From NCBI GenBank assembly GCA_026989265.1, contig JALSJP010000001.1, positions 1-64,000 on the forward strand: 64,000 nucleotides of DNA. Direction: 5' to 3'. Below, in pieces: positions 1-64,000 of this stretch. Position 1 is the first letter of the stretch. Every line of letters begins with the position of its first letter. The translations under genes were made by a program, and so were the position numbers. The stretch comes from Micavibrio sp. (lineage in GTDB: Bacteria; Pseudomonadota; Alphaproteobacteria; Micavibrionales; Micavibrionaceae). Under the pieces are notes generated by a model that saw only the letters and a list, made by a program, of their open reading frames with translations, ran no database searches and was not told where the DNA came from.

Positions 1-361
<361 letters not shown>

Positions 362-387
362 TTTCACGCGCTAAAACTTAATTAAAT

Positions 388-481
388 GAATCACTTAGTT
401 AAGCTTGTTCCTTATACGTTCACGTTAAGTCATTGACTCTAATGCATATTTTCACTTGATCCACAGGCTTGCATGTGATTC
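388..481. promoter_or_regulatory. three GANTC sites upstream of divIC/ftsB
   Basis: GAATC at 388-392, GACTC at 435-439 and GATTC at 477-481 lie in the 129-bp gap before the septum gene. GANTC is the target of CcrM, which is encoded in this window. A TTGACT hexamer overlaps the second site (433-438), but no convincing -10 follows. Methylation-dependent control is an inference; clustering by chance is possible. Confidence 0.3.
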
Positions 482-490
482 TATACATAT

Positions 491-802
491 ATGAGTAAGT
501 TAATTGACATACGTTTGAAATTTTACAGCAACCTGCCTTTGCTGGTTGGGCTTTGCTTGTCTATTTACTTCTCATACCACAGCGTTTCAGGGCATAGAAG
601 CTATTTCCGCTTGGTGGAGTTAACATCCTCTTTGCAGCAAAAAACAGATAATCTTCAATCCCTTGGTCAAGAATATGCTGCTATTGAAAAAAAGGTTGTA
701 ATGATGCGTCCTGATAGACTATCCATTGACATGCTTGATGAGCAAGTTAGATATATCCTTGGTTACAACGGCATTGGCGACATTGTTGTTATTAGCAACT
801 AA
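491..802 (+). CDS. septum formation initiator family protein (FtsB/DivIC-like)
   Basis: Small bitopic division protein of 103 residues. One transmembrane segment at about 15-30 (LPLLVGLCLSIYFSYH) is followed by a coiled-coil-like stretch at about 42-70 (LTSSLQQKTDNLQSLGQEYAAIEKK) and a short C-terminal region with LDEQVRYILGY, the typical end of FtsB/DivIC proteins. FtsB links FtsL and FtsQ in the divisome. It sits alone between eno and pdhA, a conserved alphaproteobacterial position. The ATG start at 491 has no strong ribosome binding site. Family assignment rests on architecture and context. Confidence 0.85.
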   Translation: MSKLIDIRLKFYSNLPLLVGLCLSIYFSYHSVSGHRSYFRLVELTSSLQQKTDNLQSLGQEYAAIEKKVVMMRPDRLSIDMLDEQVRYILGYNGIGDIVVISN

Positions 803-906
803 AATTCTTGCATTGCAATATATAAATAGTGTTTTTCTCTAGCAATAACCCTTGAAATAGTGTAGCAATCTTCTTTAAGTCTATATGCATTATGAGGAAT
901 TAAACT

Positions 907-1905
907 TTGTCATCTTCGAAAAAACAAAAAACCAAACCATTACCAGTGTCATTAAAAGAACTTAAAAAGCTTTACTATGAAATGCTTATGATCCGCCGCT
1001 TTGAAGAAAAAGCAGGGCAGCTTTATGGTATGGGTTTAATTGGTGGTTTTTGCCACCTTTATATCGGGCAAGAAGCGGTTGTGACAGGCATTAACTCCGT
1101 GCAAAAGCCGCAAGATACGGTTGTTACATCATATCGCGATCACGCGCATATGCTAGCTTGTGGCATGTCCCCTAACGGCATTATGGCAGAGCTTACAGGG
1201 CGCATTGATGGTTATTCGCGCGGCAAAGGCGGCTCTATGCATATGTTTAGTCGCGAAAAGGGGTTTTTCGGCGGTAATGGAATTGTGGGGGCGGGGACGG
1301 CTATTGGCGCGGGACTTGGCTTTGGGCATAAATATAGCGGCGATGGCGGGGTTGCTATTGCTTATATGGGTGATGGTGCGTCAAATCAGGGGCAGGTCGC
1401 GGAATGCTATAATATGACCGCTCTTTGGGATTTGCCCGTTTTATTTGTGATTGAGAATAATCAATATGCTATGGGGACATCTGCGCCTCGCCATGCTGCG
1501 GGTCAATTATATCGCCGCGGTGAAGGTTATGGAATACCAGGAGAACAAGTTGATGGTATGGACGTGTTTGCAGTGCAAAAAGCCGCTAAACAAGCTCTTG
1601 ATTATGCAAGGTCAGGCAACGGCCCTTATATTTTAGAGGTTATGACTTATCGTTATCGAGGGCATTCAATGTCTGATCCCGCGCAATATCGCTCTAAGGA
1701 AGAGGTGGCTTCTATGAAAGAAGAGCGTGACCCTATTACTCAGGTCAAGAATATGTTGCAAGATCAAGGCGTTGATGATGATGCACTTAAAGCAATGGAT
1801 AAGGATATTAAGGCAATTGTGGCGGAGGCTGCAAAATTTGCACAAGCCAGCCCTGAGCCTGAAGCTCACGAGCTTTGGACTGATATTTTAGTGGAAAGGG
1901 TTTAG
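907..1905 (+). CDS. pdhA: pyruvate dehydrogenase E1 component, alpha subunit
   Basis: Thiamine-diphosphate-dependent decarboxylation of pyruvate, as an alpha2beta2 tetramer with PdhB. 332 residues. The ThDP/Mg motif GDGASNQG...N begins at about residue 155 and runs into ECYNMTALWDLPVLFVIENN. SYRDHAHMLACG and the loop YRGHSMSDPAQYRS are typical of E1-alpha. The start is TTG at 907, supported by GAGGA at 894-898 with 8-nt spacing; no in-frame ATG precedes the conserved N-terminus. First gene of the pdhA-pdhB-pdhC-lpdA operon, 4 bp before pdhB. Confidence 0.97.
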   Translation: MSSSKKQKTKPLPVSLKELKKLYYEMLMIRRFEEKAGQLYGMGLIGGFCHLYIGQEAVVTGINSVQKPQDTVVTSYRDHAHMLACGMSPNGIMAELTGRIDGYSRGKGGSMHMFSREKGFFGGNGIVGAGTAIGAGLGFGHKYSGDGGVAIAYMGDGASNQGQVAECYNMTALWDLPVLFVIENNQYAMGTSAPRHAAGQLYRRGEGYGIPGEQVDGMDVFAVQKAAKQALDYARSGNGPYILEVMTYRYRGHSMSDPAQYRSKEEVASMKEERDPITQVKNMLQDQGVDDDALKAMDKDIKAIVAEAAKFAQASPEPEAHELWTDILVERV

Positions 1906-1909
1906 ATAA

Positions 1910-3304
1910 ATGCCAACACAAATTTTAATGCCGGCGTTATCGCCAACCATGACCGAGGGGAATCTAGTTAAATGGCTGGTAGCTGAGGGTGATGCTGTGG
2001 AATCTGGTGATGTGATTGCCGAGATTGAAACTGACAAAGCCACGATGGAAGTGGAAGCCGTTGATGACGGCATTATAGGCAAGATTTTGGTTGCGCAAGG
2101 CACTGAAAATGTTCCTGTAAATACTCCAATTGCTATGCTTTTGGAAGATGGTGAGGATGCTTCTAGCGTTGTTATTCCGAGCAAAGTCGAGGAAACCAAT
2201 GTAGAAACTGAGCAGCATTCTATTGATGTTCAAGATGGTGACACTACAAATAACCGTGATATTTTATACGCTAAGGGCATTATTATTGAGCCTGTGCCAT
2301 TTGATGAAGCGGCATTTAGTGAGACTGTAAACCAAACCGTGCGCGAGGCTTTGCGCGATGCAATGGCAGAAGAGATGCGCAATGATGACCGTGTTTATTT
2401 GATGGGTGAGGAAGTCGCCGAATATCAAGGAGCTTATAAGGTATCACAAGGCTTGCTTGATGAGTTCGGAGCGCGCCGCGTTATTGACACGCCAATTACC
2501 GAGCATGGCTTTACGGGAATGGCGGTTGGCTCTGCTATGAATGGTTTAAAGCCAATTGTCGAGTTTATGACTTGGAATTTTGGCATGCAAGCCATGGATC
2601 ATATCATTAATTCTGCTGCTAAAACGCTTTATATGGCGGGCGGGCAGCTTGGTTGTCCTATCGTGTTTCGCGGAGCAAATGGCGCGGCGTCGCGAGTGGG
2701 TGCGCAGCATTCACAATGTTTTGCAAGCTGGTATGCACATGTTCCCGGTTTAAAGGTGGTTGCGCCTTGGTCTGGCGCGGATGCTAAAGGCTTGTTAAAG
2801 GCTGCTATTCGTGATCCAAATCCTATTATTTTCCTTGAAAATGAGCTGCTATATGGTGAGAAATTCGATGTTCCTGTATCGGATGATTTCGAAATTCCTA
2901 TTGGTCGAGCTAAAATTGAGCGGGAAGGTTCGGACGTAACTATCGTTGCGTTTTCAATTATGGTTGGCAAGTCCTTGGAAGCAGCAGAAATGTTGGCAGA
3001 GCAGGGCATTGATGCGGAAGTTATAAATCTTCGCACTATTCGCCCGCTTGATCGCTATACTATATTGGAAAGCCTAAAAAAGACTAACCGCATAGTATCG
3101 GTTGAAGAAGGCTGGGCTTTTGCAGGCATTGGCGCAGAAATAGCCGCTCTTTGCGGGGAGCATGCATTTGATTATATGGACGCGCCGCTAGTGCGAGTTT
3201 GCGGCGCAGATGTGCCTATGCCTTATGCTGCAAATTTAGAAGATTTAGCACTGCCAAAACCACAAGATATTGTTAACGCAGCAAAAAAGGTTTGCTATGT
3301 GTAA
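1910..3304 (+). CDS. pdhB: pyruvate dehydrogenase E1 component, beta subunit with N-terminal lipoyl domain
   Basis: Beta subunit of the E1 heterotetramer, 464 residues. A biotinyl/lipoyl domain occupies about 1-80, with lysine 43 in ETDKATME as the lipoylation site. After an acidic linker the transketolase-like domain begins at about 140: [63 protein letters not shown]. The lipoyl fusion on E1-beta is known in several alphaproteobacterial groups. The lipoyl-coding DNA is strikingly similar to that at the start of pdhC, including many silent positions. Immediately downstream is an inverted-repeat arm and an unrelated GxxExxY gene. Confidence 0.97.
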
Positions 3305-3313
3305 TATTTATTT

Positions 3314-3775
3314 AACGCGGAGCTTCGGAGAAACGGAGTTTAGATATTGGTAAATAGCTTGCAAAATTATAATGATCTTCCAGAGGATTTAAACGCCTTA
3401 TCAGGAAAGATAGTGGATTGCGCTTTTCAAGTTCATAAAGAGCTAGGGGCGGGATTTTTAGAAGTTAATTATGAAGATGCTTTTATTATCGAATTAAAGC
3501 GTAAAAATTTGAATTTTGAACAGCAAAAAACATATAATATTCCATATAAAGATGGTTTCTTGAAATCTAGTTTTAGGTTTGATTTAATAATTGAAAACTC
3601 TATTTTAGTTGAGCTTAAGGCTGTAGAAAAAATCAACCCTATTCACCAAGCACAAATTTATGCATATCTAAAAGCTACAAATTTGCCTATTGGGTTATTG
3701 ATTAATTTTAACGTTAGGCTTATTAAGGATGGAATAAATAGATATGTCCTCCGAAACTCCGATTCTCCGCGTAAA
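3314..3775. repeat. inverted repeat pair bounding the GxxExxY gene
   Basis: Left arm 3314-3341, just after the pdhB stop, contains ACGCGGAG followed by two further CGGAG blocks. The right arm (about 3748-3775), inside the 3' end of the GxxExxY ORF, reads on the opposite strand as ACGCGGAG followed by two CGGAG blocks with the same spacing; the bases between blocks differ. The arms bracket exactly the gene that interrupts pdhB-pdhC, so they may be ends of a mobile-like cassette. No target duplication was seen. Confidence 0.5.
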
Positions 3776-3790
3776 AAGGATTTTAATTAA
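3347..3790 (+). CDS. GxxExxY family protein (PD-(D/E)XK nuclease-like), inserted in the pdh operon
   Basis: 147 residues. Named motif visible: HKELGAGFLEVNYEDAF gives G-x-x-E-x-x-Y. A PD-(D/E)XK-like core follows: FRFDLIIENSILVELKAVE (D...E-x-K), then HQAQIYAYLKATNLPIGLLINFN, typical of this family. The molecular role of GxxExxY proteins is not established. The start is TTG at 3347; the stop overlaps the pdhC ATG by one base (TAATG), so translation of pdhC may be coupled to it. The gene is out of place between E1-beta and E2, is AT-rich compared with them, and has inverted-repeat arms at both ends, suggesting insertion. Confidence 0.85.
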   Translation: MVNSLQNYNDLPEDLNALSGKIVDCAFQVHKELGAGFLEVNYEDAFIIELKRKNLNFEQQKTYNIPYKDGFLKSSFRFDLIIENSILVELKAVEKINPIHQAQIYAYLKATNLPIGLLINFNVRLIKDGINRYVLRNSDSPRKKDFN

Positions 3791-5034
3791 TGACAATAAA
3801 TATAACTATGCCGGCGTTATCGCCAACAATGACAGATGGGACATTGGCTAAATGGCTGGTAGCCGAGGGTGATACTATAGAATCAGGTGATGTGATTGCC
3901 GAGATTGAAACCGACAAAGCCACGATGGAAGTTGAAGCCGTTGATGATGGGGTTGTTGGTAAGATTTTGGTTGCAGAGGGCACAGAAAATGTTCCTGTAA
4001 ATGATGTTATTGCGATATTGCTGGAAGATGGGGAAGATGCTTCTTGCGTTGTCACTCCGAGCAAAGTCGAGGGGTCTAAACCAGTTAGCAAAGAAAAATC
4101 TCCTGAGGTTGTGGTAGCAAATGCTCCTGTCACTCTGAATGACAATAATAGTGATCGTATTTTCGCATCACCATTGGCACGGCGCATAGCAAAGGATAAG
4201 GGGCTTGATCTTGCTGGCATTAAAGGCTCTGGCCCGCGCGGGCGCATTGTTAAGGCGGATGTTGAAAAGGGTGTTGCAAGCCACAAATCACAAGTTGTAA
4301 AACCTGCTGAAACCAATAACTCTGATATGAAAATTAATATCTATGGCATGGCTTATACGGAATTGCCAAATAACAATATCCGAAAAGTAGTTGCTAAGCG
4401 TTTGACCGAGTCTAAGCAAGATGTGCCGCATTTCTATCTTACTATTGAATGTATTTTGGATGAGCTTTTGGCTGCTCGTAAAAATATCAATGATAAAGCA
4501 AATGGGGCGTATAAACTCTCGGTCAATGATTTCATTATCAAAGCCAGCGCAATGGCTCTTAAAACCTATCCTGAAGCTAATGTTTCATGGAGTGATGACG
4601 CTATATTCCAATATCTTAAGGCGGATATTTCTGTTGCTGTTTCAACGCCAAATGGCTTGATTACTCCGATTGTAAAAGCCGCCGAGGATAAGGGTTTGAA
4701 AGATATTTCGGCGGAAGTTAAAGATTTAGCTGGTCGCGCTCGTGAGGGTAAGCTTAAGCCTGAAGAGTTTCAAGGCGGCTCGTTCACTGTATCTAACCTT
4801 GGTATGTTTGGGGTTAAAGAATTTGCCGCTATTATTAATCCGCCGCAAGGTTGCATCTTAGCTATCGGAGCGGGTGAGCCTCGCCCCGTTGTTATTGATG
4901 GCAAGATTGAGATTAGAACAGTTATGAATTGCACATTGTCTGTGGATCATAGATGTGTAGACGGCGCAGTCGGCGCGGAGTATCTTAAAATCTTTAAGCA
5001 ATATATAGAAAATCCAGTTTCTATGCTGGTTTAG
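3790..5034 (+). CDS. pdhC: dihydrolipoamide acetyltransferase, E2 of pyruvate dehydrogenase
   Basis: Transfers the acetyl group from the lipoyl arm to CoA and forms the complex core. 414 residues with one lipoyl domain (about 1-80, lysine 43), a linker, a peripheral-subunit-binding domain at about 124-160 (ASPLARRIAKDKGLDLAGI, GSGPRGRIVKADVE) and the acetyltransferase domain from about 195. The catalytic motif DHRCVDG has His387 and Asp391. The linker around 95-120 is short and lacks the usual Ala-Pro richness. The start overlaps the upstream GxxExxY stop by one base. Confidence 0.97.
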   Translation: MTINITMPALSPTMTDGTLAKWLVAEGDTIESGDVIAEIETDKATMEVEAVDDGVVGKILVAEGTENVPVNDVIAILLEDGEDASCVVTPSKVEGSKPVSKEKSPEVVVANAPVTLNDNNSDRIFASPLARRIAKDKGLDLAGIKGSGPRGRIVKADVEKGVASHKSQVVKPAETNNSDMKINIYGMAYTELPNNNIRKVVAKRLTESKQDVPHFYLTIECILDELLAARKNINDKANGAYKLSVNDFIIKASAMALKTYPEANVSWSDDAIFQYLKADISVAVSTPNGLITPIVKAAEDKGLKDISAEVKDLAGRAREGKLKPEEFQGGSFTVSNLGMFGVKEFAAIINPPQGCILAIGAGEPRPVVIDGKIEIRTVMNCTLSVDHRCVDGAVGAEYLKIFKQYIENPVSMLV

Positions 5035-5053
5035 AAAGGCTAAAGGCGTAAAA

Positions 5054-5587
5054 ATGGCAGTAAATAGATATCCAATCATTGGGGTTATGGGATCTCATGA
5101 ACATTCACATGAGGAATACTCATCTGTTATTGGTGAGCTAATCGCAAGGCGCGGCTATAATTTACTTACTGGCGCGGGCGCAGGAGTTATGAGTGCGGTT
5201 GCCAAGAGCTTTACCGAGGTTGAAGACCGCAAGGGCGTTGCTATCGGTATATTGCCTGCCGTCGATTATAAGGGGCAAAAGCTTGATAAAGAAGAATACC
5301 CCAATAAATATATTGAAATCCCAATGATAACGCCGTTAAGTGAAAAGGCGCAAAATGATAAAATGCCGTTCAGCCGCAACTTGGTTAATGTGATGACATC
5401 TAAGGCTTTGGTTGTGCTACCGGGATCGCATGGCACGCAAAACGAAGTGTCTCTTGCGCTTATGTATAACAAGCCTATAATTTTATTTGGGCCTGATGAT
5501 GCATTTGTTAAGTTTCCAGAAGACCCCTTGCGCGCAAGCATAATTGATCACGTAGAACAATTTTTTGATGATATATTTGGTGAGTGA
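5054..5587 (+). CDS. LOG/SLOG-superfamily protein (lysine-decarboxylase-like Rossmann fold)
   Basis: 177 residues. The N-terminus IIGVMGSHEHSHEEY, the nucleotide-binding-like stretch LLTGAGAGVMSAVAKSF (about 38-54) and the later LVVLPGSHGTQNEVSLAL (about 119-136) match the LOG/SLOG pattern, in which PGGxGTxxE is usual; here PGSHGTQNE replaces it. LOG enzymes release cytokinin bases from nucleotides, while related SLOG proteins bind nucleotide-type ligands; the substrate here is unknown. It sits between pdhC and lpdA, 19 bp after pdhC and 10 bp before lpdA, so it is probably cotranscribed with the complex. Confidence 0.7.
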   Translation: MAVNRYPIIGVMGSHEHSHEEYSSVIGELIARRGYNLLTGAGAGVMSAVAKSFTEVEDRKGVAIGILPAVDYKGQKLDKEEYPNKYIEIPMITPLSEKAQNDKMPFSRNLVNVMTSKALVVLPGSHGTQNEVSLALMYNKPIILFGPDDAFVKFPEDPLRASIIDHVEQFFDDIFGE

Positions 5588-5597
5588 GTGAATAATA

Positions 5598-6998
5598 ATG
5601 AGCAATAAAAATTTTGATGTAATTGTAATTGGCGGCGGACCAGGTGGCTATGTCGCGGCAATAAGGGCGGCGCAGCTTGGGCTTAATACTGCATTGGTTG
5701 AGGCTAATCACCTTGGCGGAATTTGCCTTAATTGGGGATGTATTCCTACAAAAGCATTGCTGCGCTCGTCAGAGACTTATCACATGCTTCATAATTTGGA
5801 AGAGTTCGGGCTTTCTGCCGATAAACCTAGCTTTGATATTAAGAAAATAGTTAAGCGCTCTCGCGGCGTTGCAAGCCAGCTATCTGGCGGGATCAAGCAT
5901 TTGCTCAAAAAGAATAAAGTCACAGTTTTTGATGGCTGGGGCAAGCTTTTGGGCGGCGGTAAACTTAGCATTGAAAAAGATGGTAAGGTTTTTGAAACTC
6001 TATCAGCTAAGCATATTATTGTGGCAACGGGAGCGCGGGCGCGGATTTTACCGAATTTAGAGCCTGATGGAAAGCTAATTTGGACTTACAAAGAGGCTAT
6101 GACTCCTTCAGCCATGCCAAAATCTTTGCTTGTGGTTGGCTCGGGCGCGATAGGCATTGAGTTTGCTAGTTTCTACCGCTCTATGGGCGCGGAAGTTACG
6201 GTCGTTGAGGTTATGGATCGAGTGCTTCCTGTGGAAGATGAGGAAATCTCTAAACTCGCGCATAAGGCATTTACAAAGCAGGGTATGAAGATTATTACGG
6301 CGGCAAAAGTCACTAAGCTTGATAAATCTAAAACTAATGTAAAAGCCACTATAGATACCAAAAAAGGCACAGAGCAAATCACGGTTGATAATGTTATTAT
6401 GGCGGTTGGCATTGTTCCTAATGTTGAAAATATTGGTATTGAAAATACTAAAATCAAGCTGGATCGCGGGCATATCGCTACTAATGAGTGGCTAGAAACT
6501 GCGGAGGCGGGCGTTTATGCTATTGGCGACGTTACTGCTCCGCCTTGGCTTGCTCATAAAGCTTCACATGAGGGTATTATTTGCGTTGAAAAATTAGCGG
6601 GGCAGGCAGGTGTCCATCCGCTTAATAAGCTGAATATTCCGGGTTGCACCTATTGTCATCCGCAAATTGCCTCGATTGGCTTAACTGAAAAGGCAGCAAA
6701 GGCGCAGGGTTATAAGGTTAAGGTTGGGCGTTTTCCATTTATGGCTAACGGCAAGGCGGTAGCACTCGGTGAGCCTGAAGGCTTGGTCAAAACTATCTTT
6801 GATGAAAAAACGGGAGAGCTACTCGGAGCGCATATGATCGGAAGCGAAGTTACCGAAATGATACAGGGCTATGGCATTGCTAAAACTTTGGAGACTACAG
6901 AAATTGAGATTATGCATACGATATTCCCTCATCCTACACTTTCCGAAATGATGCATGAGGCTGTACTTGATGCATATGGCAGGGCAGTGCATTTTTAA
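5598..6998 (+). CDS. lpdA: dihydrolipoyl dehydrogenase (E3)
   Basis: FAD-dependent reoxidation of dihydrolipoamide with NAD+. 466 residues, usual length. FAD-binding GGGPGGYVAAIRAAQLG near the start, redox disulfide GGICLNWGCIPTKALL (Cys43, Cys48), NAD-binding VVGSGAIGIEFASFYRSMG, second FAD motif VYAIGDVT, and the C-terminal FPHPTLSEMMHEA with the catalytic His445-Glu450 pair. Last gene of the pdh operon; it serves PDH and probably other 2-oxoacid dehydrogenases. An ATG at 5598 fits the conserved N-terminus. Confidence 0.97.
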   Translation: MSNKNFDVIVIGGGPGGYVAAIRAAQLGLNTALVEANHLGGICLNWGCIPTKALLRSSETYHMLHNLEEFGLSADKPSFDIKKIVKRSRGVASQLSGGIKHLLKKNKVTVFDGWGKLLGGGKLSIEKDGKVFETLSAKHIIVATGARARILPNLEPDGKLIWTYKEAMTPSAMPKSLLVVGSGAIGIEFASFYRSMGAEVTVVEVMDRVLPVEDEEISKLAHKAFTKQGMKIITAAKVTKLDKSKTNVKATIDTKKGTEQITVDNVIMAVGIVPNVENIGIENTKIKLDRGHIATNEWLETAEAGVYAIGDVTAPPWLAHKASHEGIICVEKLAGQAGVHPLNKLNIPGCTYCHPQIASIGLTEKAAKAQGYKVKVGRFPFMANGKAVALGEPEGLVKTIFDEKTGELLGAHMIGSEVTEMIQGYGIAKTLETTEIEIMHTIFPHPTLSEMMHEAVLDAYGRAVHF

Positions 6999-7016
6999 AT
7001 ATGGTTGTAACTAAAC

Positions 7017-7979
7017 ATGACATATAATTCAAAATTACTCGATAAGGCAAAGCGCCATCCTGAAAAACAGAAAAATCCTGATAGACCAGCTGGGCGCAAG
7101 CCTGACTGGCTGCGAGTTCGCGCCCCTCAAGGGGATGTATTTTCTCAAACGCAAGATATAATGCGCGGGCAAAAACTAACCACTGTTTGTGAGGAGGCGA
7201 GCTGTCCTAATATTGGTGAGTGCTGGGAGCAAAAACATTCCGCATTCATGATATTAGGTGAGGTATGCACGCGGGCTTGCGCGTTTTGTAATATTGCAAC
7301 GGGAAAGCCTGACGCTGTGGATAAGTTAGAGCCGCTGCGGATTGGCGTTGCAGTTATGCAAATGGAGCTTAAACATGTTGTAGTAACAGCGGTTGATCGC
7401 GATGATTTAAAAGATGGTGGAGCGGATCATTTTTCCAAGACTGTGCAAGCCATACGCATGAAAAGCCCTGATACTACTATCGAGATTCTCACAGGTGATT
7501 TTAGGGGTGATATCAATGATATAGACCATGTTGTTAAAGCAGCGCCTGATGTGTTTAATCATAATATTGAAACTGTGCCACGGCTTTATCCAACCATAAG
7601 ACCCGGGGCGCGGTACTTCCGCTCCCTTCGTTTGTTGGAGCGAGTTAAAGATGTTGAGCCGACCATGTTTACTAAATCAGGAATGATGGTAGGACTTGGC
7701 GAGAGCATAGAGGAAATATCCCAAGTTATGGATGATATGCGCGCGGCCAAAATAGATTTTATAACTATTGGGCAGTATTTACAGCCAACGCCAAAACATG
7801 CGCCTGTTATGAAATGGTGGTCGCCCGAAGAGTTTGAAAAGCTTAATAAAATGGCGAAATCTAAAGGATTTTTGATGGTATCGGCTAGCCCTCTAACGCG
7901 CTCATCTCACCATGCAGGCGATGATTTCGAGAAGCTGAAAGCCGCCCGCGATAAGAAGTATGGCTCTAAATCCAAATGA
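7017..7979 (+). CDS. lipA: lipoyl synthase
   Basis: Radical SAM enzyme that inserts two sulfurs into octanoyl groups on lipoyl domains, needed by PdhB and PdhC upstream. 320 residues. Auxiliary cluster cysteines are in [12 protein letters not shown] (Cys58, 63, 69); radical SAM cysteines in CTRACAFC (Cys84, 88, 91). The C-terminal [14 protein letters not shown] carries the conserved serine region. It begins 18 bp after lpdA and overlaps the next gene by 4 bp (ATGA), so the lipoylation gene is likely expressed with the complex it modifies. Confidence 0.97.
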
Positions 7980-8425
7980 CAACACATGCGGAAAAACGAA
8001 ATATGCCCTACAGCGCGGAGCAGTTATTTGCTCTAGTCGCGGATGTTGAGCGTTATCCTGAATTCCTGCCATGGTGCATTGATTGCCGTATTAAACGCCG
8101 TGAAAATGACAACATTATCTACGCTGATCTTACCATTGGCTATAAAATATTTCGTGAGAAATTCACATCTAAAGTAACAATGGAAGAGCCAAATTTAGTG
8201 CATGTGGAATATATCTCTGGCCCGATGAAATATCTTTCTAATTATTGGAAATTTATCCGCGAAGATGACGGCTCATGCACGATTGATTTTTATGTTGATT
8301 TCGAATTTAAGAATAAAATGCTGCAAAATATAATCGGAGCATTCTTTACGCAGGCAATGCAAAAAATGGTAAAAGCATTTGAAGCAAGGGCGCAGGAGCT
8401 ATATGGCTCTAGCCGCGTTAATTAG
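7976..8425 (+). CDS. Coq10/RatA-like START-domain protein
   Basis: 149 residues, the normal size for the polyketide cyclase/START-like family that includes ubiquinone-binding Coq10 and E. coli RatA. Visible signatures: [25 protein letters not shown] near the N-terminus, [17 protein letters not shown] mid-protein and a C-terminal amphipathic helix ending [18 protein letters not shown]. In alphaproteobacteria this gene usually follows lipA and is presumed to aid ubiquinone function; that role is inferred from homology. Its 3' end overlaps the convergent CinA gene by 27 bp. Confidence 0.88.
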
Positions 8426-8878
8426 AATGGTTAGAGCTTTTTCGCAAGTTTGACTGCGTATTTCTTTGCGGCTGCCTGTGAAATTAAACTCATATCCTTT
8501 TGGCTCTTTGCCTAATATTGCAATGGCTATATAGACAAGCCCTGCTGGCTTTTCCTCCATTGCGCCGCTAGATTCTGCAATTCCTGTTACTGAAACCGAG
8601 ATATCTGCATCACTTTTATCTAACGCGCCTAAAGCCATAGCAATGGCGCACTGCTCGCTTACTGCTCCGTAATGTCTTAATATGTTGTCAGAAACACCTA
8701 AAGACTCACGTTTTGCATTGTTGGAATAAGTCACAAAGCCGCGGTCAAAAACTTTAGATGCGCCAGATTGCGAGGTTATGCTAGCCGATATCATACCGCC
8801 AGTGCAGCTCTCGGCGGTTGCGAGTAGCAGCACTTTTTCTAGCAATATAGCACTTAATTCTTTAACTAGATTATCCAT
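8399..8878 (-). CDS. CinA C-terminal domain protein (nicotinamide-nucleotide amidohydrolase family)
   Basis: 159 residues, corresponding to the stand-alone C-terminal CinA domain (PncC-like), which deamidates nicotinamide mononucleotide in NAD recycling. TAESCTGGMISASIT is the family signature and VTGIAESSGAMEEKPAGLVYIA matches the second conserved block, where GIAGPxGG is more usual; the SSGAME variation may affect substrate handling. It overlaps pgpA upstream by 13 bp and converges with the Coq10-like gene. Confidence 0.88.
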   Translation of the reverse strand: MDNLVKELSAILLEKVLLLATAESCTGGMISASITSQSGASKVFDRGFVTYSNNAKRESLGVSDNILRHYGAVSEQCAIAMALGALDKSDADISVSVTGIAESSGAMEEKPAGLVYIAIAILGKEPKGYEFNFTGSRKEIRSQTCEKALTILINAARAI

Positions 8879-9354
8879 TTATCTATTCCAATAACGCAAA
8901 TGGCAGCAAAAATTCCAGCGACTATATCATCGCCCATAACGCCCCATGCGCCTTTAACTTTTTTATCAATAAGATTGATGGGAAACGGTTTTAATATATC
9001 AAAAAACCGAAAGGCAATAAAGGCAAAAATTATAAGAATTGGGTTAAGCGCGGCGGGGATAAGGGCTATCCACTGACCTGCAACCTCGTCAATTACTATC
9101 ATTTTAGAGTCGTGACCATCCATGTCTTTGTCGAATTTATCTGCCGCCCAAAGCCCAATTATTGTAATTATAACTACTGATAGAGGCAAGGCGATAGCTC
9201 CGCCAAATTCATATATTATAACGCCGAAAGGTATGGCTGCTAGCGACCCCCAAGTACCAGGTGCGGGGCTTATAAAACCAAAACCAAACCAGCTTGCTAG
9301 CCAAGTATAGGATTTTTTACTGTCTAAATTTTCAGGGACTTTGTATTTTATCAT
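8866..9354 (-). CDS. pgpA: phosphatidylglycerophosphatase A
   Basis: Inner-membrane enzyme that dephosphorylates phosphatidylglycerophosphate to phosphatidylglycerol. 162 residues. SPAPGTWGSLAAIPFG and VIDEVAGQWIAL are the PgpA motifs; hydrophobic segments surround them (VVIITIIGLWAA, LIIFAFIAFRFFD, and the C-terminal VAGIFAAICVIGI). Its start abuts the ispDF stop with a one-base overlap, so it is translated downstream of that gene. Confidence 0.93.
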   Translation of the reverse strand: MIKYKVPENLDSKKSYTWLASWFGFGFISPAPGTWGSLAAIPFGVIIYEFGGAIALPLSVVIITIIGLWAADKFDKDMDGHDSKMIVIDEVAGQWIALIPAALNPILIIFAFIAFRFFDILKPFPINLIDKKVKGAWGVMGDDIVAGIFAAICVIGIDKWII

Positions 9355-10532
9355 TAGCTGTTTTCCTGTGCGGGTAATGAGATATTCACTATTGCTTGCG
9401 CGGCTATGCCTTCTCCGCGCCCTGTAAAGCCTAGCTTTTCTGTTGTAGTAGCCTTTATATTTATGCGGGTTTTAGAAATTCCCGTAATTTCGACTATCTT
9501 ATCTACCATTTCATCACGATAAGGACTTATCTTAGGGGCTTCACAAATGATAGTTATATCGGTATTTATAACCTCGCCTCCCTTATCATGCAGCAGCTTT
9601 AGCGCATGTTTTACAAATTCGGCGCTATCCATGTTTTTGAAGTCATTATTGGATGGCGGAAAGTGCAAACCTATATCACCCTCGCCAATTGCACCAAGTA
9701 TAGCATCGGTTAGAGCATGAAGGGCAACGTCAGCGTCAGAATGCCCTTTGAGAGCTTTATCATGTGGAATATCTATGCCGCAGAGTCGCACGCTTTGCGC
9801 TTTAACAGTATCAAACCGATGTACGTCAAAGCCTTGTCCTGTGCGCGTTTCCGTAATAAACAATCTCTTGACTAATGTTAAATCTTTTGAGGTGGTGATT
9901 TTAAAGTTTCCTTTGCTGCCTTTTACGAACTTAACATCTATACCCATTTCCGATATTAGGGAAGTGTCATCCGTGTATTCTTTATCGCCCGCCTGCTCAT
10001 GAGCGTGTTTTAAAACCCCATAATGAAACGCTTGCGGCGTTTGGATTGCATATAGATTGTCGCGTGAAACCGTGGCTTTTTCACCATCATAGCGCAGAGT
10101 ATCAACAACGGGAGTAGCAAGGCTCGCGGCTTTATAATCTTGCATTACGCTTAAAAGGTCATAAATTTCTGATTGCTTTACAAATGGACGGGCGGCGTCA
10201 TGCACAAGGATAATATCCTCATCCTTTAGGTTAGATAACTCTTTTATTCCGTTGTAAACACTATCTTTTCTTGTGTTACCCCCTTTGCAGAATTTTACAT
10301 AATCCGCACCCCCTAAGGGTGGGAGGATTGCTTTTTCAAACATGGTTTTATGCTCTGGATTTATAACCACGCATATATCTTGCAAGCCTTCCATATTCTT
10401 AAATACATCAAGAGTATGGCGCAATATAGTTTTTCCATTAATCTTTATATATTGCTTTGGCATATTTCCGCCAAGCCTGCTGCCGCTGCCTGCCGCAACT
10501 ATAATTACACTGAATTTTATACTTTCCGACAT
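9354..10532 (-). CDS. ispDF: bifunctional 4-diphosphocytidyl-2-C-methylerythritol synthase / 2,4-cyclodiphosphate synthase
   Basis: Fusion of two enzymes of the MEP isoprenoid pathway, common in alphaproteobacteria. About 392 residues from the ATG at 10532; a TTG 33 bp upstream would add 11 unconserved residues and is less likely. The IspD half (about 1-220) has AAGSGSRLGGNMPKQY and VHDAARPF. The IspF half (about 225-392) has GQGFDVHRFD, GHSDADVALHALTDAI and TTEKLGFTGRGEGIAAQA, including the metal-binding DVH. Divergent from ntrY with an 80-bp gap that must hold both promoters. Confidence 0.95.
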   Translation of the reverse strand: MSESIKFSVIIVAAGSGSRLGGNMPKQYIKINGKTILRHTLDVFKNMEGLQDICVVINPEHKTMFEKAILPPLGGADYVKFCKGGNTRKDSVYNGIKELSNLKDEDIILVHDAARPFVKQSEIYDLLSVMQDYKAASLATPVVDTLRYDGEKATVSRDNLYAIQTPQAFHYGVLKHAHEQAGDKEYTDDTSLISEMGIDVKFVKGSKGNFKITTSKDLTLVKRLFITETRTGQGFDVHRFDTVKAQSVRLCGIDIPHDKALKGHSDADVALHALTDAILGAIGEGDIGLHFPPSNNDFKNMDSAEFVKHALKLLHDKGGEVINTDITIICEAPKISPYRDEMVDKIVEITGISKTRINIKATTTEKLGFTGRGEGIAAQAIVNISLPAQENS

Positions 10533-10612
10533 TGAGTTAAGCCTTTTACTGTTGTAAAAATGCAACAGCTATATATAGTAAATCACTAATTAAATTTATA
10601 ACAGGATAGCTT

Positions 10613-12889
10613 TTGGCATTATACACAAAAAATAAAAATAGATTTTCGCTTAGGAAAATGCTAGTCAAGGCATTTTCGGGAATGCTCCCTGCGCGCCTTA
10701 AATATAGATCATGGCGCACTAAAGTAGGGATTCTACTTGTTATAGCTTCCATAGTGAGTGGGTTTCTCACCTACGCCGCCCTAACGAAATCTCCGCCTTT
10801 GGGAGATAATCCAAATTTAGTTATTTGGCTGCTTAATATTGATCTGGTAATTTTACTATTGCTGGTATCGCTAATTGCTCGGCGCATTGTTAGCGTATGG
10901 AGCGGGCGAAAAAAGGGTATAGCAGGCTCTCATTTGCATGTGCGGCTGGTTTATATATTCAGCCTTCTTGTTGCCGTTCCCACCATCACAATGACTGTGT
11001 TTTCAGTGTTTTTCTTTCATTTTGGGGTACAGGCGTGGTTTTCTGAGCGCGTGCAAACGGCCATCCACGAATCGCAAGCTGTGGCGCAGGCATATCTTGA
11101 AGAGCATAAGCAAGTTATCAGAGCCGATACTATGGCTATGGCGAATGATTTAGATAGGCAGGCATCGCGCTTTTTGTTGAATGAGCAAAACCTATCCAAG
11201 GCAATCGACACGCAAGCATTTTTTAGGAATCTGTCAGAGGCAATTGTTATAAATAAAGATGGGCGCGTTTTAGGGCGTTCTTCACTTACATTTGCGCTTG
11301 AATATGAAATTCCTCGGGCTTATTCATTAAATCAAGCTGACCAAGGCGGCGTTCTTCTGGTTACAGGGCAGGGAAGCGATAGGGTGCGCGCACTTGTTAA
11401 GCTTAAGAATATTACTGATGCTTACCTGTTTGTTGGGCGAATGATTGACCCGCAAGTATTGCGCCACCTTAATGCTGCTAAATTAGCCGTAGAAGATTAT
11501 AATAACTTGCAATCTAAATATTCAGGCATGCAAATTACTGTAACTATGATTTTTGTTGTTGTTGGGTTTTTGCTTTTACTTGCTGCTATTTGGTCAGGTT
11601 TATTGCTTGCGCGTCAACTTGTTAATCCGATTAGCGAGCTTATAAATGCGGCTGATCGCGTTAGGGCAGGGGATTTAAGCTCTAAAGTTGATGATACAAA
11701 TCTTTTGGAAGAGTTCGAGTATTTGGCGCGGTCTTTTAACCGTATGACCAGTCAAATTCAAAGCCAGCGAGATGATCTTGTGGAGGTGAACAGGCAGCTT
11801 GATAGTAGGCGGCATTTGATAGAAACAGTGCTTGCAGGGGTATCATCAGGCGTTATTGGGGTTGATAGCAGCGGAGTTATTAACCTAGCCAATAACTCAG
11901 CGTCCAAGCTTTTATCTAAAGATATTGACGATATGACGGGCAGTTATATCCTTGATATTATACCAGAATTAAAGGATTTACTAAGCTCGCCCAAAAAAGA
12001 TATGCGCGGCGAAGTGCCTGTATTATCAAGTGATAATGGTAAAAGGATATTCTTATTTAATGTTTCCATAGAGACATTAGACGAGACATTAGAAGAGGCA
12101 TTAGAAGAGAACGAAACGGGCTTGATTATCACCTTTGATGATATAACAGAGCTGCAAGCTGCGCAAAGAAATGCGGCGTGGTCTGATGTTGCGCGGCGCA
12201 TTGCTCATGAAATTAAAAATCCGCTAACGCCTATACAGCTTTCCGCCGAGAGGTTAAAGCGTAAATACTTAAAAGAAATAACCAGCGATCCTGATACATT
12301 TGCTCAATGTACGGATACAATCATCAAACATGTGGGGGATATTGGGCGCATGGTTGATGAGTTTTCATCTTTTGCGCGTATGCCAGAGCCAGTTTTAAGA
12401 GAAAAGAGGCTTTCAAAACATATAGAAGAATCGCTTATATTATCAAAGCAAGCGCATGGTAATATAAAATTCAATCTTACCAAAGATAATGATAGCGGCG
12501 CGGTAAATCTTGACACGCAGCAAATCCGCCAAGTAATGACTAACTTGTTGCAAAATTCTATTGATGCAGGCAGCGATGAAATTAATATATTTATAGGCAA
12601 GCATGGCGGTAATCTATTTGTTGCTATATCGGATAATGGTTCAGGTTTTCCTGCGGATGAGGAAATATCAAAACTAACCGAGCCTTACATTACTCACAAA
12701 GCTAAGGGAACAGGGCTTGGGCTTGCTATTGTTAAAAAAATTATGGAAGATCATGAGGGGATGCTTACTCTTGGCACTCCCGAATGGCTGGTGAAATACG
12801 ATGATTGGAAAAATCTAGGCGGGGCGTGCGTTATTTTAACATTCCCAATTATTGATGGAAACTCACAACTAAATAAGGGCGCAGTTTAA
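10613..12889 (+). CDS. ntrY: nitrogen regulation sensor histidine kinase NtrY
   Basis: Membrane histidine kinase that phosphorylates NtrX. 758 residues. Two N-terminal hydrophobic segments (about 35-55 and 64-88), a third at about 105-125 and a fourth at about 305-330 bracket a periplasmic region; then HAMP (LINAADRVRAGDLSSKV), PAS (about 400-500), dimerisation/phosphoacceptor ARRIAHEIKNPLTPIQLSAE with His532, and the ATPase with NLLQNSIDAG, DNGSGFP and GTGLGLAIV. The start is TTG at 10613 with ACAGGA seven bases upstream. ntrX follows one base after the stop. Confidence 0.95.
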   Translation: MALYTKNKNRFSLRKMLVKAFSGMLPARLKYRSWRTKVGILLVIASIVSGFLTYAALTKSPPLGDNPNLVIWLLNIDLVILLLLVSLIARRIVSVWSGRKKGIAGSHLHVRLVYIFSLLVAVPTITMTVFSVFFFHFGVQAWFSERVQTAIHESQAVAQAYLEEHKQVIRADTMAMANDLDRQASRFLLNEQNLSKAIDTQAFFRNLSEAIVINKDGRVLGRSSLTFALEYEIPRAYSLNQADQGGVLLVTGQGSDRVRALVKLKNITDAYLFVGRMIDPQVLRHLNAAKLAVEDYNNLQSKYSGMQITVTMIFVVVGFLLLLAAIWSGLLLARQLVNPISELINAADRVRAGDLSSKVDDTNLLEEFEYLARSFNRMTSQIQSQRDDLVEVNRQLDSRRHLIETVLAGVSSGVIGVDSSGVINLANNSASKLLSKDIDDMTGSYILDIIPELKDLLSSPKKDMRGEVPVLSSDNGKRIFLFNVSIETLDETLEEALEENETGLIITFDDITELQAAQRNAAWSDVARRIAHEIKNPLTPIQLSAERLKRKYLKEITSDPDTFAQCTDTIIKHVGDIGRMVDEFSSFARMPEPVLREKRLSKHIEESLILSKQAHGNIKFNLTKDNDSGAVNLDTQQIRQVMTNLLQNSIDAGSDEINIFIGKHGGNLFVAISDNGSGFPADEEISKLTEPYITHKAKGTGLGLAIVKKIMEDHEGMLTLGTPEWLVKYDDWKNLGGACVILTFPIIDGNSQLNKGAV

Positions 12890-12890
12890 T

Positions 12891-14243
12891 ATGAATGAAA
12901 AGATATTAATCATTGATGATGAAAAAGATATTTGCACACTTATACAAGCATTGCTTCAAGATGAGGGGTATGAAACCCTAATTGCGGAAAATAGTGCTAT
13001 CGCTTATGAGCTTATAGAAAGCAATAACCCTGATCTTATTGTTCAAGATATATGGCTTCAAGGTAGTGACGATGACGGCATAGACATATTAACCACAGTA
13101 AAAAAAGAACGTCCTGATTTGCCATTTATAATGATTAGCGGTCACGGAACTATTGAGACAGCAGTATCTAGTATTAAATTAGGGGCATATGATTTTATTG
13201 AAAAACCATTTAATAGTGATCGCTTGCTGCTAATGATACAAAGGGCGCTTGAAAATGCAGGGCTTAAAAAACAAAATATAGAGCTTAAAAAGCAAAGCAT
13301 AAAACAAATGCAAGATATTTTAGGGCAAATACCTGAAAATATCAGGCAAACACTTGATAAGGTTGCAAAAACCAATAGCCGCATTTTAATTACAGGTGAG
13401 GCAGGTACTGGAAAAAACATAGCCGCTCAATATGTGCATAACGCCTCGCAGCGCAGCGAAATGCCGTTTATGGTGCTTAATTGCGTGAGTATGGATTTTG
13501 AAAAGCTGGAAATTGAGTTATTTGGAACTATAGATAAAGTTGGCTTGCTTGAGCTTGTGGATGGCGGAACTTTATTGCTTGATGAAGTTATGAATTTACC
13601 AATTGAAACGCAGAGTAAAATACTAACCTTACTGCAAGATGATGCTTATTATAAAATTAGATCAAATCATAAAACACCTGCGGATATCAGAGTGATTGCA
13701 ACAACCAGCGCAGATATTGAGGCGAAACTTACTAATGGGGAGTTTAGGGAAGACCTATATTACCGCATGAATGTAATGCCAATTCACATGCCTAGACTTC
13801 AGGAAAGAAAGCGAGATATAGAAGAATTAGTTGCTAATTATATGTCTAACAAATTCACTGATAACGCAATGATAAAGCTTAAATCTTATAAATGGTCAGG
13901 CAATATAAAACAGCTATATAATGTGTTGGAATGGATATCTATAATGAATGACAATCCAAATGCTGTTGTTGATGTTAAGGATTTGCCACCTGAATTTAGA
14001 GGGGCAAATAAACCCGATGATGATAGCGCCGAAACTGAAAACGAGTTAATTGATAATATAATGCAAATGGGTCTGCGTGAGGCTAGGGAATGCTTTGAGC
14101 GCCATTATTTACTCTCACAAGTCAACAAGTTTGATGGCAATATCTCCAAGACATCTGAATTTATAGGGATGGAACGATCTGCTTTACACAGAAAATTAAA
14201 GTCTTTGGATGTTTTTTCTGGTGATAAACAAAATGTAGCGTAG
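12891..14243 (+). CDS. ntrX: NtrX-type response regulator lacking the GAFTGA loop
   Basis: Response regulator paired with NtrY, 450 residues. The receiver has DD at 9-10 and phosphoacceptor Asp53 in VQDIWLQG. The AAA+ domain has Walker A GEAGTGKN, ELFG, Walker B GGTLLLDEV and FREDLYYRMNV; the Fis-like helix-turn-helix is C-terminal (KFDGNISKTSEFIGMERSALHRKLKS). Between ELFG and GGTLLLDE only about a dozen residues remain, so the GAFTGA loop that contacts sigma-54 is absent. As known for some alphaproteobacterial NtrX proteins, it is then unlikely to activate sigma-54 promoters and may act as a repressor or sigma-70 regulator. Confidence 0.93.
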   Translation: MNEKILIIDDEKDICTLIQALLQDEGYETLIAENSAIAYELIESNNPDLIVQDIWLQGSDDDGIDILTTVKKERPDLPFIMISGHGTIETAVSSIKLGAYDFIEKPFNSDRLLLMIQRALENAGLKKQNIELKKQSIKQMQDILGQIPENIRQTLDKVAKTNSRILITGEAGTGKNIAAQYVHNASQRSEMPFMVLNCVSMDFEKLEIELFGTIDKVGLLELVDGGTLLLDEVMNLPIETQSKILTLLQDDAYYKIRSNHKTPADIRVIATTSADIEAKLTNGEFREDLYYRMNVMPIHMPRLQERKRDIEELVANYMSNKFTDNAMIKLKSYKWSGNIKQLYNVLEWISIMNDNPNAVVDVKDLPPEFRGANKPDDDSAETENELIDNIMQMGLREARECFERHYLLSQVNKFDGNISKTSEFIGMERSALHRKLKSLDVFSGDKQNVA

Positions 14244-14301
14244 TAGGGTGATGCTGTTTTTACAAATATTAAGAATATTAAGAATATAAGAAAGAAAAAT
14301 C

Positions 14302-15678
14302 ATGAGAGTTATTATTGCAGGTGCAAATCTAGTGGGCTCTAGCATTGCCTCATATCTGTCCAAGGAAGATAATGACGTAACTGTTATAGATGTTCAAAGT
14401 GATGCATTATCGTATATAAATGCCTCTATGGATGTTAATACAGTTACGGGCTATCCATCTGACCCTGATGTGTTAAATGCTGCGGGCGCAAAAGAGTGCG
14501 ACATGATTATTGCCGTAACCGAAAGCGATGAAACTAATATGGTTGCTTGCCAAATAGGACATTCTCTTTTTGGCGTTCCTAAAAAAATAGCGCGCATACG
14601 CAGGCAATCATATCTTGATCCATCATGGTCAAATCTGTTTAGCCGCGCTCATATGCCAATTGATGTTATAATCTCACCCGAAACATTGGTTGCTCAAGAT
14701 ATTTTAGAGCGCCTGTCAATCCCAGGAACAACGACGGCAACCAGCCTTGCTGATGGTAATGCTTACTTAATCGGCGTTGTATGTATGGAAGATTGCCCCG
14801 TTTTACATACCCGTTTAGACCAGCTTAGCAAACTATTCCCTGACTTATCTTTTTCTATGGTTTCTATATCATCCAATAATAAAACAATTATACCTGATGA
14901 GGATGATATTCTTGAAGTCGGCGACGAGGTTTATATAATTGTTGACAGCAAGCATTTGCGCCGCGTCATGGCAGCTTTCGGGCATTTAGAAAAAGAAGCA
15001 CGTAAAATTATTGTTTCAGGTGGAGGTAATATTGGGCTATCCTTTATCCGCGCATTGCAACATGAAGTTTCTGAAGCACAAGTAAAAATTATTGAGCATA
15101 ATGAAAAACGTGCAGAATTTCTGAGTGAGCAGCTAGAAAATGTAGTTATTTTGCATGGTAGCACGCTTGAGCGGGACATAATGGAGGAGGCTTCTATAGG
15201 CACAGCGGAAACCTATATAGCCCTTATGAACGATGATGAGAGTAATATACTAGGGTCTCTTTTGGCGAAACAATATGGCTGTGGGCGCGTTATTACACTT
15301 GTTAATAATCATGCTTATTACCCGCTAGTAGGGCCACTTGGTATTGATGTTATGATATCACCAAAATCTATTATTGTTTCCAACATTATGAAGCATGTGC
15401 GCCGTGGTCGCATCAAGGGAATACATAGCATTCGTGATGGTGAGTTTGAGCTTATGGAGATTGAAGTATCTAGCTCGTCTAGCATTCTTAATAAGAGGTT
15501 AGGGGATATAGAATTGCCATCAGGTGTTGTTATAGGAGCGATTATGCGCGATCAAAAAGTTATAATACCTAAAAGCAATATGGAGGTTTTGGCAAAAGAC
15601 CATGTCATGATACTTGCCTCACGTGAAAAAGCGCGCTTGGTTGAAAAAATCTTCTCTGCTTATGTGGACTTGTTTTAG
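14302..15678 (+). CDS. trkA: Trk system potassium uptake regulatory protein TrkA
   Basis: Cytoplasmic NAD(H)-binding regulator of Trk potassium channels. 458 residues with two RCK halves: MRVIIAGANLVGSSIASYLS at the N-terminus and IIVSGGGNIGLSFIRAL at about 233, each followed by a C-terminal RCK subdomain. MISPKSIIVSNIMKHVRRGRIKGIHSI is a characteristic late block. No trkH/trkG partner is in the window. Position downstream of ntrYX is conserved in alphaproteobacteria. The 58-bp gap before it has a short ATATTAAGA tandem repeat. Confidence 0.95.
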   Translation: MRVIIAGANLVGSSIASYLSKEDNDVTVIDVQSDALSYINASMDVNTVTGYPSDPDVLNAAGAKECDMIIAVTESDETNMVACQIGHSLFGVPKKIARIRRQSYLDPSWSNLFSRAHMPIDVIISPETLVAQDILERLSIPGTTTATSLADGNAYLIGVVCMEDCPVLHTRLDQLSKLFPDLSFSMVSISSNNKTIIPDEDDILEVGDEVYIIVDSKHLRRVMAAFGHLEKEARKIIVSGGGNIGLSFIRALQHEVSEAQVKIIEHNEKRAEFLSEQLENVVILHGSTLERDIMEEASIGTAETYIALMNDDESNILGSLLAKQYGCGRVITLVNNHAYYPLVGPLGIDVMISPKSIIVSNIMKHVRRGRIKGIHSIRDGEFELMEIEVSSSSSILNKRLGDIELPSGVVIGAIMRDQKVIIPKSNMEVLAKDHVMILASREKARLVEKIFSAYVDLF

Positions 15679-15681
15679 AAA

Positions 15682-16485
15682 ATGAAATTAGGCGTTTTTG
15701 ATTCAGGTTTGGGGGGGCTGTTAATTGCGAAATCTATTCGCGAGCATATCCCTGATATAGATATTATTTATTTTGGCGATACACTTCACCTGCCATATGG
15801 CAACCGCTCTAAAGAAGCTATATATGAATATAGCAAACGGGCGATTGAGTTTTTGTTTGAGCAAGATTGCAATCTAATTATAACGGCTTGCAATACTGTA
15901 AGTGCATCCGCTCTTCGTATGCTTCAGCAGCAATATCTGCCCAATAGTAAATATAAGGAGCGGCGCATACTTGGCGTTGTCGTTCCAACATTGGAGTGTG
16001 CTATTGATTTGGGTTATAAAAATATAGGGGTGATAGCTACCAATTACACCGTTAATTCTAACGTCTATGGGGAAGAGCTGCAAAAACTTGATCCTAAAAT
16101 ACGGATTTTTCAAGCGGAATCGCCCTTGCTTGTGCCATTAATAGAAAATGATGGCGGGCAGTGGTTATCTTCGGTTTTAGAGCATTACCTAATGCCTTTG
16201 CTAAATAATAATATTGAGTGCTTGATTTTGGGCTGTACGCATTATCCATTTTTAAAAGAACAAATTCGTAGCATTATTGGAAGTGATATAGCTATTCTTG
16301 CTCAAGATGAAATTATTCCGCTAAAGCTTAAATTATATATGGAGAGCCACCCTGAAATATCAGATAAAATAACGCGCAATGGAGAAACTAAATTCATTGT
16401 TAGTGACTTTACAAAAAGCTATGAAAATGCCGCATATAAAATATATGGGCAAGAGATAAATATCGAGGAAAGCGGGGCAATATGA
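15682..16485 (+). CDS. murI: glutamate racemase
   Basis: Makes D-glutamate for peptidoglycan. 267 residues. MKLGVFDSGLGG at the start and the two catalytic cysteines: Cys70 in TACNTVSA and Cys185 in LGCTHYPFL. PYGNRS is also conserved. It begins 3 bp after trkA and overlaps the HAD gene by 4 bp (ATGA), so the three are probably one transcript. murI is not the usual occupant between trkA and hfq, so this looks like a lineage-specific arrangement. Confidence 0.95.
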   Translation: MKLGVFDSGLGGLLIAKSIREHIPDIDIIYFGDTLHLPYGNRSKEAIYEYSKRAIEFLFEQDCNLIITACNTVSASALRMLQQQYLPNSKYKERRILGVVVPTLECAIDLGYKNIGVIATNYTVNSNVYGEELQKLDPKIRIFQAESPLLVPLIENDGGQWLSSVLEHYLMPLLNNNIECLILGCTHYPFLKEQIRSIIGSDIAILAQDEIIPLKLKLYMESHPEISDKITRNGETKFIVSDFTKSYENAAYKIYGQEINIEESGAI

Positions 16486-17135
16486 TACTTAAAATGCCTA
16501 GGGCTGTGTTTTGGGATTGGGATGGAACTTTAGCAGATAGCTATGGGTTTTTAAATGACGCCCATAACCATACATTAGAAACTTTGGGTTTTGATAAATT
16601 CCAAGAAGGGGAGTATCGCCGATATTTTGGCAAGCCTAGAGAAAAACTCTATCCTGCCATTTACAAAGATAAATGCGATGATGCCATGTCTGTCTTTCAA
16701 AAATATGTGCTTGAAAACAGCCATAAAATACAAGTTTTACGCGGAAGTCGTGAGGTTTTAGAGCTGTTTCATCAAAAAAACATTACTATGGGCATTGTAA
16801 GCAACAAAAAATCGTCTTTTATCATGAAAGAGCTTGAATATTTGGGCTGGAACAAATATTTCAAGGTTGTTATTGGCTCTGGTGATGCTAAAGCTGATAA
16901 ACCATCAGGCGCACCGCTTTTGATGGCAATAGAGGAGGGCGGTGTTAGCTATGATCCTTATGATGTTTGGTATGTGGGAGACACGGAAAATGATCTTGCA
17001 TGTGCAAAAAACGTTGGCTGCCACGCTGTTTTCCTAACTGACACCCCAAATTCAAGTGATTTAATTAAGAAATATAATCCTTTAATAAATTTTGAGAGTT
17101 ATTCACAATTAAAGGCGATTTTAGTTGCAATATAG
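16482..17135 (+). CDS. HAD-superfamily phosphatase, phosphoglycolate phosphatase-like
   Basis: 217 residues. HAD motif I is FWDWDGTLADS (nucleophile Asp in D-x-D-G-T), motif II VSNKKSS, motif III lysine in DAKADKPSG and motif IV VGDTENDLACAK. The cap inserted after motif I is alpha-helical, as in the Gph/PGMB group. Phosphoglycolate is a plausible substrate but specificity cannot be read from sequence. Overlaps murI by 4 bp; hfq follows after 59 bp. Confidence 0.85.
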   Translation: MILKMPRAVFWDWDGTLADSYGFLNDAHNHTLETLGFDKFQEGEYRRYFGKPREKLYPAIYKDKCDDAMSVFQKYVLENSHKIQVLRGSREVLELFHQKNITMGIVSNKKSSFIMKELEYLGWNKYFKVVIGSGDAKADKPSGAPLLMAIEEGGVSYDPYDVWYVGDTENDLACAKNVGCHAVFLTDTPNSSDLIKKYNPLINFESYSQLKAILVAI

Positions 17136-17194
17136 CTTAATTGCGCTAAGAATATTTATGGTTTTAAGTAACAATAATAAATTAGGAAATTATA

Positions 17195-17434
17195 ATGACC
17201 GATAAAATACAAAATGTTCAAGATGTTTTTCTGAATAAAATTCGTAAAGAGAAAATGTCTGTGACTGTGTTTCTTGTTAATGGTGTAAAACTTCAAGGAA
17301 TTGTTACTTGGTTTGATAATTTCTCTGTTTTATTGCGTCGTGATTCGCATATTCAGCTTGTCTATAAGCATGCAATTTCCACCATAATGCCGGGCGGACC
17401 TCTTGACCTTAATGACAATAATGATGATGATTAA
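17195..17434 (+). CDS. hfq: RNA chaperone Hfq
   Basis: Hexameric Sm-like protein that pairs small RNAs with mRNAs. 79 residues, typical of alphaproteobacteria, where the long C-terminal tail is missing. [24 protein letters not shown] opens the protein, [15 protein letters not shown] is Sm1 and [10 protein letters not shown] is Sm2. Ends in a short acidic tail (DLNDNNDDD). Directly followed by hflX after 24 bp, the conserved hfq-hflX pair. Confidence 0.98.
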
Positions 17435-17458
17435 CTCGCCCTATTTGGTTATAACACA

Positions 17459-18730
17459 TTGAAAAACCTTGATAATACATATATTGTTCAGCCTGTTTCT
17501 AAATGCAGTGCTTCAGAGAGGTCTATAGAAGAAGTGATAGAAGAGATAGAGGGGCTTGCCCGCGCTATTGACCTTCAAATCGCAGAAACGCGCATTGTTA
17601 ATTACTCCAAAATCCATGCTGGGAGCTTTTTTGGCAAAGGCACGCGCGCTGATATTGCTGATGAAATAAAATCTACTAATCCCAATATTGTAATAGTAAA
17701 TTGCTCGCTTTCGCCCATCCAGCAACGTAATTTGGAAAAGGAGTGGGGCGTTAAAATAATCGATAGAACGGGACTTATTCTTGAGATTTTTGGTGCGCGC
17801 GCCCAAACGAAAGAGGGGAAACTGCAAGTTGAGCTTGCTGCTATGGATTATCAAAAGTCACGCCTAGTGCGTTCTTGGACTCACCTTGAGCGGCAGCGCG
17901 GCGGCTCAGGGTTTATGGGCGGACCAGGTGAGCGACAGATAGAGCTTGATCGCCGCATGATTTCAACTCGCATCACCAAGCTTAAAAAAGAGCTAGAATC
18001 CGTACGTCGCACTCGTGATTTGGGCAAGAAAAGTCGTGAGCGCGTTCCTTTTCCGATCATATCGCTTGTGGGCTATACTAATGCGGGGAAATCTACATTA
18101 TTTAATTATATAACTAAATCCGATGTTTTTGCGAAAGATTTGCTGTTTGCAACTCTAGACCCGACTATGCGCCGCATCACCTTGCCGCAAAATCAAGAGG
18201 CTATATTGGCGGATACGGTTGGTTTTATATCTGATCTGCCAACGCATTTAATTGCTGCTTTCCGCGCAACGTTAGAGCAAATAACGGGGGCAGATGTTAT
18301 AGTTCATGTAATCGACGTATCGCGCGATGATTATATGGCGCAAAAAAATGATGTTATCCAAATATTGAAAGATCTTGGCATTGAATATGAACATGATGAG
18401 CGCATTATTGAGGTTTTTAATAAGATTGATTTGCTAGACGATGATTTTACAAATGACTCCATACGAAAAAACAAAGTATTTATATCAGCTTATAGCGGGC
18501 AGGGGGTTGATACTCTGCTAGATAATATTGCAGATATAACGGCTCGTAATTGTAAAAATGTAAAATTTGAGATAGATGTTTCTGATGGAAAAGCTCTGGC
18601 ATGGCTATATTCTCACGGTGAAATAATTGATCGCAATGATGCGGAAAGCCATGTTTCTATTTCGCTACAGCTTAGCCAGACTGATTTAGATAAATTCCAG
18701 AAATATTTTAACTATAGCCCTGTAACTTAA
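17459..18730 (+). CDS. hflX: ribosome-associated GTPase HflX
   Basis: GTPase that splits or rescues stalled ribosomes. 423 residues. The N-terminal HflX domain contains GAGSFFGKGTRADIADE-like sequence; the linker has GGSGFMGGPGERQIELDRR; the G domain starts at about 200 with G1 GYTNAGKST, G3 DTVGFI and G4 NKID. TTG at 17459 is used as start because the conserved N-terminal region begins soon after and no ATG fits. Operon with hfq; converges with mazG. Confidence 0.95.
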   Translation: MKNLDNTYIVQPVSKCSASERSIEEVIEEIEGLARAIDLQIAETRIVNYSKIHAGSFFGKGTRADIADEIKSTNPNIVIVNCSLSPIQQRNLEKEWGVKIIDRTGLILEIFGARAQTKEGKLQVELAAMDYQKSRLVRSWTHLERQRGGSGFMGGPGERQIELDRRMISTRITKLKKELESVRRTRDLGKKSRERVPFPIISLVGYTNAGKSTLFNYITKSDVFAKDLLFATLDPTMRRITLPQNQEAILADTVGFISDLPTHLIAAFRATLEQITGADVIVHVIDVSRDDYMAQKNDVIQILKDLGIEYEHDERIIEVFNKIDLLDDDFTNDSIRKNKVFISAYSGQGVDTLLDNIADITARNCKNVKFEIDVSDGKALAWLYSHGEIIDRNDAESHVSISLQLSQTDLDKFQKYFNYSPVT

Positions 18731-18775
18731 GCCCTATAGCCATATTTGGGCAATCCGATGCGCATCAAAATATTA

Positions 18776-19216
18776 TCATTTTTCTTTAGCTTTTTGAACA
18801 TTCCAGCCATACTGCATCTCAGATAATGATGCTTTTTCAATGGGAGTGCCTTGCTTTTTTAAATCAGCCTCAAGCCCTCTAAAGCGGCGTTCAAATTTAT
18901 TATTACATTGGTGCAAAGCTTCTTCGCTATTTATTCCTAGATTGCGCCCATAATTAGCTAGAAGAAATAATATATCGCCAAGCTCTTCGGCTTGATTTTC
19001 CTTATCTTTATTTGCAATGGCCTCGCGCATTTCTTGAATTTCTTCTTCTAACTTATCCAAAATATCAAGAGCGCTTGACCATTCAAACCCAACCTTAGCG
19101 GCTTTTTCCTGTAGCTCTTGTGACCTTGCAAAAACAGATAAGTCGCACGCAATACCATCTAAAGCAGATGTAGAATTACTTTTCTTTGCTAATTTATTAG
19201 GCAGCTTACTCAACAC
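18776..19216 (-). CDS. mazG: MazG-type NTP pyrophosphohydrolase, C-terminal half only
   Basis: 146 residues from a GTG at 19216, against about 260 for typical housekeeping MazG. The sequence matches the second MazG domain: the usual connecting segment (ALDGIACDLSVFARSQELQEKAAKVGFEWSS), the metal-binding KLEEEIQEMREA and EELGDILFLLANYGRNLG, and the end WNVQKAKEK. The N-terminal domain is not present upstream. In E. coli the C-terminal domain carries the pyrophosphatase activity, so the short form may still work. Its position after hflX is conserved. Confidence 0.88.
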   Translation of the reverse strand: MLSKLPNKLAKKSNSTSALDGIACDLSVFARSQELQEKAAKVGFEWSSALDILDKLEEEIQEMREAIANKDKENQAEELGDILFLLANYGRNLGINSEEALHQCNNKFERRFRGLEADLKKQGTPIEKASLSEMQYGWNVQKAKEK

Positions 19217-19246
19217 TTCCCCCTACGTCCTTATGTGATAATGTAT

Positions 19247-19334
19247 ATTATGGCAAATAAACCATAATGTTGTTTTATATACTTGATCCATAAGCTAATA
19301 TTTACAATACTGTGAGGCTTATAACAAGATCAAG
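19247..19334. promoter_or_regulatory. two hairpin-forming inverted repeats in the pepN leader
   Basis: A 7-8-7 inverted repeat (ATTATGG at 19247-19253, CCATAAT at 19262-19268) is followed by a longer split stem: CTTGATC (19282-19288) plus ATAAGC (19290-19295) pair with GCTTAT (19317-19322) and GATCAAG (19328-19334), leaving a 21-nt loop and a small internal loop. The second hairpin ends 14 nt before the pepN ATG. It may be an mRNA leader structure or an operator; function is unknown. Confidence 0.4.
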
Positions 19335-19348
19335 AAAGCCCTTATAAC

Positions 19349-21925
19349 ATGTCCACAGACCAACCAAAAACCATATATCTAAAAGATTATAAACCATTTC
19401 CATTTAATGTTCATGACCTATATTTAAATTTTGATATTCATGATGGTTATACGATTGTGACATCTAAGGCGCTATATGAGAGTTCAGGTACTAGTACTAA
19501 TACGCGCGAGATATTTTTGCATGGTGAAGATTTGGATCTGCTAGAGATTAAAATCGATGGTGAGCTACTTATTGATTACACGGTGGATAAATCAGGAATA
19601 ACTTTTGATGTTCATGATGCTAATTCATTCGAATTAGAGGTTAAAACCAAGATTTATCCTGAGCAAAATACGCGCCTTGAGGGATTATATAGCTCTAGCG
19701 GGACATATTGCACACAGTGCGAAGCTGAGGGTTTCCGCCGAATTACGTACTTTCCAGACCGTCCCGATGTTATGGTAAAGTACACAGTTAGGATTGAAGC
19801 TAATAAGAAATATCCTATATTACTATCGAATGGTAATAAGATAGAGCAGGGCGAGCTTAGCGACAATGACAGGCATTTTTGCATATGGAAAGACCCCTAC
19901 CCCAAGCCTTGTTATTTATTCGCGTTGGTTGCTGGTGATTTGACACACATACACGACACGTACACCACTAAAAGCGGCAGAAATGTTGACCTTTATATAT
20001 ATGTACGTAGCGGCGATGAAAGCCAGTGCGCGCATGCGATGGACAGCCTTAAACGCTCTATGAAATGGGATGAAGACACGTACGGGCTTGAATATGACCT
20101 TGATATATACAATATTGTAGCAGTTAGTGACTTTAATATGGGTGCGATGGAAAATAAATCGCTCAATATCTTTAATACAGCGCTTGTTTTAACTGCCCAA
20201 GAAACAGCGACGGACCAAGACTTTATGCGCGTTGAGGGCGTGATAGCGCATGAATATTTCCATAATTGGAGTGGCAACCGCGTTACTTGCCGTGATTGGT
20301 TTCAGCTTTCACTAAAAGAAGGGCTAACCGTATTTCGCGATCAAGAATTTAGTGCAGATATGCACTCTGCCGAGGTGGCGCGCATTGACGACGTTGCGCA
20401 TTTGCGCAAATTCCAGTTTAGCGAGGATGCAAGCCCCCTATCCCACCCAATTCGCCCTGATAATTACATAGAAATCAATAACTTCTACACTATGACGGTA
20501 TATGAGAAAGGTGCGGAAGTTATCCGCATGTTGCGCACTATATTAGGGGCTGCAAACTACCGTAAAGGCACGGATTTATACTTTAAACGCCATGATGGGC
20601 AAGCAGTTACTTGTGATGATTTCGTGGCGGCTATGGAAGATGCAAGCGGCGTTGATCTTACGCAGTTTAAGCTATGGTATTCACAAAGCGGCACTCCCGA
20701 AGTTAAGTTTTCGGGCGAGTATGATGCGACCGAGCAATGCTATAAAGTCACGCTTAGCCAGAGCCATAAAAACCCCGATAATAAACCAATGACTATACCG
20801 TTTTCTATTGGGCTTATTGGCTCTGATGGTGATGATTTGATAGAGACAAAAACTCTTATGCTAACGCAAGTCGAGCAAGTTTTTGAAATAGATAATATCG
20901 CGCAAAAGCCTATCCCATCACTGCTGCGGGGATTTTCTGCCCCCATAAAGCTTAGCTCTGATTTGTCTGACTCTGACCTTGCATTTTTAATGGTGAATGA
21001 TAGTGACGGCTTTAATCGCTATGAATGCGGGCAGGTCTATGCGCTCCGCACTATAAACAAATTGCTAAATGGTAGTGTTGATACTAGTGAATTTATAGCC
21101 TCATATGGTGAAATACTAACATCAAGCCAAGACAAAGCCCTGCTAGCCCGCAATATTTCACTGCCTGATATTGATTATATAGGGCAGCAACAAGAGGTTA
21201 TAGACCCCTGTGCCATTCATGCGGCGAGAAAATCTTTGCTCAATGATATTTTGGCTAGCCATTATGAGAAAATCCAAAATATTTACGATAATAACCGCAC
21301 AATTAGTGCATTTTCTATCACCAGTGAAGCAATGGGGCGGCGAGCTTTGCAAAATAAAGCACTTGCCCTGCTCTCTTATGGCGAGCAAGACGAGATTGCG
21401 CCGCGGGCTTTTGCTCAATATGAGAGCGCTAACAACATGAGTGATCGCGCGGCAGCGCTTAGTGCCTTGGCTGATATTAATGCGGATGAGCGCGAGCGTG
21501 CTTTTGCTGATTTTTACACTCGTTTTAAGGATTATCCACTTGTGGTTGATAAATGGTTTTCTATTCAAGCCACAGCCTTGCGCGGGGAGATAATGGATGA
21601 TCTTACAATGTTAAAAAATCATAGTGATTTTAACATTAAAAACCCGAACAGAGTGCGCTCGCTTTATTCTGCCTTTGCATTCGGCAATCCCGTATCATTC
21701 CATAATAAAGATGGCTCTGGCTATGAGTTTTTGCGTGATGGCGTGATAGAGCTTAACTCTATAAATCCGCAAATAGCCGCGCGTCTGGTTACTCCTATGC
21801 GGGAATGGAGGCGTTATAGTGATGATCGCCAAGCCATGATGAAACAAGCACTTGAAGAAATATTAAAGATCAAAGATATTGCGCCAGATATTTTCGAAAT
21901 TGCTAGTAAGAGCCTAAACAGTTGA
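19349..21925 (+). CDS. pepN: aminopeptidase N (M1 metallopeptidase)
   Basis: Zinc aminopeptidase releasing N-terminal residues from peptides in the cytoplasm. 858 residues, usual for the E. coli PepN type. Substrate-binding NMGAMENKSLNIF, zinc motif HEYFHNWSGNR (His301, Glu302, His305) and third ligand Glu324 in SLKEGLTVFRDQEFSAD are all present. The C-terminal half is the helical PepN domain. The rnhB start overlaps its stop (TTGA), indicating coupled translation. Confidence 0.96.
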   Translation: MSTDQPKTIYLKDYKPFPFNVHDLYLNFDIHDGYTIVTSKALYESSGTSTNTREIFLHGEDLDLLEIKIDGELLIDYTVDKSGITFDVHDANSFELEVKTKIYPEQNTRLEGLYSSSGTYCTQCEAEGFRRITYFPDRPDVMVKYTVRIEANKKYPILLSNGNKIEQGELSDNDRHFCIWKDPYPKPCYLFALVAGDLTHIHDTYTTKSGRNVDLYIYVRSGDESQCAHAMDSLKRSMKWDEDTYGLEYDLDIYNIVAVSDFNMGAMENKSLNIFNTALVLTAQETATDQDFMRVEGVIAHEYFHNWSGNRVTCRDWFQLSLKEGLTVFRDQEFSADMHSAEVARIDDVAHLRKFQFSEDASPLSHPIRPDNYIEINNFYTMTVYEKGAEVIRMLRTILGAANYRKGTDLYFKRHDGQAVTCDDFVAAMEDASGVDLTQFKLWYSQSGTPEVKFSGEYDATEQCYKVTLSQSHKNPDNKPMTIPFSIGLIGSDGDDLIETKTLMLTQVEQVFEIDNIAQKPIPSLLRGFSAPIKLSSDLSDSDLAFLMVNDSDGFNRYECGQVYALRTINKLLNGSVDTSEFIASYGEILTSSQDKALLARNISLPDIDYIGQQQEVIDPCAIHAARKSLLNDILASHYEKIQNIYDNNRTISAFSITSEAMGRRALQNKALALLSYGEQDEIAPRAFAQYESANNMSDRAAALSALADINADERERAFADFYTRFKDYPLVVDKWFSIQATALRGEIMDDLTMLKNHSDFNIKNPNRVRSLYSAFAFGNPVSFHNKDGSGYEFLRDGVIELNSINPQIAARLVTPMREWRRYSDDRQAMMKQALEEILKIKDIAPDIFEIASKSLNS

Positions 21926-22524
21926 AAAATTTGCCTGATTTTTCAATAGAAGATCAATATGACGGCGTTGTTTGCGGGATAGACGAAGTCGGGCGAGGTC
22001 CTTTGGCTGGCTGCGTTGTTGCGGCGTGCGTTATCATTCCAAAAGAATCGCGCGAGCTGGACTTTATCGCAGATATAAAAGACAGTAAAAAGCTATCTCT
22101 AAAAAAACGTGAATATCTATATGATAAAATTATGGAGCATTTCCCCTGCGCTATCGCGGAAATATCCCCACAAGAAATTGATGAGATTAATATTTTGCAA
22201 GCATCGCTAAAGGCTATGAAACTAGCGTTTGAGAAACTTAATGGCATAGATCATGCGCTTGTTGATGGTAACAAAGCCCCTGCCCTGCCATGCGACATTA
22301 CGACCATTGTTAAAGGTGATAGTAAATCAAAGAGCATTGCCGCCGCCTCTATAATTGCCAAAGTTCATCGCGATAGGATTATGTCTGAGCTGGACAAGGA
22401 ATATCCGAATTATGGCTGGGCGCGTAATTCAGGCTACCCCACGGCTGAGCATCGCGCGGCTATTGAGAAATTCGGCATAACTAAACACCACCGTAAGAGC
22501 TTTGCTCCCGTGCGGAGATTTATT

Positions 22525-22536
<12 letters not shown>
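21922..22536 (+). CDS. rnhB: ribonuclease HII
   Basis: Removes ribonucleotides from RNA-DNA hybrids. 204 residues. CGIDEVGRGPLAG gives the first two acidic residues (Asp21, Glu22); HALVDGN and the later HRDRIMSELDKEYPNYGW block complete the fold. TTG at 21922 is the start, overlapping the pepN stop. ccrM lies 73 bp downstream; rnhB-ccrM is a familiar alphaproteobacterial pair. Confidence 0.95.
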
Positions 22537-24055
<1,519 letters not shown>

Positions 24056-24059
<4 letters not shown>

Positions 24060-25030
24060 TTTAACATTCCATCGCCTTTAGATTTCTCACGCAATATCTC
24101 ATATTGTTCCTTAAGTTTTAAATCAAGTTTACCTTTGTTTTTATTTGATATGTAGCTCTGCTTGTAAAATAACTTTGTAAGATTTTTATCTTCGAATACT
24201 GAATAACTTTCCAATATTCCCATCATTTGTGCAGAAGGATATGTCATCATTCCATGAGGGGGGAAATATTTCCCATGGGCAAATATTTTAATTTTAAAAA
24301 CTAAATACGCTTTTCTAAATTGGTACATACGCCACTTTGTTCTGAGATTTCCTTTATATACTTTGTGAAATACTTTATTTACTTTTTTAATATAATCATT
24401 TGCAACATCCTCTGTCATAGGAATGTGAGTTAAGTTAAAAGGTCTGCTAAATTCCACATTTAACACTCTGGGAAACCCTTCACCAAGAATATGATCACTG
24501 TTGCAAGGTCTAAGATTATAGTCCTGTGCATATAATTCAAACCTACGTGATGCAATTATTTTATATTCATCCATAATCTCAAACGCTTGCCGACGCACAC
24601 TATAGTTAAAAAGTTGCAAGGGTAGAGTGAAAGTAAAACGCGTTGGGAAGTCCTCTTTATTTGATTCGATAAATGTTTTTGTAGCATCACGTATTTCACC
24701 CCACTCTAGTTCGTCAGATGAAAACTTTTTATACATATCACATTCATTTATTCGCAAAAACTCATCCACGGCTTTGTTATCTGAGGTTTTATATAAGCCA
24801 AGCGCCCAATACATATGTGATAATGCCTTAACTGTTGGAGCTTCATATATGTATTGGCTATTAGCATCCTCAGTTTCTCCTGATGAAAGCACCACGCTAG
24901 GACCTTCATCATTACTTATATATTTTTCTTCATACCCATCTATAAGAAATTCTAATTGTGCCTGCGCGACACTGGCTATTAGGCAAGTACCAATAAACAT
25001 AAATAGCGTTATTATAATATTTTTATACAA
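24056..25030 (-). CDS. unrecognised secreted protein
   Basis: 324 residues; no family recognised. Residues 1-24 (MYKNIIITLFMFIGTCLIAS then VAQAQ) form a clear Sec signal peptide with a probable AQA cleavage site, so the product should be periplasmic or exported. The rest is soluble, rich in Lys, Tyr, Phe and Glu, with few cysteines and no further membrane segment; a helix-rich fold is likely. The DNA is more AT-rich than the flanking folB and ccrM. It is a single gene on the opposite strand between folB and dciA, consistent with a late insertion. Confidence 0.7.
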
Positions 25031-25175
25031 GTCAGCCTCAATCTATAGATTACTACTCAATATTTCATAGTAGCATAACCTGAAATATTATAGATATTGT
25101 TTTTCTGTGTTTATATTATTTATTGTGTTACAAATTTAAATATTAACTATAATTATAACCTAAGAATAATAATAT

Positions 25176-25658
25176 ATGCGACCATTATCAGAATCCACTG
25201 CGCGCATCGCATCTAAGAATTTTTCCCGCAAATACATTGCCTTGGGAAGAATCTCTAAGCAATGGGTTGATGTTATGGGCGTTGAATTTGCAGATAAAGC
25301 GCAACCCTTAAAAATCAACTACCGAAAAGCTACTAAGAATAAATCCGCTACGGCAACACTAGATATAGCAACAAGCAGCTCATATGCAACAATCTTGCCC
25401 TATCAAAAAGGCGTTATATTAGAGCGAATCAATAGATTATTCGGCGATAATTGGATAACAGATATACGTTTCATTGCTAGTGAGATATCAGAAACGCCGC
25501 TTTTAAAGAAAAAAATCATTACTCCCTTGACTAGAGCTGAAAAAACTTATTTATCAGACACTCTAAATCAAGTAGATGACCCTGAGTTTAGAGAAAAATT
25601 AGAAAGCCTAGGCAAGGCTCTTTTAACAGATATAAAGCAAATGAAAGCAAAATCATGA
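25176..25658 (+). CDS. DUF721/DciA-like protein
   Basis: 160 residues, DUF721 family. DciA proteins of this family load the replicative helicase in bacteria without DnaC. Visible signs: ALGRISKQWVDVMGVEFADKAQPLKI, then ATLDIATSSSYATILPYQKGVILERINRLFGDNWITDIRF, which match the KH-like DUF721 core. A basic N-terminus and helical tail follow. Four-base overlap with efp. In many alphaproteobacteria this gene is close to a DsbA-like gene and smc, as here after three intervening genes. Confidence 0.8.
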   Translation: MRPLSESTARIASKNFSRKYIALGRISKQWVDVMGVEFADKAQPLKINYRKATKNKSATATLDIATSSSYATILPYQKGVILERINRLFGDNWITDIRFIASEISETPLLKKKIITPLTRAEKTYLSDTLNQVDDPEFREKLESLGKALLTDIKQMKAKS

Positions 25659-26227
25659 AAGTAAACGCAATTACATTAAGGTCAGGCAATGTTATTGAAT
25701 ATAATGGCAAGCTATGCGTTGTGGTTAAAAATGATATTCAACAACCTGGTAAAGGTGCATCAGTGGCGCAAATTGAAATGCGTGATATTCGCACGGGGAA
25801 TAAAGATAATGTACGGTTTCGCACTCAAGAAACGGTGGAGCGCGTGCGCTTAGACCAAGTGCAATTCCAGTTTTTGTATATGTCAGGCGATGACATAAAC
25901 CTTATGAATACGGAAACATATGACCAAATAGTTGTCACCAAGGAAGCTATGGGGGCGCAAGCCGCATACCTACAAGAAAATATGGTTATTGAAGTTGAAA
26001 TGCATGATGGTGAGCCTCTTGGCTTTAAATTGCCTGATCGCATTATAATGAAGATAGTTGAGGCAGAGCCTGTTATTAAGGGGCAAACCGCCACCACTTC
26101 ATATAAACCAGCCATATTAGAAAATGGTGAAAAAGTTATGGTTCCGCCGCATATTGAAGTTGAAACAGTAGTGGTTGTACGCCTAGAAGATGGCGTTGGA
26201 ACTTATTTAGAGCGTTACAAAGGATAA
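25655..26227 (+). CDS. efp: elongation factor P
   Basis: Translation factor that relieves stalling at polyproline. 190 residues, three beta-barrel domains. The tip loop IQQPGKGASVAQIEM carries Lys33, the residue that EpmA beta-lysylates; an EpmA gene is present at 60361-61344 in this window. The C-terminal signature GEKVMVPPHIEVETVVVV is usual. Overlaps dciA by 4 bp and is followed by suhB after 5 bp. Confidence 0.97.
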   Translation: MKVNAITLRSGNVIEYNGKLCVVVKNDIQQPGKGASVAQIEMRDIRTGNKDNVRFRTQETVERVRLDQVQFQFLYMSGDDINLMNTETYDQIVVTKEAMGAQAAYLQENMVIEVEMHDGEPLGFKLPDRIIMKIVEAEPVIKGQTATTSYKPAILENGEKVMVPPHIEVETVVVVRLEDGVGTYLERYKG

Positions 26228-26232
26228 AAATA

Positions 26233-27036
26233 ATGGCTAGTCAAACACCAATAATGAACGTAATGATGCGCGCTAGCGAAAAGGCAGCTCGATCTTTGTT
26301 ACGCGACTTCAACGAAGTTGAACATCTTCAGGTTTCTCAAAAAGGGCCAGGGGATTTTGTTTCTGCTGCTGATCGGATGGCTGAGGAAATTATATTTGAA
26401 GAGCTGAAAAAGCTTCGCCCTGATTATAGTTTTCTTATGGAAGAAAGCGGCGCAGTTGAAGGTAGCAACCCTGATTATCGCTGGATTATTGATCCGCTAG
26501 ATGGCACGACAAACTTTCTTCATGGCTTGCCCCATTGGGCTATATCCATTGCTCTTGAACATAAGGGTGAAATTATAGCTGGGCTTATCCATGACCCTGT
26601 GAAAGACGACATTTTCCATGCAGAAAAAGGCAAGGGAGCGTTTATGCGCCGCAGCCGCCTTCGCGTATCAGGTCACAACGATATGAGCGTTGCTATAATC
26701 GCAACTGGCGGAGTGCATGTTGGATTCTCAGTTGCCCAAAGGGAAAAATATATAGCTGAATACATGGCTATTCACGCTGTATCGCCTTGCGTTAGAAGAT
26801 TTGGCTCGGCGGCACTTGACATGGCTTATGTAGCAGCGGGGCGCTTTGATGGCTTTTGGGAGCGTAACCTAAAACCATGGGATATAGCCGCTGGCGCTAT
26901 CATTGTAAAAGAATCTGGGGGCTTTATTGCTGATCTTGATGATATTCGCAAAAACCCAGTAAATACTGGTAATATATTAGCTGCAAATAATAGCCTTTTT
27001 GATTCGATTGGAAAGGTCATAAAATCTGTGAAATAG
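26233..27036 (+). CDS. suhB: inositol monophosphatase family protein (SuhB-like)
   Basis: 267 residues of the Mg2+-dependent IMPase family. Metal site residues are in LMEESG, IDPLDGTTNFLHGLPHWAIS and the C-terminal WDIAAGAIIVKESGG. SuhB in E. coli also binds the Nus antitermination complex; whether that applies here is unknown. The pairing efp-suhB is seen in other alphaproteobacteria. Five bases separate it from efp, so they form one transcript. Confidence 0.93.
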   Translation: MASQTPIMNVMMRASEKAARSLLRDFNEVEHLQVSQKGPGDFVSAADRMAEEIIFEELKKLRPDYSFLMEESGAVEGSNPDYRWIIDPLDGTTNFLHGLPHWAISIALEHKGEIIAGLIHDPVKDDIFHAEKGKGAFMRRSRLRVSGHNDMSVAIIATGGVHVGFSVAQREKYIAEYMAIHAVSPCVRRFGSAALDMAYVAAGRFDGFWERNLKPWDIAAGAIIVKESGGFIADLDDIRKNPVNTGNILAANNSLFDSIGKVIKSVK

Positions 27037-27056
27037 AATTATGAGGGGCGGGAGAT

Positions 27057-27698
27057 TTGAATAATAATTATAAATTAAAAACCCTTTGCGTAACTATTTT
27101 ATTGTTAGTAATTGCTAGCGAAGTTTGCCTTGCTCAAGAAACCATCCCAATTCCTAAAAAACGCCCTACTATACTTAGTGTTTCACCTGCTTATATAGAG
27201 GAGCTTAGAAATCGTGGCAGAGTAGCACTGCTACCTCTTCCTGATGAAGCTATTATTGATGAAGAAACCCTAGAGCCAAAACCTGTTGAGCCAATTATGA
27301 TGGCAAATATACCAGTGCCAAGCCATAAGCCACTATTTAATAATATTGAACCATCATCAGGCGGTAACAATATTCATCAAAACGAAACAACAATTGTTAG
27401 CTTCACTTTGATGCCTGAGCAAATTTCCCTTGATGAAAATTTAGAGGATTTCCTTAAAACTGAGGCTATTGATTTGTTTAACAATAATAAAAATCTTAAA
27501 ATGGAAATCCATGCATATGCTACAAAAACAGAGGGACAGCCATATAGCGATGTTAGAATATCTTTAGCTAGAGCATTAAAAGTGCGCAGCTTTCTTATTG
27601 ATAATAATGTTTTGCCAAGTCGTTTAAAGCTAAAACATGCTGATAAAAATGAAAACAACTCAGATAGAATTGATTTAATATTTATAGAAACAGAATGA
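27057..27698 (+). CDS. periplasmic protein with OmpA-like C-terminal domain
   Basis: 213 residues from TTG at 27057 (GGGAG upstream). Residues 1-26 are a signal peptide (TLCVTILLLVIASEVCLAQ). A proline-rich linker contains IPIPKKRPT and VPSHKP. The last 95 residues resemble the OmpA/MotB peptidoglycan-binding fold: an ISLDEN-LEDFL helix, MEIHAYATKTEG (where GHTD-type sequence is usual), then DVRISLARALKVRSFLIDNNVLPSRLKL and RIDLIFIE. The key peptidoglycan-binding Asp and Arg of classical OmpA are only partly conserved. Probably an envelope protein; exact role unknown. Confidence 0.65.
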   Translation: MNNNYKLKTLCVTILLLVIASEVCLAQETIPIPKKRPTILSVSPAYIEELRNRGRVALLPLPDEAIIDEETLEPKPVEPIMMANIPVPSHKPLFNNIEPSSGGNNIHQNETTIVSFTLMPEQISLDENLEDFLKTEAIDLFNNNKNLKMEIHAYATKTEGQPYSDVRISLARALKVRSFLIDNNVLPSRLKLKHADKNENNSDRIDLIFIETE

Positions 27699-27743
27699 TT
27701 GCATTCTTTGTGGATAAAAAGTAGCTATTAAACTTTGTATTCC

Positions 27744-27775
27744 TTGACTTTTCAGTGATTTAAGTATGCTATAAG
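27744..27775 (+). promoter_or_regulatory. candidate promoter of the DsbA-like gene
   Basis: TTGACT at 27744-27749 is followed by an AT-rich TATGCTATAAG stretch at 27765-27775. The best -10 match (TATAAG) gives a 20-bp spacer and TATGCT a 15-bp spacer, so the pairing is imperfect. It is the only TTGAC-type box in the 108-bp gap. Confidence 0.3.
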
Positions 27776-27806
27776 CCATTATGTTTAAAATTATGGAGTT
27801 ACTATT

Positions 27807-28604
27807 ATGTCAGAATCTGAAAATCAGACCGAAGAGAATAAAAAATCACCAATTGGTATTATCTGGGTTGTACTTATATTGCTTATAGGGGTTCTTGGTT
27901 TTGCTATTTACAATAATCCAAATAAATCAGATGGTGCGCAAGGTGATGCTCAATATGATACGACAGAAACCGCAAGTAAATCACACGATGATCCATCACA
28001 TAGTCATGACATGGGCGAAATGGAAAAAGAAAATCTAGACTCCACATCTGTTAGTGCAGATTTTGACCTAGACAAGGCATCTAAGCCTCGCATATTAGGT
28101 GATGCTGATGCTCCTATAAAAATATCAGAGCATAGCTCTTTCACATGTGGTCATTGTTCTAAATTCCACCAAACTAATTTCAAGCGCATAAAAGCTGATT
28201 ATGTTGATACAGGTAAGGCTTATATTATATATAATGACTTTCCACTTAATGGTCATGACATAAAAATTGGCGCGGTGGCACGGTGCGTTCCTGAAAAATC
28301 ATATTTTGAGTTCATACAATTGCTTTTTGAAACGCAAAAGGACTGGCTAAAAGAAGATTACATCAAGTATGTTAAGCAAAATGCCCTTCTAACAGGTGCA
28401 AGCGCGGCGCAAATTGAGAGTTGCCTAAACAGCTCCGAGTTGTTCGAAGCATTAGCAAAGCAACGTGAAGTCGCAATGAAAGACCATGATGTTAAGGCAA
28501 CCCCTACATTAGTGATTAATGACAGTGTTGTGATACCAGGGCTTTCTGATTATTCAGAGCTTAAAAAAGCATTAGACGCGGAATTCGAGAAGTCTTCTAA
28601 ATAA
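27807..28604 (+). CDS. membrane-anchored DsbA-family thiol-disulfide oxidoreductase
   Basis: 265 residues. A transmembrane anchor at about 17-35 (IGIIWVVLILLIGVLGFAIY) is followed by a His/Asp-rich linker (HDDPSHSHDMGEM) and a thioredoxin-fold domain with redox site FTCGHCSKFH (Cys114, Cys117) and a cis-proline loop VKATPTLVIND. The CGHC pair suggests an oxidase or isomerase acting on periplasmic proteins. It precedes smc, a conserved alphaproteobacterial neighbour. The low-complexity linker could bind metal but that is speculation. Confidence 0.9.
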   Translation: MSESENQTEENKKSPIGIIWVVLILLIGVLGFAIYNNPNKSDGAQGDAQYDTTETASKSHDDPSHSHDMGEMEKENLDSTSVSADFDLDKASKPRILGDADAPIKISEHSSFTCGHCSKFHQTNFKRIKADYVDTGKAYIIYNDFPLNGHDIKIGAVARCVPEKSYFEFIQLLFETQKDWLKEDYIKYVKQNALLTGASAAQIESCLNSSELFEALAKQREVAMKDHDVKATPTLVINDSVVIPGLSDYSELKKALDAEFEKSSK

Positions 28605-28655
28605 ATTTGTGTAATTATATGATTAAGAGATGAATGTAGTCTTTCCAGTTTATTT

Positions 28656-28720
28656 TTGCACTAGGCATGAGGAATGTAGGCGTATTTTAAATACGTTAGT
28701 GACGAAATGAAGACGTGCAA
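28656..28720. repeat. intergenic palindromic element before smc
   Basis: Ends TTGCAC (28656-28661) and GTGCAA (28715-28720) are inverted, and the centre is a perfect 7-1-7 palindrome, CGTATTT-T-AAATACG at 28681-28695. Read on the minus strand it begins ACGTCTTCATTTCGT..CTAA-GTATT, resembling the element at 51689-51780. Likely an extragenic repeat family; it might also end transcription from the DsbA-like gene. Confidence 0.5.
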
Positions 28721-28742
28721 GGATAAAATGGGAATACTATAA

Positions 28743-31700
28743 ATGATCCAGTTTTCAAAGCTTAGACTAAGTGGCTTTAAGTCATTTGTTGATAAAACAG
28801 AGTTAGAAATCGGACCAGGGCTTAACGGAATTGTTGGGCCTAATGGTTGCGGTAAATCTAATTTAGTTGAAGCTTTGCGTTGGGTCATGGGCGAAAACTC
28901 GGCAAAGCGCATGCGTGGGTCTGGGATGGAGGATGTTATATTCTCTGGCACAGATAAACGTAGCGCGCGCAATTTTGCAGAAGTATCTTTGCTACTCGAT
29001 AATACTACTCGGCAAGCTCCTGATGCATATAATACCAGCAATGAGATAGAGGTCACGCGCAAGATTGAGCGTGACAAAGGCTCTGGCTATAAAATCAACA
29101 GCAAGAATGCAAGGGCGCGAGATGTGCAGGTGCTTTTTGCTGACACTGTGACGGGGGCTAACTCCCCTTCCCTTGTATCACAAGGGCATGTTACGCGCAT
29201 GATTAATGCAAAACCCCAAGACCGCCGCCTTATATTAGAAGAATCGGCTGGAATTGCTGGGCTTTACGCAAGGCGGCATGAGGCAGAATTGCGCCTTAAA
29301 TCCGCTGATGCAAACTTACTGCGCGTTGAAGATATAGTGATAAGCATGGAGGGGCGGCTTGGCTCTCTTAAGCGGCAAGCAAGGCAAGCCTCTAAATACA
29401 AGAATATATCCGCGCAAATACGCCAGTTAGAGCTAGTCACCACATATCTTGAATGGCGAGTGTTAGTTGACAAGCAAAAGGAAATTAAAGATGGTTTTGC
29501 CGCAGCAGAGTCCATTGTTGCGCAAAAACTTATAACCGTAACGCAGCTTACCAAAACTCAAAACACGCAAATTGAAGAGCTTCCGCCGCTACGCAAAAAA
29601 GAGGCAGAGCTTTCGGCTATGCTTCAAAAAAACAAGCTCGATTTACAGCGTATAGAAGAAGAAGCGGCACGTTATAAAAATGATCTGATAGATACAAAGA
29701 CGCAAAATCATCAAACACAAATTGATTTGCAACATGAAGAGCAGCTATTAGAGGAAAGCTCTAACCTGCTTGAACGCGCAGAAATTGAGCATTCTGAGTT
29801 ATTAGCAGAACAAGAAAACGCGCAGCAATCACATAATGAAAAGCTTAAAACCAAAGATAAGCTTAAAATAAAAGTTATTGAGCTTGAGGAGCGCTACACA
29901 GCACTTAAGGAAAATGCCGCCGAAAGCCGCGCCCGTGAGCAATCACTTGAAAAGCAAATTGAGCGTAATAATAACCGCATGAATATAATACTTGGTCGCA
30001 AAGATAACGCGATAGAGGCAAAATATGCTTTGGTTATTGATGCTAATTCCCAAAAAATGATAGAGGATTTGGAGAGTAAAACCTTATCTTTGGAAAGCGA
30101 GCTTCAAGAGCTTAACAGCAATACCGAAAAAGCGCGCCTTGAAATTACTAATGCGGAAGAGCAAACAGAAATAACGCGCAGCGCATTATCAAAGGCTCAA
30201 AGAATATATACTGAGTTTAATTCTGAAATATCTATGTTGGAGCAGTTTTTTCAAAATGATGATGATGATGAAGATTTCGCGCCAATATTGGACTCTATAA
30301 CTACTAAGGCGGGGTTTGAAAAGCCCCTATCTCGCGCCATTGGTGCGGCTCTTATGGCATCTATTGATGATAAAGCTGCTACTAATTGGCGGATATTCAA
30401 TGATAAAATGGCAGTTGAGAGGCTTCCAAACGGCGTGGATGCCCTGCTCCCTTATATTGATGCACCAAAAGAGCTTAGCCTTGCTTTGTCACAAATTGGC
30501 TTTGTCGAGGATAAAAAATCGGGTGAGGAGCTAGCGCATTTATTAAAGGCAGGGCAATCGCTTGTCTCTAGTGATGGGTTTTATTGGCGTTGGGATGGTT
30601 ATCATGTGCAGGCTCATGCAACGGATTCCCACTTTGTCCATTTACAGCAAAAAAACAAGCTTATAGAACTAATATCATCACGCGAAGAAATAAACGAAGC
30701 GCTAGAGCTTGCTCAAGATGACTTGAATAAGGATATCTCGGATCATGCTGCGGCAAAGCAACATTATGAGGAGCTGCTATCCTCTATAAAAGAGCGTGAA
30801 AATAAACTGAAAGAGCTGCGCCCTGCCCTACAAAAGATTAAGGAGAAAAACCTCCGCACTGAGAGTGAGCATAAGCGTTATGACGATCAGATTAAGTCTA
30901 TTAATGAGGATATAGCCGCGCTGCAAGAGGTTTTGGATAAGGATAAGATCTCACTTGATACCCTTATTCAAAGTCAAAATGAGGGAGAACACAGCGATGA
31001 CCTTATAATAGAGGTTAAATCTGATATGGACAATATTAAGGAGCAATATCAAGATGCCGTGCGCAGCTTTGATATGTTAGAGCAAGCGCAAAGCACGAGA
31101 AGCGCTCGCCTGCAAGCTATTGCTGATGAGCGCGTGTCGCTGAAAAACCGATCAATCAGAGCGAAAGAGCGTTTGGTAAAGCTTAATGAGCGCGCGGAAA
31201 TGCTGGCTTTGAAGCTGTCAGAGCTAGAGCAAAACCCTGTAAATGCCAAAACTGGTCATGATGACATATTAGAGCTTATATCCAATTTGGAGAAAAAGCG
31301 CGCAGATGCTAGCGATATGCTGGTTAAATGTGAAAATGAAGTTGCCACGACTAGCAAAGCTTTGAAAGAAGCAGAGAATATATTGGGCGATAAGCGCGAG
31401 GCGCGCGCGCATGCTAACGCTACGTTATCCGCCGTAAATGAGCAGCTTTGCACTATGGAGGCTCAAATAGAAGATGAGCTTGAAATGCGCCCGAATGATC
31501 TGATAAATCACGCAGCTATGGATTTGGCAAAATGCCAAGCTAGCGATCTTCCCAAGCTTAAGCAGGATAAGGATAAATTAAATCGGGATCGCGATAATAT
31601 TGGCTCGGTTAATTTATGCGCCGAAGATGAAGCAAATGAACTTGAGGCGGAGCTTACAACCCTGCTTAATGAGCGTAATGATTTGTTGCAAGCAATTGAT

Positions 31701-32231
31701 GAGCTGCGAGGGGCTATTGCTAAAATAAATAAAGAAGCGCGGGAGCGGCTTAATATTGCTTTTGATCACGTGAATGCACATTTCCAGCGGTTATTTGTAC
31801 GGTTATTTGAAGGCGGAAAAGCGTATTTAAAGCTAATAGAAGCGGATGACCCGATCAATGCAGGGCTAGAGATTTTTGCCCAACCTCCAGGTAAAGCGGT
31901 TCAGTCAATGTCCTTAATGTCAGGCGGAGAGCAAACTTTGACCTCTATCGCGCTTATATTTGCAATGTTTTTAACTAATCCTTCCCCCATATGCGTGCTT
32001 GATGAAATTGACGCGCCGCTTGATGATGCAAATGTTGATCGGGTTTGTAACTTGCTAGATGAAATTGCAGAGCGCGGGGAAACTCGTTTTCTTGTTATTA
32101 CCCATCATCGCCTTAGCATGGCACGGATGGATCGGCTATACGGCGTTACCATGTCAGAAAAAGGCGTGTCACAGCTAGTATCCGTTGATCTGCAACAATC
32201 TTTCGGTTTTATTGATAAGAAGGTTGCTTAA
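28743..32231 (+). CDS. smc: chromosome segregation protein SMC
   Basis: ATPase of the condensin complex. 1162 residues, full length. Walker A GPNGCGKSN at 32-40 and R-loop-like SAKRMRGSGMEDVIF in the N-terminal head; coiled coils to about 500; hinge at about 500-640 (starting after an acidic DDDDED run and containing AIGAALMASIDDKAATNW); second coil; C-terminal head with signature LMSGGEQTLTSIALIFAMF near 1060 and Walker B ICVLDEIDAPLDDANV. No scpA or scpB gene is in the window. Origin loading of SMC by ParB is relevant to the parS-like site at 45705. Confidence 0.97.
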   Translation: MIQFSKLRLSGFKSFVDKTELEIGPGLNGIVGPNGCGKSNLVEALRWVMGENSAKRMRGSGMEDVIFSGTDKRSARNFAEVSLLLDNTTRQAPDAYNTSNEIEVTRKIERDKGSGYKINSKNARARDVQVLFADTVTGANSPSLVSQGHVTRMINAKPQDRRLILEESAGIAGLYARRHEAELRLKSADANLLRVEDIVISMEGRLGSLKRQARQASKYKNISAQIRQLELVTTYLEWRVLVDKQKEIKDGFAAAESIVAQKLITVTQLTKTQNTQIEELPPLRKKEAELSAMLQKNKLDLQRIEEEAARYKNDLIDTKTQNHQTQIDLQHEEQLLEESSNLLERAEIEHSELLAEQENAQQSHNEKLKTKDKLKIKVIELEERYTALKENAAESRAREQSLEKQIERNNNRMNIILGRKDNAIEAKYALVIDANSQKMIEDLESKTLSLESELQELNSNTEKARLEITNAEEQTEITRSALSKAQRIYTEFNSEISMLEQFFQNDDDDEDFAPILDSITTKAGFEKPLSRAIGAALMASIDDKAATNWRIFNDKMAVERLPNGVDALLPYIDAPKELSLALSQIGFVEDKKSGEELAHLLKAGQSLVSSDGFYWRWDGYHVQAHATDSHFVHLQQKNKLIELISSREEINEALELAQDDLNKDISDHAAAKQHYEELLSSIKERENKLKELRPALQKIKEKNLRTESEHKRYDDQIKSINEDIAALQEVLDKDKISLDTLIQSQNEGEHSDDLIIEVKSDMDNIKEQYQDAVRSFDMLEQAQSTRSARLQAIADERVSLKNRSIRAKERLVKLNERAEMLALKLSELEQNPVNAKTGHDDILELISNLEKKRADASDMLVKCENEVATTSKALKEAENILGDKREARAHANATLSAVNEQLCTMEAQIEDELEMRPNDLINHAAMDLAKCQASDLPKLKQDKDKLNRDRDNIGSVNLCAEDEANELEAELTTLLNERNDLLQAIDELRGAIAKINKEARERLNIAFDHVNAHFQRLFVRLFEGGKAYLKLIEADDPINAGLEIFAQPPGKAVQSMSLMSGGEQTLTSIALIFAMFLTNPSPICVLDEIDAPLDDANVDRVCNLLDEIAERGETRFLVITHHRLSMARMDRLYGVTMSEKGVSQLVSVDLQQSFGFIDKKVA

Positions 32232-32234
32232 AAT

Positions 32235-32558
32235 ATGAGTGCCGATAAAGACGAAGAACAGCAAAAAATAGATGACATTGTAAAACGTGCAGAAAAATTG
32301 CGCGCTAGCACTCCTGACGAAGTCTTTGCTGAAAAAGAAGGGGAGGAGGAAATATCTCCCGAAGCTAAAAAAAGTGCGCGGGCGGGGTCTGAATTTTTAG
32401 CTAATATATTTGCTGGAGCTATATTAGGATACGGCATTGACTGGTATTTTGAAACGCTGCCATGGGGTATGATATTCTTTATAATTATGGGGTTTATCAG
32501 CGGGGTTTATCGCGCAAATGCCGCCATGAAAGAAAGTTATAAAGAAAATGACGAATGA
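32235..32558 (+). CDS. atpI: ATP synthase accessory protein AtpI-like
   Basis: 107 residues. A charged N-terminus (about 1-50) precedes two transmembrane helices (EFLANIFAGAILGYGIDWYF and MIFFIIMGFISGVYRAN), the AtpI/AtpQ pattern with FAGAILGYGIDW typical of alphaproteobacteria. It is thought to aid c-ring assembly. It starts 3 bp after smc and precedes atpB, so F0 expression may partly continue from the smc transcript. Confidence 0.85.
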   Translation: MSADKDEEQQKIDDIVKRAEKLRASTPDEVFAEKEGEEEISPEAKKSARAGSEFLANIFAGAILGYGIDWYFETLPWGMIFFIIMGFISGVYRANAAMKESYKENDE

Positions 32559-32645
32559 TACAAAACTTCCATTGCTTATTGTAAATAAATGAGTTACAAA
32601 CATGAAAATTTTTAATAAGAATTAGTTTTTTCGGAGATAAAAAAC

Positions 32646-33392
32646 GTGGCTAGCCCTATTGATCAGTTTGTTGTTTCACCTATAGCTCCATTGGATATAT
32701 TGGGAATTGATATTTCTTTTACTAACTCTTCCTTGTGGATGCTTATATCTGCTGTTATTTCTGTTGTGTTTTTAAGCTTGGCAATGCGCCATAAAGCGAT
32801 GGTTCCTAGTAGATTACAAGTGTGCGCTGAGATGCTTTATGAATTTTTGGGGTCAATGGTTAGTGATAATGTTGGCTCAAAAGGTCGTCAATATTTTCCA
32901 CTTATATTTACATTATTTACGTTTGTTCTTATGGGAAATTTACTAGGTCTTGTCCCTTACGCCTTTACATATACTTCACATCTGATTGTTACAGGTGTTT
33001 TGGCTCTTATGATATTTTTTATGGTTATTGGTTTTGGGCTTTATAATCATGGGCTAAAGTTTTTTAGCCTGTTTCTACCTCCAAATGTACCGTGGTGGCT
33101 GGTTTTATTCATTATACCTATTGAAATAATATCATTCTTTGTGCGCCCTTTAACATTATCTGTTCGTCTGTTCGCAAATATGATGGCAGGGCATATTATC
33201 CTGAAAGTGGTTGTTAGCTTTGCTGTGGCGGCTGCTAGCATGGGCGCAGCATGGAGCGTTTTAGGCGTGTTTCCAGTATTGATTAATGTTGGAATGATGA
33301 TGTTTGAATTACTGGTTGCTGTTATTCAAGCTTATGTTTTTGCTATTTTATCGTGTGTTTATCTAAAAGATAGTGTTGATCTTCACCACTAA
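32646..33392 (+). CDS. atpB: F0F1 ATP synthase subunit a
   Basis: Proton-channel subunit of F0. 248 residues, five to six hydrophobic helices. The essential arginine is Arg174 in LSVRLFANMMAGHIILKVV; LVPYAFTYTSHL and the C-terminal ELLVAVIQAYVFAILSCVYLKDS are also conserved. The start is GTG at 32646 with CGGAG at 32632-32636. The F1 genes (atpHAGDC) are elsewhere, as is normal in alphaproteobacteria. Confidence 0.97.
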   Translation: MASPIDQFVVSPIAPLDILGIDISFTNSSLWMLISAVISVVFLSLAMRHKAMVPSRLQVCAEMLYEFLGSMVSDNVGSKGRQYFPLIFTLFTFVLMGNLLGLVPYAFTYTSHLIVTGVLALMIFFMVIGFGLYNHGLKFFSLFLPPNVPWWLVLFIIPIEIISFFVRPLTLSVRLFANMMAGHIILKVVVSFAVAAASMGAAWSVLGVFPVLINVGMMMFELLVAVIQAYVFAILSCVYLKDSVDLHH

Positions 33393-33465
33393 ATATGTAT
33401 TATCGCTTCGATGAAAAAATAATATTTTTTAATAATTTAAATTAACTACGTAAAAGGAAAAAATA

Positions 33466-33690
33466 ATGGAATTAGAAGCTGCAAAACTTATTGCTGGTGC
33501 GTTGGTGGTTTTACCTGCCTTTGGTGCTGCTCTTGGACTGGGGATGTATTTCGCATCATATAACAATGCGATAGCGCGTAATCCTGAAACAAAAAAATTG
33601 CTGGATGAGAAATTTTTCCTTATCTTGGCGTTTATCGAAGCTCTTGGTATTATTCCAATTGGTATCGGCGCGGCTATGCTGTTTGGCTAA
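33466..33690 (+). CDS. atpE: F0F1 ATP synthase subunit c
   Basis: 74-residue hairpin forming the rotor ring. Helix 1 is LIAGALVVLPAFGAALGLGMYF, the polar loop is NAIARNPE and helix 2 holds the ion-binding acid Glu58 in FIEALGIIPIGIGAAMLF. The helix-1 glycine motif is reduced (GAALGLG), and no Gln for sodium binding is visible, so proton use is expected. Preceded by AAAAGGAAAA, a good ribosome binding site, which suits the high copy number of this subunit. Confidence 0.96.
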   Translation: MELEAAKLIAGALVVLPAFGAALGLGMYFASYNNAIARNPETKKLLDEKFFLILAFIEALGIIPIGIGAAMLFG

Positions 33691-33733
33691 TCGCTCGCAG
33701 ATATTAAAACTTAAGTAATCGGGAAGATCGATA

Positions 33734-34333
33734 ATGAAAAAACTGGCACTTTCCAGCTTTTTAATGCTCTCATATGTAAGTCATGCTTATGCTGGTAAGG
33801 CGGAGCATGTTCATGGAGCGCATCATACAGAATCATCGGGCGGTCTTCCTCAACTTGACCCCTCCTCTTTCACTAATCAGACTTTTTGGCTGGTATTGAT
33901 ATTTGTGGCAATATATTTGTTTTTCTCACGGAAATCTTTGCCTGACATATCAAATGTGGTGGAAAATCGGGGTGAGCGCATTAAAAATGATTTAGATTCT
34001 GCTGCCGTTTTAAAAGATGAGGTTGCATCTCTTCAAGCCTCTTATGAGGAAAGCTTAAATGTCACTCGTGCGAAATCTGCCCTTTTATTCAAGGAGATAG
34101 AGGGTGATATTAAATCTAAAACTGAAGAATATAGCAAGGATTTTCAAGATCATTCATCAAGTAAAATTTCAGAACTTGAAGCTAATATAGAAAAAGCTAT
34201 GGCGAGTGCTATGGATGATATGAATGATATTGCTGCTGATGTAGCTGTGAGCGCTGCTGAAAAAATAATTGGTGTGCGCACTGATGTTAAAAGCGTAAAA
34301 GATGTTATTAGCTCTATAAATAAAGCGGCTTAG
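33734..34333 (+). CDS. atpF2: F0F1 ATP synthase subunit b' with signal-peptide-like N-terminus
   Basis: 199 residues; b' of the alphaproteobacterial/cyanobacterial b-b' stator. The membrane helix QTFWLVLIFVAIYLFFSRKSL lies at about 48-68 and is followed by a long coiled coil. Unusually, residues 1-20 (MKKLALSSFLMLSYVSHAYA) look like a cleavable signal peptide and are followed by a His-rich GKAEHVHGAHH segment before the normal start. If cleaved, the mature protein would begin in the periplasm, as expected for b-type subunits. Located between c and b as usual. Confidence 0.92.
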   Translation: MKKLALSSFLMLSYVSHAYAGKAEHVHGAHHTESSGGLPQLDPSSFTNQTFWLVLIFVAIYLFFSRKSLPDISNVVENRGERIKNDLDSAAVLKDEVASLQASYEESLNVTRAKSALLFKEIEGDIKSKTEEYSKDFQDHSSSKISELEANIEKAMASAMDDMNDIAADVAVSAAEKIIGVRTDVKSVKDVISSINKAA

Positions 34334-34347
34334 GGGATTATATAAAT

Positions 34348-34848
34348 ATGGAATTTTTAACTGCATTATTAGAAAATGGTTATACTTGGTACACGTTTTC
34401 ATTCCTGATATTCGCCTTTATTATAGTTAAATTTGGCGGACCTTTTATAATTTCTGCGCTTGATGGGCGCATAGCACAAATCAAAAATGACTTAAGCGAA
34501 GCCGAGAGCTTACGCGTTGAAGCGCAAGAAATGCTTGCTCAATACCAACGTAAGCATCGTGATGCAGTTCAAGAATCAGAAAAAATTCTTGAGAGCGCAC
34601 GCGCTAATGCTGCTCAATTTAAAATTAAAGCCGAGGCTGATCTTGAAGAAATAATCAAGCGTCGTGAAGCTCAATTAGAAGACCGCTTAAAGCGTATGGA
34701 GCAAAACGCAGTTAATGAAATACAATCATATGCGGCTGAGCTTGCTATAAATGCAGCATCTCAAATAATAATTGATAATTTAGATAAAAAGACTAATACT
34801 AAATTAATTGAGGATTCTATTGGGAATATTCAAACTAGTATTCACTAA
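34348..34848 (+). CDS. atpF: F0F1 ATP synthase subunit b
   Basis: 166 residues. One N-terminal membrane helix (YTWYTFSFLIFAFIIVKFGG, about 12-31) then a charged coiled coil typical of the stator stalk (NDLSEAESLRVEAQEMLAQY, IIKRREAQLEDRLKRMEQNA) and the delta-binding end AAELAINAASQIIIDNL. Fourteen bp after b'. Last gene of the F0 cluster; proA follows after 29 bp. Confidence 0.95.
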   Translation: MEFLTALLENGYTWYTFSFLIFAFIIVKFGGPFIISALDGRIAQIKNDLSEAESLRVEAQEMLAQYQRKHRDAVQESEKILESARANAAQFKIKAEADLEEIIKRREAQLEDRLKRMEQNAVNEIQSYAAELAINAASQIIIDNLDKKTNTKLIEDSIGNIQTSIH

Positions 34849-34877
34849 TTAATGCGGGCTTACAATAAGGTTTAACC

Positions 34878-36164
34878 ATGTCAGAAGCTGCACTTAATAA
34901 TCAATCACCAGAAGATATTGTTAATGAGCTTGGGCGTGCTGCTAAAGCCGCCGCCGCGGTGCTTGCTCGCACTCCGACATGTGATATAAATAATTTTCTT
35001 GAAGTACTAGCCTGTACCATAATATCGCCTGCGAATATTGATGCTATTTTAAAAGCTAATGACAAGGATTTAGCATCAGCAAAGCAGCGCGGGCTAGCTA
35101 GCTCTATGATTGACCGCCTCACACTTAGTAAAGAGCGTATTAATGATATGGCGCGCGGCATTAAAACCGTGATGGGGCTTGCTGATCCTAATGGTCGTAT
35201 TTTATGGGAGGAAAACCGCCCTAATGGTCTGAAAATCCAGCGCATTTCTTGCCCGCTTGGCGTTTTTGGTATGATCTACGAATCGCGCCCTAATGTTACT
35301 ATTGATGCTTCTATATTATGTTTAAAATCACATAATGCCGTTATTTTGCGCGGTGGCTCTGAAAGCCTTAATAGCTCGCTTGCTTTGCATGAAATCATCC
35401 AAGATACTCTGGAGAAATGTGACTTACCAAAATCATGCGTTTCTATGATCCCGATTAGTGATCGCGCAGCCGTTGGCGCAATGCTTCGTGCTTCGGATTA
35501 TATTGATGTAATGATTCCGCGCGGTGGACATGGTCTTATTGAGCGCGTAATGAACGAGGCGCGTATGCCCGTATTTGGGCATCTTGATGGGCTATGCCAT
35601 ATCTATGTCCATAAAAGCGCGACGGCTAAAATCGCCAAAGACGTGACGCTGAATGCAAAAATGCGCCGCACGGGTATTTGCGGAGCTATGGAGACTTTGC
35701 TGCTTGATAATGAGCTGGATAAATCAATAGCCGCCGATATTATAGCCAATATTATTGATGGTGGCTGCGAAATTGTTGGTGATGAAGCCGTACAATCCCT
35801 TGATAGTCGCGTTGGAGCAGCAAGCCCGCAAGATTGGAACACCGAATATCTTGATGCAAAATTAAGCGTTCGTTTTATTGGCGGAGTTGAGCAAGCATGC
35901 TCTTATATAAATACTAATGGCTCGCACCATACTGATTGTATAATCGCACAAGATGAAAAATCGGTTGCATATTTCCAGCAAAATATAGATAGCGGCATTG
36001 TCATGCATAACGCCTCCACCCAATTCGCTGATGGCGGAGAATTTGGCATGGGCGCAGAAATTGGCATTGCTACTGGCAAGATGCATGCGAGAGGGCCAGT
36101 AGGATTGGAGCAGCTATGCACTTATAAATATCTAGTGCATGGAAGCGGTCAAACCCGCACATAA
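34878..36164 (+). CDS. proA: glutamate-5-semialdehyde dehydrogenase (gamma-glutamyl phosphate reductase)
   Basis: Second step of proline synthesis from glutamate. 428 residues. PLGVFGMIYESRPNVTIDA (substrate/cofactor region), ILRGGSE, and the catalytic cysteine Cys268 in RRTGICGAMETLL are clear, as is FADGGEFGMGAEIGIATGK...GPVGLEQL near the C-terminus. No proB nearby. It heads a run found widely in alphaproteobacteria: proA-nadD-rsfS-rlmH-envC-ctpA. Confidence 0.96.
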   Translation: MSEAALNNQSPEDIVNELGRAAKAAAAVLARTPTCDINNFLEVLACTIISPANIDAILKANDKDLASAKQRGLASSMIDRLTLSKERINDMARGIKTVMGLADPNGRILWEENRPNGLKIQRISCPLGVFGMIYESRPNVTIDASILCLKSHNAVILRGGSESLNSSLALHEIIQDTLEKCDLPKSCVSMIPISDRAAVGAMLRASDYIDVMIPRGGHGLIERVMNEARMPVFGHLDGLCHIYVHKSATAKIAKDVTLNAKMRRTGICGAMETLLLDNELDKSIAADIIANIIDGGCEIVGDEAVQSLDSRVGAASPQDWNTEYLDAKLSVRFIGGVEQACSYINTNGSHHTDCIIAQDEKSVAYFQQNIDSGIVMHNASTQFADGGEFGMGAEIGIATGKMHARGPVGLEQLCTYKYLVHGSGQTRT

Positions 36165-36173
36165 TATGATGAT

Positions 36174-36812
36174 ATGACCATATTCTCACCCCCTCATATA
36201 TTAAATTCGCCGCGATGGAATAATATGCGCATAGGCATTCTTGGCGGATCATTTAATCTCGCTCATGCAGGACATATTCATATCTCAGAAATAGCTCTTA
36301 AATACCTAAAACTTGATGCTATTTGGTGGATGGTAACACCTAAAAACCCATTAAAGAGCGATAATGACCTTGTTTCTATGGAAAAACGCATTGAATATGC
36401 ACGTAACTTGCTTGATAACCACCCTAAAATGGTGGTTACCGACATGGAAAAGGAGTTTGAGACGGGTAATAGCTATAAATCCATTAAAAAACTTAATAAA
36501 CGCTATCCTAACACTAGATTTGCATTCATAACTGGGATGGATAATGCCCATAACTTTCATTTATGGCATAATTGGAGGGGTTTATTAGGTGAGATTTGCA
36601 TGATACATATAGCTCGCAATACTGAACAAGGGCTTGTTCGCAACTCCCCTGCCCGTATGCTCACCTCGCAAAAGCAGGTTATTTTAAATGGAGCAGGAAA
36701 GCTCCCTCTTGAGGCTAATACTACATATTGGCTGCTCAAAAATAGTATTTTGGACATTTCATCAACTGAAATACGCGAATTTGCTTTGATTAAAGATAAA
36801 AAGTCAATATAA
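36174..36812 (+). CDS. nadD: nicotinate-nucleotide adenylyltransferase
   Basis: Forms nicotinate adenine dinucleotide in NAD synthesis. The nucleotidyltransferase signature is IGILGGSFNLAHAGHIHIS (N-L replaces the common N-P) and the C-terminal ISSTEIR is present. The longest form has 212 residues from ATG at 36174; a second ATG at 36225, just before RIGILGGSF, would drop 17 residues and is equally plausible. Nine bp after proA. Confidence 0.93.
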   Translation: MTIFSPPHILNSPRWNNMRIGILGGSFNLAHAGHIHISEIALKYLKLDAIWWMVTPKNPLKSDNDLVSMEKRIEYARNLLDNHPKMVVTDMEKEFETGNSYKSIKKLNKRYPNTRFAFITGMDNAHNFHLWHNWRGLLGEICMIHIARNTEQGLVRNSPARMLTSQKQVILNGAGKLPLEANTTYWLLKNSILDISSTEIREFALIKDKKSI

Positions 36813-36842
36813 TCCGCATTTATAAAAGGATAAAAACATAAT

Positions 36843-37226
36843 ATGAATAATAAAAAAGAGGCTCTTAGCTCCGCTCAAATAAAAAAAATAATTGAAGAGT
36901 CTTTGGACGCTGATAAGGCGATAGATGTTATTTCCATTTCTCTTGCGAATGTAAGTGCGATTGCGGATTATATGATAATTGCTTCGGGAACTTCTTCTCG
37001 CCATGTTAGCGCTTTGGCGCGTAAGCTTAAAGAAAATTTGCAATCAAAGGGCGCAAAGGGCATTGTTATAGAAGGACTATCACAATGTGATTGGGTTGTG
37101 ATGGACGCTGGCGATGTCATTGTCCATCTATTCCGCCCTGAAGTGCGAGAGTTTTATAATATTGAAAAAATATGGTGTGAGCGCGATTCATTGCTTGAAA
37201 ATGCGCATGATAATGCCCAAACATAA
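36843..37226 (+). CDS. rsfS: ribosomal silencing factor RsfS
   Basis: Binds ribosomal protein L14 and blocks subunit joining when nutrients run low. 127 residues. Family signatures: AIDVISISLANVSAIADYMIIASGTSSRHVSALA, IEGLSQCDWVVMDAGDVIVHLFRPEVREFYNIEKIW. Placed between nadD and rlmH as in most bacteria. Confidence 0.96.
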   Translation: MNNKKEALSSAQIKKIIEESLDADKAIDVISISLANVSAIADYMIIASGTSSRHVSALARKLKENLQSKGAKGIVIEGLSQCDWVVMDAGDVIVHLFRPEVREFYNIEKIWCERDSLLENAHDNAQT

Positions 37227-37250
37227 ATAATTTAGAAAGATTACTTAGCT

Positions 37251-37709
37251 GTGCTTAAAATAGATATCATTGCAATTTCACGTATCAAAAAGGGCGCGTA
37301 TTTAGAGCTTGTTGATAATTATAAAAAGCGCATAAAGTGGGATTTAACAATTCATGAGCTTGAATCAAAACATAGCGATCCTAAAAAAAGCCAAAAAGAC
37401 GAAGAAGAGAAAATCCTAAAACGCATTGATAATCAAGCAGTTGTAATAATACTTGATGAGCTTGGAGATGGTCTGAAATCATTAGATTTTGCCAAAACCC
37501 TTGAAAACTTCAAAAATAATGGCGAAAGACATATTCAGTTTATTATTGGCGGTGCTGATGGATTAACTGACGCGGTAAGAGACAAAGCAGATATATTATT
37601 AAGCTTTGGGCAGCAAACTTGGCCGCATTTACTAGCAAGAGTTATGTTGCTGGAGCAAATATACCGCGCAGAGCAAATAATTGCTGGTCACCCATATCAT
37701 AGAGAATAA
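37251..37709 (+). CDS. rlmH: 23S rRNA (pseudouridine-1915-N3)-methyltransferase
   Basis: SPOUT methyltransferase acting on helix 69 of 23S rRNA. 152 residues from a GTG at 37251. QFIIGGADGLTDAVRDKADILLSFG (the SAM knot) and the C-terminal LLARVMLLEQIYRAEQIIAGHPYHRE are diagnostic. Follows rsfS after 24 bp; the envC-like gene begins 6 bp after its stop. Confidence 0.96.
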   Translation: MLKIDIIAISRIKKGAYLELVDNYKKRIKWDLTIHELESKHSDPKKSQKDEEEKILKRIDNQAVVIILDELGDGLKSLDFAKTLENFKNNGERHIQFIIGGADGLTDAVRDKADILLSFGQQTWPHLLARVMLLEQIYRAEQIIAGHPYHRE

Positions 37710-37715
37710 CGCGCA

Positions 37716-38894
37716 ATGGCAATGCAACGGTTTTTGTTATCTTTCATGGTGATGATGCTTTGCTTCCCCGCATTTGCAGGTGAGCCGCCCCCTGTGCCTA
37801 AAAATAAACCAAATATCCTTTTTTTTAATGAGCAAATAGATATAGAAAACAAAGAAAAACACGCCCTACAAAGCCGTATAAAAGACATTAATAATGAGCT
37901 TTCCTCTACTAAAAACAAGCTGATATCTATTGCCGAGGCAATCCAGAAAAGCGAATCTGATTTAAAAGCAGCGGAACAAAAAATCGCCAATATGGAGATT
38001 AAGAAGTCCACTTTAGAAGATTTATTAGATACAGATAGAGCCTCTATCGCAGGGCTTATACTTGCGCTGGAACGTATTCGCAGAACTCCTCCCGAAGCCA
38101 TGCTCGCCATGGATGAGCCGCCATATAAAATAGCTCAAAGCGCAATGATTATGGGCAGCATAATTCCATCTATTAACAGGCACGCAGATAAGTTAAATAA
38201 GAATTTGGAAATGCTTAGCAATGTGACTAGAGAGCTTCAGGCTGATAAAGCAATGCTTTTATCAAAATCTAATAATCTTAAATCCAAACATAAGGAAATG
38301 TCTGATTTATTGTCTAAAAGGAAGGAGCTTTACATTAAGACAAATCATGATTTAAAAGCTCGTGAAATTGCTATACAAAAAATATCTCTGCAAGCACGCA
38401 GCCTTCAAGAGCTTGTTAAGAGAATTGATAAAGAGGATGAAGAGGAGCGGCAGCGCAAAAAACTTGTGCGCATAATCAAGCTCAAGCCAGCGCAAAAAAT
38501 TATTGATGATGGAGGTGGCGCGCGCCTGCCTGTCTCTGGAATTATTCGTATATCATATAAACAAAAGGATAATGTCGGGGCGATTAGCAAAGGCATAACG
38601 ATAGAAGGACGCGAGGGAAGCATAGTGGTTGCGCCGATGAGCGGCAAAATCCAGTTTACAGGCTCGTTCAAACGCTATGGCAATATCGTAATTATAGAGC
38701 ATGCTAATAATTACCATAGTCTTGTTGCAGGGCTTGGCGAAATAGTTGCTATTGTTGGTGATTACATTAAATCAGGTGAGCCAATTGGAATATTGCCAAA
38801 TTCTTCTTTAATTCCACGCCCAACACTATATTATGAGCTTAGGAAAAATGGGAATCCCGTTAATCCTTCTGTAAAATTCCCTGAATTGGGGTAG
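37716..38894 (+). CDS. envC: EnvC-like murein hydrolase activator with degenerate LytM domain
   Basis: 392 residues. Signal peptide at 1-21 (LLSFMVMMLCFPAFAGE), two coiled-coil blocks at about 35-110 and 150-240, then a LytM (M23) domain. Zinc ligands of active M23 peptidases are missing: the third-motif HxH region reads TLYYELRKNG and the YAHL region reads SLVAGLGE. This is the EnvC pattern, where the protein activates amidases during division rather than cutting peptidoglycan. ctpA follows after 32 bp, a conserved pair. Confidence 0.88.
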   Translation: MAMQRFLLSFMVMMLCFPAFAGEPPPVPKNKPNILFFNEQIDIENKEKHALQSRIKDINNELSSTKNKLISIAEAIQKSESDLKAAEQKIANMEIKKSTLEDLLDTDRASIAGLILALERIRRTPPEAMLAMDEPPYKIAQSAMIMGSIIPSINRHADKLNKNLEMLSNVTRELQADKAMLLSKSNNLKSKHKEMSDLLSKRKELYIKTNHDLKAREIAIQKISLQARSLQELVKRIDKEDEEERQRKKLVRIIKLKPAQKIIDDGGGARLPVSGIIRISYKQKDNVGAISKGITIEGREGSIVVAPMSGKIQFTGSFKRYGNIVIIEHANNYHSLVAGLGEIVAIVGDYIKSGEPIGILPNSSLIPRPTLYYELRKNGNPVNPSVKFPELG

Positions 38895-38926
38895 GTAATT
38901 ATATTTTAAAAGGTCTTATATCTGCT

Positions 38927-40282
38927 ATGAAAAACTTTTTCCTTATTTCACTATTTAGTGCTTTTATCCTTATGGGCTGCACATTTACAACTCAAAGCTT
39001 TGCTGAGGATAAGCAGGATAATAAAGAAGGCAATGGCTATAGCGATACCTATCGCCAGCTCAATTTATTTGGTGATGTTTTTGAGCGCATCCGCGCGCAA
39101 TATGTGGAAGAAGTTGAAGATAAAGAGCTTATAGAAAATGCTCTAAATGGTATGTTATCAAGCCTTGACCCACATTCTGGCTATTTGAATGAAGAGCATT
39201 TCAAGGAAATGAGAGTTGAAACTAAGGGCGAGTTTGGCGGGCTTGGCATTGAAGTTACAATGGAAAATGGTCTTGTAAAAGTTGTATCCCCTATTGATGA
39301 TACACCTGCTTTTCGCGCAGGAATGCAGGCGGGCGATTATATTGTTAAAATCGATGATGAAGCTGTTATGGGATTGACGCTAAATGATGCGGTTAAGAAA
39401 ATGCGCGGTAAAGTCGGCGCTCCCATTGATTTACTGGTACGAAGAATCGGCGTTGATGCCCCTATAGAAGTTATAATTATCCGTGATATTATCCGCATAA
39501 AATCTGTGAAATCACGCGTAGAAGGTAATGTTGGTTATATCCGTATTACTACATTCAGTCAAAATACAGGGTCGGGCGTTAGGAAAGCTATTAAGGATAT
39601 AGAAGAGGAAATCGGCGATTCATTAGGAGGTTATGTGCTTGATTTAAGAAATAACCCTGGGGGGCTTTTATCACAAGCTATTGAAGTATCAGACATGTTC
39701 CTTGATAAGGGTGAAATAGTATCACAGCGTGGACGATATGAGGAAGATACAGAGCGCAATAACGCAACTTCTGGTGATTTGGCTAATGGCTTACCAATTG
39801 TTGTGCTTGTTAATGGTGGTTCTGCTTCTGCTTCGGAAATTGTAGCAGGGGCGTTGCAAGATCATAAGCGCGCGATTGTTCTTGGAACTCAAAGCTTTGG
39901 TAAAGGCTCGGTTCAAACGGTTATGCCGCTTCCAGGTAATGGGGCTATGCGCCTCACAACGGCTAGATATTTTACGCCGTCTGGTAACTCTATTCAAGCA
40001 ACTGGAATTACTCCCGATATTATTGTTGAGCAAGCAAAAATCGAAGGATATGGCAATAAATACCAGCGCTTGCGGGAGGCTGATTTGCGCGGAGCGCTTG
40101 ATAATGGCGATAAAGTTGAAAACAAGGAAGAAAAACTTAATAAAGCTGCCGATAATGATAATGATAAAGCTGCCGCTAAAGATAAAGATAAAGAAGAGGA
40201 GGAAGAAAAACCTTTGGATTACCAACTAACAAGGGCATTAGACCTTTTAACGGGATTGTCTCTTTATGGTGAAAAAGAATAG
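38927..40282 (+). CDS. ctpA: carboxyl-terminal processing protease (S41)
   Basis: 451 residues. N-terminal hydrophobic segment ending LMGC, a possible lipobox, so it may be a lipoprotein. The PDZ domain is at about 90-180 (GEFGGLGIEV, AGMQAGDYIVKIDDEAV). The S41 core has LRNNPGGLLSQAIEVSD, the Ser region GGSASASEIVAGAL (about 298-308) and the catalytic Lys326 in SFGKGSVQT. A highly charged low-complexity tail (about 395-430; NDNDKAAAKDKDKEEEEE) has repetitive DNA and is not part of the enzyme fold. Confidence 0.95.
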   Translation: MKNFFLISLFSAFILMGCTFTTQSFAEDKQDNKEGNGYSDTYRQLNLFGDVFERIRAQYVEEVEDKELIENALNGMLSSLDPHSGYLNEEHFKEMRVETKGEFGGLGIEVTMENGLVKVVSPIDDTPAFRAGMQAGDYIVKIDDEAVMGLTLNDAVKKMRGKVGAPIDLLVRRIGVDAPIEVIIIRDIIRIKSVKSRVEGNVGYIRITTFSQNTGSGVRKAIKDIEEEIGDSLGGYVLDLRNNPGGLLSQAIEVSDMFLDKGEIVSQRGRYEEDTERNNATSGDLANGLPIVVLVNGGSASASEIVAGALQDHKRAIVLGTQSFGKGSVQTVMPLPGNGAMRLTTARYFTPSGNSIQATGITPDIIVEQAKIEGYGNKYQRLREADLRGALDNGDKVENKEEKLNKAADNDNDKAAAKDKDKEEEEEKPLDYQLTRALDLLTGLSLYGEKE

Positions 40283-40298
40283 TGATTTGAGCTAAAAT

Positions 40299-41402
40299 AT
40301 GGATATAGCAAAATTAAAAGCATCAATACCAGAAATTAACTATGATTTGTTGCGTTATAGATTGAGTGTGGCTAAAACTGCTCTTACACAAATATATAAG
40401 CAAATAGATATCAAGTGGTTAGCTATCTCCGTGGGGGGCGTTTCTGTAGTCTATGCCCTGCTCTTCTTATATGTATATATTAGCGGCGCTTCCTATGTTT
40501 TGAAGCTAGAAAGCAAACTTGCCTCTGAAATTGTTGCAGTTGAATATATTGAGCAAGAAATTATTATTGCAAAAAATGTGGATAATTCCACCAAAGATAT
40601 AGTAATAGAAGGCCTATATGAGGAAAGTAAGTTTGGAAATCTGCCTATAATAGGTGAAAATGATAAGCTCACTAGCTTTAGAGCATACCAGACTCCATTT
40701 GAATTCCATAACGCACTCAAGCCAATTATATCATTTATGATTACTGATTATGGATTATCAAAGGAGCAATCAAAGGCCGCCCTTGATTTACTTCCTAAGG
40801 AGGTATCATTTATGCTGTCTCCCTATGCGGCACTTCCTGATGAGTGGGTCAGAATGGCGCGAGAGAAAGGTCATGAGGTTTGGATGATGCTCCCTATTCA
40901 AAATAATAAAATGGCAGATGCAGGTAAAAATACAATATTTCACCATGCCTCGCCTAACAAAAAAATAGAGACGATGAAGCGCTCAATGGCACGCTCTAGC
41001 GGATATGTTGGGCTTGCTAGCTATATTGATGAAGGCATAAATAGTGCAAAGCCTGATTATATTAGGCTTGCCGATGAAATTTATGACCGCGGGCTTGGTT
41101 ATTTTGAGTTAAACCCTAATGCCCCTATTGTTATAAAAAACAGAGCTTTTGTAAAGTCTGCGCCATATATAAAAGCCGATCTTGAGATATTCAAAATAAA
41201 GGGAGCCGATAACTCATTCGAAGCACTAGAACTCATTGCAAACAACAAGGGAAATGCCGTTGCTGTTATTCCTAGCTATCCTAATACCATCAAAAATCTA
41301 GCTATTTGGATTACAAAAATAGCACAAAGCGATTACATAATAGCACCCGTTTCTGCTGTTAATGACCTTCAACTTAGCAGAGCAAAAAACTATGATAAGT
41401 AA
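40299..41402 (+). CDS. divergent polysaccharide deacetylase family membrane protein
   Basis: 367 residues. One membrane helix at about 45-65 (AISVGGVSVVYALLFLYVY), then a periplasmic domain like the divergent polysaccharide deacetylases (YibQ type): ISFMITDYGLSKEQSKAALDLLPKEVSFMLSP, EKGHEVWMMLPIQ, and SSGYVGLASYIDEG. In YibQ-type proteins the first block is usually VIDDLG; ITDYG here is a variation. Substrate unknown. It follows ctpA, as commonly seen, and overlaps rppH. Confidence 0.82.
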   Translation: MDIAKLKASIPEINYDLLRYRLSVAKTALTQIYKQIDIKWLAISVGGVSVVYALLFLYVYISGASYVLKLESKLASEIVAVEYIEQEIIIAKNVDNSTKDIVIEGLYEESKFGNLPIIGENDKLTSFRAYQTPFEFHNALKPIISFMITDYGLSKEQSKAALDLLPKEVSFMLSPYAALPDEWVRMAREKGHEVWMMLPIQNNKMADAGKNTIFHHASPNKKIETMKRSMARSSGYVGLASYIDEGINSAKPDYIRLADEIYDRGLGYFELNPNAPIVIKNRAFVKSAPYIKADLEIFKIKGADNSFEALELIANNKGNAVAVIPSYPNTIKNLAIWITKIAQSDYIIAPVSAVNDLQLSRAKNYDK

Positions 41403-41859
41403 AGACTTGCTTGAATATCGCCCTTGCGTTGGCATTGCTTTATTTAATAACAAAGGTCACGTCTTTGTCGGGGAGCGAATAGATACGCCAAATGCTTGGC
41501 AAATGCCACAAGGTGGAATTGATGAAGGCGAAGACGTATCATCCGCCGCTCTGCGCGAGCTATCAGAAGAAATTGGTACAAGCAAAGTTGAAATATTAAA
41601 AATTGCTGATAAAAAGATTAGATATGACCTGCCTGATCGTCTGATATCAACGCTTTGGAATGGCAAGTATCGCGGTCAGGAGCAAATATGGGTTGCTGCG
41701 CGCTTTACTGGTTTGGATAGTGATATAGACTTAAATGCGTTTGATATTCCAGAATTTATCTCATGGCAATGGGTGGAATTATCCGAAATACTGAATTTAA
41801 TAGTTCCATTTAAACGTGAGATTTACCGCGATGTTATCAAAATGTTCGGTGATATTTAA
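41392..41859 (+). CDS. rppH: RNA pyrophosphohydrolase (Nudix)
   Basis: Removes pyrophosphate from mRNA 5' ends to trigger decay. The Nudix box [20 protein letters not shown] plus IG fits G-x5-E-x7-REUXEEXGU exactly. [23 protein letters not shown] and [12 protein letters not shown] are RppH-specific. The ATG at 41392 is chosen because YRPCVG follows closely as in orthologues; an ATG at 41362 would add 10 residues. Overlaps the upstream gene by 11 bp and the convergent tolB by 4 bp. Confidence 0.94.
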
Positions 41860-43172
41860 GGATTTATAGGCGACCAAGCGGGGTCAGATCCATCATTGGG
41901 CGTTTGCAGCCAACGCTCATTATATCCTGTAATATCAATAGTATAGAGCCTTGCTGTGCGACCAGTTTTTGACGGGGTTTCCTTGAAATAGGTAAGAACG
42001 CGACCGTTCGGCGACCAGCTAGGACCTTCCACATGATAAGCATTTGTGATTAAACGCTCACCCGTTCCATCGGGGCGAATTACCCCAATATAAAATTTCC
42101 CTTTATACATGCGGGTAAAGGCAATCAAATCACCGCGCGGCGACCAAACAGGATTAGCATAACGCCCCTTACCAAAAGTAATGCGATCAATTCCAGATCC
42201 ATCAACTTGCATAATATATAGCTGTTGCGAGCCTCCGCGGTCTGACTCAAATACAATTTGCTTGGCATCAGGGGAATAAGAAGGCGAGGTTTCAATAGAT
42301 GAATTACTAGTCATGCGTTTGATTTTGCGCGTGTTTAAATCCATAACAAAAATATCGGTGTTACCATTTTTTGCCATACTCATAACAAGGCTCTGCCCAT
42401 TGGGAGAAAATCTTGGCGCGAACGTCATGCCAGAAAAATGCCCAAGCGCTTCATTTGAACCAGTATTTATGTCATATAGATATACTTGCGGCTTTCCGCC
42501 CTTATAGGACATATAAGTTATACGCTGCGTTTCGGGGGAAAAGCGCGGCGTTAAGACGAGATAGCTTCCATCTGTTAGATATTTATGATTTGCGCCGTCC
42601 TGATCCATAATGGCAAGGCGTTTTATGCGTTTATTGGACGCTCCTTTTTCCGAAATATATACAATGCGAGTGTCGAAATATCCATTTTCGCCCGTCAAGC
42701 GTTTGTAAATCTCATCAGACATAATATGAGCTATGCGCCGCCAATTTTCAGGCGTTGTAGTATATGCCATGCCGATTAATTGTTGCTGTGATATCACATC
42801 CCATAGGCGGAATTCAACGCGAGTTTTTCCATTCTCACCTATTGTAATGTTACCAGATACGACAGCCTCACCGCCAGTTGCACGCCATTCAGGAAATCTT
42901 ATCCCCTCACGAAATATAGAGCTTGGCATTTGCACAAATGCATTAGAGTTAATCAATCGGAAAAGCCCTGATTTCTCCAAATTCTCGCGCACAATATTGG
43001 GGATATCTTTGGCTAGTTTATCAAATGCAGGGGCATCGGAATCGGCATGAAAGTCACTAATCGCAATTGGGCGCGGTTTAAACGTTCCTTGAGTGATTGT
43101 GGCAACCATTTCTTGCGCCATTGCTGCGCTAGGAGCTAGTATCAATATTATAAATAATAAAATTCGGAGCAT
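41856..43172 (-). CDS. tolB: Tol-Pal system beta-propeller protein TolB
   Basis: Periplasmic part of the Tol-Pal machine. 438 residues. Signal peptide at 1-19 ([16 protein letters not shown]), an N-terminal domain with [12 protein letters not shown], then a six-bladed propeller with repeated [33 protein letters not shown] and [10 protein letters not shown] blades. Downstream it meets convergent rppH with a 4-bp overlap, so pal, which usually follows tolB, is not here. Confidence 0.96.
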
Positions 43173-43231
43173 GACTTAAATTCTCTTTTTTCAATGAAAG
43201 AATAACAACGCGTAAGTGAAAAGTAAAGATA

Positions 43232-44059
43232 CTACAGCATATTACTGGGGTCGAATATATATCTAAATTTCTTCCATCTTTCGTATTTTTCAGGTGGCAG
43301 GTTAAGCGTTGAGCATCGCGGGTTTAACAATGCTCGCCGCGCCGCCTCTGCCGCCGCCCTGAAATGGCTATCAGAATTATATTGCGCTTGGTCTATTATT
43401 TGGACATCCATCACGCTTCTATCTTGAGCTACAAACACAAAAAGCTCAACAATAAGGTTGTGGGCATCGCGCCCGCCAGCATTAACATTCCAGCATGGCT
43501 GCACCCCTTGATTAAGAGCGGCAATTTCACTGCGCGTCATTTGTTTAGAAAAATCAGCGATTTGTGATATAGGCTCTTGTGATATCTGCTTGTGGTCTGG
43601 CGTTTGCTCCTGCGGCTCATCGGGGGTTAAGCTCTTTAAAAGGCTGGTGAAATCCCCGCTATTATTTGGCTTTTCAGGTTTTTTCTCAACAGGCTTTTCA
43701 GGCTTACGCGGCTTGTTTCTAGGTTTTGGCGGCTTTTTGATTATATTCTTATCAAGAAGCTTAGGCTCTGTTTTCTCGGGGGGGAGTGGCACATCATTTA
43801 TTTCAGGCTCTGCCACTATTTCCTTAAGCGGCACGCGCTCGGGCGGTTTTTCATCTTTGTTATAAACTGGTTTTGGCTTTGCTGGTTCTTTATTTGTTTG
43901 GTTAAGCTCATCTAAATCCGCAAGCTCAACAGTTATTGCCATTTCTATAGGCTTGATATCTCTAGCGAAATGCGGAAGCCCCACACTTGCCAAGATAAAA
44001 ATCCCCACATGAAATGCAATAGAGTAAAATGCAGCCATTTTCATATTATTATAATTCAT
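43232..44059 (-). CDS. tolA: TolA-like cell envelope protein
   Basis: 275 residues. One membrane helix at about 9-28 (AFYSIAFHVGIFILASVGLPHF), then a Pro/Lys/Glu-rich stretch (about 55-135; EKPPERVPLKE, KKPPKPRNKPRKPEKP) spanning the periplasm and a C-terminal TonB/TolA-like domain with QGVQPCWNVNAGGRDAHNLI and LNPRCSTLNLPPEKYERWK. It connects TolQR to TolB/Pal at the outer membrane. It lies 18 bp after tolR in the tolQRAB order. Confidence 0.92.
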   Translation of the reverse strand: MNYNNMKMAAFYSIAFHVGIFILASVGLPHFARDIKPIEMAITVELADLDELNQTNKEPAKPKPVYNKDEKPPERVPLKEIVAEPEINDVPLPPEKTEPKLLDKNIIKKPPKPRNKPRKPEKPVEKKPEKPNNSGDFTSLLKSLTPDEPQEQTPDHKQISQEPISQIADFSKQMTRSEIAALNQGVQPCWNVNAGGRDAHNLIVELFVFVAQDRSVMDVQIIDQAQYNSDSHFRAAAEAARRALLNPRCSTLNLPPEKYERWKKFRYIFDPSNML

Positions 44060-44077
44060 AACTATGAAATCCTGACA

Positions 44078-44518
44078 TTATTTAGGCTTGGAAATCAGGG
44101 CAACTTTGCGAAAGCCTGCTGCATTTAGCAATCCCAAAACCTCCATAATAGCGCCATAGGAAATTTCTTGATCGCCGCGCACGTAAATTCTGCGCTCCTC
44201 ATCGCCCTCCATCATGGGTTTTAATATGGAAACTAGCGCGACCTTCTTGATTTTCGTTTCAGATATGTAAATCTCCCCATCTTTGTCAAGGGTGATTTCA
44301 ATGGGCTTATTGTTATGCTCTTGCAATGACTTAGCCTTACTATTTGGCAGGTCAATAGGAACGCCAGCAGTTAATAGCGGCGCGGAAACCATAAATATGA
44401 TGAGCAAAACCAGCATCACATCAACCATAGGAGTGACATTTATCTCGGCAATTGGGCGGTAATGCCCGCCTGCTTTGCGCCCTCGCCCGCGTGATTTATT
44501 TGATAGAGATGCTCCCAT
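44078..44518 (-). CDS. tolR: TolR (ExbD family)
   Basis: 146 residues. One membrane helix (about 28-48: VDVMLVLLIIFMVSAPLL) containing the conserved Asp of EINVTPMVDVMLVLLIIFMV, which couples proton flow. The periplasmic part has IYVRGDQEISYGAIMEVLGLLNAAGFRKVALIS. The start overlaps the tolQ stop by one base (TAATG). Confidence 0.95.
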   Translation of the reverse strand: MGASLSNKSRGRGRKAGGHYRPIAEINVTPMVDVMLVLLIIFMVSAPLLTAGVPIDLPNSKAKSLQEHNNKPIEITLDKDGEIYISETKIKKVALVSILKPMMEGDEERRIYVRGDQEISYGAIMEVLGLLNAAGFRKVALISKPK

Positions 44519-45270
44519 TACATTTTCTTCCCCAAAACACTAGATTCCTGTGCATCCAAATGCCGTGATAAAATAGCGGAAAATTCATCTGTAAAAGCTT
44601 CCAGTCTATCGGCATATTTATTGAGCTTATTTGACAAAACATTATAAGCAATTGCCGCGGGAATCGCCGCAACCAAGCCAATTGCCGTTGCAAATAATGC
44701 CTCAGCAATACCAGGTGCAACAACGGCAAGGCTAGTATTATTAGTAGCAGCGATAGCGGTAAAGCTGTTCATTATTCCCCAAACAGTACCCAAAAGCCCA
44801 ATAAAGGGCGCGCTTGAAGCAACGCTTGCCAGAAATGTCATGCCACTTTCAAGGTGGTTCATCTCACGCCCGATAGCAACCGACATTGAACGCTCAACCC
44901 GCCCGCGAAGGCTTGTTTGCAGGCTTTGGTTAGATGGAACTCCGCCCGCAACCCCTGCTCGCCATTCATCCATGCCAGCGGTAAAAGTACTTAGCATTGG
45001 GTCTTCTTTGCTCTTTTTAACGCGGTCATATATTTTGTCCAAAGCTTCACCTGACCAGAAATTATCCTCAAAACGTTTGGCTCTTCGGTTTAATTTTGCA
45101 AGAAGGCTGCGCTTTTGAAATATAATTGTCCAGCTCCAAATAGAGGCAGCAATTAAAGATATCATTATCATCTTAACCACTATATCCGCTTGCATGAATA
45201 GAGCCATCGCGCTCATATCATGCGCCGCCGCTGCCCCGCCTAGGCTTTGTGTTATGATTTCTACTGACAT
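44518..45270 (-). CDS. tolQ: TolQ (ExbB family)
   Basis: 250 residues, three membrane helices: about 32-50 (VKMIMISLIAASIWSWTIIF), about 148-168 (FLASVASSAPFIGLLGTVWG) and about 188-210 (PGIAEALFATAIGLVAAIPA). Proton-motive partner of TolR. Typical conserved residues appear in GLLGTVWGIMNSF and ATAIGLVAAIPAAI. ybgC lies 31 bp upstream. Confidence 0.96.
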   Translation of the reverse strand: MSVEIITQSLGGAAAAHDMSAMALFMQADIVVKMIMISLIAASIWSWTIIFQKRSLLAKLNRRAKRFEDNFWSGEALDKIYDRVKKSKEDPMLSTFTAGMDEWRAGVAGGVPSNQSLQTSLRGRVERSMSVAIGREMNHLESGMTFLASVASSAPFIGLLGTVWGIMNSFTAIAATNNTSLAVVAPGIAEALFATAIGLVAAIPAAIAYNVLSNKLNKYADRLEAFTDEFSAILSRHLDAQESSVLGKKM

Positions 45271-45301
45271 TATATTTGATCCTTTATTGAATAAATAATA
45301 G

Positions 45302-45712
45302 TTATACGTTTTCTATATAAAGACTAAAAGCCTCTTTTATATTTTTTGGTAATCGCACTGGCTTATAGTTATCAACATCAACGCAAACCAGCACTACGCT
45401 TATATCTGCAATCATAACATCCCCTTTAAATATGGGTTGGTGCATTATAAATGAGGAGTTTTTAAACTCGGTTATTGTGGTTTTTACTTGCAGCGAGTCA
45501 TCAAGATGTGCGGTTTTAAGGTAGTCTATTTCGATGTGTCGGACAACAAATATCACGCCCACATTTTTGTGTAGCTCACTGTTTTTAAAGCCAATATCGC
45601 GCAGAAATTCAGTGCGCGCACGTTCTGCAAATTTAAGGTAATTAGCATGATATACAATCCCGCCAGCGTCGGTATCTTCGTAATACACGCGTATGTTCAT
45701 GTTATGTTTCAT
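45302..45712 (-). CDS. ybgC: YbgC/tol-pal associated acyl-CoA thioesterase
   Basis: Hotdog-fold thioesterase found at the start of tol operons. IRVYYEDTDAGGIVYHANYLKFAERARTEFL holds the catalytic Asp. The ATG at 45712 has AGGAG (minus strand of 45722-45726) at about 9-nt spacing, whereas the ATG at 45721 lies directly against that site and the one at 45700 lacks one; 136 residues result. The start region coincides with a parS-like sequence, so base choice there may be constrained by ParB binding. ruvB ends just upstream. Confidence 0.92.
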   Translation of the reverse strand: MKHNMNIRVYYEDTDAGGIVYHANYLKFAERARTEFLRDIGFKNSELHKNVGVIFVVRHIEIDYLKTAHLDDSLQVKTTITEFKNSSFIMHQPIFKGDVMIADISVVLVCVDVDNYKPVRLPKNIKEAFSLYIENV

Positions 45713-45720
45713 GTGAAACA
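45705..45720. promoter_or_regulatory. parS-like ParB binding site
   Basis: TGTTTCATGTGAAACA differs from the widely conserved parS consensus TGTTTCACGTGAAACA at one position. It is imperfectly palindromic, 16 bp, and overlaps the start region of ybgC. A 15/16 match is very unlikely by chance in 64 kb (about four orders of magnitude below one expected copy on simple composition). Such sites normally cluster near the replication origin and nucleate ParB and SMC loading; whether ParB binds this one is untested. Confidence 0.65.
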
Positions 45721-45724
45721 TCTC

Positions 45725-46777
45725 CTATTTATCTAATAAATCTAACTGCTCTGTACTTTGTTTTGGTGGTTTTATGCCTAGATATTCAAAGCCCTTAAGG
45801 GATATTATGCGCCCGCGCGGGGTGCGCTGAACAAACCCTTGCTGCATCAAATATGGCTCTATCACATCCTCGATCATATCCCGCCCTTCTGATAGCACGG
45901 CTGCTATAGTCTCAACCCCGACAGGCCCGCCGCCATAATTTTCGATAATGCAGCTCATATATTTACGATCCATAGCATCAAGACCAGAGGCATCAACATC
46001 AAGGCGGCTTAGAGCTTTATCTACAAGCTCGTGGCTTGCTTGGGATAGATCTGAGGCATGGAAGAAATCACGAACTCGCCTTGTTAGCCGCCCTGCTATT
46101 CGAGGAGTTCCGCGCGCTCTACGGGCAATTTCAAGCGCCGCGTCATCGTTTAAATCCATATCAAGCAAACGCGCCGTTCTTGCTACAATTTGCGCTAGCT
46201 CTTGGCTGCTATAGAATTCGAGACGTAGCGGAATGCCAAAGCGATCACGCAAAGGATTGCTAAGCAGCCCGCTCCTAGTCGTTGCGCCAACAAGGGTAAA
46301 TGGCGCAAGGTCAATTTGAACAGAGCGAGCAGCAGGCCCTTCCCCAATTATAAGGTCAAGCTTATGATCTTCCATCGCGGGGTATAAAATTTCCTCAACC
46401 GCAGGGTTAAGCCTATGAATTTCATCAATAAACAGCACATCGTTAGGCTGTAAGTTAGTGAGAATAGCCGCCAAGTCCCCTGATTTTGCAATCACAGGCC
46501 CTGAGGTGCTACGAAACCCTACGCCAAGCTCCTTCGCAACAATTTGCGCCAAAGTGGTTTTACCTAAACCCGGAGGCCCAAAAAATAGCGCGTGATCCAT
46601 AGCCTCACCGCGCGCGCGCGCGGCATTTATAAAGACCTGCAAATTCTCTCGCAAGGCAGGTTGCCCTATAAATTCATCCAATGATAGCGGGCGAAGCGCA
46701 CCTTCTGATGATGGCTCGTCTGGTTTTTGCTCGCGCTCTAATTCTGGATTTTTTTTATCTTGTTCAAATTCATTCAT
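45725..46777 (-). CDS. ruvB: Holliday junction branch migration helicase RuvB
   Basis: AAA+ motor of the RuvABC resolvasome. 350 residues. [12 protein letters not shown] at the N-terminus, Walker [10 protein letters not shown], Walker B LFIDEIHR, sensor GATTRSGLL and the C-terminal winged helix FVQRTPRGR. Its ATG overlaps the stop of the preceding repeat ORF by 4 bp (ATGA), so its translation may depend on that ORF. Its own upstream ribosome binding site would fall in the repeat ORF tail. Confidence 0.97.
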
Positions 46778-47412
46778 ATTTTACATAACCCGAACCGCAG
46801 AAGAGGTGGTTTCCGAAGAAATAATTCGTGAAGGGATAGCTTACCAATAATAGATAGCTTACCAATAGATAGCTTACCAATAGATAGCTTACCAATAGAT
46901 AGCTTACCAATAGATAGTTTACCAATAGATAGGTTACCAATAGATAGGTTACCAATAGATGGCTTACTAATAGATGGCTTACTAATAGATGGCTTACCAA
47001 TAGATGGCTTACCAATAGATAGCTTACTAATAGATAGCTTACCAATAATAGATAGCTTACTAATAGATGGTTTACCAATAGATAGGTTACCAATAGATGG
47101 TTTACCAATAATAGATGGCTTACTAATAGATGGCTTACTAATAGATGGCTTACCAATAGATGGCTTACCAATAGATGGCTTACTAATAGATAGCTTACCA
47201 ATAATAGATGGCTTACTAATAGATAGCTTACTAATAGATGGCTTACCAATAGATAGCTTACCAATAGATAGCTTACTAATAGATGGCTTACCAATAGATA
47301 GCTTACCAATAGATAGCTTACTAATAGATGGCTTGTGAGCAACCCTCTTAACATTTGAAAGAGAGTATAATAATGTACTTAATATTGCAGCATATATAGC
47401 AGATAAAATCAT
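46774..47412 (-). CDS. lysine-rich pentapeptide-repeat ORF between ruvA and ruvB
   Basis: 212 residues; no family recognised. Residues 1-20 ([20 protein letters not shown]) form a hydrophobic segment; about 27-188 are 32 tandem units of five residues, K-(L/P)-S-I-(G/S), four of them expanded to six by an extra Ile; the tail is [19 protein letters not shown]. The ATG overlaps the ruvA stop and the TGA overlaps the ruvB ATG, each as ATGA. All unit lengths are 15 or 18 bp, so the frame is kept. Ser-Ile is invariant, but most unit differences change the amino acid, so selection on the protein is unproven. Alternative: a minisatellite that happens to stay open. Confidence 0.5.
46835..47334. repeat. 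15-bp tandem repeat array (about 32 units)
   Basis: On the + strand the unit is ACCAATAGATAGCTT with variants ACTAATAGATGGCTT and others; on the minus strand it reads AAGCTATCTATTGGT. Four units are 18 bp by an added AAT. Differences cluster at three positions (giving L/P, G/S and K/N in the translated frame). Units of the same variant occur in runs, for example five near-identical KLSI-type units at the ruvB end, as expected from recent slippage or unequal exchange. No CRISPR-like spacers exist. Confidence 0.97.
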
Positions 47413-48026
47413 GAGCTAAGCTCCTTTAGGGCGAGGCGGATAATAGTTTGTAAATCGCCCAGCCCCTCGCCTTTTACCTGCAATACAGCCCGATAAGCAT
47501 CAGAACTGGCATAGCCTAAATTAGTTAGCGCGGATACTGCGTCTTGATCTACGCTATCATTGATTTGCGCTGTCTGGTTAGAAGAGCTAGTGGATATTCC
47601 AACATTACCGCCTGTAATCTCAATCTTTCCAGCTTTATCTTTAAGCTCAGTCAATATGCGGGTGGCTAGCTTTGCCCCTACGCCGCTCGCCCTAGTTAGC
47701 GCCGCTTTATCTTGAGCAGCAATAGCAAAGCTCAATTGATCTGCGGGACATGCCGCTAATATTGCCAAGCCAGCTTTTGCGCCAACACCTTGCACAGAGG
47801 TAAGCAGCGTAAACCATTGCTTTTCCAGCGCATCTGCAAAGCCGTACAAAGTAATAGCATCCTCACGCACGTTAGTTATGACAAGTAACGATGCGGCGTC
47901 ACCGACTTGTCCAATAGATGACAGAGTGCGCGAGCTAGCAAACACAACGTAGCCAACCCCCGAAACATCAAGGATAAGGTGATTTTCATCAAAAGAATCT
48001 ATAATGCCTGTTAGTTTACCAATCAT
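47409..48026 (-). CDS. ruvA: Holliday junction branch migration protein RuvA
   Basis: Tetrameric junction-binding protein. 205 residues. MIGKLTGIIDSFDENHLILDVSGVGYVVF is the OB domain; two HhH motifs are at about 70-130 (LTSVQGVGAKAGLAIL, GVGAKLATRILTELKDK) and the C-terminal domain III with ALTNLGYASSDAYRAV contacts RuvB. Separated from ruvC by a hairpin-rich 103-bp gap and coupled by ATGA to the repeat ORF rather than directly to ruvB. Confidence 0.96.
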   Translation of the reverse strand: MIGKLTGIIDSFDENHLILDVSGVGYVVFASSRTLSSIGQVGDAASLLVITNVREDAITLYGFADALEKQWFTLLTSVQGVGAKAGLAILAACPADQLSFAIAAQDKAALTRASGVGAKLATRILTELKDKAGKIEITGGNVGISTSSSNQTAQINDSVDQDAVSALTNLGYASSDAYRAVLQVKGEGLGDLQTIIRLALKELSS

Positions 48027-48040
48027 AGTAATCCCTTTAG

Positions 48041-48107
48041 GTCATTCCTGCGGAGGCAGGAATCTTTGTGCTTAACTTATACAGATTCCTACCTCCGCAG
48101 GAATGAC
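48041..48107. repeat. long intergenic hairpin between ruvA and ruvC
   Basis: Arms of about 24 bp with one mismatch: the left begins GTCATTCCTGCGGAGGCAGG (48041) and the right ends as its inverse at 48107, with an apical loop of about 15 nt. Each arm also contains its own small ATTCCTGC...GCAGGAAT palindrome. GTCATTCC...GGAATGAC-ended repeats are known as dispersed extragenic elements in several proteobacteria; here it may be such an insertion or a terminator-like structure inside the ruv cluster. Confidence 0.75.
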
Positions 48108-48129
48108 GAGTCTTGTAATTTGCAGGTAT

Positions 48130-48609
48130 TCACTTGTAACTAATCCCCCTATAATGCGCATGGGTTATCGCTACGGCAAGGGCATCTGCCTCATCTTCCG
48201 ATATTTCTCCACAGGCAGGAAGCAGGGTTTTAACCATCATTCCGATTTGATCTTTACTAGCATGACCAGTGCCTACAACTGATTTTTTAACCTTGTTGGC
48301 AGAATATTCCTCCACTGTTAGCCCTTTTAAAGCGGGAACACATAGCAAAACGCCCCTAGCTTGCCCCAATTTCAAAGAGCTTGCAGGGTTTTTATTAACA
48401 AAGGTTTCCTCTATTGCGGATTCTTGAGGATTATATTCATCAATCACGGAAATTAAGCCATGATGAAGCATTAAAAGCCGCTCTGCCATAGGGGATTTTG
48501 GCTTGGTTTTAATCAAGCCACTAGCTATGAATTTCAGTGAGTTTCCAGAGCTTTCAATGATGCCCCACCCTGTTTTTTGTAATGCTGGATCTATTCCTAA
48601 TATTTCCAT
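48130..48609 (-). CDS. ruvC: crossover junction endodeoxyribonuclease RuvC
   Basis: Resolvase cutting Holliday junctions. 159 residues from ATG at 48609 (GAGA upstream); an ATG 18 bp earlier lacks a ribosome binding site. Catalytic acids: Asp7 in LGIDPALQKTGWG, Glu in SAIEETFVNKNP, and the C-terminal EDEADALAVAITH pair. KSVVGTGHASKDQIGMMV is the usual central block. First gene of ruvC-ruvA-[repeat ORF]-ruvB. Confidence 0.95.
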   Translation of the reverse strand: MEILGIDPALQKTGWGIIESSGNSLKFIASGLIKTKPKSPMAERLLMLHHGLISVIDEYNPQESAIEETFVNKNPASSLKLGQARGVLLCVPALKGLTVEEYSANKVKKSVVGTGHASKDQIGMMVKTLLPACGEISEDEADALAVAITHAHYRGISYK

Positions 48610-48686
48610 ATTATTTTCTCTTGACATTAATATTATTTATAATTACAATATGACCATATAGTTATTATAAGGTGAGGTAAAATATA

Positions 48687-48914
48687 ATGTCAGAAACATT
48701 AATAGTAAAACCCGATAAAGTTTCCGAATTTGATCAATTATTTAGTGGAATACCGTGCATGCGTGCAGATTTTGAATTTACGGTCGTTGACACTCCTAAA
48801 GAAGGGACGTTAAGGGTGATGTCTGAGCTTGCAGGCACATTTGAAAATGAGCGTACAAATAATGCTCACGAGTTTGAAGCGAGCGCAGATTTGTTTGAGC
48901 CAGCAACTCACTAG
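48687..48914 (+). CDS. small acidic protein of unknown function
   Basis: 75 residues, not recognised. No membrane segment or signal peptide; contains FDQLFSGIPCMRADFEFTVVDTPKEG and an acidic C-terminal half ending FEASADLFEPATH. AAGGTGAGG at 48669-48677 is a fair ribosome binding site for the ATG at 48687. It is divergent from ruvC and its stop overlaps the convergent yebC by 4 bp. A genuine small gene is likely but unproven. Confidence 0.55.
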   Translation: MSETLIVKPDKVSEFDQLFSGIPCMRADFEFTVVDTPKEGTLRVMSELAGTFENERTNNAHEFEASADLFEPATH

Positions 48915-49666
48915 TTCTCTGACATTAATTTTTCCATTACATCGTCACTAACTTCAAAGTTAGTGGTAACGGTTTGGACATCGTCATTATCTTCTAAAAT
49001 ATCAATAAGTTTTAGGATGGATGTAGCTTGGTCTTCGTTAAGCTCGGTTGTGATATTTGGCTTCCAGATTAAGCCTTGTCTTTGTGGCTCGCCAAAAAGT
49101 TTTTCCAGCGCGTCCCTAACATCGGTAAAATCGTTGATGTCGCAATGTATTTCATGGAACTCGCTGTCGCTCTCAACATTTGAAGCGCCTGCCTCTAACG
49201 CTGCTTCGAACATGTCATCCGCGCTTGCTTTATCGGCTGGATAGATTATCTCGGCGATATGGTCAAACATGAAATTAACGCATCCCGTCTCGCCAAGATT
49301 ACCGCCCATTTTGGTAAAGGCAGCGCGCATTTCTGCTGCTGTACGGTTTTTATTATCGGTTAAGGTCTCAACAATTACCGCTACCCCAGAAGTGCCATAG
49401 CCCTCATAGCGCATACTCTCGTAATTATCACCTTCTGTGTTGCCCATGCCTTTTTTAACAGCGCGCTCTATCCCATCTTTTGGCATAGAGTTACTTCGCG
49501 CCGTGGAAATAGCCAAGCGAAGGCGCGGGTTCATGTCAGGATCACCGCCTCCAAGTTTTGCCGCTACTGTAATCTCACGTCCTAATTTAGAGAAGATTTT
49601 AGCACGTTTTTTATCTTGTGCGCCCTTGCGATGCTGGATATTTGCCCATTTGGAATGACCTGCCAT
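48911..49666 (-). CDS. yebC: YebC/PmpR family protein
   Basis: 251 residues. MAGHSKWANIQHRKGAQDKKRAKIFSKL is diagnostic; GTSGVAVIVETLTDNKNRTAAEMRAAF and GNLGETGCVNFMF are the middle blocks. YebC proteins act as transcriptional regulators or, in some bacteria, as aids to translation through proline stretches; E. coli YebC has also been linked to ruv genes by position. Usually next to ruvC, as here with one small gene between. Confidence 0.95.
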   Translation of the reverse strand: MAGHSKWANIQHRKGAQDKKRAKIFSKLGREITVAAKLGGGDPDMNPRLRLAISTARSNSMPKDGIERAVKKGMGNTEGDNYESMRYEGYGTSGVAVIVETLTDNKNRTAAEMRAAFTKMGGNLGETGCVNFMFDHIAEIIYPADKASADDMFEAALEAGASNVESDSEFHEIHCDINDFTDVRDALEKLFGEPQRQGLIWKPNITTELNEDQATSILKLIDILEDNDDVQTVTTNFEVSDDVMEKLMSEN

Positions 49667-49769
49667 AATATTTACTACTCTTTGTCTATAATTTTAAGGC
49701 ATGATATGCTTTTAATTTAACAAATAAAAGTACCAAATCTAGTTTTTTTGTAGTATAAGCTTAGCCGTT

Positions 49770-50309
49770 ATGACCTATAGTTTCGAAAATACTAAAATTT
49801 TAATTGTTGAAGATAATAAACCAATGCTTCTTCTCATTAAGTCTGTGTTGCAGTCATTTGGGGTGACGAATATTGTATCTGCTCTTGATGGGGAAGAGGG
49901 ATTTCATAAATTTTGCAGCACTAATCCTGATCTAGTCATCACTGATTGGATGATGAAACCTTGTGATGGAGTTGAGCTTAGTCGCAAAATAAGAAATGAA
50001 CGCAAAAGCCCTAATCAGTATGTTCCTATAGTTTTAATGACAGGTTTTACTGAAAAAAAACGCGTTATAAATGCACGAGATGTCGGCATAACAGAATTTT
50101 TGGCAAAGCCATTTAACGCGCGTGATTTATATAAAAGACTACATAGGATTATTGAACAGCCAAGGCAATTTGTGCGCTGTGAAGGTTTTTTTGGTCCTGA
50201 CAGGCGGCGTAAATCTCCTGAAACATATGAAGGCGTAAAACGCAGAAGAAGCGATATGGCTGACCAGCAAAGTTCTGATGTAAAAATCACTGATATTGAT
50301 TTTAGGTAA
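49770..50309 (+). CDS. single-domain response regulator with basic tail
   Basis: 179 residues. CheY-like receiver at about 7-125 with acidic pocket Glu14/Asp15, phosphoacceptor Asp59 in VITDWMMKP, LMTGFT and lysine in FLAKPFN. The last 50 residues are not a known output domain: FFGPDRRRKSP...YEGVKRRRSD is basic and probably disordered. Paired with the downstream gene after 27 bp; no histidine kinase is adjacent. Its output is probably a protein contact rather than DNA binding. Confidence 0.85.
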   Translation: MTYSFENTKILIVEDNKPMLLLIKSVLQSFGVTNIVSALDGEEGFHKFCSTNPDLVITDWMMKPCDGVELSRKIRNERKSPNQYVPIVLMTGFTEKKRVINARDVGITEFLAKPFNARDLYKRLHRIIEQPRQFVRCEGFFGPDRRRKSPETYEGVKRRRSDMADQQSSDVKITDIDFR

Positions 50310-50336
50310 ATTATTTTTAGAGACGGCATAAATAAT

Positions 50337-50861
50337 ATGGACAACAAACATTACAACCAAAAACCTAGGCGAAATGCAGAGCTTATTACTGTACCCAACA
50401 TATTAAAGGCAAAAGTTGGTTCGGGCGGGTTAAGTGACAAGATACTTGACCGCGCACAAGACTTGCTTGAAAGCCATTCAGAAGATTTTACGCCATTGGC
50501 AGAGATATATTTATCTCGCATGAAAGAAGCTATTAATGCTGCTAAATCAAGTGAAATAGACTCTAATAATTTAGAGGATCTTATAACAGATATATTAGTG
50601 CCATGTGTTCAGCTAAAAGCAAATGGAGCAATGTTTAATTATCCACTTGTTACGCGAATTGCGGGTAAATTTGCGCAATTCATGGAGGTGGTAGACACTC
50701 TTGACAACCAAACACTTGATATAGCTAGCGCATTCCATGCTACAATTAAGATCGTTGTTGCTGGTAAAATTAAAGGTGATGGCGCAGCGCAGGGCAATGC
50801 ATTAGTGCATGAGTTAAATAATGTTTGTATGCGTTATTTTGAAAAAAATAACATCAAGTAA
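50337..50861 (+). CDS. unknown partner of the response regulator
   Basis: 174 residues, not recognised. Helix-rich and soluble: AQDLLESHSEDFTPLAEIYLSRMKEAINAAK, then EDLITDILVPCVQLKANGAMFNYPLVTRIAGKFAQFMEVV and DIASAFHATIKIVVAGKIKG. A lone His in AFHATIK within a helix might suggest a phosphotransfer-type helix, but no canonical HPt motif is seen. Likely cotranscribed with the receiver gene, with which it may form a signalling pair. It converges with the phosphoesterase gene, overlapping by 8 bp. Confidence 0.6.
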   Translation: MDNKHYNQKPRRNAELITVPNILKAKVGSGGLSDKILDRAQDLLESHSEDFTPLAEIYLSRMKEAINAAKSSEIDSNNLEDLITDILVPCVQLKANGAMFNYPLVTRIAGKFAQFMEVVDTLDNQTLDIASAFHATIKIVVAGKIKGDGAAQGNALVHELNNVCMRYFEKNNIK

Positions 50862-51684
50862 CTGGTATTGTTTGAATTAGAGTATCGCCAATGCGTACAG
50901 GATCAATAGATAGAGCCTTGCCAGTATTATCATTCGTAACGACTAACGCCCCGCAAAGCGTCATGTTTTCACTTGCGGGAATGAAATGCCCTTCTGATAT
51001 TTTCTTTGTAAAGCGCGTAATTGCCAGCTCTTTTTTAATGCCTATAACGCTATCATAATCCCCGCACATGCCTGCGTCACTCATGTAAGCAGTGCCGCCG
51101 CTCATTATATGGGCATCCGCCGTTGGAATATGGGTGTGAGTGCCAATAACAGCGGAAACCCGCCCAGCAAAATTATGCCCAAAAGACATTTTTTCAGACG
51201 TTGTCTCGCCGTGCAGATCAACAAATATAGCATCGCAATCTCGCCCTAATTTATATTCCTGCAATATATTTTCCATGACTTGGAAAGGGTCATCAAGCGC
51301 ATCCATAAACAAGCGGCACATTAAATTTATGATTAGAATCTTGCGCCCATCCATAAGCTCATGCAGGTAAAGACCATTCCCTGGTGTTGTTTTGCTAGGG
51401 AAATTAGCAGGGCGCAGCAATTTATTATCACGAGTGATATATTTAATTATCTCGCGCTGATCCCAAACATGATTACCCGTAGTTATACAATCAACTCCAA
51501 GCTCATAAAAGTCTTTGCAGAATTTTTCAGTAATGCCTCTGCCATGCGCGGCATTCTCGCCATTAACGATTGTGATATCTACCTTTAAATCAGATTTAAG
51601 CTTTGGCAAATATTTTTCCAGAGCCTCGCGCCCTGCTCTGCCCATTATATCACCAATAAATAATATTCTCATATAATCATCCAT
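50854..51684 (-). CDS. ymdB: YmdB/TIGR00282-type metallophosphoesterase
   Basis: 276 residues. FIGDIMGRAGREALEKYLP, VNGENAAHGRGIT, TTGNHVWDQREII, and IGTHTHIPTADAH are the phosphoesterase metal motifs. Family members hydrolyse 2',3'-cyclic nucleotides or act as RNA phosphodiesterases; the exact substrate is unknown. In alphaproteobacteria it normally lies beside the 5-formyl-THF cyclo-ligase gene, as here across a palindromic element. Confidence 0.92.
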   Translation of the reverse strand: MDDYMRILFIGDIMGRAGREALEKYLPKLKSDLKVDITIVNGENAAHGRGITEKFCKDFYELGVDCITTGNHVWDQREIIKYITRDNKLLRPANFPSKTTPGNGLYLHELMDGRKILIINLMCRLFMDALDDPFQVMENILQEYKLGRDCDAIFVDLHGETTSEKMSFGHNFAGRVSAVIGTHTHIPTADAHIMSGGTAYMSDAGMCGDYDSVIGIKKELAITRFTKKISEGHFIPASENMTLCGALVVTNDNTGKALSIDPVRIGDTLIQTIPVT

Positions 51685-51688
51685 CTAT

Positions 51689-51780
51689 TCATTCGGAACG
51701 TCTTTATTCGTATCCTAAAGTATTAAAACACTCGTTGTCACTCATTCCTTCCTTCCTTGTCCGAATAAAGATATGAATGA
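51689..51780. repeat. intergenic palindromic element
   Basis: TCATTC (51689-51694) and TCTTTATTCG (51701-51710) are inverted at 51775-51780 and 51762-51771. Part of it (ACGTCTTTATTCGT..CTAAAGTATT) resembles the element at 28656-28720 read on the other strand, suggesting a dispersed family. Lies between the cyclo-ligase and ymdB genes. Confidence 0.5.
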
Positions 51781-51787
51781 TTGGTTT

Positions 51788-52369
51788 TTAAGTAAAATCA
51801 AACGCGCCTTGCTGCGTTATTATATAATCCATTTTTATATCATGCTTTTCTGATGGAAGGTTAAATAAACATGCTTGCTCGGCATATGCTAGCCCTACTG
51901 CTACAACATCCTTATCCTTTTTATAATGCGCCAATGTAGCGTCATAATACCCCCCTCCAAAACCGAGACGACATCCCTTGCGGTCAAAAGCCAATAGCGG
52001 AACTATAAATATGTCAGGTGATAAATACTCTGTGTTCTCATTGATGAGCGGGTGACATACGCCAAATGCGCCGCTTGTAAGCTCCGTATCATTGGTAAAT
52101 TCCACGAATTTTAAAATACGGCTGTTTTTTTGCACTACGGGCAAAACGACCGTAACGCCCTTATCTAATAACTCGTCAATCAATGGGGTTGTGTCAATCT
52201 CTCTATCTATCGGCAAGTAAGCCGCAACCACACTGTTTTTATTAGTTTCGATATTGAAAAAGAAGTGATGGCGCAGGGTTTTGCATTCACCAATATCGAG
52301 GCTAAGCAGTAAGCGCGCGCGCTTGGCCTCGGTGCGCATAGTTTCTTTATTGGTTTTTAAGTCATTCAT
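51788..52369 (-). CDS. fau: 5-formyltetrahydrofolate cyclo-ligase
   Basis: Converts 5-formyl-THF to 5,10-methenyl-THF with ATP. 193 residues. KNSVVAAYLPIDREIDTTPLI and IFIVPLLAFDRKGCRLGFGGGYYDATL are the family motifs. Immediately downstream (minus strand) of a structured RNA resembling 6S RNA, the ssrS-ygfA arrangement of many proteobacteria; the two may share a transcript. Confidence 0.95.
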   Translation of the reverse strand: MNDLKTNKETMRTEAKRARLLLSLDIGECKTLRHHFFFNIETNKNSVVAAYLPIDREIDTTPLIDELLDKGVTVVLPVVQKNSRILKFVEFTNDTELTSGAFGVCHPLINENTEYLSPDIFIVPLLAFDRKGCRLGFGGGYYDATLAHYKKDKDVVAVGLAYAEQACLFNLPSEKHDIKMDYIITQQGAFDFT

Positions 52370-52438
52370 ATTTAATTTTCTTTTATAGAAAGCGTTTGAC
52401 TGAACGCTCGCGGATAATTCCGCGTTTTTAAATTATAA

Positions 52439-52610
52439 TGTGCCGCGCAAGCCGTGTGCGTTTGGTATCTTCGCGGGGTCCTAAATATTAGGTGGGTGCC
52501 ATATATCAAAGCCCTACAGCCGAACTGGTGGACTAAGTCAGGGACAGCTCCCAATGCGAAAAAAGCATCGACCACCGAGATAAAGTCACATTCACGAACT
52601 CCGCAGCACA
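52439..52610 (-). ncRNA. ssrS: 6S-like regulatory RNA
   Basis: About 172 nt. Predicted 5' end TGTGCTGCG pairs with the 3' end CGCGGCACA (one G-T pair), giving a closing stem; inward lie a second complementary stretch and a central region with GCTGTCCCTGACTTAG, similar to the 6S core GUCCCUGA. Size (160-190 nt), terminal pairing and position next to fau all fit 6S RNA, which binds sigma-70 holoenzyme. The 79-residue ORF here is judged spurious. Identification is by structure and context only. Confidence 0.65.
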
Positions 52611-52615
52611 AAAAA

Positions 52616-52624
52616 CTTATAGCA
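52616..52624 (-). promoter_or_regulatory. candidate extended -10 of the 6S-like RNA
   Basis: On the minus strand TGCTATAAG gives an extended -10 (TGN-TATAAG), ending 5 nt before the proposed RNA 5' end at 52610. No good -35 was found, which is tolerable for an extended -10. Confidence 0.4.
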
Positions 52625-52683
52625 TGGGTTTAGGCAAAATACAGCCCTTTATATTAAGTGAAAAATAATGTAACAATTAAACT

Positions 52684-54000
52684 ATGAATAAAGAATCACA
52701 ACAAGAACATATAGATGACGAGCTTCACACTCCTTTTTCTAAAAATCTGTGGATTAAAATCCTAGTAGGTATGCTCGCGGGCGTTATCGTTGGCTTATTA
52801 ATATCCCCACACGGATTTAGTTTGGTTGATAAAGAAATTTCATCAATATTGGCAACATGGATAAAACTCCCTGGGACATTTTTCCTTGGGATGATTCAAA
52901 TGGTTGTTATACCGCTGATCTTATGTTCCATAATTTTAGGGATAACTCAAAGCGGAGAGCTAGGCTTTTTAAAGAAAATAGGGTTGCGCGTGATATTATA
53001 TTTCATAGCAACAACTATTATCGCGATATCTATTGCTATGCTGCTTGTTCACACTATAAATCCTGGCAAATATATAGACCCTGCCCTAATCCAAACATTT
53101 CAAAATGAGCAGGAATTTAGTGAGCAAAACTCCGCTAAAACATTTGAAAATCTAACTATCCCCCAAAGGATAGAAAATCTTATTCCAACCAATGTGGCTA
53201 GTGCCGTAATTGAAAAGAACCTTTTGCAAATAGTTATAGCCGCAATGATTGTTGGAGTGGCTCTGGTCACTATGCCAAAAGCAACCGCGCAGCCAATATT
53301 AAATTTAAGCATGTCAGGGCAAGCAGTTGCAATGAAAGTCATTGGCTGGGCAATGGTGATTGCGCCATATGCCGTATTTGGCTTGATATGTGATATAACT
53401 ATAAAGCTTGGCTTTACTGCATTATTAGGCATGGGCATGTATATGGCAACGGTCATATTAGGGCTGTTATTAATGGTTTGCGTTTATATATTGATCGCAA
53501 AATTCATAGGTGGATATGGAGTATTCAATTTTTTGAAATCCATAAGGGCAACTCAATTATTGGCTTTTTCTACTTCATCATCTGCCGCAACAATGCCATT
53601 TACCTTGGCTTGCGCGGAAGAAAACTTGAAAATACCCCCTAAAATATCGCGCTTTGTCATACCTTTGGGCGCGACTATTAACATGGATGGCACGGCTTTA
53701 TATCAAGCAGTAGCGGCAGTGTTTCTTGTTCAGATATTTGGATCAATGGCAGGCGTAGAGCTTAGCACCGCAGACCTTATCCTGCTTATGATTACAACAG
53801 TAGGAGCGTCAATAGGAACGCCCGCCACCCCCGGAGTTGGAATCGTTGTTCTTGCAACTATATTAACCAGCATAGGCATTCCACCAGCGGCAGTTGGCTT
53901 TATATTAGGAGTTGATCGCATTCTTGATATGTGTAGAACATCTGTGAATGTTACTGGCGACTTAACCGCAAGCATTGTCATGAATAAATGGCTTAAGTGA
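52684..54000 (+). CDS. dicarboxylate/amino acid:cation symporter (SLC1 family)
   Basis: 438 residues, about eight membrane helices plus two re-entrant hairpins. The serine-rich loop FSTSSSAATMPFTLACAEEN and the NMDGTALYQAVAAVFLVQIFG motif are the transport core of the GltP/DctA/GltT group; VDRILDMCRTSVNVTGDLTA is the last conserved block. Substrate could be glutamate, aspartate or C4-dicarboxylates. It sits on the opposite strand between the 6S-like RNA and zapA, splitting a group often contiguous in proteobacteria. Confidence 0.92.
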   Translation: MNKESQQEHIDDELHTPFSKNLWIKILVGMLAGVIVGLLISPHGFSLVDKEISSILATWIKLPGTFFLGMIQMVVIPLILCSIILGITQSGELGFLKKIGLRVILYFIATTIIAISIAMLLVHTINPGKYIDPALIQTFQNEQEFSEQNSAKTFENLTIPQRIENLIPTNVASAVIEKNLLQIVIAAMIVGVALVTMPKATAQPILNLSMSGQAVAMKVIGWAMVIAPYAVFGLICDITIKLGFTALLGMGMYMATVILGLLLMVCVYILIAKFIGGYGVFNFLKSIRATQLLAFSTSSSAATMPFTLACAEENLKIPPKISRFVIPLGATINMDGTALYQAVAAVFLVQIFGSMAGVELSTADLILLMITTVGASIGTPATPGVGIVVLATILTSIGIPPAAVGFILGVDRILDMCRTSVNVTGDLTASIVMNKWLK

Positions 54001-54006
54001 TTAATG

Positions 54007-54132
54007 CTGTCATCCCGTTGGCACTCGTAAGAGTGATTATACAAACGGTATCCATATGTCAGCAGAAAAGCTGCTGTATTTTCTAGATTTTAGCCATTTT
54101 AACTCATCTTTGATTAGAAGCTGGAATGACAG
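54007..54132. repeat. inverted-repeat element downstream of the symporter gene
   Basis: CTGTCATCCC (54007-54016) and the inverse of TGGAATGACAG (54122-54132) form the ends, resembling those of the 48041 hairpin. Inside are CACTCGTAAGAGTG and CAGCAG-AAAAG-CTGCTG (54060-54076) hairpins. It may be a small miniature element and may also act as terminator for the symporter. Confidence 0.45.
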
Positions 54133-54154
54133 GAGAGAAGCTCTATAATAGAGA

Positions 54155-54736
54155 CTACATACCACCAACAATAGATGAGAGCCAAGCTGCTCCAAGTATA
54201 AAACAAATTAAGGAAATGATGCCACAGATAATTGCTATCCACTCAAAGCACACAGAATGTTTTCTACATTTTTCACTTAAAGACTCTTCTTTTTCTATAA
54301 GTCCATCTAATTTCTCTTTATAACTTTTAGATATATTAATGTAATAGATTTTTCTTAATGTATATAAGTTGTAGTTTCTATCACTAAAAAATGACTGGGC
54401 AACAGCTACACATGAAAAATAAGCAAAAAGAGTACAAAGAACTACTAAAACAAGACCTGATACAAAGAAGATACCCGGTAAAAAAATTAAGCTTTCTGAA
54501 GTTTTGGCAAAGACGCCTACAAATGCAGGCATTAACAACACAGCACCTCCATTAAGCAAGAATAAGTATTTAATGGCTAATTGAGAGTATTCCTTAGCTA
54601 AGTCTTGCGCTTTGCTGATACTGCCATTTATATTATGGTGTTCTATATAATCTTTGCTCTTAGAATCTATTAGTGCGTTAGTTTCGCCCCACTCTTCAAG
54701 CTCTTTACTATATTTATCCATTACATAACCCAGCAA
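54155..54736 (-). CDS. unrecognised membrane protein
   Basis: 193 residues; an ATG at 54721 (MDKYSKELEEW) is a more likely start and gives 188. Not recognised. Three hydrophobic segments: about 60-80 (YLFLLNGGAVLLMPAFVGVF), about 85-112 (LIFLPGIFFVSGLVLVVLCT) and about 163-190 (FEWIAIICGIISLICFILGA). A charged N-terminal helix and a central charged loop (YNLYTLRKIYYINISKSYKEK) lie on one side. AT-rich and isolated beside an inverted-repeat element, hinting at acquisition. Confidence 0.6.
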   Translation of the reverse strand: MLGYVMDKYSKELEEWGETNALIDSKSKDYIEHHNINGSISKAQDLAKEYSQLAIKYLFLLNGGAVLLMPAFVGVFAKTSESLIFLPGIFFVSGLVLVVLCTLFAYFSCVAVAQSFFSDRNYNLYTLRKIYYINISKSYKEKLDGLIEKEESLSEKCRKHSVCFEWIAIICGIISLICFILGAAWLSSIVGGM

Positions 54737-54753
54737 AAATACATTTTAAATTA

Positions 54754-55104
54754 TCAAGCGGCTTGTGTTTCTACGCCGTGGATTCGCGCGGCAATATGCT
54801 CTATCTTACCTGCTAAATGGTCTATGGCCTCCGCTATTTCCTCATCATGAGCAGTAGTAGCACTAGCCCCGTTCATATCACGGCGCATAGCGGCGAGTTC
54901 ATCGCGCAGCTCATGAATTTCATCACTCAAAACCAGTGAAGTAAGCACAAGCAAATGCGCTTCGTTAGTCGCCGCGCCAGCAGAGGCAATATCTTTAAGG
55001 CGGGAATCAACGTGATGCGCTAGATCGACAAGGCGTTGCTCCTGCCCCGCGTCACAAGCAAGGGAATAACCACGATTATTAATTTTCAGAGTAACTTCAG
55101 GCAT
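54754..55104 (-). CDS. zapA: cell division protein ZapA
   Basis: Promotes FtsZ ring bundling. 116 residues. VTLKINNRGYSLACDAGQEQRLVDLAHHVDSRLKDIA at the start matches ZapA; a coiled coil follows (LVLSDEIHELRDELAAMRRD). Directly follows the 70-residue gene without a gap. In many proteobacteria zapA-ssrS-fau are contiguous; here a symporter and an unknown gene lie between zapA and the 6S-like RNA. Confidence 0.92.
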   Translation of the reverse strand: MPEVTLKINNRGYSLACDAGQEQRLVDLAHHVDSRLKDIASAGAATNEAHLLVLTSLVLSDEIHELRDELAAMRRDMNGASATTAHDEEIAEAIDHLAGKIEHIAARIHGVETQAA

Positions 55105-55317
55105 TTAACTACCCTTTCCATCGTTCAAAAGACTTTCAACTGTTGCAATCGCTTTATCAAGCTTGCCCGCCACAAAATCAACATCTATAATATTATCGTC
55201 ATGTGATGGCTCTGGCGGAGCATAATTTTGCAGCGCATTCTCAACATTTGTTACAGATGAATCCAGTCGACCTACTGCATTATCAAGCTTGCCCAAAGCA
55301 GTAATTATTGATGACAT
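55105..55317 (-). CDS. small coiled-coil protein upstream of zapA
   Basis: 70 residues. Two short helical heptad-like stretches (ITALGKLDNAVGRLDSSVTNVENAL and FVAGKLDKAIATVESLLND) with an acidic linker (SHDDNIIDVD). Similar small proteins precede zapA in other alphaproteobacteria (DUF4164-like), but the exact family is uncertain. Its stop is directly followed by the zapA ATG, suggesting coupled expression and a division-related role. Confidence 0.75.
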   Translation of the reverse strand: MSSIITALGKLDNAVGRLDSSVTNVENALQNYAPPEPSHDDNIIDVDFVAGKLDKAIATVESLLNDGKGS

Positions 55318-55494
55318 ATATTAAAACCTTTACTAAAAAATAAAATCTTCACTCATTATGAAGCCTTGATATTCATGGTCAAGATTATATAGCTGAATTC
55401 ATCTATTAAACCACAGAATTTAATACTTGCTCTTATGGGTTCAAAAAGGCATGTTACTATCAAATTATATAACAATATTATCAGGTGCAAATAA

Positions 55495-57423
55495 ATGACA
55501 AATGCAAATATGAAGGATATGGCAAACGCAATTCGAGTGCTAGCTATGGACGCGGTGCAGCGGGCTAATTCTGGTCATCCTGGTATGCCAATGGGAATGG
55601 CAGATGTTGCTACCGTGCTTTATTCCAAATTCCTGAAATTCGATGCCAAAAGCCCGCTATGGGTTGACCGTGATCGCTTTGTTTTATCGGGCGGGCATGG
55701 CTCTATGCTGCTTTATGCGCTTAATTACCTAACTGGCTATGAGAAAATCACGCTTGAGGAAATTAAGAATTTCCGCCAAATGGGCGCAATTACCGCTGGT
55801 CACCCTGAGATTGAGCAAGATGCAGGGATTGAAACAACCACGGGCCCGCTTGGTCAAGGCGTTGCTATGGCGGTTGGTATGGCTCTATCCGAGCGCATAT
55901 TAAACGCGCGTCATGGTGATGATATAATGTCTCACTATACATATGTTATGTGCGGTGATGGCGATATGATGGAGGGGATAAGCCACGAGGCTTGCTCGAT
56001 TGCGGGGCATTTGAATTTGAGCAAGATTATCATGCTTTATGATGATAATAACATATGTATTGACGGCAGAACCGACCTTACATTCATTGATGATACGCCA
56101 AAGCGTTTTGAGGCTTATGGCTGGGACGTACAAGAAATTGACGGGCATGATTATGATGAGATCGAATCCGCTATCGCTAAAGCGCAAACCACGGATACCC
56201 CTAGTTTGATTTGCTGTAAAACTAAAATCGGCTTTGGCGCTCCGACTAAGGAAGATAGTTCGGCTGCGCATGGTGCGCCGCTTGGAGCTGAAGAGATTGC
56301 AGGCGCTCGCAAGAATTTAGGCTGGGCGCATGGTGAATTTGAAATTCCTGCTGATATACTTAATATGTGGCGCGAAGTTGGCGCGAGGCATAAAGGCTCT
56401 AATAATAAACCGCTTATTGACGAGATGGATATATCAAGCATTATTAAAGAGCTGAAAGATAGCTTTGCGAGCGACAAGCCAAAGAAAGCCACTCGACAAA
56501 CATCGGGCATGGTTTTGGAGAAATTAGTAGCAGCAAATGATGCGTTAATCGGTGGTTCTGCTGATTTGACAGGCTCTAATAATACAAAGGTTAGCGCATC
56601 TAAAGTAATTGATAAGTCCGATTACTCAGGCAATTACATTAATTATGGCGTGCGCGAGCATGGCATGGCAGCGGTTATGAACGGCATGTCATTGCACTCT
56701 AATCTTGTGCCATATGCGGGAACATTTATGCAATTTGCCGATTATTCGCGCCCTGCTATTCGCTTGGCCGCACTTATGAAAATTCGCGCTATACATGTTT
56801 TGACTCATGATTCTATTGGGCTTGGCGAGGATGGACCTACGCATCAACCTGTTGAGCATCTATCGGCTTTGCGCGCAATTCCTAATTGCTATGTTTATCG
56901 CCCATGTGATGGCGTTGAGACCGCGGAATGTTGGGAGCTTGCGATTAATAACAAAACTGCGCCTGCCCTATTGGCACTAACGCGTCAAGGATTGCCCACT
57001 TTATGCGAGAGCAGCGCGGAAAACCAATCTGCAAAAGGCGCGTATATATTAAAGCAAACCGAGGGAGAGCCTGAAATAACTTTATTTGCTTCTGGCTCTG
57101 AAGTTGAAATAGCAAATGATGCTTATGAGCATTTTGTAAGCCAAGGCAAGCAAGTTCGCCTTATATCATGCCCTTGTCTTGACCTGTTTTGGGAGCAAGA
57201 TTCGGAATATATTCAAGATTTTATTTGCAATAACAGTGTAAAAGTTGCTATAGAAGCAGGAATACGTCAAAGCTGGGACCGTTTAATCGGTGGGCATGGC
57301 ATATTTATTGGAATGAACTGCTTTGGCGCAAGCGCCCCTGCTGATGAGTTATATAAGCATTTTGGCATTACAAAAGATGCAACTATAGAGCGCGTGGAAA
57401 AAGCGTTAGAAAATAAAGGATAA
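55495..57423 (+). CDS. tkt: transketolase
   Basis: ThDP enzyme of the pentose phosphate pathway. 642 residues. VQRANSGHPGMPMGMADVATVLY, LSGGHGSMLLYALNYLTGY, TGPLGQGVAMAVGMALSER, CGDGDMMEGISHEACSIAGH and LTHDSIGLGEDGPTHQPVEHLSALRA are all typical. Starts at ATG 55495 after a 177-bp gap that must hold promoters for both tkt and the zapA side; no convincing promoter boxes were found there. First of tkt-gap-fba central carbon genes. Confidence 0.97.
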   Translation: MTNANMKDMANAIRVLAMDAVQRANSGHPGMPMGMADVATVLYSKFLKFDAKSPLWVDRDRFVLSGGHGSMLLYALNYLTGYEKITLEEIKNFRQMGAITAGHPEIEQDAGIETTTGPLGQGVAMAVGMALSERILNARHGDDIMSHYTYVMCGDGDMMEGISHEACSIAGHLNLSKIIMLYDDNNICIDGRTDLTFIDDTPKRFEAYGWDVQEIDGHDYDEIESAIAKAQTTDTPSLICCKTKIGFGAPTKEDSSAAHGAPLGAEEIAGARKNLGWAHGEFEIPADILNMWREVGARHKGSNNKPLIDEMDISSIIKELKDSFASDKPKKATRQTSGMVLEKLVAANDALIGGSADLTGSNNTKVSASKVIDKSDYSGNYINYGVREHGMAAVMNGMSLHSNLVPYAGTFMQFADYSRPAIRLAALMKIRAIHVLTHDSIGLGEDGPTHQPVEHLSALRAIPNCYVYRPCDGVETAECWELAINNKTAPALLALTRQGLPTLCESSAENQSAKGAYILKQTEGEPEITLFASGSEVEIANDAYEHFVSQGKQVRLISCPCLDLFWEQDSEYIQDFICNNSVKVAIEAGIRQSWDRLIGGHGIFIGMNCFGASAPADELYKHFGITKDATIERVEKALENKG

Positions 57424-57428
57424 GTAAA

Positions 57429-57545
57429 ATGGCTATACCAAAAACAGGTATAAGAGGTACATTTATGGGCGCAAGCATGGGAATAGCGCGAAAGCCCAGA
57501 CCTTCTGCTGGCGCTGCACCTGGTGGAAAATGTCCAACGCCTTAA
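57429..57545 (+). CDS. very small ORF between tkt and gap
   Basis: 38 residues: a glycine/alanine/proline-rich basic peptide with GIRGTFMGASMGIARKP and a Pro-rich end. AAGGA at 57416-57420 lies 8 nt before the ATG, so translation is plausible. No family is recognised. Existence as a gene is uncertain; the translated stretch may be a leader for gap, which begins 35 bp later. Confidence 0.35.
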   Translation: MAIPKTGIRGTFMGASMGIARKPRPSAGAAPGGKCPTP

Positions 57546-57580
57546 TATCTTAAATACTAAATCAATGGAGAAATAAATAA

Positions 57581-58591
57581 ATGACCATGAAAATTGCTAT
57601 TAACGGCTTTGGGCGTATTGGCCGGTTAGTTGCTAGAGCTATCCTCGAAGCAAAGCGCGACGATATCGAAATAGTAGCAATCAATGATCCAGGTGGTAAT
57701 TTCTTTCCTTTGCTGAAATATGACTCAGTTCACGGCAGAGCGCCATTCAGCGTTGAGCGCGATGGTGATGATTGGATGATATTGGATGGCAAGCGCATTC
57801 GCCGCTTTCGTAACCGAAATCCTGAAAATCTAAGCTGGGGAGATTATGACGTTGATGTCCTGATGGAATGCACTGGTAAATTTAATGACCGCGAAGGCTC
57901 GGCTCGCCACCTTGCTTCGGGCGCAAAAAAGGTTCTTATCTCTGCCCCCGCTAAAGATGCGGATTTAATGGTTGTCTATGGCGTAAATCATGGATTGATT
58001 AAGGCGGAGCATAATGTTGTCTCTAATGCTTCATGCACAACAAATTGCCTTGCACCGCTTGCTTATGCACTAAATGAAACTGTGGGCATTGAAAAAGGGT
58101 TTATGACTACTATTCATGCTTATACTGGTGATCAAAATATTGTTGATGCATCGCATAGCGACCCATATCGCGCTAGAGCAGCGGCTACTAATATGATTCC
58201 AACATCTACTGGCGCGGCAAAGGCTGTTGGCTTAGTATTGCCAGAGCTTTTAGGGAAGCTTGACGGCGTATCTATACGCGTTCCAACCCCTAATGTATCG
58301 CTTGTTGATTTGACATTTCTGCCGTCTAAAAAAGTCACGGTTGAGGAAGTAAATGAAGCAGTTACTTCCTATGCGAATGGCGAGCTTAAGGGCATTTTAG
58401 CGGTTTATGATGATCCATGCGTGTCATGTGACTTTAACCATGATCCGCATTCTGCCATATTTTCGCTTAATGGGACAAAAGTTGTCGATGGTAATTTTGT
58501 CCGCGTAATGGCTTGGTATGATAATGAGTGGGGCTTTTCAAATCGCATGATTGATACTGCCCTTGCAATGCATGGCAAAGGTTACGTTTGA
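57581..58591 (+). CDS. gap: type I glyceraldehyde-3-phosphate dehydrogenase
   Basis: 336 residues. INGFGRIGRLVARA is the NAD site; catalytic Cys152 is in SNASCTTNCLAPLAYAL; TTIHAYTGDQNIVD and TGAAKAVGLVLPEL are conserved, as is WYDNEWGFSNRM at the C-terminus. Works in glycolysis/gluconeogenesis. In many alphaproteobacteria pgk follows; here a winged-helix gene does. Confidence 0.97.
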   Translation: MTMKIAINGFGRIGRLVARAILEAKRDDIEIVAINDPGGNFFPLLKYDSVHGRAPFSVERDGDDWMILDGKRIRRFRNRNPENLSWGDYDVDVLMECTGKFNDREGSARHLASGAKKVLISAPAKDADLMVVYGVNHGLIKAEHNVVSNASCTTNCLAPLAYALNETVGIEKGFMTTIHAYTGDQNIVDASHSDPYRARAAATNMIPTSTGAAKAVGLVLPELLGKLDGVSIRVPTPNVSLVDLTFLPSKKVTVEEVNEAVTSYANGELKGILAVYDDPCVSCDFNHDPHSAIFSLNGTKVVDGNFVRVMAWYDNEWGFSNRMIDTALAMHGKGYV

Positions 58592-58621
58592 TCTTAATCG
58601 CTCTATCGGGTAGAATTTGAT

Positions 58622-59182
58622 ATGACTTTATTTAAGCAACAAGCAAAACGAGCAATGAATACGCGGGGGCAAAAATCCTGCCTCGTGATAGATCATCTTG
58701 TCGAAGCTTTGGGCGGTGATCCCTCCTCTTCACTGAAGCGCGCGCTAATCCTGAATTATATTGATGAAAATGCGGGGGTAACTCAAACTGAAGTTATGAA
58801 TCATATTGGCTCTACAAAATCCTCTATGAATAGAGAGATTGAATGGCTATTTAATTATGGCTGTATCACGCGCCGAGATGCCGAGAAAGATGGGCGAGCT
58901 ATTGAGCTTGAGACTTGCGGATATTCAAAAAGAGCGCTAGAATCTGCGCTTGATTACTTCCCACAAAGACATAAAGGTTTGCAATCTTTCGTGAATCGGT
59001 ATATAAAGATATTAAAGCAGGATCGTCCCACGTTAAGAGATGCGCGCATTGTCGCTGCTCTTTATGATAAGGGAGAGATTCCAAAATCTAAGTTGATGGA
59101 GGAATTATATAATGGACCTGCTACAACTGATAACAGAGCTTATAAAAAGCTCATTGATGACGGGGTAATTGAAGATGGCTAA
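58622..59182 (+). CDS. winged-helix DNA-binding protein (MarR-like) between gap and fba
   Basis: 186 residues. A helix-turn-helix core at about 42-85: LILNYIDENAGVTQTEVMNHIGSTKSSMNREIEWLFNYGCITRR, resembling MarR-type recognition helices, followed by helical sequence and a possible second wing near the C-terminus (ALYDKGEIPKSKLMEELYNG...AYKKLIDDGVIED). It could regulate the flanking glycolytic genes or be a foreign insert. It overlaps the tiny ORF by 8 bp. Exact family not identified. Confidence 0.65.
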   Translation: MTLFKQQAKRAMNTRGQKSCLVIDHLVEALGGDPSSSLKRALILNYIDENAGVTQTEVMNHIGSTKSSMNREIEWLFNYGCITRRDAEKDGRAIELETCGYSKRALESALDYFPQRHKGLQSFVNRYIKILKQDRPTLRDARIVAALYDKGEIPKSKLMEELYNGPATTDNRAYKKLIDDGVIEDG

Positions 59183-59339
59183 TTTAAACTTAAGTGTTTT
59201 TAACGAATTAAATATGGGCGCGGCTCAGGATTTTGATGGTATGGAAATGCCAAGCCTTAGAAATGATTTCGGCGCGCAAGTTGGAAATAACTTTGATAAA
59301 GTTGCGAATGAGATTAATATGGGCATGTCACCTATGTAA
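59175..59339 (+). CDS. small ORF overlapping the winged-helix gene
   Basis: 54 residues, acidic, Asn/Met-rich (MANLNLSVFNELNMGAAQDF, then PSLRNDFGAQVGNNFDK, ending INMGMSPM). Starts inside the last codons of the winged-helix gene, a typical coupled overlap. Not recognised. A terminator hairpin follows 42 bp later, so the two could form a short unit. Confidence 0.4.
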   Translation: MANLNLSVFNELNMGAAQDFDGMEMPSLRNDFGAQVGNNFDKVANEINMGMSPM

Positions 59340-59380
59340 TTCTTACTTGTCCTAAGGGGTAAGTTTATATATATCAATAG

Positions 59381-59410
59381 AGGTCTTGAGATACGCTCTT
59401 AAGACCTTTT
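59381..59410 (+). terminator. rho-independent terminator before fba
   Basis: AGGTCTTGAG (59381-59390) pairs with CTTAAGACCT (59398-59407) with one G-T pair across a 7-nt loop, followed by TTTT. The stem is 10 bp and the T tract is short but adequate. It would separate the gap unit from fba, though fba starts only 28 bp later. Confidence 0.6.
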
Positions 59411-59437
59411 ACTATTAAATTTAAAGGTATTAAAATC

Positions 59438-60364
59438 ATGGCACTAACAGCATCTGTAAAGAATATAATTGGTAATTACGAGAATGAGAATGCAGGCGTA
59501 AAGGGCAACTTGGTGCGCATGCTTAATAATGGGGCGCTTGGCGGCACGGGCAAGATGGTTATTCTTCCTGTTGACCAAGGTTTTGAGCATGGACCTGCGC
59601 GCTCATTTTCTAAAAACCCTGCTGGATATGATCCACATTATCACTATCAGCTTGCTATTGATTCGGGCTGTAGCGCGTATGCTGCGCCTCTTGGCTCTTT
59701 GCAAGCGGGAGCAGATACATTTGCTGGGCAAGTGCCTACTATTTTGAAATATAACAGCTCAAATGCGCTGGCTTCATCTAAGAATCAAGATGGTAACCAA
59801 GCTATTACAAGCTCTATCCAAGATGCATTAGAGCTTGGCTGCACAGCGGTAGGCTTTACAATCTACCCTGGTTCTGACAACCAGTTCGAGATGTTCGAAG
59901 AAGTCCGCGATATGATAAGGCAAGCAAAAGACGTTGGTCTGCCTTCTGTTGTCTGGTCATATGCCAGAGGTATTGATGTAACAAAAGACGGCGAGACGGC
60001 AATAGATGTTATTGCATATGCAGCGCACATGGCGTGCTTGCTTGGCGCACATGTGGTTAAGGTTAAATTGCCAACTGACCATATTATGCAAGCAGAAGCA
60101 AAAAAGGTGTTTGATGAAAATAATATCGACATAAGCACACAAGCCGCGCGCGTTAAAGAAGTTGTGCGCTCTTGCTTTGATGGTCGTCGCATTGTTGTGT
60201 TTTCTGGCGGAGCGGCAAAAGGCGCTAACGCGGTTTATCAAGATGCAAAAGACATAGCAACTGGCGGTGGTAACGGCTCAATAATTGGGCGGAACTCATT
60301 CCAACGTGAAAATGGCGAAGCCCTTGATATGCTTGGCAAGATCATGGCTATTTATAAGGGCTAG
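59438..60364 (+). CDS. fba: class I fructose-bisphosphate aldolase (DhnA/archaeal type)
   Basis: 308 residues. MVILPVDQGFEHGPARSF, YAAPLGSLQAGADTF, AVGFTIYPGSDNQFEMFEEV and AHVVKVKLPTDHI, the last holding the likely Schiff-base lysine, define the DhnA-type class I aldolases rather than the classical class II enzyme. Cleaves fructose-1,6-bisphosphate in glycolysis. Its stop overlaps the convergent epmA by 4 bp. Confidence 0.93.
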   Translation: MALTASVKNIIGNYENENAGVKGNLVRMLNNGALGGTGKMVILPVDQGFEHGPARSFSKNPAGYDPHYHYQLAIDSGCSAYAAPLGSLQAGADTFAGQVPTILKYNSSNALASSKNQDGNQAITSSIQDALELGCTAVGFTIYPGSDNQFEMFEEVRDMIRQAKDVGLPSVVWSYARGIDVTKDGETAIDVIAYAAHMACLLGAHVVKVKLPTDHIMQAEAKKVFDENNIDISTQAARVKEVVRSCFDGRRIVVFSGGAAKGANAVYQDAKDIATGGGNGSIIGRNSFQRENGEALDMLGKIMAIYKG

Positions 60365-61344
60365 TTTGTCCAAAGCACTTCATTAATATGCTCCGCGCCA
60401 GTGGTAAGCATTATCAGGCGATCAATGCCAAGGGCTATACCAGCGCTATCAGGCATGCCGTGTTCTAGTGCTTTGAAAAACTCTTCATCAGGTGGGTAGC
60501 TTTCGCCGTATAACTTTTGCTTAAGCGCCATCTCCGAGTCATAGCGTGCGCGTTGCTCGGCTGCATCTGTTAGCTCTGAAAAAGCGTTAGCAAGCTCCAC
60601 CCCACAAACATAAAGCTCAAATCTCTCGGCAAAGCGCGAGTCTGATGGCTTTTTGCGCGATAAAGCCGCCATACTAATGGGATAGTCATATAATATAGTC
60701 GGAACGCCAATTCCTAGATATGGCTCGATTTTTTGCGCCATTATGGCATGGAAGATATCGTCCCATTTATCGCTAGCTATAACGCGCACACCTGCTTTAT
60801 TCGCCACTTTAGAAAAACCTTGTAAATCATTTAAGTAGTTGGATAAATTCATACCAGCATATTGCTTAAACGCCTCACATACGGATATTTTTTGCCACTC
60901 CCCAAATGGATTTGAACTTATCCCGCCATGTGTGTATTTTTGAATAGCCATGCTTTGCGCGACTTTCCGCAATATATCCACACAATCATCCATAAGCATA
61001 TTGTAATCTGCTCCCGCCCTATACCATTCTAGCATCGTAAATTCAGGCGAATGGAGCTTTGAGACCTCGCTTTTGCGAAATACATGGCATATTTGATATA
61101 TTCGCGGCATTCCAGCAACTAACAGCTTTTTCATGTCAAATTCAGGGCTGGTATGTAGATACATATCCTCAGCTTTAAAGCCGTGAATATGAGCGTCCAT
61201 AGAAGGGCATACGGTAAGAGCGGGCGTTTCAACCTCTATAAATTCTCTATCGTCAAAGAAGCCCCGCAAAAATTTTAATATAAGCCCTCTCTTTTCCAGA
61301 AAATGGCGTTTTTTCTCAAAATTATGCGGCAGCCACCAATTCAT
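60361..61344 (-). CDS. epmA: EF-P lysine ligase EpmA (GenX/PoxA)
   Basis: Class II lysyl-tRNA synthetase-like enzyme that attaches beta-lysine to EF-P. 327 residues from ATG at 61344, preceded by AAGGAT at 7 nt; an ATG 27 bp upstream is a weaker choice. FFDDREFIEVETPALTVCPSMDAHIHGF, HTSPEFDMKKLLVAGMPRIYQICHVFR, HSPEFTMLEWYRAGADY and GVELANAFSELTDAAEQ are typical. No anticodon-binding domain. Its substrate EF-P is encoded at 25655-26227; EpmB was not found in the window. Confidence 0.92.
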   Translation of the reverse strand: MNWWLPHNFEKKRHFLEKRGLILKFLRGFFDDREFIEVETPALTVCPSMDAHIHGFKAEDMYLHTSPEFDMKKLLVAGMPRIYQICHVFRKSEVSKLHSPEFTMLEWYRAGADYNMLMDDCVDILRKVAQSMAIQKYTHGGISSNPFGEWQKISVCEAFKQYAGMNLSNYLNDLQGFSKVANKAGVRVIASDKWDDIFHAIMAQKIEPYLGIGVPTILYDYPISMAALSRKKPSDSRFAERFELYVCGVELANAFSELTDAAEQRARYDSEMALKQKLYGESYPPDEEFFKALEHGMPDSAGIALGIDRLIMLTTGAEHINEVLWTN

Positions 61345-61437
61345 AGTAATCCTTGTAAAAAACACTTGCATTTATATGCATTAAACGTTAAAAACCCTTT
61401 GCATTCAAGTTAAGATACATAAAATAAGGCAAAGATT

Positions 61438-61692
61438 ATGAAAGCTGAAATACACCCTAATTACCATGAAGTCACAGTTGTTATGACAGATGGCTCAGAA
61501 TATAAAACACGCAGCACATACGGCAAAGAAGGCGACGTGATAAAGCTTGACGTTGATCCATTGACACACCCTGCTTGGCAAGGTGGAACTGGTAAAGTTA
61601 TCGAAAAAGGTCAACTTGACAAGTTTGAGAGCCGTTATGGTAGCTTTATGTCTGGCGCTCCTGCTAGCGAGACTAAAAAAGAAGATAAATAA
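61438..61692 (+). CDS. rpmE: 50S ribosomal protein L31
   Basis: 84 residues. [29 protein letters not shown] and [14 protein letters not shown] match L31. The zinc-binding Cys residues of the C+ form are absent, so this is the C- type. The Lys/Glu-rich tail ends ETKKEDK. A strong terminator follows. Confidence 0.95.
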
Positions 61693-61723
61693 TTCTTACT
61701 TTTTAAAACATATAAATATAATA

Positions 61724-61753
61724 AAACCTCCTTAGATTTTAAGGAGGTTTTTT
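61724..61753. terminator. strong rho-independent terminator, probably bidirectional
   Basis: AAACCTCCTTA (61724-61734) pairs perfectly with TAAGGAGGTTT (61740-61750), 5-nt loop, followed by a run of T at 61748-61753 and preceded by A-rich sequence. It lies between convergent rpmE and nhaD and can serve both. Confidence 0.9.
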
Positions 61754-61777
61754 ATTGCCTATAATTTTGATCTGTTT

Positions 61778-63190
61778 TTATTTGGTTATCATATCGCCAT
61801 TTACCCAAAAATGCATAGCAATAGCAGCAAAATAACCAAGCATTATGACGGGTGTCCATTTAAGGTGAGAGAAGAAAGTATAATACCCTCTACCAACCCC
61901 CATAAGTGCCACTCCAGCCGCAGAACCAATAGAAAGCATGCTACCGCCAACTCCAGCAGTTAAGGTAATCAATAGCCACTGGAAATGATCCATCTCAGGA
62001 TTCATTGTAAGCACCGCAAACATAACAGGTATATTGTCTATAAGTGCCGATGCAAAACCAAGCATTATGTTAGTGGTGCTAGCACCCCAGCCATCGTAGA
62101 ATGTATTAGACATTAGCTCTAAATAGCCAAGAAACCCAAGACCGCCAACGCTGAATATAACGCCAAAGAAGAATAGCAACGTATCCCACTCTGCTGCAGC
62201 AACATTATCAAGAATGTCAAAGTCTTTGTCTCGCCCCTTGCCTTTAGTGACAGATACATGACGGATAAACCATCCTGTTATCATTAAAACGGAAAGCCCC
62301 GTCATCATCCCAACGAATGGCGGCAATCCTAAAGTTTGCTCAAGCCCTACTGCCATGGCAATAGTCATAAAGGCAAATACTATAATGACTTTTGCTCCAC
62401 GTTTCATCTTGATTTTTTCGTCAATTGCCTCTGGCTGTTCTTTAGGGATGAAGAATGTCATTATAGTCGCGGGGATAATAAAACACACTAAAGATGGCAA
62501 AAATAGAGCAAAAAACTCAAAAAATTCAACTTTGTCTGCTTGCCACACCATTAATGTCGTAATATCTCCAAATGGGCTAAATGCTCCACCCGCATTGGCA
62601 GCACAAACAATATTGATACAGCCCATAGTAATGAATTTAGCATTATTATGCCCCACAGCTACTATTACTGTACCCATAACAAGAGCCGTTGTAAGGTTGT
62701 CTGCTACTGGTGATAAAAAGAATGCTAAAACCCCTGTCGCCCAGAAAAGCTGCCTTAGGCTCATGCCTGATAGAACTAGCTTCATGCGGATAACTGCAAA
62801 TACATTACGATTTTCTAATGCACTTATATATGTCATTGCCGCAAGCAAGAATAACAGTAAGCTTGAATACTCAACCAAACCGTGGGTAATTGCCGCATGC
62901 ACAACATCTTTGTTAGCACCAAAATCAGGGGCAACAAAAGCAATAACGATCCATATCAGACCCGCGCCAAGCATAACAGGCTTTGACTTTCGCATATGTG
63001 TATATTCTTCTGCCAAAACGGCAACATAAGATAAAACAAAAATTACGATACATAATATTCCCGCCCAATGCAGACCTATGTTTAAATTTGTAACAGCCGA
63101 GCTTTCGCCCCCGCCACTAGCAAATGCAGCAGATGAAATGAAAGTGGTTAAGGCTATAATAATAAAAGAAGTTAAAAAACGCGCCGTCAT
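61778..63190 (-). CDS. nhaD: NhaD-type sodium:proton antiporter
   Basis: 470 residues, about 12 membrane helices, N-terminal signal-like segment (FLTSFIIIALTTFISSAAFASG). Conserved in NhaD: LLFLLAAMTYISALENRNVF, FFLSPVADNLTTALVMG, NAGGAFSPFGDITTLMVWQ and FFFGVIFSVGGLGFLGYL. NhaD members expel Na+ or Li+ and are common in marine and some intracellular bacteria. Divergent from rplU with a 210-bp gap. Confidence 0.93.
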   Translation of the reverse strand: MTARFLTSFIIIALTTFISSAAFASGGGESSAVTNLNIGLHWAGILCIVIFVLSYVAVLAEEYTHMRKSKPVMLGAGLIWIVIAFVAPDFGANKDVVHAAITHGLVEYSSLLLFLLAAMTYISALENRNVFAVIRMKLVLSGMSLRQLFWATGVLAFFLSPVADNLTTALVMGTVIVAVGHNNAKFITMGCINIVCAANAGGAFSPFGDITTLMVWQADKVEFFEFFALFLPSLVCFIIPATIMTFFIPKEQPEAIDEKIKMKRGAKVIIVFAFMTIAMAVGLEQTLGLPPFVGMMTGLSVLMITGWFIRHVSVTKGKGRDKDFDILDNVAAAEWDTLLFFFGVIFSVGGLGFLGYLELMSNTFYDGWGASTTNIMLGFASALIDNIPVMFAVLTMNPEMDHFQWLLITLTAGVGGSMLSIGSAAGVALMGVGRGYYTFFSHLKWTPVIMLGYFAAIAMHFWVNGDMITK

Positions 63191-63315
63191 AATGTTATGT
63201 CTGTATGTTGGTTGGTAATATTTTATGATTTGATATCATGTAATTAAATTATTTAAAAGATAAAATATGCTGCAATTGCGAAATATTATTTTTGTGGTTT
63301 TTGTTGTGATATATC

Positions 63316-63344
63316 TTGACAACTAATCATAAACATGGTTATTT
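63316..63344 (+). promoter_or_regulatory. candidate promoter of rplU-rpmA
   Basis: A perfect TTGACA at 63316-63321 is followed after 17 bp by TTATTT (63339-63344), a weak -10. The downstream leader contains GCAAC...GTTGC that could form a small hairpin of the kind used in ribosomal-protein autoregulation; that is only suggestive. Confidence 0.5.
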
Positions 63345-63400
63345 CCAACGCTTGCAACATAAGGTTTGTTGCTCAAATCAATAAAAATGGAATTAAAGCG

Positions 63401-63715
63401 ATGTTTGCTGTTATTAAAACTGGTGGAAAACAGTATAAAGTACAAAAAGATGATAAGCTTCTTGTTGAAAAACTAGAAGGTAATGAAGGCGATAAAATCG
63501 TACTTGATGAAGTGTTAATGGTGGTTGACGGTAAAGTTTCTAAAGTTGGTGAGCCTTTGATTAAAGGTGCAACAGTAGAGGCTACGCTTGTTAAGCAAGC
63601 TCGTGGACCGAAGATTATAATTTTCAAGAAAAAGCGTCGTCAAAATTACCGTCGCAAAAAAGGTCATCGTCAGGATTTAACAATGATCCAAATTACAAAT
63701 ATTAAAGCAGCTTAG
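63401..63715 (+). CDS. rplU: 50S ribosomal protein L21
   Basis: 104 residues from ATG at 63401; the upstream in-frame extension to 63335 is not conserved and contains the promoter leader. [36 protein letters not shown] and [20 protein letters not shown] are typical. rpmA follows after 12 bp. Confidence 0.96.
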
Positions 63716-63727
63716 GAGACTTAGACT

Positions 63728-64000
63728 ATGGCACATAAAAAAGCAGGTGGTAGTTCCAGAAACGGTCGCGATTCGATTGGTCGTAGACTTGGTATTAAAA
63801 AATATGGCGGAGAAAGCGTTTTAGCTGGTAACATTCTTGTTCGCCAACGTGGCACAAAATGGCAGGCTGGTAAAAATGTTGGTCTTGGTAAAGATCATAC
63901 AATTTTTGCATTGCTTGATGGAGAAGTTCTTTACACTAAAGGAAAAGGCGATCAACCTATCGTAAATATTGTCCCTGCTAATGATGGTTCAAAGAATGTG
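63728..64000 (+). CDS. rpmA: 50S ribosomal protein L27 (3' end beyond window)
   Basis: At least 91 residues present; the stop lies outside. [31 protein letters not shown] and [29 protein letters not shown] are the L27 signatures. The N-terminus begins MAHKKAG directly, as in proteobacteria, with no cleaved leader. Cotranscribed with rplU. Confidence 0.96.

Follow-up and report, generated by a model that had tools for sequence, protein, structure and literature searches.

A GxxExxY gene between mutually matched arms in a Micavibrio pdh operon belongs to a widespread family of cassettes

MITEs and REP/RAYT elements, two of the systems with which the cassette described here may be compared, possess ends that are fixed within a family, together with a DDE or Y1 transposase. 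Free-standing homing endonuclease genes constitute another; to our knowledge, none of them displays copy-specific matched arms, and the PD-(D/E)XK homing enzyme I-Ssp6803I is intron-borne. A further system is represented by the intervening sequences of 23S rRNA genes. The Coxiella intervening sequence spans 428 nt, contains a single small S23 ORF and terminal inverted repeats, carries tandem heptamers near its end and is regarded as selfish, and its arms were shown to form an RNA stem that is cut by RNase III (PMC4990558).

Cassettes formed by a GxxExxY gene and two facing arms share traits with all of these systems. They resemble the 23S rRNA intervening sequences in size, in having a single small ORF and terminal inverted repeats, and in their tandem units; unlike those, which lie in rRNA genes and carry an S23 ORF, the GxxExxY cassette lies in a protein-coding operon, and its arms display no sign of RNA-stem selection. 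Like free-standing homing endonuclease genes, they carry a nuclease gene, occupy recurrent sites, are patchily distributed and bear signs of having been gained horizontally at one and the same site, with the difference that cutting by GxxExxY is an activity that we infer. With MITEs and REP/RAYT elements they have in common short dispersed intergenic hairpins that outnumber the gene-bearing copies, but their ends vary by copy and their gene encodes a PD-(D/E)XK protein. In the open-access library searched, GxxExxY or its accessions appear in three papers and typical arm strings in one unrelated paper, and no description of such GxxExxY cassettes was found.

The window, i.e., the whole stretch of DNA analyzed, comprises 64,000 nucleotides of a Micavibrio sp. 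genome (assembly GCA_026989265.1, contig JALSJP010000001.1, positions 1 to 64,000), and includes an operon of pdhA, pdhB and pdhC in which a GxxExxY gene sits between the last two (Table 1). This location between E1-beta and E2 had been proposed from the letters alone (hereafter, the sequence-only reading), and both the open reading frames and the profile matches agree with it. The matching CGGAG-rich arms said to bracket the gene were confirmed as well: the left CGGAG cores lie at 3318-3322, 3326-3330 and 3334-3338, and the inverted right cores at 3749-3753, 3757-3761 and 3765-3769, i.e., three units 8 bp apart on either side, with 15/15 core bases and 1/6 spacer bases matching between the arms. 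The best ungapped 23-nt match of the arms (18/23) was reached in 2 of 3000 dinucleotide shuffles and in 0 of 4000 random placements within the window. Arms included, the cassette extends from ~3314 to 3772, a size of ~460 bp. Judging from the sequence, the most likely start of the gene is the TTG at 3347, for which the innermost left unit (GGAG) is positioned like a Shine-Dalgarno sequence. At the other end, the right arm does occupy the 3' coding end of the gene itself, as had been claimed, with the TIGR04256 match stopping at residue 134 of 147; AAAAAGGA stands, as read, between this arm and pdhC, and the GxxExxY stop codon (3788-3790) overlaps the pdhC start (3790) by the single base previously reported. 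An Rfam search of positions 2800-4300 gave no match at E up to 1. The starts of pdhB and pdhC (1910-2059 and 3790-3939, lipoyl domains) share 84.7% DNA identity over 150 bp, a likeness perhaps kept by conversion. Downstream of pdhC lie a SLOG/LDcluster4 gene (5054-5587; PF18306, E 2.6e-27) and an ORF resembling lipoamide dehydrogenase.

Table 1. Features of the pdh locus and its GxxExxY cassette (positions in the window).
Feature	Position	Strand	Basis
pdhA (E1 alpha)	907..1905	+	ORF; name from sequence and operon context
pdhB (E1 beta, N-terminal lipoyl domain), upstream neighbour	1910..3304	+	PRK11892, E 1.2e-237
Left arm: AA followed by CGCGGAG, CGGAG, CGGAG; cores 8 bp apart	3314..3338	+	
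GxxExxY gene, 147 aa, predicted PD-(D/E)XK nuclease fold; D79, E89, K91 and Q103 kept	3347..3790	+	
Right arm, left arm inverted in unit sequence and spacing, within the 3' coding end	3749..3772	-	
Leader with AAGGA, candidate ribosome-binding site for pdhC	3773..3789	+	read from sequence
pdhC (E2), lipoyl-domain start homologous to that of pdhB, a type of downstream neighbour common to the pdh-site copies	3790..5034	+	TIGR01349, E 1.9e-164

The encoded protein belongs to the GxxExxY family according to two profiles, TIGR04256 (E 3.9e-41; 140.1 bits, cut-off 35) and PF13366 (E 1.3e-39; 135.6 bits, cut-off 22). In an alignment of 69 sequences, D79 and K91 are invariant and E89 is kept in at least 90%. 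The structure closest to the model of the window protein (pLDDT 87.5) is SSO0001 (Z 9.4, rmsd 5.6 over 108 residues), the sole one with Z of at least 8; restriction and Hjc-type nucleases gave Z values of 6-7.4, a level that may reflect a common arrangement only. On the basis of this fold and of the catalytic residues, GxxExxY is a predicted PD-(D/E)XK nuclease. A search of PDB sequences with the GxxExxY profile returned no match at E up to 10. A defence role was discarded: a single weak match was obtained in PADLOC (Cas4, E 0.028) and none in PHROGs at E up to 1. Purifying selection on the gene is evident in the two testable pairs, i.e., the 2 of 10 with dS below 1 (dN/dS 0.015/0.372 and 0.046/0.162); in the remaining 8 pairs dS was saturated or nearly so, with dN of 0.12-0.26. 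GxxExxY genes were present in 21 of 58 related genomes and in 58 of 299 sampled genomes of the phylum, and 3 of 14 control genomes gave TIGR04256 matches below the cut-off. The window genome carries a second GxxExxY cassette, with CACAGCG arms (L026, G000:C16:102709-103092), adjoining a gene that resembles acetyl-CoA acetyltransferase; its sister L027 is found beside the same gene in another genus. Two GxxExxY relatives located beside a nadC-like gene in two species (L018, L019) have no detected arms and possibly constitute a domesticated branch, and L021 and L029 are weak, very long-branched matches without arms.

The sequence-only reading had left open whether the gene is a mobile cassette or a domesticated gene, and had proposed to inspect the pdhB-pdhC junction in relatives and to look for further arms; both comparisons favour the cassette. 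Among the pdhC loci compared (30 loci, the best among 57 genomes with a match; pdhB is also present in 28 of them), the pdhB-pdhC joint carries a GxxExxY gene in the window only; several other relatives have a clean joint, others a different sequence, and genome G013 an arm-bracketed remnant. Small ORFs with signal-peptide-like starts were seen at this joint in L032, L034, L035, L038 and L040, and their occurrence in several relatives suggests that the joint is a variable slot. The pdhA-pdhB joint, empty in the window genome, is occupied in two relatives (L002 and L025). The window copy and L002 are sisters from two genera, 73% identical and both with CGGAG arms, one located at pdhB-pdhC and the other at pdhA-pdhB, where it is co-directional with its operon. 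The genes downstream of both joints share their lipoyl start (69% of 84 residues and 69% of 150 bases), whereas the upstream genes show no protein match and 61% of bases by forced alignment, a level that the downstream DNA likeness exceeds only modestly. A shared downstream start next to unlike upstream genes fits a site recognized on its downstream side.

Regarding the arms, the expectation of further copies held for the architecture and failed for the CGGAG sequence itself. In this genome, no facing pair of exact CGGAG arms less than 700 bp apart was found other than that of the pdh locus, and the CGGAG arm pattern had 18 matches against 12 for the reversed control. Conversely, the left arm clearly matched the inverted right arm in 21 of 30 copies from related genomes (the nine others, some of which are weak matches, being L009, L012, L014, L018-L022 and L029), with unit types CGGAG, CACAGAG, CACCAAG, CACGAAG, CACTAAG, CACGAAT, CGCCACG and CACAGCG. 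In a wider set of 80 loci, drawn from a broad range of bacterial phyla and from two archaea of the Methanophagales, the median arm self score was 19.5, compared to 9.0 for swapped arms, and 29 loci exceeded the 99th percentile of swaps. The units follow CRCNNAG with a spacing of 7-12 bp; in the window arm, the first unit CGCGGAG fits, as do the other two except for their first two bases. At least two CRCNNAG units on both sides were found in 53 of the 80 loci and in 0 of 768 random positions of the same DNA; for one side only, the counts were 59 and 66 of 80 against 14 and 20 of 768, and units in the wrong orientation were seen in the left flank of 16 of these loci and in the right flank of 10. 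Copies within one genome also have differing ends. The arm sequence is no shared repeat; each copy carries an arm sequence of its own, on which its two ends agree. Neither conservation of gene and arms in all relatives nor an absence of arms from other GxxExxY genes was encountered. Among 87 of 99 clear-armed cassettes, the downstream gene lies on the same strand in 64, on the opposite strand in 10, and was not found in 13, and both neighbours are on the same strand in 44; a loose ribosome-binding-site pattern, counted in 38 of 64 without a control set, is given no weight as evidence. These counts, the unit-versus-protein Mantel test and the smaller element set mentioned below all left out L005, L008 and L012 with their duplicates L080, L089 and L113, as well as L018-L021, L029 and some of L160-L189. 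Two irregular copies were observed: the decayed cassette L286 has a CGCAGAG-type left arm and a CGCAGAT-like right end, apparently mismatched, and the right arm of L347 is interrupted by another palindromic repeat (GTACAGGATGTACC...).

The agreement between both arms of one copy was quantified by permutation. At the three variable positions of the unit, both arms agree in 51, 40 and 48 of the 53 loci, with permuted means of 28.6, 24.5 and 27.9, an agreement reached in 0 of 10,000 permutations. For the 80 of 137 elements with at least two canonical units per arm (duplicates L080, L089 and L113 dropped), unit bases agree in 81% (swapped mean 47%, maximum 57%; 0/2000 swaps as high) and spacing in 94% (39%, maximum 53%; 0/2000), while spacer bases agree in 50% (39%; 32/2000). 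In the 50 elements that share less than 65% protein identity with one another, the corresponding values are 84% vs 48% for units, 92% vs 41% for spacing, and 50% vs 41% for spacers (193/2000 swaps as high). Units and spacing match while spacers hardly do, which fits two arrays read by the same DNA-binding machinery, and the sequence pattern would differ from that expected of recent arm-to-arm copying or of continuous-hairpin selection. In 17 copies from the trpD-trpC joint, with units at 78% vs 56% (0/2000) and spacing at 93% vs 77% (5/2000), spacers also agree above chance (66% vs 51%; 14/2000), so that some copying between arms is possible there. Between elements, agreement rises with protein identity for units (Mantel r 0.20; 0/1000 permutations), the value for spacing being r 0.12 (4/1000).

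Neighbour genes define 14 recurrent sites that hold 50 of 59 copies; the site labels (among them carAB, sdhDA, sucCD, pyrBC, sufBC and ileS) were taken from neighbour sequence, and carAB and atpG each lump two joints. On the protein tree there are 17 site-label changes, with a minimum of 13 and a shuffled mean of 34.4 (0/200 as low), a clustering that would also follow from vertical descent, and the ileS, sucCD, atpG and pdh groups are not single clades. For the majority of 14 pairs, the divergence of GxxExxY is comparable to that of the proteins encoded on either side, which indicates long stays at a site and is also compatible with prolonged vertical inheritance accompanied by losses. The genomes sampled yielded no near-identical strains that differ in the presence of a cassette, and no empty site close enough to reveal a target duplication; the cassette-free relatives of L171 also differ in ~150-240 bp of intergenic DNA.

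Sampling was best for the trpD-trpC joint of a different family (f177) within the phylum, for which 50 of 63 loci were parsed: a full cassette is present in 21, the joint is empty in 21, only facing arms occur in 7, and one locus (L345) falls into none of these groups. The 13 unparsed loci comprise 6 without trpD upstream and 7 without trpC in the stretch, and include the full copies L333 and L343, in the same places as L186 and L179. Classification was made by eye for L299, L302, L303, L318, L340 and L353; L319 and L323 were counted as empty by analogy with L318 (same 1037 nt), and L307, whose TrpD is too short for the tree, as arms only. At least 16 of the 21 empty joints are a stop-start overlap such as ATGA, and a single genus (g302) has 14 full and 6 empty joints. 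Cassette and flank histories disagree here: for 19 of the 21 full copies, GxxExxY divergence shows no correspondence with TrpD divergence (Mantel r 0.12; 344/2000 permutations as high). Two of six pairs are striking, namely L347/L349 (G512/G418, different genera), with cassette DNA 90%, trpD 68-82% and trpC 67% identical, and L324/L337 (G441/G535), with the cassette 94%, trpD 69-86% and trpC 79% identical; in the other four, the cassettes are 72-77% identical, barely exceeding their flanks or even falling below them. The 100 bp of trpD that adjoin the cassette show greater similarity in both striking pairs than the 200 bp beyond them, a gradient such as co-conversion would leave, although two pairs prove little. 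Presence and absence at a fixed site together with horizontal gain, one of the traits by which a homing gene is recognized, were accordingly found at trpD-trpC. Further, L339 and L342 have 23 and 27 extra bases and no arms, possibly scars of loss, and the hairpins L302 and L303 mix CACAGAG and CACGAAG in the left arm and have only CACGAAG in the right, as though the unit type were changing over.

We interpret these findings as a site-faithful, homing-like selfish cassette of operon joints, and put the probability of this reading at about 0.6. The mobility of GxxExxY cassettes is well supported, and their fidelity to sites is supported as well, by several tests largely at sites other than that of the window, and a homing-like mechanism is what we infer as the best fit; the cutting of the empty site, the reader of the arms and the repair-driven copying are its presumed components. 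The selfish unit would be made up of the left arm, one PD-(D/E)XK GxxExxY gene and the right arm, and would reside at joints of co-transcribed genes, being faithful to particular ones in the manner of a free-standing homing element. Its nuclease, aided by or together with the arms, would cut or mark the empty joint, where repair from a cassette-bearing copy would install the cassette; since the upstream stop and the downstream start are kept on insertion, the operon can still work. The arms would be arrays of short units read as double-stranded DNA, and as both ends must share unit and spacing, they would change together. Loss of the gene would leave two arms facing one another.

Alternatively, the gene may descend from an ancient insertion and have since taken on a host function, for instance as a repair or quality-control nuclease, being inherited vertically and often lost, with arms that are regulatory DNA or remnants. 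Such domestication would account for the purifying selection in the two testable pairs, for sister cassettes about as diverged as their neighbours, for the clustering of lineages by site, and for the few matches in plasmids (8 among 72,556 records) and viral contigs (one locus, L391). It is rendered unlikely by the patchy occurrence among relatives and across the phylum, by the disagreeing histories at trpD-trpC, where two cassette pairs are clearly more alike than their flanks, and by the presence of the window lineage at two different joints in two genera.

Gene-less arm pairs bear on a second alternative, namely that the cassette is a conventional transposon with terminal inverted repeats, which gives rise to short non-autonomous derivatives and whose movement depends on GxxExxY or on a transposase acting in trans. 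In 8 related genomes, among the matches listed, arm neighbours less than 700 bp apart were facing in 27 cases, diverging in 2 and in the same direction in 5 (rows from G032, G034, G040, G041, G051 and G057 excluded, one overlapping row dropped), and 23 of the 27 facing pairs listed are 37-257 bp apart. The window genome holds several such gene-less pairs, including a hairpin on contig C13 (G000:C13, L243) that has the same CACAGCG arms as the second GxxExxY cassette on C16 and shares some adjoining coding bases with it (score 25, maximum 16 in 300 shuffles); together with the arms-only trpD-trpC joints, this hairpin indicates that derivatives lacking the gene occur both at the site of a cassette and in other places. 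Both the abundance of short facing pairs and the C13 hairpin would be expected of a transposon, yet the ends vary by copy even within one genome, with no fixed family end, the sites recur, and GxxExxY is, as far as we know, not a known transposase, which makes this explanation improbable. Even less credit can be given to an RNA-level element of the intervening-sequence kind, whose arms would pair so that RNase III removes the cassette and the insertion is harmless. Terminal repeats, tandem heptamers, an S23 gene and RNase III cutting are indeed documented for intervening sequences (PMC4990558), and folding prediction for the window RNA has the arms paired with each other. This fold, however, has a z-score of just -1.38, with 9 of 100 shuffles folding as well, and the spacers are nearly free while units and spacing match. 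Moreover, arm mismatches in 117 of 137 elements include 177 of G·U type and 177 of A·C type in the sense RNA (172 and 174 in a smaller element set), i.e., no excess of the wobble-tolerant type; because both types are equal, the arms look read as DNA and not as an RNA stem, and selection on such a stem was dismissed as unsupported.

Similar copy-matched arms are displayed by S23 and DUF559 genes. The S23 four-helix-bundle gene (TIGR02436; 19 loci, L061-L079, in 14 of 289 genomes) has arms of tandem units of ~7 bp matched within each copy, with a median self score of 21.5 compared to 8.5 for swapped arms and 10 of 19 loci above the 99th percentile, a pattern with which the Coxiella intervening sequence agrees (PMC4990558). 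For DUF559 (30 loci, L361-L390; gene ends approximate), the values are 23 and 11, with 10 of 30 above the 99th percentile; many DUF559 arms are themselves palindromic (CCCTCTCCC...GGGAGAGGG type). We tentatively propose, with rather less confidence than for the GxxExxY cassette itself, that homing-like cassettes form a class found across prokaryotes, whose small genes, unrelated to each other (GxxExxY, S23 and DUF559), lie between mutually matched arms, and, as a suggestion of the same tentative standing, that the arms of this class match one another (in GxxExxY, in unit sequence and spacing) and not a family consensus. If true, there would have to be an undescribed mechanism of recognition or mobility, one by which both ends are compared or read jointly and whose specificity can change in concert.

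Taken together, the pdh locus of the window carries one representative of a cassette family that is widespread. GxxExxY genes are common, yet they are named only by their motif; should they prove to be homing-like cassettes residing at operon joints, this large and unexplained gene family would acquire a biology, and the many short palindromes with the same units an origin. The co-varying ends would then constitute a natural record of a DNA-recognition code, readable from sequence and testable.
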